A DNA stretch of 20,834 nt from the IMG/VR virus record IMGVR_UViG_3300009157_000050, positions 1 to 20,834 of that record. One strand, given 5' to 3'. The stretch is from a virus. Of the stretch, positions 1-20,834 are shown one piece after another. Under the pieces are notes generated by a model. The model saw only the letters and a program-made list of their open reading frames with translations. It did not search any database and was not told where the DNA came from. The position numbers and the translations under genes are program-made. Within the stretch, counting starts at the first letter, position 1. Each line of letters starts with the position of its first letter.

Positions 1-25
1 GTGTCCGCGCCTCCCAACGCTCCAT
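1..25 (-). CDS. Possible truncated start of a further early gene at the window edge
   Basis: An ATG at 25-23 opens eight codons (MERWEART) that run off the window. It follows the stop of the preceding early gene by 11 nt. No good ribosome binding site precedes it. A GGGAGG motif at 14-9 inside the stretch could instead be the Shine-Dalgarno of a gene starting just beyond the edge. If the two window ends are joined, the frame continues for 26 codons and stops at TAA near 20780. Weak call; either reading is possible. Confidence 0.2.
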
Positions 26-36
26 AAAAACGGGTC

Positions 37-330
37 TCATCGCTGATCTCCCTGGCGGGTGTTGTGATGGTCACCGTCGACCAGGTGACACACGTGTTCC
101 CCGACCTGGGCCTTGAGCAGCTTGCCCGGGCCAGCAGGGCAGTCATCCCACGGCAGCACCACGACGGAGCAGAATGCCCCGCAACACGGACAGATGACAT
201 ACACGAACGCCGCGCCGATATCTGGTTGGCGCCACCGATCCAATTCCCTGGCCAGCGCGTAGTACTTCGCCCATGCCGCGCGGCGCGCCTGCTCCGCACC
301 ATGAGCGATGTCAAGCGCTTGATCGGTCAT
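37..330 (-). CDS. Small cysteine-rich (zinc-ribbon-like) early protein
   Basis: A 97-residue protein not recognised as a named family. The N-terminal third is helical and charged (EQARRAAWAKYYALARELDRW). It is followed by a cysteine-rich patch, CPCCGAFC at about residues 48-55, and later C and H residues (EHVCHLVDGDHH) that could complete a zinc site. The ATG at 330 overlaps the stop of the upstream gene by 4 nt (ATGA), so it is translationally coupled and sits at the end of the visible early operon. Its base composition is lower in GC than the structural genes. A small metal-binding accessory protein is inferred from the cysteines only. Confidence 0.6.
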   Translation of the reverse strand: MTDQALDIAHGAEQARRAAWAKYYALARELDRWRQPDIGAAFVYVICPCCGAFCSVVVLPWDDCPAGPGKLLKAQVGEHVCHLVDGDHHNTRQGDQR

Positions 331-734
331 CGCAGGCCCGCCAGGATGATCAGCGGCAGCTCTTTGTACCGCATGTATTCCGGCAAGCTATGAGTTTCGT
401 AGGCCTCTAGCGCCTGTTCATGGGACCAGCCTTTGCCGTATCGGTCGCGCGGAGAAGGCCATACCGGGCGGGACACGTGGGCGCGCACCAGATGGCCGCT
501 ATCCTTTTCGGTACCTACGAGCCATAGCTGATCGATGCCCTCGGGGTAGCCATCCTCGTTCATAGCATCCGGGTCATGGAATCTCACACGGCCCATAGGT
601 GCCAGGTTGTTCAAATCATCGATCATGTCCAGTTGCTTGAACACAGACAGCGTGACCTGTCGTGACCCAACCATGAGGACCCGAACCGTGGCGGTCAGAG
701 TTTCCACGGTGGCAGTACTGATAGTCCCGGACAT
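327..734 (-). CDS. Conserved-type phage protein of unknown function, low GC
   Basis: A 135-residue soluble protein without signal peptide or membrane segment. The N-terminal part (TATVRVLMVGSRQVTLSVFKQLD, about residues 14-36) looks like a compact beta-rich element. The middle is acidic (FHDPDAMNEDGYPEGID) and the C-terminus is hydrophobic. The ATG at 734 shares one base with the upstream stop (TGATG), so it belongs to the early operon. The 60-nt rows at 361 and 601 each count about 48% GC, far below the 65-75% of the structural genes, which suggests recent acquisition. I cannot assign a function. Confidence 0.65.
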   Translation of the reverse strand: MSGTISTATVETLTATVRVLMVGSRQVTLSVFKQLDMIDDLNNLAPMGRVRFHDPDAMNEDGYPEGIDQLWLVGTEKDSGHLVRAHVSRPVWPSPRDRYGKGWSHEQALEAYETHSLPEYMRYKELPLIILAGLR

Positions 735-1123
735 CAGATCGAACCTGACCCGAACGTGAAGTCCGGCAGCGCCGGCTTGCCGTCGAGCCGGCCGAACAGG
801 TGCAAGGCGAACTCGTGGAGGTTCACGTGCTCATCAGACGGTGCGAACACCTGGTAAGCCCAGCCCTCACCGAACACGGCAGAGTGCAGCATCTTGAGGT
901 CTTCATAGGTGGGCATGTGGTCCGTCCATGCCACCGATGCATGGACCCAGTCGTTGCCGTCCGTGTCGGCGCAGCTGACCAACAGGGACCCACGGTGGTC
1001 GGGGGTATGCAGGTACCAGCCGTCGGCACCGAACGGCCTCGGCGCAGACCACCGATCACGTCCCAGCCGTCGGCGGATCTCCAGCGGATCGAGTGCACCG
1101 CGCCATGCCGCAGGCCCGCTCAT
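734..1123 (-). CDS. Actinophage conserved protein (DUF7694-like)
   Basis: A 129-residue protein with the signature WVHASVAWTDHMPTYEDLKM, then VFGEGWAYQVFAPSDEHVN and HEFALHLFGR, ending in GSGSI. This pattern (W-H-A-S, M-P-T-Y-E-D-L, A-x-Q-V-x-x-P, V-N-x-H-E, A-L-H-L-F/W) is typical of a small conserved phage domain that I associate with DUF7694. That family name is from memory and unverified, and its biochemical role is unknown to me. The start is the ATG at 1123, overlapping the upstream stop by 4 nt. A longer upstream reading frame exists, but its N-terminus is simply the upstream gene read in another frame. Cytoplasmic, early operon. Confidence 0.7.
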   Translation of the reverse strand: MSGPAAWRGALDPLEIRRRLGRDRWSAPRPFGADGWYLHTPDHRGSLLVSCADTDGNDWVHASVAWTDHMPTYEDLKMLHSAVFGEGWAYQVFAPSDEHVNLHEFALHLFGRLDGKPALPDFTFGSGSI

Positions 1124-1359
1124 GACGATGGGGTGTGGACGATCGAGCGCTGGCAGCCACACGCGAAGTCGTGGTCGAGCATGCGCAGGGGGTCGATGCC
1201 GAACATGGCCGGGTAGTACCAGCGTGTGCAGACCGCGTCGCGTCCCCTGGGTGTGCACGCGGCGCCGGATGCCACCGAGACGTAGGCATCAACCTTGGGG
1301 TTGTACATGATCTGGGCGTTGCACCACCGGCAGAGGATCGCGCTGTCAATGGTGGTCAC
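1120..1359 (-). CDS. Small zinc-finger-like early protein
   Basis: A 79-residue protein with a GTG start at 1359 that overlaps the upstream stop by 4 nt (GTGA). Cysteines are paired in a zinc-site pattern: CRWC at residues 10-13, C35 and C44, and CGC at 67-69. This suggests one or two structural zinc sites. No catalytic motif, signal peptide or membrane helix is visible. It sits between another CxxC protein and the DUF7694-like gene. A DNA- or protein-binding accessory role is inferred only from the fold class. Confidence 0.6.
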   Translation of the reverse strand: MTTIDSAILCRWCNAQIMYNPKVDAYVSVASGAACTPRGRDAVCTRWYYPAMFGIDPLRMLDHDFACGCQRSIVHTPSS

Positions 1360-1556
1360 GGTGTGCTCCGAGCGCCGTGTTCGGGACAATCGATCGCTGG
1401 TACGACCAGGTGCCAACGCTTGTCGGCACCGTCACCCGGGGCACGCCATTCACAGAGGCAGTCGCGGGTGCGTGAGTGGCAGGCGCCGCAGTAGCCCATC
1501 CATTCGTCGTACGGGTTGTTGCTGGCGCGGCTGCAGATCGGGCAGGTGTAACTCAT
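1356..1556 (-). CDS. Small zinc-ribbon protein
   Basis: A 66-residue protein with CPIC at residues 5-8 and CGAC at about 23-26, a classic two-knuckle zinc ribbon, followed by CLC and a C-terminal CPEH. The N-terminal form (MxxxCPxC...D/E-x-x-x-G-Y-C-G-A-C-H) matches a type of short protein often found in actinophage early regions. The ATG at 1556 overlaps the upstream stop by 4 nt. No enzymatic residues are seen. It may act as a regulator or adapter, but nothing in the sequence proves this. Confidence 0.7.
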   Translation of the reverse strand: MSYTCPICSRASNNPYDEWMGYCGACHSRTRDCLCEWRAPGDGADKRWHLVVPAIDCPEHGARSTP

Positions 1557-2497
1557 GGTCGGACCCCGGTTGGTCGGCTGGTGGTCGGTGGCGGTTCGGG
1601 TGGGGGCAGGCCGGCGTGGTCGGCGGGGTCAGGTCCGGTCACCGCGTTGCGGCGGTAGGGGTCGGGCCAGCGGGAGTCGGGTCGTGGTGGGACGGGGCCG
1701 ACGGGGTCGCGGTGGCCGTTGGGTCCGGCGTCGCCGGCCTGGTTGGCCTGGCGGACCAGCCATTGCACGCCGGGGTTAGCTGCGACGTTGTCCCGTCCCG
1801 TCCCGTCCCGTCCGGGCACGTGAGTGGTCGGACCTGACGCGACCGGGTCGGTACCAGCGGTGGTCGGGTCCTGGTCGGTCCGCTCGGCTGCTGGCGGTAG
1901 CAGGGTCATGCCTGCGGCGTCGGGGGTGCGGTTGTTCTTGCGGGAGTTGCAGCCGCGACAGGCCACGACGAGGTTCGCCGCGCCGGCGGCCACGGCCGGG
2001 TCGACGTGGTCGAAGACGAGGCCGCGCGACGAGCGGCGGTCGGCGTAGGTGCAGACGGTGTCGCAGTAGCGGCAGCGGTCGCGGTCGCGGCGGCGGACGG
2101 CGGTGAGTAGTTCGCGGTCGCGCAGCTCGGCGGCCTTGGCGCGGGCGAGGTCGTACTCGTCGCGGGTGGGGTTGGCCTTGAGGTAGTGGTGGACGAAGTA
2201 GTCGGCGCCGGTGGGTGGCCAGCGGCGGCCCTCGAGGCACTCGCAGGTGGCGTCGCGGGGGTGGATGAGTGCGGTGGCGCCGTCGGGTGGGTCGGTAAGC
2301 AGTTCGCGTAGGCGTTTGGAGCGGACGTGTTCGTTGAAGATGAGCGCGGGGACGTACCCGTCGGTGAGGTGCCGGGCGCAGTAGATCATGAGTGCGGTGA
2401 CCATGCCGAGGATGCGGTCGGCCTCGCCGCGGGAACGGGCCAGGTGGATGATCGCGGGGTCGTCGGCGAAGCCGTCGTCAAGGCGTAGCCACGACAT
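1553..2497 (-). CDS. Replisome-organiser-like N-terminal domain fused to HNH endonuclease
   Basis: A 314-residue protein in three parts. Residues 1-135 resemble the winged-helix replication-initiator type of actinophages (MSWLRLDDGF..., YCARHLTDGYVP, HHYLKANPTRDEYDLARAKA). Residues 140-195 are an HNH nuclease domain: CRYC (C142, C145), DH (D163, H164), NLVVACRGCN with C180/C183, and R-T-P. Residues 200-314 are Pro/Gly-rich and probably disordered. The ATG at 2497 has GGAGG 4 nt upstream and overlaps the preceding gene by 20 nt. A role in phage DNA replication or end processing is inferred from the domain pair. The tail is encoded partly by a pentanucleotide repeat. Confidence 0.75.
   Translation of the reverse strand: MSWLRLDDGFADDPAIIHLARSRGEADRILGMVTALMIYCARHLTDGYVPALIFNEHVRSKRLRELLTDPPDGATALIHPRDATCECLEGRRWPPTGADYFVHHYLKANPTRDEYDLARAKAAELRDRELLTAVRRRDRDRCRYCDTVCTYADRRSSRGLVFDHVDPAVAAGAANLVVACRGCNSRKNNRTPDAAGMTLLPPAAERTDQDPTTAGTDPVASGPTTHVPGRDGTGRDNVAANPGVQWLVRQANQAGDAGPNGHRDPVGPVPPRPDSRWPDPYRRNAVTGPDPADHAGLPPPEPPPTTSRPTGVRP
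1791..1810. repeat. Pentanucleotide tandem repeat (TCCCG)x4 inside a coding region
   Basis: Four perfect tandem copies of TCCCG, with a partial fifth copy (TCCG) following. On the minus strand this codes part of the Gly/Arg/Asp stretch in the disordered tail of the HNH fusion protein. Because the unit is 5 bp, gain or loss of one copy would change the reading frame downstream of about residue 230. Confidence 0.85.
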
Positions 2498-2810
2498 CGT
2501 GCCTCCGCGCAGGTCGGGCGGACAGGTGGCGGAAGTTGTGGATGGACCAGTGCCAGGCCGACTTGGGGGCGTGGCAGCCGCACCAGGTGATGTCGAAGTG
2601 GTGGTGCAGCAGGTCGCAGGCGTTGAGCCGGTCCAGGGCGGCCGGGTTGGCGATGAGCTGGCCGGCGACCTCGTAGGCGACCAGGCCGCCGGTGTCGTGG
2701 TCGTGGGCGTAGGTGACCAGCTCTTCGAGGACGCGCAGGTCGGCGGCGATGTCCGGGGACATGCGGTTGAGGGTCAACAGGGACTGGTAGGGCAGGATCT
2801 CGGTGTTCAT
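2478..2810 (-). CDS. Early protein of unknown function
   Basis: A 110-residue soluble, mostly helical protein. The start is the ATG at 2810, preceded by GAGGAG at 7 nt spacing; a longer upstream frame lacks such a site. The central region is rich in H, D and E (VTYAHDHDTGGLVAYEVAGQ) and is followed by LHHHFDITWCGCH and the motif SAWHWSIHNFRHL. The clustered His and Cys residues could bind a metal. I do not recognise the family. It lies between two HNH-containing genes and overlaps the next gene by 20 nt, so co-expression in the early operon is likely. Confidence 0.65.
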   Translation of the reverse strand: MNTEILPYQSLLTLNRMSPDIAADLRVLEELVTYAHDHDTGGLVAYEVAGQLIANPAALDRLNACDLLHHHFDITWCGCHAPKSAWHWSIHNFRHLSARPARRHDVVATP

Positions 2811-2821
2811 GGGTGGGCTCC

Positions 2822-3241
2822 TCAGATGCGGGTCAGCGGGCCACGGGCGCGCCGCCACCTGCAGGCGGCGTCGAGGTCAGCCGCGGCCACCCGCCTGGGG
2901 ACGGCGGCGGCGGCGCGGCGGCGGCCGGCCGAGACGGGTACGCCTGCGGTGTCGAGCAGCCGGACGATGCCGGCCTGGGTGTCGGTGAGGCGGGTCACCG
3001 ACAGGCGCGCCGGGGCACGGGACTCGCCGCAGTTGCAGCCGGTGCACTCGGCGCGCAGGTTGTCCGACCCGTCGCCGCCGCCGTGCTCACGGCGGATGAT
3101 GTGCCCGACAGTGGTCGCCCGGGCGCCGCACACGTGCCCGTCGACGATGGCGTGGCAAGTGTGGCCGTCGCGTTCGAGGATCCAGTCGCGGATGCGTCGC
3201 CAGCGGGCGGTCGAGCCGCGGGCGGTCAGCGCGCTGCTCAC
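2822..3241 (-). CDS. HNH endonuclease
   Basis: A 139-residue protein whose residues 15-75 form an HNH/zinc domain: RRIRDWILERDGHTC with C29, then C38, GHIIRREHGG (H47), NLRAECTGCN with C66 and C69 and the final N70. This is the usual arrangement in free-standing phage HNH enzymes, which nick or cut DNA. The C-terminal 60 residues are Arg/Ala-rich and basic. The chosen GTG at 3241 overlaps the upstream stop by 4 nt (GTGA); a second GTG one codon upstream at 3244 is equally possible. Phage HNH proteins often assist terminase, but this one sits in the early operon, so a replication or recombination role is also possible. Confidence 0.85.
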   Translation of the reverse strand: MSSALTARGSTARWRRIRDWILERDGHTCHAIVDGHVCGARATTVGHIIRREHGGGDGSDNLRAECTGCNCGESRAPARLSVTRLTDTQAGIVRLLDTAGVPVSAGRRRAAAAVPRRVAAADLDAACRWRRARGPLTRI

Positions 3242-3507
3242 CACAGGTCCGGCTGGGTCTGGGGGTGCGCGTCGAACAGGGTCGGGTCGTTGCGTACGGC
3301 GCGGGCCGCGGCCGGGACGCCGGCGAGCGCGACGATCAGGTCGGACAGGGCCTTGACCGGGACCTTGCTGGCCGAGTCGACCTCGATAGTGATCGACTCG
3401 GGGCAGCCCCACGGTACGGGCGGGTAGACGGCGTTGAGGGTGAGTACGTCGCTGACCTGTGCGTTCAGGTCCGGGTCGACGGTCAGTGGTGCGTTGTGCT
3501 GTCCCAT
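3238..3507 (-). CDS. Small early protein of unknown function
   Basis: An 89-residue protein with ATG at 3507 and a strong GAGGAG ribosome site 5 nt upstream. A gap of about 70 nt to the preceding stop suggests independent ribosome loading. The sequence has an N-terminal beta-rich half (PESITIEVDSASKVPVKAL) and a helical segment (SDLIVALAGVPAAARAVRND). There are no cysteines, membrane segment or recognisable motif. It is coupled to the HNH gene by a 4-nt overlap at its stop. Confidence 0.7.
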   Translation of the reverse strand: MGQHNAPLTVDPDLNAQVSDVLTLNAVYPPVPWGCPESITIEVDSASKVPVKALSDLIVALAGVPAAARAVRNDPTLFDAHPQTQPDLW

Positions 3508-3581
3508 GAGGACTCCTCACGTTGTGTGTTAAAGATTTCCCGGTAGGCGACCGGGCGCGGGTCGGTCAGGAGAGCGGGTGC

Positions 3582-3710
3582 TCACCGCAGGACGTGCCCG
3601 GCGATCGTGCCGAGTGCGGCGCCGATGGTGCCGCCGACGACCGAGCCGGTCAGGACGGCCCACGCGACCCGGCAGGCGTGACGGGCGGTCTCAGCGGTCC
3701 GGGCGCTCAC
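3582..3710 (-). CDS. Putative 42-residue single-pass membrane protein
   Basis: A GTG at 3710, inside the end of the upstream gene, opens a 42-residue frame with a basic N-terminus (SARTAETARHACR). A hydrophobic, glycine-rich helix follows (AWAVLTGSVVGGTIGAALG, about residues 16-37) with GxxxG-like spacing that favours helix packing. It ends in GHVLR. No clear ribosome site is visible, so translation would rely on coupling. The same frame stays open upstream to an ATG at 3899, but that part is the shadow of the neighbouring gene. A holin-like or membrane-signalling role is conceivable; none is shown. Confidence 0.45.
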   Translation of the reverse strand: MSARTAETARHACRVAWAVLTGSVVGGTIGAALGTIAGHVLR

Positions 3711-3882
3711 CAGCGGCGAGCTGCGTGCGGTCCAGATGACCAGCGGGTCGCTCGAGCGGCGGGGCGTGACGGGCCGACTCCTCGGGAAGGTTGCACCAGC
3801 AGTAGGCACGGCCGCGGTAGTCGCGACCCAGAGAGTGGTCGCGTCGGTAGACATGCGTCGCGGGCGTGGTATCCACCGCCAT
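3691..3882 (-). CDS. Small HxxC/CxxC-type early protein
   Basis: A 63-residue protein. An ATG at 3882 begins MAVDTTPATHVYRRDHSLG, followed by DYRGRAYCWCNLPEESARH. The arrangement (H-x-Y/F at the front, C-x-C or C-x-x-C followed by L-P and R-H) resembles short actinophage proteins with a single treble-clef-like metal site. A longer reading with a GTG at 3927 is possible. The later ATG is preferred because the upstream gene ends at 3896. No strong ribosome site. The 3' end overlaps the small membrane protein by 20 nt. Function unknown. Confidence 0.55.
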   Translation of the reverse strand: MAVDTTPATHVYRRDHSLGRDYRGRAYCWCNLPEESARHAPPLERPAGHLDRTQLAAGERPDR

Positions 3883-3895
3883 GCTGAAAAGTCTT

Positions 3896-4150
3896 TCATA
3901 TTCCGGCCCTCCAGCGTCCACGCACATCGCTGCTGCTGTGCGGGCACGTGGCCCAGTGGGGCATCCAGCGGGGACCGCGCCAGTCGGTCAGGGCCGACCC
4001 GGACAGGACCCGGGCGACAGGACCGAGAGCGGTCGGAATGAGCGCGACATTGCCCAACGGGTCCGGCCGGTCATTGAGGATCATCTTCTTGCCACGCTCC
4101 GTGCGCTCGAAACGCACCGGTGCGGCGCAGTCGCGACAGGTCCCACTCAT
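3896..4150 (-). CDS. Small zinc-binding-type actinophage protein
   Basis: An 84-residue protein. Features are CRDCAAPVRFERTERGKKM (CxxC at residues 5-8), a GNVAL element, an ARVL strand, and a C-terminal HWATCP with H and C as likely second ligand pair, followed by a basic RGRWRAG end. This C-x-x-C ... G-N-V ... H-x-x-T-C-P layout recurs in short actinobacterial phage and prophage proteins of unknown role. The ATG at 4150 overlaps the upstream stop by 4 nt. A nucleic-acid-binding zinc protein is the natural guess but is inferred. Confidence 0.7.
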   Translation of the reverse strand: MSGTCRDCAAPVRFERTERGKKMILNDRPDPLGNVALIPTALGPVARVLSGSALTDWRGPRWMPHWATCPHSSSDVRGRWRAGI

Positions 4151-4404
4151 GGCGTTGCCTTTCGGCGTTGGCGTGCCCGTACGGAGGCGAGGGCGAGTCG
4201 GGTGAAGTAGGCGCGTCTGGCGGCGCGGGCCCGGGTCTCGCGGTCGGCCTCAGTGAGGGTGCCGTCGGGGTCTACCTCGCGTCGGAAGCGCTCGTCGCGG
4301 GCGGCGCGAGCCGACGCGGTGCGGGCGGCGCGGTCGCGTGTGTGCGCCCATGAGCGGTAGGCGGCGGCGCGGGCGTGCAGGGTGCGTTCGGTGCTAGTTT
4401 CCAT
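4147..4404 (-). CDS. Highly charged Ala/Arg-rich early protein
   Basis: An 85-residue helical protein, very rich in Arg and Ala, with the pattern HTRDRAARTASARAARDERF, REVDPDGTLTEADRETRARA and RAYFTRLALASVRARQRR. The motif RFxREVDPDGxLxxxxRxxRAxxARRAYFxRLAxxS is characteristic of a small actinobacterial protein family with no known function. The start is the ATG at 4404, with AAGGAG 8 nt upstream; the frame upstream of it lacks a ribosome site. It is the second gene of the leftward early operon after the Xis-like gene. A basic DNA-associated role is plausible. Confidence 0.75.
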   Translation of the reverse strand: METSTERTLHARAAAYRSWAHTRDRAARTASARAARDERFRREVDPDGTLTEADRETRARAARRAYFTRLALASVRARQRRKATP

Positions 4405-4435
4405 CGGTCGGTCTCCTTCGTTGCAAGGGTTCGAC

Positions 4436-4690
4436 TCAGGCGTCGCCACCGGGGCAAGCGGTGGCGGCGTCTCGTTGTGTGGGCACGAGTTCGCGTTCGA
4501 GGGTGTCCGTGGGGATCAGGTAGCCCCGGCCTCCGCGGACCGCCTCGATCCGGCCGTCGCGGATGCGCTGGCGGATCGCTTCGTCGCAGCGGCGGGTGAG
4601 GATCGCGTACTCGTGAACGGTGTAGAACCGGGGAGTGGTGTCGGGTTGCCCTGACACTGGTCGCGCAGTCATAGAACGATCGCCGTTCAT
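4436..4690 (-). CDS. xis: Excisionase-like helix-turn-helix protein
   Basis: An 84-residue protein with a single winged-helix/MerR-type HTH of the excisionase family (residues about 28-70): YTVHEYAILTRRCDEAIRQR, then IRDGRIEAVRGGRGYLIPTDTLERE. The pattern (T-V-x-E-x-A, I-R-x-G-x-I-x-A-x-R, G-R-x-Y-x-I-P) is typical of phage Xis/AlpA-like DNA-binding proteins. The ATG at 4690 has AAGG upstream. It is the first leftward gene after the switch region and is divergent from the repressor, so it is probably repressor-controlled. It may direct integrase to excise, or act as a Cro-like early regulator; the sequence does not separate these. Confidence 0.75.
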   Translation of the reverse strand: MNGDRSMTARPVSGQPDTTPRFYTVHEYAILTRRCDEAIRQRIRDGRIEAVRGGRGYLIPTDTLERELVPTQRDAATACPGGDA

Positions 4691-4904
4691 TGCTGCACCT
4701 TGCCTTTCTGTGTTCCGAGTGGCTCTGTCTGGCGTAACGGATTACAGGCTGGCATAGGTAATGCGCTTTAAGTCAGTCTTTGTACTAATAGGTGCAGTTT
4801 GGTACGTATTGGCGTACTTTGGGCTAATGTGGACTAGTTGGACTGTCGGGGTGGCCTGACATGATCGACTCATTGCGGCCCTGTTGCGTGCACAATCGCC
4901 GATC
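4691..4904. promoter_or_regulatory. Divergent genetic-switch intergenic region
   Basis: This 214-bp gene-free interval separates the rightward repressor from the leftward Xis-like gene. It is the most AT-rich part of the early half. Candidate elements are: a leftward -10 (TGTAAT, complement of 4741-4746) with TTAAAG 19 nt upstream; a rightward TTGGAC at 4839-4844 followed by CATGAT 16 nt later; and the phased repeats at 4781-4840 listed separately. The promoter assignments are by eye and weak. The placement matches the lysis-lysogeny control region of temperate phages. Confidence 0.6.
4781..4840. repeat. Three degenerate 20-bp direct repeats, probable operator array
   Basis: Rows 4781-4800, 4801-4820 and 4821-4840 align without gaps at exactly 20-bp spacing. 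The first two share 13 of 20 bases (GTACxxATxGGxGxAxTTT) and the third shares 8-9 with each, including a central GG at the same phase. The second unit contains an inverted repeat GTACG/CGTAC (4802-4806 and 4813-4817). A six-base palindrome ACTAGT lies at 4833-4838. About 20 bp is two helical turns, so bound dimers would lie on one face of the DNA. Confidence 0.55.
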
Positions 4905-5306
4905 GTGGCCAAGGACAGGCAGCCCAGCGCGACCCCACGGAGCAAGGTGGGCCGGCTGCTGTTCGATGTCCTGAACGAGGACTACGCGGGCAACAAGACC
5001 CGCATGGCCGAGGCTCTCGCGGTACCCCGCCAGACCTTCTACCAGTGGTTGGACCACCCGGCGCCGCCGATCCCGAAGCCGGAGCACCGTCAGCGCATCG
5101 CCCGGCTGCTGCGGGTCGACGTCACGGTCATCAACACGATGATCGTCACGGACCTGGGCTACCCGGTGACGTCGGTCAGCTCCAAGGCGCTGCCGGTGGC
5201 GGTGCTGGTCGACCAGCTGCCGGCCGACGAGGCCGCTGAGGTCGAGCGCCTGACGCTGGCGCGGGTGCGCCGCAACACCCAGATACGCAAGGGCCGGCGC
5301 ACGTAG
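4905..5306 (+). CDS. Putative immunity repressor, HTH protein
   Basis: The only plus-strand gene. It is 133 residues from the GTG at 4905 (VAKDRQ...); a TTG at 4884 in frame is an alternative start, and neither has a clear ribosome site. Residues about 14-70 form a helix-turn-helix region: KVGRLLFDVLNEDYAGNKTR, then MAEALAVPRQTFYQWLD, with a recognition helix near PRQTFYQW. The C-terminal half (LPVAVLVDQLPADEAAEVER) may mediate dimerisation. It is divergent from the Xis-like gene and convergent with integrase, the usual place for a phage repressor. No peptidase (LexA-like) motif is seen, so induction would not be by classical self-cleavage. Role inferred from HTH and position. Confidence 0.7.
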   Translation: MAKDRQPSATPRSKVGRLLFDVLNEDYAGNKTRMAEALAVPRQTFYQWLDHPAPPIPKPEHRQRIARLLRVDVTVINTMIVTDLGYPVTSVSSKALPVAVLVDQLPADEAAEVERLTLARVRRNTQIRKGRRT

Positions 5307-5319
5307 GTACGCCGGCCCT
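5290..5319. terminator. Bidirectional hairpin terminator between repressor and integrase
   Basis: A perfect 10-bp inverted repeat, AGGGCCGGCG at 5290-5299 and CGCCGGCCCT at 5310-5319, with a 10-nt loop that contains the repressor stop codon. It lies exactly between two convergent genes. There is no T tract on either side, as is common in high-GC actinobacteria. A second, overlapping 6-bp stem (CTGAGG 5318-5323 / CCTCAG 5335-5340) covers the integrase stop, so alternative folds serve the two directions. Confidence 0.75.
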
Positions 5320-5336
5320 GAGGTGGTGCGTGTGCC

Positions 5337-6302
5337 TCAGATGTCGCCCATGACGTTGACACGGTCGTAGGCGCGCCGCGCCCGGGCGGAGCGGGCCGAG
5401 CGGCCGTAGCGGCTGAGCATCTGTGGTGAGGACCAGCCGTTGAGCTCCATCAGGTCGCCCTCGGCGCCGCCGGCGTCGAGCCAGCGGTGGGTGAAGTTGT
5501 GCCGGAACATGTGCGGGTGCAGGTGCAGCCCTATCGCCTGACCCCGGCGCTGGATCATCTGGAAGATGCCGCTGGGACTCAGCGGCTCCCGGTTCTTCTC
5601 ACCGAGCCACAGCTGCGGGAGGGCGGCCTTCTTGTGCTCGGCGCGTACGCGCAGGTAGCGGTCGATGGCCTGGGCGGTGCGCATGTCGAACTTCACGATG
5701 CGCTGGATGTCACCCTTTCCGGTGACCAGTGCGGTGCAGTTTCGCAGGTCAATGTGGTCGACCTCGAGGTTCGCGAGCTCGGATAGTCGGACGCCGGCGC
5801 AGGCGAAGAACCGGATGATCGCGGCGTCGCGTCGGGACACAAGGTCGCGTCCTTTCTCGCAGCCTTTGATCAGCGCGGTGAGGTCACTGTCCTCGAGGAC
5901 CGGGACCACCTTGTCGGTGATTGTCGGTGGGCTCATCCGCGCCATCGGGTCGGGCAGTTCCTCCTCGGCGGCCCACCATTTCCAGAACTGCTGGATGGCC
6001 CGGTACTGGTTGTTGGCGTAGCCGGACTCGTAGGGCTTTCCCTGCGGTGTGCGTGCGTCGTTGAGCAGCCACACCATGTAGCTCTCGAGGACGGACTTGC
6101 GGACCTCGGCGAAGTCGGTGATGCCGTTGGCGGCGAGCCAGGTGGCCATCTTCCTGGCGGCACCGAGGTAGGTCACCAACGTCTTGGCCGCCCTGCGCTT
6201 GGCGCGAAGGGACAGCTCGAAGGCGCGGATCATGACGGTGAGGGTCGCGGGCACCTCGGTGCCCTGATCGACCATCGGGGCAAGCGATGGTAGATGTGTC
6301 AT
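5337..6302 (-). CDS. int: Tyrosine-type site-specific integrase
   Basis: A 321-residue tyrosine recombinase. Residues about 15-110 form the core-binding SAM-like domain (LRAKRRAAKTLVTYLGAARK, YANNQYRAIQQFWKWW). Residues 130-321 form the catalytic domain with R172 (GVRLSELANL), K196 (TGKGDIQR), H264 and R267 (HPHMFRHNF), W290 in place of the usual third histidine (LNGW, a tolerated substitution seen in Cre), and the nucleophile Y299 (SRYGRS). It catalyses recombination between attP and a host tRNA site. The gene starts 84 nt from the tRNA-derived attachment core. The start ATG at 6302 has only a distant AGAGAG, so expression may be low. No N-terminal arm-binding domain is obvious. Confidence 0.95.
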   Translation of the reverse strand: MTHLPSLAPMVDQGTEVPATLTVMIRAFELSLRAKRRAAKTLVTYLGAARKMATWLAANGITDFAEVRKSVLESYMVWLLNDARTPQGKPYESGYANNQYRAIQQFWKWWAAEEELPDPMARMSPPTITDKVVPVLEDSDLTALIKGCEKGRDLVSRRDAAIIRFFACAGVRLSELANLEVDHIDLRNCTALVTGKGDIQRIVKFDMRTAQAIDRYLRVRAEHKKAALPQLWLGEKNREPLSPSGIFQMIQRRGQAIGLHLHPHMFRHNFTHRWLDAGGAEGDLMELNGWSSPQMLSRYGRSARSARARRAYDRVNVMGDI

Positions 6303-6385
6303 TGGATAAGCGGACTCTCTCTGACCGTTGTGCGGGGTGGTAGTGGATCACCATCCTTGCGTTTCCGCAGGTCAAGAGGGGTTTG

Positions 6386-6430
6386 TGGGCGCGGCAGGTT
6401 TCGAACCTGCGACCCTCCGCTTGTAAGGCG
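6386..6430 (-). other. attP: attP core: 3' fragment of tRNA-Val(TAC)
   Basis: On the minus strand this reads as the 3' 45 nt of a tRNA. It starts within the anticodon stem (CGC), then loop CTTACAA (anticodon TAC, valine), 3' stem GCGGA, a five-base variable region, T arm GCAGG-TTCGAAA-CCTGC, acceptor strand CGCGCCC and discriminator A. Sequence upstream of the anticodon stem no longer matches a tRNA: there is no matching GGGCGCG acceptor strand or normal D arm. CCA is not encoded. This is the standard form of a phage attachment site that restores the 3' end of a host tRNA gene after integration. Crossover in or near the anticodon loop is inferred. Confidence 0.88.
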
Positions 6431-6458
6431 TACCTGATCGAGCGATGTGCTCGTACGC
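6428..6458. repeat. Imperfect dyad next to the attP core
   Basis: Arms CGAGC (6439-6443) and GCTCG (6449-6453) surround a 5-bp spacer. Outer arms GCGTA (6428-6432) and TACGC (6454-6458) extend it, with a 6-nt bulge (CCTGAT) on one side. It begins where the tRNA identity ends, so it belongs to the phage arm of attP. It could be a binding site for integrase, Xis or a host factor. Confidence 0.5.
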
Positions 6459-6554
6459 TGTGCAAACGGCCCTCCGGACCACCGGAAACGCGATAGGCGG
6501 ATGGTGGCTGAAGCACTGTAGCCCGCAACGTCGGGGACCGCCAGAGGAGCTGTC

Positions 6555-7130
6555 TCAGGCCACACGGAACGCGCGTATGAATGATCCTTGCGAGACATAT
6601 AGCGGAGTTGATGCCACAACCTGGGCTGCCTGCAACTGCAGCGTGCCGGCAGTAGCGCCGACAAAGTGAGCCATTGACCACTGTGATGTGGTCAAGACGC
6701 TGTTAAGAGCCCCATGGAAGAACTCCGTCGACGGCGATGCGGTACTGCGACTTGCGACGAAAAAGTAAGGTCCACCCACATTGGTCGCGGTGTAGTCCAG
6801 TGCATGTATCGATGCGTTCCAGTAGACGCCACTGCCTACGGGGTATGTCCATCGCCACTTCGTATCGGCGTTCTGGTCGGTGTAGAACGCAAGCGTCATG
6901 TCGAGCTGATAGATGCCATTCGCCACCAGGGGAACGGCCATCCCCGGAACGTTGGTGTACGTGGTCCCCGTGGTTGACCAGTCGACTACAGACGGTCGGT
7001 AGAACGTGGGCGCCGTTTGTGCGACTGTGCCCTCGACCGCCAGCGCGAGTGCCTTTACCTGGGCGGGGCCGTCGGGCGGGTCGGGGGTTAGTTCGGGGTA
7101 GGGCCAGCCGTACTTCGGTGTGGTGCCCAT
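6555..7130 (-). CDS. Tail-tip / receptor-binding fibre-like protein
   Basis: A 191-residue protein. The N-terminus (GTTPKYGWPYPELTPDPPDG, then PAQVKALALAVEGTVA) is a type common at the start of short actinophage minor tail proteins and probably anchors to the tail tip. From about residue 45 the sequence turns beta-rich and aromatic (TYTNVPGMAVPLVANGIYQLD, KWRWTYPVGSGVYWNASIHAL) and ends in SQGSFIRAFRV. This fits a C1q/TNF-like or knob-type receptor-binding domain, but the fold is inferred. Several 60-nt rows are 50-57% GC against about 70% in neighbouring genes, so the receptor part may have been exchanged. ATG at 7130 with AGAAAG upstream. It is the last late gene, next to attP. Confidence 0.7.
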   Translation of the reverse strand: MGTTPKYGWPYPELTPDPPDGPAQVKALALAVEGTVAQTAPTFYRPSVVDWSTTGTTYTNVPGMAVPLVANGIYQLDMTLAFYTDQNADTKWRWTYPVGSGVYWNASIHALDYTATNVGGPYFFVASRSTASPSTEFFHGALNSVLTTSQWSMAHFVGATAGTLQLQAAQVVASTPLYVSQGSFIRAFRVA

Positions 7131-7153
7131 GATGGCTTCTTTCTGTCAATGCG

Positions 7154-7396
7154 TCATCCGCCACCGAGGATGACGGCGGTGCGGTGGAAGGTCAGGTACA
7201 GGACCTGGCGGCCGACGACGGGGGCGGGGCCGAGGTACATGACACCGCTCAGCGGCGCGCCGTCGCCGCAGTCGATGGTGGCGGTGGCGGTGGTCGTGTT
7301 CACGGCGGTGACGGTGGCGAGGTAGGCCACGAGAGGGCCGTGCGGGGCGACGCCGCCGGTGGTGGTGTTGGCGAGTCCGGTGAGCGGGTTGGTCAC
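7154..7396 (-). CDS. Small tail-associated protein
   Basis: An 80-residue protein with a GTG start at 7396 that overlaps the tail hub stop by 4 nt. The sequence is beta-rich with strands PLVAYLATVTAVNTTTATATI, GVMYLGPAPVVGRQVLYLTF and RTAVILGG. This looks like a small OB-like or beta-barrel domain (V-x-x-V-N-x-x-T-A-T-V/I-D, then a proline-rich turn and G-x-x-V-x-x-L). Proteins of this kind are found between the tail hub and fibre genes of actinophages and are probably minor tail-tip components. Function is inferred from position. It ends 23 nt before the fibre gene. Confidence 0.65.
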   Translation of the reverse strand: MTNPLTGLANTTTGGVAPHGPLVAYLATVTAVNTTTATATIDCGDGAPLSGVMYLGPAPVVGRQVLYLTFHRTAVILGGG

Positions 7397-9096
7397 TGTG
7401 GCCTCCGCACGGCCTGCTCGACGCCCACGTTCGACACACCGATCTTGGTGGTGGGGACCAGGTTGGCGACGGACTCGATGTAGACCTGCTGGAAGGCGAG
7501 CCCGATGTTGAACACGGAGCCGGCGCCGCCCTCGAGTTCGGCGGTGACGGTCCGGCTCTTGTGCCAGTCGATCGTGGTCCATGGTCCGTAGACCGGTCCC
7601 GCGCCGTCCAGGTCGATCCATGCCCGGGCGCGGATCCGGTAGCCGGTGAGGACGATGCTGGTGTTGGTGAGCCCGGCGTACTTGACCGAGAAGCTCGCCT
7701 TCAGGCGGAGTGACTCGGGCACCGGCCAGGTGTAGGCGGTGTACAGCTGGGCGTTGGCGGCGCCGTTGCCTACGTAGAGGATCTCGGAGCCGCCTTCTTT
7801 GACGGTGCCGGCGGTTGCCGACCATCCTCGGGCGCTCGCGCCGGTGAGGTCGACTGACGGGGAGGCGAGGTCCTGCCAGTCGGCGTCGTCGCGGACCTCG
7901 TACGCGTCGGTGAGCACGGTGGTGCGGGCGCCGGACCACCGGCCGACGGGCACGAACGTGCGTACGGTCAGGCCCCACTCGTCGGCGGCGGTGGCGCCGA
8001 TGCTGGCGGCGGTGAGGATGCCTTTGGTGGCGATACCCTGGTTGTCCTCGACGCGGATGATGTCGCCGGCCTCGAGCCCGTACACGGGTGAGCAGTCGAT
8101 GCCGAGGTCACGGACCTGGGTGAGGGTGTTCTTGAGGACGGTGTCGGCGGCCGTGGTTGCGGCGGTGTCGTCGGTGATCGAGTTGGAGTCGACCTCGATG
8201 GTGACGGTGCCGAACGGGCCGCCGGCGGCGGTGTCGGCGTCGGGGTTGGTGTAGGCGTGTACGAGGCGGCGCTGCTCGACGCGGGTGCGGGCGCCGGCGG
8301 CGGCGACCTCGCGGGTGTAGGTGACCAGTGCGGTGTTGGCGATGCCGTCGCGGGTGATCTCGGAGGCGAGCTGCTCGAGGTTGCCGAGCTGCCCAGGGCG
8401 CACGGTGATGTCGGAGGCGTAGGCGGCGTCGCGGGGCACGACCAGGCGGAACGCGGCCGCCCCGTCCAGAGTGGTGGTGATGCGCCGGCCCAGGCGGATG
8501 GCGAGGTCGGCGGCCGCGGTCGCGCGGGAGCCGGTGTACTGCAGGCGAGCCTGGGGCTTGAGGACCGCGTCGGCGGTGCCGGGGTCCACGGCGACCGTCC
8601 ACCACGGGACGATGCCGGCCAGCGCCTCGGTGAGCATGGTGGTCAGCCGGGACAGGTAGGTCTGGGCGGTGGTGACCTCACCGGCCGCGAGGGTGGTCAG
8701 GGCGTAGTCGGCGACCAGGGCGGCGACGTCGGCGGCCGTGATGGTGATCGTGCCGTCGAGGGGGTTGAACGCGAGTTTGTCGACGCGGTAGTAGCCCAGC
8801 GGGACCGCGATGATGGTGCCGCCAACGCGCTGCACGTGGTGGGTCAGGTGGACCCAGGAGCCGAACGGGGTCAGGTAGTCGGTGACGTCGTCGGTCTCGG
8901 TGGTCCATGACATGACCTCGATCTGGGCGGTGCGGCACGGCATGTTGCCCTGCTCGGTGAGGGTGACGTGACCGGAGCGCACGTGCATGGGGTGCCAGTC
9001 GCCGCCGGTTGGGGCACGGACGTCAGCCACGCACTTAAGACCGTGGGCGCGGGACTCGACGTCGCGGATGTCGGCGCCACCCGGGATGGTGATCAC
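7393..9096 (-). CDS. Tail hub / baseplate-like minor tail protein (DUF5047-like)
   Basis: A 567-residue protein that follows the distal tail gene, as tail-associated hub proteins do. Residues about 1-230 resemble the DUF5047-type N-terminus of actinophage tail proteins (TEQGNMPCRTAQIEVMSW, PLGYYRVDKLAFNPLDGTIT). Residues 230-400 contain alternating beta segments of a gp27-like hub (ANTALVTYTREV, TRVEQRRLVHAYTNPDADTA, GDIIRVEDN). The last 170 residues look like a carbohydrate-binding-type beta sandwich (LRLKASFSVKYAGLTNTSIV, IRARAWIDLDG). No peptidase motif is obvious. The GTG at 9096 overlaps the upstream stop by 4 nt. It probably forms the tip hub and contributes to host contact; domain names are from memory. 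Confidence 0.75.
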   Translation of the reverse strand: MITIPGGADIRDVESRAHGLKCVADVRAPTGGDWHPMHVRSGHVTLTEQGNMPCRTAQIEVMSWTTETDDVTDYLTPFGSWVHLTHHVQRVGGTIIAVPLGYYRVDKLAFNPLDGTITITAADVAALVADYALTTLAAGEVTTAQTYLSRLTTMLTEALAGIVPWWTVAVDPGTADAVLKPQARLQYTGSRATAAADLAIRLGRRITTTLDGAAAFRLVVPRDAAYASDITVRPGQLGNLEQLASEITRDGIANTALVTYTREVAAAGARTRVEQRRLVHAYTNPDADTAAGGPFGTVTIEVDSNSITDDTAATTAADTVLKNTLTQVRDLGIDCSPVYGLEAGDIIRVEDNQGIATKGILTAASIGATAADEWGLTVRTFVPVGRWSGARTTVLTDAYEVRDDADWQDLASPSVDLTGASARGWSATAGTVKEGGSEILYVGNGAANAQLYTAYTWPVPESLRLKASFSVKYAGLTNTSIVLTGYRIRARAWIDLDGAGPVYGPWTTIDWHKSRTVTAELEGGAGSVFNIGLAFQQVYIESVANLVPTTKIGVSNVGVEQAVRRPQ

Positions 9097-9893
9097 TTGC
9101 GGTTCCCGCCGATCAGGGACAGCCAGTCCGGGAAGGACTGCACCACCCAGTCCCAGGTGACCGGGCTGGGGTCGCCGGGGCGCTGCGGGTAGCCGTTGAC
9201 GACGTCCTGCCAGGTGACGTCGACGATGCGGTCGCCGGCCATACGCAGCGGGTCGTCGACCTCGATGTAGTCAAACCGGCAGAACCAGGCGGCCTTCGTA
9301 CCGTCGCGGGCGAAGGTCGCCTCACCGATCGCCATCATGCACGGCGCGAACCCGACGTCATGGCACAGCGTGAGCAGCAGCGGGTTGCCGGTGGCTAGCA
9401 GCGACTCGATGCCGTCGCGCGCGGTGCGGCTGGGCAGGTGCAGCACGACCGAGCCGCGCCGGCCCTGGCGCACGTCGTGCACGACCAGGGGCAGGCGCCG
9501 GCCGGAGATGTCGTACACGTGCATGTAGGCGGGCAGCTGCTCGTCGTCGGTGTTGACGACGGTGACCTGGCGGGAGGCCTGGGGGTGGGACACGTCGCGT
9601 AGCCATGCCTGCGCCGGGGTGGTCAGCGACGCGCGTACGTAGGCGGGGTTGTCGGCGGTCGCGGCGACCGGACACAGCACCCAGGTGACCAGCGTGCCGA
9701 GCGGTGGCCGGTAGTCCTCGCCATACCCGGCGCCCGCGCTGATCCACACGGAGTCCTCGAACCCGGGAATCGGGACCAGGTTGGTCGCCCCGGTGGCGAC
9801 GCGTTTGACGGTGTACCCGGCCGGGGCCTCACGTACGTCGAACTGCACGTAGCCGTAGTCGCCCTTCCACTGCACGGTCAGGGTGGTGCTCAC
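9093..9893 (-). CDS. Distal tail (Dit-like) minor tail protein
   Basis: A 266-residue protein located directly after the tape measure gene, where siphovirus distal tail proteins lie. The N-terminal half is beta-rich (TLTVQWKGDYGYVQFDVREA). The C-terminal half carries RQVTVVNTDDEQLPAYMHVYD, GSVVLHLPSRTARDGIESLL and RFDYIEVDDPLRMAGDRIV, a pattern shared with actinophage minor tail proteins that join tube and tip. The GTG at 9893 overlaps the tape measure stop by 4 nt (GTGA). It presumably forms the ring between tail tube and hub. The family call rests on position and composition and was not tested by a search. Confidence 0.75.
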   Translation of the reverse strand: MSTTLTVQWKGDYGYVQFDVREAPAGYTVKRVATGATNLVPIPGFEDSVWISAGAGYGEDYRPPLGTLVTWVLCPVAATADNPAYVRASLTTPAQAWLRDVSHPQASRQVTVVNTDDEQLPAYMHVYDISGRRLPLVVHDVRQGRRGSVVLHLPSRTARDGIESLLATGNPLLLTLCHDVGFAPCMMAIGEATFARDGTKAAWFCRFDYIEVDDPLRMAGDRIVDVTWQDVVNGYPQRPGDPSPVTWDWVVQSFPDWLSLIGGNRK

Positions 9894-11479
9894 ACGACCA
9901 CCACCCGCCGCCGCGTCAGGTCACGGGCCGCCGACGTGGCGGTGGCCCGCAGCTTGACGTCGATCAGGTTGGCCATCTTGCGGTCGGACACCTGCACCAC
10001 AACCTGCGGGGCGGCGGTCAGCGACGCGAGCGCTGCCCCGCCGCCGGCCGTGGTGGTCGTGCCCATCGCAGCGGGGCCACCACCCGGTCCTTCACCGCGG
10101 CCGCGGGGAGGCGGGGGCATCGGCGCGGCCTGCACGACGATCGCGTTGCCGGTCACCTTGTTGATGAGCGACTGCAACGGCTTCGGGATCTTGACCTTGT
10201 TGATCCAGCTGATGACCTTCTCGACGGCGGCCTTGACGGCGTTGAACGCGGTCGTCATCGGGTCTATGACGTAGGACTTGATCCAGTCCCAGACCGCTTT
10301 CATCGGCGCCTTCAGCGCGTCCCACGCTTTCGAGATGAGGTCGACTGCGATTCCGACGGCGGCGCTGATCAGCTTGAACTGGATGATCCACGGGAGCAGG
10401 ACATAGGACTTAATGAAGTTCCAGGCGGCTACGGCGGCGGTCTTGATGCCTGACCAGGCGCCGGCCACGATCCTGCGGAAGGTCTCGGACTTGTTGTAGG
10501 CGATCACGAGTCCGGCGACCAGGGCGGCGACGGCGATGACGATCAGCCCAATCGGGTTCGCGGCGAGCGCGGCGTTGAGCACCCACTGCACGGCAGCCCA
10601 TGCGGCGGTCGCTGTGCGCGCGATCAGGCCCTCTTTGGAGAACAGTTTCGTGGCGGCGGTGGCAATGGTCGTGGCGGCGGTGTAGGCGGCCATTACTCCG
10701 TTGGTGAGCAGGACCGCGGCGGCCAGGCTGCCGAAGACGATGACGAGGGTGGTCACGGTGGTGGTGTTGTTGGCCATCCACGTACCGGCGGTGACCAGGG
10801 TGGTGGAGAGCTTGTCGAAGATGGGCAGCAGTCCGGCGCCGATGGACTCTTTCGCCTCGTCGAAGGCGAGCACGGTGCGCTGCCAGCGGCCGGCGACGGT
10901 GTCGGCGGCGGCGGCCGCGGCGCCGCCGGTCTTCGCGGCGAGCTCGGCCATGATGGCGGTCATGTCGCCGGACTTGAGGACGGCCTTGTCCAGGCCGGGT
11001 ACGAGCTTGCCCAGCGCGGTGGCGTTGCCGGCGTAGGCCTTGGCGACCGCGTTGGCGACGGTCTCGGTGTCCTTGCCGGTGGCCACGGACACGTCCATGA
11101 CGGTGGCCATGGCCTGCTGGGCAATGGTCACGTCACCGGTGGCCCGGGCCACCGCGGCGAGGGCGGGGCGCAGCTGGTCGTCGGCGATGCCGGTGGCGAG
11201 GGCGGTCTTGGACACCCAGTCCTCGGTCGCGGCGATCTGCGCGGTGGTCGCGCCGGCCGATTTACGCAGCGAGTTGGCGAGCACGGCCTGGGCCTTAGCG
11301 TCGTCGGCGGCAGCCTTGCCCATCGCGCCGAGCGCCACGACCATCGCGGTGGCGGGGATCGCGGCGGTACGCATGCCGGAGGCGAACTTGGAGGCGTTGC
11401 TCGACGCGGTGGCCATCGCACGGGCGGACTGGGTCGCGTCGGCGAGGATGCGGATCACCAGAGTCGTTGACTTTGCCAC
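9890..11479 (-). CDS. Tail tape measure protein
   Basis: A 529-residue Ala/Thr-rich helical protein. The N-terminus (residues 1-130) has the usual oligomeric helical pattern (ATQSARAMATASSNASKFAS, AAADDAKAQAVLANSLRKSA). Residues about 245-275 and 318-342 are hydrophobic segments (VIVFGSLAAAVLLTNGVMAA and GLIVIAVAALVAGLVIAY) typical of tape measures that enter the host membrane. Trp-rich helical repeats follow (GAWSGIKTAAVAAWNFIKSY, KAWDALKAPMKAVWDWIKSY). A Pro/Gly linker precedes a basic end. The GTG at 11479 follows the chaperone stop directly and has GGAGG upstream. At about 0.15 nm per residue the tail would be roughly 80 nm, short for a siphovirus. Confidence 0.92.
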   Translation of the reverse strand: MAKSTTLVIRILADATQSARAMATASSNASKFASGMRTAAIPATAMVVALGAMGKAAADDAKAQAVLANSLRKSAGATTAQIAATEDWVSKTALATGIADDQLRPALAAVARATGDVTIAQQAMATVMDVSVATGKDTETVANAVAKAYAGNATALGKLVPGLDKAVLKSGDMTAIMAELAAKTGGAAAAAADTVAGRWQRTVLAFDEAKESIGAGLLPIFDKLSTTLVTAGTWMANNTTTVTTLVIVFGSLAAAVLLTNGVMAAYTAATTIATAATKLFSKEGLIARTATAAWAAVQWVLNAALAANPIGLIVIAVAALVAGLVIAYNKSETFRRIVAGAWSGIKTAAVAAWNFIKSYVLLPWIIQFKLISAAVGIAVDLISKAWDALKAPMKAVWDWIKSYVIDPMTTAFNAVKAAVEKVISWINKVKIPKPLQSLINKVTGNAIVVQAAPMPPPPRGRGEGPGGGPAAMGTTTTAGGGAALASLTAAPQVVVQVSDRKMANLIDVKLRATATSAARDLTRRRVVVV

Positions 11480-11925
11480 CTAGTCCTCCGTCTCCGTCGC
11501 GTCGTGCAGCAGTTCCAGCACGGTGGCGATCTCGGCATCGTCGGCGCGGTCCCAGTAGTCGGGCGGGATCTGGGTCGCCAGTGCTAGCGCTACGCTCAAG
11601 CGGGCTCGGCTGCCCTCCGGGTAGGGTCCACCGTCTCGTCCTCGCCCTGGTCCTCGTCCTCGTCGTCTCCCTTGCTGATCTCCCAGGCCCGGTCGCAGAA
11701 CTCGTTGAAGTTGATCTTCGGGATCTTGTTGAGGCGGGTCAGGGCGTGCCAGGCGATATAGGTCTGGTAATACATCGGGCCGTCCTCCATGGACGGCCAC
11801 TCGCGGTGGCGGCCGCGCTCACGGTCGAAGGCGACCATGTCCACGTTGAGCGCGCGCACCCGGTGCTCGGTACCGTCGTCCATGACGACCCGCATCCACG
11901 GTGTGGTCAGTCTCGGTTCGGGCAT
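11480..11925 (-). CDS. Tail assembly chaperone, frameshifted long form (G-T type)
   Basis: The frame-0 gene at 11596-11925 is followed by an overlapping frame (open from 11800 to its stop at 11480) that lies in the -1 register and has no start site of its own. It ends in LSVALALATQIPPDYWDRAD and IATVLELLHDATETED, a sequence typical of the T domain in actinophage chaperones. A programmed -1 shift would fuse the two. The best slip site seen is C-AAG-GGA at 11674-11668 (re-paired as CAA-GGG), which is imperfect at the first base. A later slip would give an acidic instead of an Arg-rich linker. The gene sits between tail tube and tape measure, as in lambda gpG/gpGT. Confidence 0.7.
11596..11925 (-). 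CDS. Tail assembly chaperone, short form (G type)
   Basis: A 109-residue protein that starts at ATG 11925, directly after the stop of the gp10-like gene. It contains TPWMRVVMDDGTEHRVRALN and VDMVAFDRERGRHREWP, then YQTYIAWHALTRLNKIPKIN and FNEFCDRAWEI. This is the common layout of actinophage chaperones: a D-G-x-E-x-x-V strand pair, a D-x-x-x-F/W-E motif and a helical Y-x-A-W-x-A/H-L. It ends in an acidic tail (DDEDEDQGEDE). Chaperones of this type coat the tape measure while the tail tube polymerises and are absent from the mature tail. Position upstream of the tape measure supports the call. Confidence 0.82.
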   Translation of the reverse strand: MPEPRLTTPWMRVVMDDGTEHRVRALNVDMVAFDRERGRHREWPSMEDGPMYYQTYIAWHALTRLNKIPKINFNEFCDRAWEISKGDDEDEDQGEDETVDPTRRAAEPA

Positions 11926-12309
11926 TCAGCTGTCCCCTCGGATCGACGCGAGGATGCGTTCGACCTGTTCCTCGTAGTAGGTGGTCCACTCAGGCTCGGT
12001 GGCGTGGGCGGCCTCGACCACGTAGGGCTGTGGCGCGATGTTGTGGCCGGGCCAGCCGAACTCGATGACCGCCGCGTACGGGACGGCGGCCTTGCCGGCG
12101 CGCACAATCGCGGCTGTCTTCGTGCCGGCCGGGCGCAGGGTCGCGGCGAGCTGCCCGCTACGGTGCGGTACCCGCCCGCCGGCGGCGGCGGTGACGATAG
12201 CCGCGGTGCGTTTGTTCACCGCGGTCAGGTCGGACAGGTCGGCGCCGGCGGCCTTCATGGTGGCGCGCAGCTGGCGGGCGCCGTCCACGCGCATGATCGG
12301 GGCGGGCAT
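11926..12309 (-). CDS. HK97 gp10-like tail completion / head-tail joining protein
   Basis: A 127-residue protein with the HK97-gp10-like pattern: an N-terminal helical region (GARQLRATMKAAGADLSDLT, then VNKRTAAIVTAAA), the signature GRVPHRSGQLAATLRPAGTK, and VPYAAVIEFGWPGHNIAPQP with a closing helix (YYEEQVERILASI). Such proteins complete the tail at the head-proximal end. The ATG at 12309 lies 2 nt after the tail tube stop. In many siphoviruses this gene comes before the tail tube; here it comes after it. A longer upstream frame exists but is the shadow of the tail tube gene. Confidence 0.78.
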   Translation of the reverse strand: MPAPIMRVDGARQLRATMKAAGADLSDLTAVNKRTAAIVTAAAGGRVPHRSGQLAATLRPAGTKTAAIVRAGKAAVPYAAVIEFGWPGHNIAPQPYVVEAAHATEPEWTTYYEEQVERILASIRGDS

Positions 12310-12311
12310 GG

Positions 12312-12731
12312 TCAGGGCGTGACTGGCTCGAGGACGGGCTCGCCGACGCAGTCCCACTCGAAGTCGGTGCGCATGTTCTTCTTGACCTCGTCCGAGCCGA
12401 CGTCCAACGGGTCGACGGTGACGGTGCCGTTGATCTCTTTGCCCTCGGCGGTGTTCGGCACGAACACGAACGGCACCTGGGTGCCCTTGTTGGTCCACGT
12501 GTACTCGACCAGCCCGCCGTCGGACAGGTCGATCAGCACGTTGCCGGACAGCTTGCCGGTGTAGGTCGTGCCGCCGGCGATGGTCTCGCCGCACAGGACG
12601 GGAGTGTCGTCCTCCTTGTCCTTGTCCCACTTGACCCACGCCCCTGCCAGCTGGCAGGACATGTCCACGGTCGTGGGTGTGGCGGACAGGATCAGCGTGC
12701 CCGGCCCTAGTTTGGTTACTTTCCCCGGCAT
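12312..12731 (-). CDS. Major tail (tube) protein
   Basis: A 139-residue protein with MPGKVTKLGPGTLILSAT, then VDMSCQLAGAWVKWDKDKED, TPVLCGETIAGGTTYTGKLS, YTWTNKGTQVPFVFVPNTAE and a C-terminal DFEWDCVGEP. This combination (cyclic pattern of W-D-K-D-K-E-D, G-E/D-T, N-K/H-G-x-Q-V-P-F, D-F-E-W-x-C-V-G) is highly typical of short actinophage tail tube proteins. It polymerises into hexameric rings around the tape measure. The ATG at 12731 follows AGAAGGG at a short distance. It should be among the most abundant virion proteins, and its position between completion proteins and chaperone fits. Confidence 0.88.
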   Translation of the reverse strand: MPGKVTKLGPGTLILSATPTTVDMSCQLAGAWVKWDKDKEDDTPVLCGETIAGGTTYTGKLSGNVLIDLSDGGLVEYTWTNKGTQVPFVFVPNTAEGKEINGTVTVDPLDVGSDEVKKNMRTDFEWDCVGEPVLEPVTP

Positions 12732-12745
12732 GCCGGTAGTCCCTT

Positions 12746-13123
12746 CTAGATGGTGATCGCGAACTGCAGACCGGGTATGGCCTGGCCGTCGCCGACCAGG
12801 ATCTGTACCGGCTCGATACGGGTCAGCTGCCAGTCCTCGAGGGCGGCCGTGACCACTTCGGTCAGCTGGTCGCCGGCGGCGACGAAGGTCTGCGGGTCCG
12901 GGCCGGGCAGTGCGACCAGCACCGTCCAGTCCAGTTCAGACACGCACCAGGTGACCGGCCGTGACGCCACCCATACCGGCCAGCAGGTGTAGGGCTCGAC
13001 GGTGCGCGGCTGGGTCGGCGTCGCCCGCAACACGTGGTTGGCGCCGTCGATGGTGACGGTCAGCCCGTCCAGCGCGGTGACGATCTCACCGCGCTGGACA
13101 GACTGTGTGGGTGCCTCGGCCAT
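12746..13123 (-). CDS. Tail terminator-like minor tail protein
   Basis: A 125-residue protein located between the acidic protein and the tail tube gene, the site of the tail terminator (lambda gpU-like) in many siphoviruses. It has an alternating strand-helix pattern: LTVTIDGANHVLRATPTQPR, a Trp-rich VTWCVSELDWTVLVALPG, then TFVAAGDQLTEVVTAALEDW and IEPVQILVGDGQAIPGLQFA. The W-x-V-x-V-A-L-P-G...D-x-L...A-L strand-and-helix arrangement agrees with terminator proteins that cap the tail tube and bind the head connector. The ATG at 13123 lies 6 nt after the upstream stop, without a strong ribosome site. Moderate certainty. Confidence 0.7.
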   Translation of the reverse strand: MAEAPTQSVQRGEIVTALDGLTVTIDGANHVLRATPTQPRTVEPYTCWPVWVASRPVTWCVSELDWTVLVALPGPDPQTFVAAGDQLTEVVTAALEDWQLTRIEPVQILVGDGQAIPGLQFAITI

Positions 13124-13129
13124 GGCCGG

Positions 13130-13354
13130 TCAGCTGCGCTGCACACCGGAGTCGGGCCAGTCCGCCGACCCGGGATGGGCCTGCTCCCGGCGGACCCGCT
13201 CCTCACGCTCGCGGTTTTCCCGCTCGGTACGCTGCTCGTCGGTCTCGTCGTCGCCCGGCTGGGCGTCGGTGTCGACCGGGCGCTGCTCGTCGTCGCCCGG
13301 TTCGACAGGGCCCGTACCCGGAATGTTGATCTTGTTGCCGTGTTCGTCTCGCAT
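13130..13354 (-). CDS. Small acidic low-complexity protein
   Basis: A 74-residue highly charged protein (MRDEHGNKINIPGTGPVEPG, then Asp/Glu/Gln/Arg-rich DDETDEQRTERENREREERV). It is probably unfolded at the N-terminus and coiled-coil or helical in the middle. Two adjacent ATG codons exist at 13357 and 13354. The second is preferred because GGAG lies 6 nt upstream of it and only 3 nt from the first. Similar short RDE-x-G-N-K-I-N-I-P-G-T-G proteins appear between connector and tail genes in actinophages, with no known function. It may act as an assembly factor. Confidence 0.7.
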   Translation of the reverse strand: MRDEHGNKINIPGTGPVEPGDDEQRPVDTDAQPGDDETDEQRTERENREREERVRREQAHPGSADWPDSGVQRS

Positions 13355-13371
13355 CATGTGCTCCTCTCGGT

Positions 13372-13698
13372 TCAGCCGAAGGCGAACTTGCGCAACGGCC
13401 GTTCGTAGCGTTCGATCTCGGCGTCCCAGCGCGACAGGCGGGCCTGCCCGTACTCGCCGTCGGTCATCCCGAGCGGGACGCTCCGGGCAGCCGCGGCCCG
13501 CCCGCACCGGCGGAACAGGGCAAGGCGCAGGTCAGACGGGTACAGGTCCGGATCGCCGGGCCAGCCGACCGGCACCCGGCACACCCGGACCTGGTTGGCC
13601 AGCTCGCCGTCGCAGATCTCCTGCAGCTGCTCGTCGGTGGTCTCCGCACTGACCTTCAGCCAGGCCCGGACCTCATCGACGTCGGGCACACTCGCCAC
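13372..13698 (-). CDS. Head-tail connector (gp6-like) protein
   Basis: A 108-residue protein following the capsid gene. The N-terminus (PDVDEVRAWLKVSAETTDEQ, then LQEICDGELANQVRVCRVP) and the helical region (DLYPSDLRLALFRRCGRAAA, ARSVPLGMTD) match the helical-bundle gp6/gp15-like adaptors that bind beneath the portal. A C-terminal helix is followed by YERPLRKFAFG. The GTG at 13698 is chosen because AAGGGG lies about 8 nt upstream and the family core starts there; the longer frame upstream runs through a stable hairpin and is low-complexity. It joins portal to tail during maturation. Confidence 0.78.
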   Translation of the reverse strand: MASVPDVDEVRAWLKVSAETTDEQLQEICDGELANQVRVCRVPVGWPGDPDLYPSDLRLALFRRCGRAAAARSVPLGMTDGEYGQARLSRWDAEIERYERPLRKFAFG

Positions 13699-13726
13699 GG
13701 CGGCCCCCTTCAGCGTTGCGGGTGGG

Positions 13727-13784
13727 CCGGGCGGCGGCGGTCCGGGCGACCGGGAGGGCCACCGCCGGACCGTGCACCGCCCGG
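13727..13784. terminator. Long two-part hairpin after the capsid gene
   Basis: Two nested perfect 8-bp stems: outer CCGGGCGG (13727-13734) with CCGCCCGG (13777-13784), inner CGGTCCGG (13738-13745) with CCGGACCG (13765-13772). They are separated by a small internal loop (3 and 4 nt) and closed by a 19-nt loop. It begins 15 nt downstream of the capsid stop on the minus strand and lies in a 100-nt gap. Without a T tract it could be a partial terminator or an mRNA-stabilising element that raises capsid yield over the tail genes. Confidence 0.6.
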
Positions 13785-13798
13785 CCCCCATCCCCCGG

Positions 13799-15076
13799 TC
13801 ACGGAATGACGGCTGGCGGGGTGACCTTCGCGAACCCGTCAGGCTCGAGGAACCCGAACGCGGTGTAACCGCCATAGGCCACTTCGACACCGAGGATCGA
13901 CGGTTCAACGGCGCTGAGCAGGCCGATACGCTCCTCGTAGAACTCGGCCATCTTCGATGAACCGATGATGCAGGTGCCAGCCGGGAACGTCGGGACCACG
14001 ATGCGGGGCAGCGCGAGGACCACGCCGGCGAAGTTGGCCAGCGAGCTGGTCCCGGCAGTCTCGCCGCTGGTGCCGGACGGGAACACCATCCGCGCCACGT
14101 CGACCATCGGGCCCAACTGCGCCCACACGTCCAGCGAGCACCAGATCATGTCCGGTAGCCGGCCACAACCGCCGTAGACCAGCACTGCCGCCTCGTACAG
14201 GGCCTTGGCCCAACCCTTGAGGTCGTCGGTCGCCGCCGCCACCGGGCCGCCGATCCCCGCGTTGGCGGCGAACGCGGTGGCGGTGGAGGTCTCAGTGTCG
14301 ACCTGGTACACATCGGCGAGGTCGGTCACCAGGATGTCCCAGGCGGTCGGCGAGGTCCAGTCGATGTCCTGCCGGCTGATGTCGACGTACCCGCCGTGTG
14401 TCTCCTTGATGAACTCCACCGAGCCGACGATCATCTTCTGGCTGGGCAGCGCGGTCTTCTCCGCGGTCTGCTTGCCTGACGTCGCGTGCTGGGTGATACG
14501 CGGGCGGCCGAACTTCAGACCCGGCGTGTTGCCCATATCCCGCGGACCGAGCGAGGTCACCAGCGGCCGGCTCGCGTCGATCGTGTTCAGCACCGGCCCC
14601 ACGATCGGCACCGGCAGCAGACCCGGCGTGTCCGTGGTGATCTGGTTCGCGGCCCGCTGGATCGCGTCGCGCTCACGGACACGCTCGATCCGGGCGGCCG
14701 CGGCGGCCCGGTGTGGGGCGAACAACTCGGCGAGCTTCTGATCACGGTGGTGCAGGCTGGCGACCAGGTCGACCATGAACGCGCCGGCCGACTGGTACTC
14801 CGGAGCACCGGGACCGGCCGCGGCCGCGGGCCGGGTCACCTGCCCGTTGCCGGGCGCGGTGAACGGTGACACCGACGCTGCCTTCAGCTTCTCGTGCTCC
14901 TCGATCGGCACGATCTGCTCGTTCAGTTCGGCGATGCGCTGACGCGCGCCTTTCAGGTTTGCCTTCTCCGCATCGACCAGGTCGCGGCCGTCAGCGTCGA
15001 CCTTGGAGAGCAGTTCGTCGACGAAGTCGAGCTGGTCCTGACGCTCTTTGCGGTAACGGTCCAGTGGGTTGGGCAT
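13799..15076 (-). CDS. Major capsid protein, HK97 fold
   Basis: A 425-residue HK97-type capsid protein. The N-terminal delta domain (residues about 5-70) is a charged coiled coil (DRYRKERQDQLDFVDELLSK, LKGARQRIAELNEQIVPIEE) acting as an internal scaffold that the protease removes. The shell part contains TPGLLPVPIVGPVLNTIDAS, RPRITQHATSGKQTAEKTAL, VEFIKETHGGYVDISRQDID and the C-terminal VVPTFPAGTCIIGSSKMAEF. The ATG at 15076 is chosen because GGAG lies 8 nt upstream; a GTG at 15085 would overlap that site. A 112-nt gap separates it from the protease gene. It is the main head protein, expected at 415 or more copies. Confidence 0.93.
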   Translation of the reverse strand: MPNPLDRYRKERQDQLDFVDELLSKVDADGRDLVDAEKANLKGARQRIAELNEQIVPIEEHEKLKAASVSPFTAPGNGQVTRPAAAAGPGAPEYQSAGAFMVDLVASLHHRDQKLAELFAPHRAAAAARIERVRERDAIQRAANQITTDTPGLLPVPIVGPVLNTIDASRPLVTSLGPRDMGNTPGLKFGRPRITQHATSGKQTAEKTALPSQKMIVGSVEFIKETHGGYVDISRQDIDWTSPTAWDILVTDLADVYQVDTETSTATAFAANAGIGGPVAAATDDLKGWAKALYEAAVLVYGGCGRLPDMIWCSLDVWAQLGPMVDVARMVFPSGTSGETAGTSSLANFAGVVLALPRIVVPTFPAGTCIIGSSKMAEFYEERIGLLSAVEPSILGVEVAYGGYTAFGFLEPDGFAKVTPPAVIP

Positions 15077-15198
15077 GGCAGACACTCCACGGTGAACAGA
15101 GACGAGAGACTTCCTCGCGTGTCCGGTGTGTGGGTGCCCGTGGTGGCCCTCGTAACGGGGCTCCGGCGGCTGCCCGGCAGACCTGGCGGCGCGTGGCC

Positions 15199-15804
15199 TT
15201 ATGGGGTCAGGCTAGCGCGCCACTCCTTCCACTCGTCCACAGACCGGCGCGCCGCCATCCTGGGACGACGGTGCGCGACCTGGGTGACGTACGCGTCGGC
15301 GAAGTTGGGGGTAGGGGTCAGCGAGCACTCGACCAGCCGGGCCTCCTTGACCGTGCACCGGTCCAGCGTCGAGGCGTCGTCGGCGTTCCACTCCTCCTGG
15401 TCGGTGACCTGCCACTCCTGGAGCAGCGGCTGCCAACCGATGGACAGGCCGGTGAGCACGCCCTCGCGGGCCAGCCGCGCCGCGCGCTGCGCGTCCGGCG
15501 CGTCATCCAACGCCCACTCACCCCACAACCCGTCCGGGCGTGCGTCCCACTTGGTGGCCCGCCCGACCGGGAACGACTCGTAGTCGTGGAACAGCAACAG
15601 CGGCAGGTCCCGCGCCGCCTCCTTGACCGACTTGTCGAAGCAGGTCCGGGTGAACGACAGCTGGAACCAGCCACGTACGGCCCACGTGTCGAACGGCACG
15701 GCCCGCCCGATGATGGTGCGCAGGTTCTCGGTCGCGTCCACGTCGGTGACCTGGGCGGCCATCGGCGGTCCGCCACGTACCCGCTTGACCTGGATGCTCG
15801 TCAT
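15199..15804 (-). CDS. Prohead maturation protease (HK97/U35 family)
   Basis: A 201-residue serine protease. The characteristic sequence is GRAVPFDTWAVRGWFQLSFT with R-T-C-F-D-K-S-V, then LLLFHDYESFPVGRATKWD with the likely catalytic H73. TGLSIGWQPL carries the nucleophile S121. A third acidic residue is in VKEARLVECSLTPTPNFADA (E154 or E159). It cleaves the capsid delta domain after prohead assembly and probably itself. The ATG at 15804 overlaps the portal stop by 4 nt. Gene order portal-protease-capsid is the HK97 standard. Confidence 0.93.
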   Translation of the reverse strand: MTSIQVKRVRGGPPMAAQVTDVDATENLRTIIGRAVPFDTWAVRGWFQLSFTRTCFDKSVKEAARDLPLLLFHDYESFPVGRATKWDARPDGLWGEWALDDAPDAQRAARLAREGVLTGLSIGWQPLLQEWQVTDQEEWNADDASTLDRCTVKEARLVECSLTPTPNFADAYVTQVAHRRPRMAARRSVDEWKEWRASLTP

Positions 15805-17075
15805 GGGGTGACCTCCTCAGCGTCGACGACCTCAGTGTCGGTGGGTGCCAGCAGCGACGGCCCGGCCCCCGACGCCAGGCCCAGGTAGGTACGCGCCTCC
15901 TCCACCGTCAGGATCCCCGCGACCACCGCGGCCGCGAGCGTGTCAATGGTGGTGGCGAAGTCGTCGCGGGTGAACGCCAGCCGGTCGAACCGCACCCGCC
16001 TACCGCGCGGTAGCCACCGCCGTGACCACTCGTCCTCGAAGTCCTTGAGCACCGGCTCGAGGCTGAGGCGCAGCAGGTTGGAGAAGTTCGCGCCCGGGCT
16101 CTGGTAGGTCAGGGTCGCGTTCGGCGCACCCAGGTAGTAGCCGTCCAGGTTGGCCATGTTCGCCACGTCGAGCAGCGACAACCGCCGCGACTCGGTCAGC
16201 TGCGCGTCATCAGGTGACCAGCCCAGCGGGATGACCTGGGTACCGGCGGGCAGGAACGCGGGTCTGCGGCCCGGGCCGACGAACTTCTCCATCCATGACG
16301 TCTTCGCCTCGGCCGCCTCGTCCTCGCCCAGGTCGGGGTTGTTGGAGATCACCGCCACCGACGGGACCGCCGCGGTGGACAGGGTGCGGTGCTCGTAGGA
16401 CTCCTGCATCGCGACGCGTTCGAGGGACTTCAGGTGCTGCTCGACGATACCGATGCCCCGGAACGGGCAGGACCGGTCCGCGCCGCGGCGTACGTGCACG
16501 ACCCGGTCGACCTCGAGCTCGGTGCCGTCGACGAGGTACTGCACCCGGCCCGGGTTGGCCGGGTCCCAGCCGATCGACACCCAGGCGGCGGGTAGCCAGG
16601 TCGTCGCGGAGGGCCAGCCGAGCGAGTCGTAGGCGGTGATGTAGTTCAGGCCGTTGCCGTTGAGCAGGTAGTCCTCCACCTGCACGCCGACGAACCAGCC
16701 GGCCGGCGCGTTCGGGTCGGGCTGGTCCAACAGGCGCGGCCGCGGTTGCAGGACCGTACCGCGGTAGTCGTCCATCGGCATCTGCTTGAGCGAGCCGGTG
16801 TAGATGTTCACCGCCCGGGACAGGCCCGGGATCGCCATCGCCGACGGGGCGTCCCACACCAGCGGCGAGAGGTTGTCGGTGTCGACGTACTCGTGGGGGA
16901 ACAGGATCCGCGTCCACGGCTGGGTGGGTAGTGGCCCGGTCCGACCACCGCGTGAGGACCACGGCGTGAACAGCGACGCCGCCTGACGGACCATGGCGCC
17001 CGGGTCACTGGGAAGGCGCGCGACAGCCGAGCTGACCAGGTTACCCACCCGGGTCACAAGATCGGGCCGGACCAC
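15801..17075 (-). CDS. Portal protein (HK97 gp3 type)
   Basis: A 424-residue portal protein that forms the dodecameric DNA channel. Family features include PGLSRAVNIYTGSLKQMPMD, FVGVQVEDYLLNGNGLNYIT, VQYLVDGTELEVDRVVHVRR and PFRGIGIVEQHLKSLERVAM. The segment PAFLPAGTQVIPLGWSPDDA is followed by LTESRRLSLLDVANMANLDG and YYLGAPNATLTYQSPGANFS. The C-terminal helices (AAAVVAGILTVEEARTYLGL) are also typical. The GTG at 17075 lacks a ribosome site; further GTG codons at 17057 and later are possible, so the first residues are uncertain. Its stop overlaps the protease ATG by 4 nt. Confidence 0.92.
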   Translation of the reverse strand: MVRPDLVTRVGNLVSSAVARLPSDPGAMVRQAASLFTPWSSRGGRTGPLPTQPWTRILFPHEYVDTDNLSPLVWDAPSAMAIPGLSRAVNIYTGSLKQMPMDDYRGTVLQPRPRLLDQPDPNAPAGWFVGVQVEDYLLNGNGLNYITAYDSLGWPSATTWLPAAWVSIGWDPANPGRVQYLVDGTELEVDRVVHVRRGADRSCPFRGIGIVEQHLKSLERVAMQESYEHRTLSTAAVPSVAVISNNPDLGEDEAAEAKTSWMEKFVGPGRRPAFLPAGTQVIPLGWSPDDAQLTESRRLSLLDVANMANLDGYYLGAPNATLTYQSPGANFSNLLRLSLEPVLKDFEDEWSRRWLPRGRRVRFDRLAFTRDDFATTIDTLAAAVVAGILTVEEARTYLGLASGAGPSLLAPTDTEVVDAEEVTP

Positions 17076-17269
17076 GACACCAGCGTACGGGCACCCCGTC
17101 AGTAAGTGTCGGTAGCGCTGTCAGCCGTTACTATTGTCCGCATCGTCACCGTTGGGTAACCGGGTCTGAGTTTGTGTTGCCGGGACGGCGGGGCGCGGGG
17201 AAGAGCAGCGGCGGCCGAGGGGACGTCACCCGGTAGCCGATCCATCGGGTGGTCGAGTGCCGCCGCTGC
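17076..17269. other. 194-bp gap between terminase and portal
   Basis: An unusually long gap in an otherwise packed late operon. It contains a large inverted repeat at 17204-17270, described separately. A 48-codon frame on the minus strand (17245 down to 17099) has no ribosome site and is not accepted as a gene. No good promoter pair is visible, although TACTAT at 17129-17134 on the plus strand resembles a -10 box. Confidence 0.55.
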
Positions 17270-17270
17270 T
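17204..17270. repeat. 12-bp perfect inverted repeat with nested hairpin at the terminase stop
   Basis: AGCAGCGGCGGC at 17204-17215 pairs perfectly with GCCGCCGCTGCT at 17259-17270. Inside the 43-nt interval, CACCCG (17227-17232) pairs with CGGGTG (17246-17251). The outer arm ends in the last base of the terminase stop codon. On the minus strand this is a large stem-loop directly after the terminase gene. It could reduce read-through into portal or protect the mRNA end; there is no T tract. Confidence 0.75.
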
Positions 17271-18724
17271 TACCGCACGACGAACCGCACAGGTGGCGGC
17301 GGGGCGTGGTCCCATCCCCACAGTGCGAGGGTCGCGGCGACCAGCCCGGCGATCGAGTCCGATGAGGCGCGCCGGCCCCAGACCCACCGTTCGCCCACTG
17401 TCCGTTTCACGGCCGCGGCGGCGGCGGCGTCCAGAGCGGGATGGGGGCGGATGCCGATCTGGCCTTCCACGATTGCGTTCAGCATGGTCGGGCAGGCAAC
17501 CGTGTACTCGTCGATCGTGATGGGACGCAGGCTGAGGCGGGCACGGATAGCCGCGTCGCCGACGTCGACGGCTGGGCCGAACCGGTCGTAGACCAGCAAC
17601 CTCGGCCGCAGCTTCGCGACCAGTTCCCTCAACCGGGGCACCAACCAGCTGGTGCCCTCCCGCACGTCGACCAGTTCGACATGAACGCGGCCGGCGCTGT
17701 CGCGCCAGGCTATGCAGATCGCGGCGTCGCGCCCGCCCAGGCCGACGTCGAATGCGAGCGCCATCCCGCCGGGTGCGGGCAGCTCGGTCAGTGTGTCCTC
17801 GGTGTTGGCCCACAACAGGGCGGGGATGACCCGCTCGGGCGCGCCGGTCCACCGGTTGCCGTAGGCGCGGGCGAACTCCCCCGGCTTCATGATCTTGGCA
17901 GCTTTGGGGATCGCCTCGGGGCGCAGGGTGTACCGGTTGGCGGGGTGGGCGGCGGCGACCGCGGCGAGGTCGGTCGGGTCGGTCTTGTCGTCGATGCCGT
18001 ACTCGATGTAGCAGATCCCGGAACGCACGCCGGCGTCGACGCTCGCGCGGCCGGCGTCGCGCAGCGCGGCGAGCCAGGTCGAGCCGGCGTGCCCGGCCGC
18101 GGAGATGACCCACATCTGCCCGGCGACGGTGGCAAAGGTCGGCAGGATCGCCTGGGTGAGCTCGTCCCCGCGGACCTCGTCGAACGCCCAGCCCTCGTCG
18201 ACGCAGACGAAAATGTTCGCCTTGCCGTGCAGGGCGTCCGGGACGGGCGCGAACACCCGGTACGTCGAGCCGTTCGGGAACGTGACCGTCTCGCTGCCGT
18301 TGGACTCGCGGACCTTGCACACCGGTTTGCGCAGCGCCGAGCGGCCGATGCGTTTGACGACCTGCATCCAGTTGTCTCGGGCGTCCTCACGCTTCTGCGC
18401 GGTGTACCAGGCGCCGACGTCCGGGCTGGTCAGACAGCGCTGCGAGGCGGTCGACCCGACCAGCGCGGTCTTGCCGGCCTGGCGCTGCACGATGAGGACG
18501 ACCAGGTCGTACGCCCACTCGCCGGTGACCGGGTCGACCTCGCCGGCCACGTCGGAGGCGGCGACCTGCCACGGCATGAACGGCCAGGACAGCACCGCGC
18601 CGAGCCGGGCGACCTGCGGGCCGTAGGTGGCCCGGTCAGGACTGCGCGGTGTCGCCCACCGTGGGCTGACCGGGGTCGGGCCGGGCGAGGCTGGCGATGA
18701 GGTTGGCGAGGCTGTCACGGTCAC
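17270..18724 (-). CDS. terL: Terminase large subunit
   Basis: A 484-residue packaging ATPase/nuclease. The N-terminal motif PRWATPRSPDRATYGPQVA...MPWQ is typical of actinophage large terminases. The ATPase shows Walker A VQRQAGKT (K85) and Walker B IFVCVDEGW (D176, E177). The nuclease of RNase H fold shows AFDVGLGGRDAA (D326), LLVYDRFG (D380) and SSDSIAGLVAA (D456). It pumps DNA into the prohead through the portal and cuts it. The GTG at 18724 (or 18718) is required to include the conserved N-terminal motif, giving an 89-nt overlap with the small subunit gene. Its stop lies at the base of a large hairpin. Confidence 0.95.
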   Translation of the reverse strand: MTVTASPTSSPASPGPTPVSPRWATPRSPDRATYGPQVARLGAVLSWPFMPWQVAASDVAGEVDPVTGEWAYDLVVLIVQRQAGKTALVGSTASQRCLTSPDVGAWYTAQKREDARDNWMQVVKRIGRSALRKPVCKVRESNGSETVTFPNGSTYRVFAPVPDALHGKANIFVCVDEGWAFDEVRGDELTQAILPTFATVAGQMWVISAAGHAGSTWLAALRDAGRASVDAGVRSGICYIEYGIDDKTDPTDLAAVAAAHPANRYTLRPEAIPKAAKIMKPGEFARAYGNRWTGAPERVIPALLWANTEDTLTELPAPGGMALAFDVGLGGRDAAICIAWRDSAGRVHVELVDVREGTSWLVPRLRELVAKLRPRLLVYDRFGPAVDVGDAAIRARLSLRPITIDEYTVACPTMLNAIVEGQIGIRPHPALDAAAAAAVKRTVGERWVWGRRASSDSIAGLVAATLALWGWDHAPPPPVRFVVR

Positions 18725-18998
18725 CGCCCCGCGACGACGGGTCCAGCCGCAACCGGGCCAGCGTCGAGGCGAGCTCGCCGGCGAGCCGGGCCACCGCCCA
18801 CTTGTCCTGCTCGCCGGCGGCCTGGTCCAGGGCCCGACCTACCGTACGGGCCACCGCGACCAGGCCGCCGTCGACGTCGGCCAGGGCCTTGTCGCGTTTC
18901 GCGGCCGCCACCGCCCGGTCGACCGCCACCTCCACCCGGCCCTTGACGGCCCGGCGGGTACGGAACAGCGGCGGCTGGTCGCCCGAGCGGCGGCCCAT
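18636..18998 (-). CDS. Putative terminase small subunit
   Basis: A 120-residue protein directly upstream of the large terminase. It is helical with MGRRSGDQPPLFRTRRAVKG, VEVAVDRAVAAAKRDKALAD, VDGGLVAVARTVGRALDQAA and EQDKWAVARLAGELASTLAR, then LRLDPSSRGG. This layout (G-R-R, basic helix, A-x-x-R-x-x-G/A-x-x-L-D, D-x-x-A-V/L-A-R-L-x-x-E-L, L-x-L-x-P) is common in small terminases of actinophages and prophages that lack the P27 type. It would recognise the packaging site. The ATG at 18998 follows the peptidase stop (TAG) directly. The C-terminal 30 residues are also coded in another frame by terminase. The call rests mostly on position. Confidence 0.7.
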   Translation of the reverse strand: MGRRSGDQPPLFRTRRAVKGRVEVAVDRAVAAAKRDKALADVDGGLVAVARTVGRALDQAAGEQDKWAVARLAGELASTLARLRLDPSSRGGDRDSLANLIASLARPDPGQPTVGDTAQS

Positions 18999-19811
18999 CT
19001 AGGTCAGCAGCACCGCGACTAGCGTCGCGATACCGAGCACCGTACCCAGCGCCGCGATCACGACCAGCCACGTGGCCAGGCGGTGGACCCGCTCGGTGAG
19101 CAGGTCCAGGTCCAGGCGCTGGTAGCCCAGGTCCGTCGCGGTCGCCGTCATGTGGTTCACGACCATCGGCGCGAACTCGTTGGCCAGGTAGTCGGTGCGT
19201 TGGAACACCGTCCATGACGCACCACCAGCGGAGTACCGGTTGCCGGACGGGTCGATGTCGTAGCCCCATACGTCCTCTGCGGACACCTCACCACTCCATT
19301 CTTCGACGGTCTCGCCCCGCAAGACGGACAGCAGGGCGTGCTTGTTGTCCTGGCTGGTGGACTGGTCACGGTTCTCCGAGAAGTGCAGGTGCCACAGGTG
19401 GCTGGAGTCCGAGGACGCCGCGTGACCGTAGCGGCAGTCCCAGCCCTCCACGTGACTGTCGGTGTCGGCCTGGCCGTAGAACTCCCGCCACCCGTTCAGG
19501 CGCGGGTCGTCCATGTCCTGCGCCGAGGACAGCAGCCGTTTCGTGTACCTGGAGATCCGGCTGTAGTCACCGGACTGGGCCTCCGGGAACGTCCAGTCCA
19601 GGCCGCACGCCTTGTCGCCCAGACCCTCCTGGTCGGGCGGGTCGTCGCAGACCGAGTAGTCGTGGGACGGCAGGTTGTGCCGGGCGTTGTGGTAGCCGGG
19701 CTTGTTCGCGTAGATGCCACCCAGCACGGAGCTGGGCTCCATCGCCTGCAACGACTCCCACAGCCGCCACATGGCGTCGGTGACCCGACTGGGGTTGGGG
19801 TTCGTGGCCAC
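18999..19811 (-). CDS. LAS/M15-like metallopeptidase with C-terminal membrane anchor (candidate endolysin)
   Basis: A 270-residue protein. Residues 30-160 carry the signature GIYANKPGYHNARHNLPSHD (H41, H45, H50), then CGLDWTFPEAQ (D72), DPRLNGWREFYGQAD, HVEGWDCRYG and SSHLWHLHFSENRD (H138, H141, H143). The H...D...W-H-x-H arrangement resembles LAS-fold peptidases (M15 D-Ala-D-Ala family) that cleave cell-wall peptides. The spacing differs from classical members, so the enzyme activity is inferred. Residues 160-240 are a linker or second domain, and 246-269 form one hydrophobic helix (ATWLVVIAALGTVLGIATLV). No signal peptide is present. A lysis role with membrane anchoring is likely because no other lysin is visible. 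Gap to the upstream gene is 3 nt. Confidence 0.72.
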   Translation of the reverse strand: MATNPNPSRVTDAMWRLWESLQAMEPSSVLGGIYANKPGYHNARHNLPSHDYSVCDDPPDQEGLGDKACGLDWTFPEAQSGDYSRISRYTKRLLSSAQDMDDPRLNGWREFYGQADTDSHVEGWDCRYGHAASSDSSHLWHLHFSENRDQSTSQDNKHALLSVLRGETVEEWSGEVSAEDVWGYDIDPSGNRYSAGGASWTVFQRTDYLANEFAPMVVNHMTATATDLGYQRLDLDLLTERVHRLATWLVVIAALGTVLGIATLVAVLLT

Positions 19812-19814
19812 GGC

Positions 19815-20036
19815 TCAGGCGCCCTCGGCGCAGTCGTCGAACTCGAACCGTGTGGACCCGTTGTGACCGTGCACGGCGGCCGCGTCCATGAACGTGTCCC
19901 ACACGACCGTGCTGCACCGGCTGCCCTGCCAGCGGACCACCGTCGTCCCGTCGTCGAAGATCACACCCCGGGCCACGACACCGGTCCCGCTGTAGCCGGT
20001 CGGGTCCGCGTCGCGGTGCATCGTGAACGTCCTCAC
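19815..20036 (-). CDS. Small conserved actinophage protein
   Basis: A 73-residue protein with a GTG start at 20036 that overlaps the upstream stop by 4 nt (GTGA). The sequence is FTMHRDADPTGYSGTGVVAR, then GVIFDDGTTVVRWQGSRCST, VVWDTFMDAAAVHGHNGSTR and FEFDD. The pattern (F-x-x-x-R-x-x-D-x-T-G-x-S-G-T-G-V-V-A-x-G-V-x-F-x-D-G-T-x-V-V-R-W, S-T-x-V-W-D, V-H-G-H-x-G-x-T) belongs to a small beta-rich protein family frequent in actinobacterial phages and prophages. Its role is unknown. Longer frames upstream are shadows of the neighbouring gene. Confidence 0.8.
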   Translation of the reverse strand: MRTFTMHRDADPTGYSGTGVVARGVIFDDGTTVVRWQGSRCSTVVWDTFMDAAAVHGHNGSTRFEFDDCAEGA

Positions 20037-20251
20037 CGCGCCACCTCCACCTGGTCGGGAGGCCGGAACACCCACCGGCTCTTCGGGTCGTGCGAGCGTT
20101 TGTGGTCCTTCGACCGCAGCCACGCGGGCCTGGACACGTCCCAGGTCTCGCGCGGGTGCACGAGCTGCACGCCGCAGTGCGGGCACGCCAGGTCACGACG
20201 TTTCTTGTACCCAGCCTTGCAGGCCGGGCAGTGCTCAAACTCTCGGAACAT
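20033..20251 (-). CDS. Zinc-ribbon protein
   Basis: A 72-residue protein with two CxxC knuckles, C8/C11 (EHCPACKAGYKKRRDLA) and C23/C26 (CPHCGVQL), a classical rubredoxin-like zinc ribbon. A basic tail follows (AWLRSKDHKRSHDPKSRWVF). The ATG at 20251 has GAGGAGG upstream and lies inside the end of the preceding gene (17-nt overlap). Long upstream extensions of the frame are not credible. Its position at the beginning of the late operon suggests a late regulator or a small DNA-binding protein, but function is inferred only. Confidence 0.78.
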   Translation of the reverse strand: MFREFEHCPACKAGYKKRRDLACPHCGVQLVHPRETWDVSRPAWLRSKDHKRSHDPKSRWVFRPPDQVEVAR

Positions 20252-20507
20252 CCTCGTCCTCCTCCTGCGCATCGGTACAGGCCGCGTGGACCGGGATGGC
20301 AGACGCCGCCCACGGGCCGAAGTGGTAGTCGCTGGACTGACGCACATGCCCGGGCCAACGGCCCACGTACACCAGCGCCACCCGACCCTCGCCCAACGTG
20401 CTCTCACACACCGGGCACCGGTAGTCGGCAAGCTCGTCCAGCGGCCCGACGACCAGGTACGCCGCCACATGCGCCCGTACCCTCGGCGCCACCCACACCG
20501 GGATCAC
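20235..20507 (-). CDS. Small zinc-binding-type protein
   Basis: A 90-residue protein starting at GTG 20507 in a 4-nt overlap (GTGA) with the upstream DUF3263-like gene. It contains PLDELADYRCPVCESTLGEG (CxxC), then RVALVYVGRWPGHVRQSSDY and IPVHAACTDAQEEDEDV (HxxC), together a likely single zinc site, and an acidic C-terminus. Similar C-x-x-C ... V-A-L-V/A-Y ... H-x-x-C proteins occur in actinophages near the terminase or early region. Role unknown. The longer frame from 20696 is the shadow of the upstream gene. Confidence 0.72.
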   Translation of the reverse strand: MIPVWVAPRVRAHVAAYLVVGPLDELADYRCPVCESTLGEGRVALVYVGRWPGHVRQSSDYHFGPWAASAIPVHAACTDAQEEDEDVPRV

Positions 20508-20737
20508 GGCCGCAACCTCCACTGCCCGAACCGGCCCGCCTGCCGGACACGACGCAGCCGACCCACCAACAGCGGCGACGACGCGAGCGCCGCCGGCTCG
20601 TCCAGCAGCCGGTTCAGCCGACGGAAGTACGCCACCGGCGTCCAACCGAACTGGTCGGCGATCGCCTGGTCCTGCATACCCGCACGACGCCACCACGACG
20701 CCGCGAACGCCAGCACCCGCACATCCGTTTCATCCAA
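20504..20737 (-). CDS. DUF3263-like small helical protein, first gene of the late operon
   Basis: A 77-residue helical protein. The sequence is LDETDVRVLAFAASWWRRAG, then MQDQAIADQFGWTPVAYFRR, LNRLLDEPAALASSPLLVGR and LRRVRQAGR. It matches the DUF3263 pattern of actinobacteria (I-L-x-F-E-x-x-W-W, K-E-x-A-I-R-x-x-F-x-x-S-x-x-R-Y-Y-x-x-L-N-x-L-L-D-x-P-x-A-L, P-L-L-V-x-R-L-R-R-x-R). The domain is HTH-like and may bind DNA. The TTG at 20737 is chosen because AAGGGAG lies 8 nt upstream and the family N-terminus starts there; a TTG at 20755 would precede this site. A palindrome and possible promoter lie just upstream. Confidence 0.82.
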   Translation of the reverse strand: MDETDVRVLAFAASWWRRAGMQDQAIADQFGWTPVAYFRRLNRLLDEPAALASSPLLVGRLRRVRQAGRFGQWRLRP

Positions 20738-20751
20738 AGTAGACACTCCCT

Positions 20752-20767
20752 TCAATTATATAATTGA
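20752..20767. promoter_or_regulatory. 16-bp perfect AT-rich palindrome upstream of the late operon
   Basis: TCAATTATATAATTGA is its own reverse complement and almost pure AT in a GC-rich genome. On the minus strand it contains a perfect TATAAT (20760-20755), and its 3' end joins the AAGGGAG ribosome site of the first late gene. It could be a promoter core, an operator for a dimeric regulator, or both. No convincing -35 box lies 16-18 bp upstream. Confidence 0.7.
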
Positions 20768-20834
20768 CGTCTGTCGCTTTATTGGGATGAACTACGCCGG
20801 GGGTGGGGGTCCCTGGGGGGAGAGGGAGCGACAC
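20768..20834. other. Gene-free right edge with G-rich, possibly cos-like segment
   Basis: No gene is visible here. The plus strand at 20799-20826 has four G runs (G5, G5, G6, G3) separated by loops of 1, 5 and 3 nt, a canonical G-quadruplex pattern. G-rich or C-rich stretches beside the terminase end of the genome often mark cos regions in actinophages, but no overhang can be defined from one end alone. Confidence 0.55.

Follow-up and report, generated by a model that had tools for sequence, protein, structure and literature searches.

The window (the whole stretch of DNA analyzed here, 20,834 nucleotides) encodes, in order, an endolysin-like protein, the terminase subunits TerS and TerL, a portal, an S78-type protease, a capsid protein, tail genes and an integrase (Table 1). 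The stop codon of the lysin gene directly abuts the TerS start at 18998, and the gene on its other side, for a 68-residue protein, has counterparts of 69-75 residues beside the lysin in the related phage L005 and at other positions in L008 and L011. The lysin consists of an N-terminal LAS-like domain, a linker and a C-terminal membrane helix, and contains the motif D135-SS-H138-LW-H141-L-H143. Because a TGA lies in frame two codons 5' of the GTG start, neither a signal nor a helix can be added at the N-terminus of the protein, whose 270 residues include no signal peptide, unlike the secreted host forms described below. A hidden N-terminal helix, of the kind carried by the lysins of relatives L118-L120, is ruled out by the same stop. 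These results confirm an initial sequence-only reading of this DNA, which had described a peptidase-like protein with a C-terminal helix and no signal peptide, encoded before the terminase. Counterparts in L005 (68% identity) and L006 (58% identity), in which the membrane helix is kept with a differing sequence, indicate that the open reading frame is a real gene.

Table 1. Positions of the features discussed, in the window unless a related locus (L) is named.
Feature	Position	Strand	Remarks
Endolysin-like protein gene	18999..19811	(-)	270 aa, GTG start
Putative catalytic domain	19296..19811	(-)	residues 1-172
C-terminal membrane helix	18999..19080	(-)	about residues 245-270
Terminase small subunit, TerS	18636..18998	(-)	phrog_15169, 2e-17
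Terminase large subunit, TerL	17270..18724	(-)	phrog_9, 9.4e-51
Portal	15801..17075	(-)	4-base overlap with protease gene
68-aa gene	19815..20021	(-)	phrog_7499; directly upstream of lysin
Weak one-helix ORF	3582..3710	(-)	42 aa, hydropathy 1.65; early region
Contig end, probable cos end	1..24	(.)	shared with G002
Other contig end	20811..20834	(.)	TGTC...CTCTCCC-type site
LPxTG-type gene	L011:9568-9828
LPxTG-type gene	L116:1557-1781
LPxTG-type gene	L119:3133-3354
LPxTG-type gene	L120:384-626
LPxTG-type gene	L121:9655-9870
LPxTG-type gene	L123:9654-9827
LPxTG-type gene	L125:6-146

We then compared the window with related contigs. G002, the contig that carries L006 (21.3 kb, collinear genes, ~70% DNA identity), begins exactly where the window does, with the first 11 bases identical (GTGTCCGCGCC), and the window, G002, L007, L117 and L120 end within a few bases of one another at the same type of site. 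Independent contigs ending at one place point to physical genome ends, and the window, at 20.8 kb, probably represents an entire genome with cos ends. It encodes an integrase and a tape measure, and the phage is apparently temperate; its host probably belongs to the Micromonosporaceae. The shared termini of the related phages also mark a probable cos site adjoining their lysis and terminase genes. Among the window products scanned against the libraries, no other lysin was recognized, and no clear separate holin was seen in the genome, in agreement with the sequence-only reading. Given the shared contig ends, a second lysin or a separate holin-endolysin cassette outside the window is unlikely, and the lysin described here is therefore the only recognizable one. 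The overlap of the portal and protease genes excludes lysin genes between them of the kind seen in phages RRH1 and Emperor. Elsewhere in the window, an 83-residue protein at the genome end (20504-20755) resembles the mycobacterial nucleoid protein NapA (NF053843, 7.9e-18, under the curated cutoff), and a pair of short frames that overlap ahead of the tape measure (11480-11599 and 11596-11925) possibly encodes a frameshifted tail assembly chaperone.

Alignment of 61 sequences of the family showed H41, Y52, D72, E110, D135, H138, W140, H141 and H143 to be invariant; the genome loci among them were found by a pattern fixing residues ~135-143, so that the other rows alone are unbiased for those positions, while H41, Y52, D72 and E110 lie outside the pattern. 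The invariant residues include the HxH motif and the His and Asp ligands of LAS metallopeptidases (H41, D72, H141 and H143), which bears out the earlier proposal of a wall-peptidase-like enzyme. The conserved upstream histidine is H41, separated from D72 by 31 residues because of an inserted segment that holds the invariant Y52 and replaces the short H-x6-D spacing of VldE and M15 enzymes, which does not occur in the window family. H50 (in 'SHDYS') is present in only 3 of the 61 sequences, and we rejected it as a metal ligand. C55 and C69, which the sequence-only reading had linked to a possible activation by redox or metal change, are not conserved either (C69 occurs in a single sequence), and we therefore discarded this idea. 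The N-terminal domain is likely a zinc peptidase, with H41, D72 and H143 as the likely zinc ligands and H141 and H138 as the likely catalytic histidines.

Library searches did not name the domain. The window protein gave no match in Pfam, NCBIfam, PHROG or PDB sequences, including the M15 models of Pfam and NCBIfam; its single-sequence search of the PDB returned chance matches only, a full-length profile matched only through its peptidoglycan-binding part, and a catalytic-domain profile found nothing significant. Catalytic domains of ten relatives scanned alone likewise found nothing significant in Pfam or PHROGs, indicating a domain family that has no model in those libraries. AlphaFold2, given an alignment of 26 sequences from which pMLP1 was left out, predicted residues 1-172 with a pLDDT of 95.5 and a pTM of 0.91. 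The best PDB fold match of this model, and the only LAS structure among the PDB matches listed, was the catalytic domain of VldE, a weak match (probability 0.84, E 0.06, TM 0.57 by target). Among viral models, the closest was an uncharacterized phage protein (E 5.7e-10, TM 0.75), followed by peptidoglycan-binding-like and ARB-07466-like proteins (E 8.5e-4 for an ARB-07466-like one) and a Gordonia tape-measure protein (8e-3). Profile alignment by hhalign against MT3 domains scored no better than a reversed control (P 0.43 versus 0.39), leaving membership of the MT3 family unsupported by sequence. The weak PDB match and the missing sequence-profile link to MT3-type domains count against reading this protein as an endolysin.

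Relatives of the lysin provide its functional context. Alignment searches of IMG/VR found 30 and 44 loci (11 in common, about 60 in all), and bacterial genomes contributed 36 loci, mostly from Micromonosporaceae, with a few from Glycomycetaceae and one from Lentzea; among 50,697 records of cultured phages, only Micromonospora pMLP1 has a relative. PG_binding_1 is present in nine of 26 relatives (best 1.8e-27) and LysM in L061 (9.5e-19); the window protein itself has neither. Most phage relatives are encoded after minor tail genes and adjoin small one- or two-helix proteins: an r1t holin adjoins the lysin of L018 (PF16945, 3e-30) and lies near that of L031 (2.4e-9), and a two-helix protein (phrog_4316) lies directly upstream of the lysin in L006 (E 3e-4), beside that lysin's own helix, and adjoins the lysin in L122 (3.9e-19). 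In seven related phages, we also observed that the gene immediately upstream of the lysin encodes a small protein, mostly rich in Pro, Ser and Thr, that combines an LPxTG-type sorting motif (LPTTG, LPVTG, LPITG or LPKTG; Table 1) with a membrane helix and a basic tail. It looks unusual for a phage to encode a sortase-type anchor within a lysis region.

A group of chromosomal relatives from Micromonosporaceae, together with the one sequence from Lentzea, has signal peptides or upstream reading room for them, most clearly in L046, where a classical signal peptide precedes the same NPNP start; in such relatives, the signal peptide places the substrate outside the cell. Some chromosomal relatives end in FG-GAP or other repeat domains. 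In one secreted relative (L055:3968-5452), the C-terminal half resembles the repeat part of the fusidic acid esterase FusH (5.4e-48, far under the curated cutoff). The apparently secreted chromosomal copies (L044-L052 and L054-L056, from Micromonospora, Salinispora, Actinoplanes, Phytohabitans, Plantactinospora, Asanoa and Lentzea) are candidate uncharacterized wall hydrolases.

Together, the wall-binding domains, the secreted forms and the holin neighbors argue for a family of endolysins whose cellular relatives are secreted, and we conclude, at a probability of roughly 0.8, that the product of 18999-19811 is the endolysin of a small actinobacterial phage. We give only a small chance to the alternative that the domain has a function other than that of a peptidase and that the motif resemblance is coincidental: the lack of any Pfam, NCBIfam, PHROG or PDB sequence match and the weakness of the PDB fold match would fit it, but fusions to PG_binding_1 and LysM, secreted homologues, neighboring holins and the strict conservation of the H/D/HxxHxH residues all speak against it. 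A very small chance remains for a factor of entry or superinfection that travels in the virion or works from the membrane, a role that had been raised at the outset. Some relatives do lie among tail genes (L003/L021 and L029), and a broadly similar fold is predicted for the MT3 domain of tape-measure proteins, which helps phages to infect stationary cells (PMC1796659). However, the window gene stands at the terminase end, distant from the tail genes, many relatives carry wall-binding domains, and most adjoin membrane proteins or holins, a placement in lysis cassettes that makes such a role unlikely.

If the protein is an endolysin, its C-terminal helix may bear on how lysis proceeds. The AlphaFold helix spans residues 232-269, and the hydrophobic segment from residue 249 has a mean hydropathy of 2.64 over 19 residues, making it the strongest hydrophobic segment of the late strand, tape measure excepted. 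Hydrophobicity rather than sequence is conserved in the helices of L005, L006 and L115, and C-terminal helices were seen in the window, L005, L006/L007, L115/L117, L011, L116, L121 and L123. L008, close by in the tree, has a lysin without a helix. In L118-L120, which the tree places among the helix-bearing forms with modest support, the helix of the lysin is N-terminal, and a distinct 52-residue one-helix ORF lies between the lysin and the terminase genes, filling the place that the fused helix occupies in the window. In the window lysin, positive charges precede the helix, with Arg on its N-terminal side, and almost no tail lies beyond it. By the positive-inside rule, the charges predict a cytoplasmic catalytic domain in both the fused and the split designs.

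Among the membrane proteins of this genome, the window lysin is probably the only clear candidate for a role in lysis; the weak 42-residue ORF in the early region is the only other small one. We propose that the enzyme, having no signal peptide, would be synthesized in the cytoplasm and that its C-terminal helix would insert as a tail anchor; its catalytic domain would then face the cytoplasm, reversing the arrangement of a SAR endolysin. Cutting of the wall would have to await a breach of the membrane, made either by another, unrecognized protein or, speculatively, by a build-up of the anchor in the membrane. Within the endolysin reading, the chance that the helix merely holds the lysin at the membrane, while the 42-residue ORF or an unrecognized phage protein opens it, falls just short of even. 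Such docking would account for the two-helix protein that L006 has in addition to its lysin helix, and for the helix-free lysin of L008; on the other hand, a comparable holin is missing from the window, apparently a complete genome, and the lysin helix exceeds all other late-strand segments outside the tape measure in hydrophobicity.

That the C-terminal helix is instead a holin fused to the lysin, a one-gene lysis device as the sequence-only reading had envisaged, is plausible but less likely than not. The idea gained weight because some relatives have a lysin with a C-terminal helix of its own and others, such as L118-L120, a separate one-helix ORF after the lysin, and because the window encodes no clear holin, but the anchor as a holin is speculative, and the extra two-helix protein of L006 counts against it, since with that protein upstream the helix need not be a holin. 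In the boldest form of this reading, which is likewise less likely than not, a lone tail-anchored endolysin whose helix serves as holin, in the reverse of the SAR orientation, would lyse the Gram-positive host of a complete dsDNA phage, and gene fusion or fission would link the fused form to phages with a one-helix gene after the lysin. A search of the open literature for tail-anchored or C-terminally anchored endolysins returned none of relevance, which does not prove their absence.

The endolysin reading names a probable lysis enzyme for a group of phages almost absent from culture collections, where pMLP1 is the one match, and links a phage lysin to secreted wall enzymes of Micromonosporaceae. 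As the catalytic domain is unmatched in Pfam, NCBIfam and PHROGs, many lysins and host enzymes of this kind probably go under the label of hypothetical protein. Were it true that the tail opens the membrane, this tailed phage of a Gram-positive host would be a clear exception in lacking a separate holin.

SAR endolysins carry their own membrane helix at the N-terminus, with the catalytic domain outside. The window lysin also has its own membrane helix, but at the C-terminus, and its charges predict an enzyme inside rather than outside (for a SAR example, see PMC7312051). VldE (Spr1875), an L,D-endopeptidase of S. pneumoniae with an MT3 domain (PDB 9flj and 9fln), uses H301, D308 and H375 and has the motif H370-x-D372-H373-x-H375 (PMC11667670). 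Its LAS fold is the top, though weak, match of the window domain among solved structures, and it shares with the window lysin the H-x-x-H-x-H metal motif (H370, H373 and H375 versus H138, H141 and H143) and putative His and Asp ligands upstream of that motif, but it is a cellular rather than a phage enzyme and is predicted to carry LysM, its first His and Asp are spaced by 7 residues (H301-D308) rather than 31, and PDB sequence searches with the window lysin missed it. The MT3 motif of the mycobacteriophage TM4 tape measure (PMC1796659) likewise has HxxHxH, an Ala-x-Asp before a strand, WR-[QE] and the same order of elements, although it is part of a tape measure and not a separate lysis gene. 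Actinophage M15-type L-Ala-D-Glu endolysins (PMC9671378, PMC3314691) are LAS-type peptidases serving as lysins, as is proposed for the window protein, but the window lysin has neither an M15 Pfam match nor the classical H-x6-D. Emperor and RRH1, small phages of Gordonia and Rhodococcus, resemble the window phage in terminase (~40% identity), comparably small genome and gene order, but their lysins, annotated otherwise, lie between the portal and the capsid protease, in contrast to the LAS-like lysin before TerS in the window. For this position, phage D29 provides a precedent: immediately ahead of its terminase lie lysin A, the holin and lysin B.
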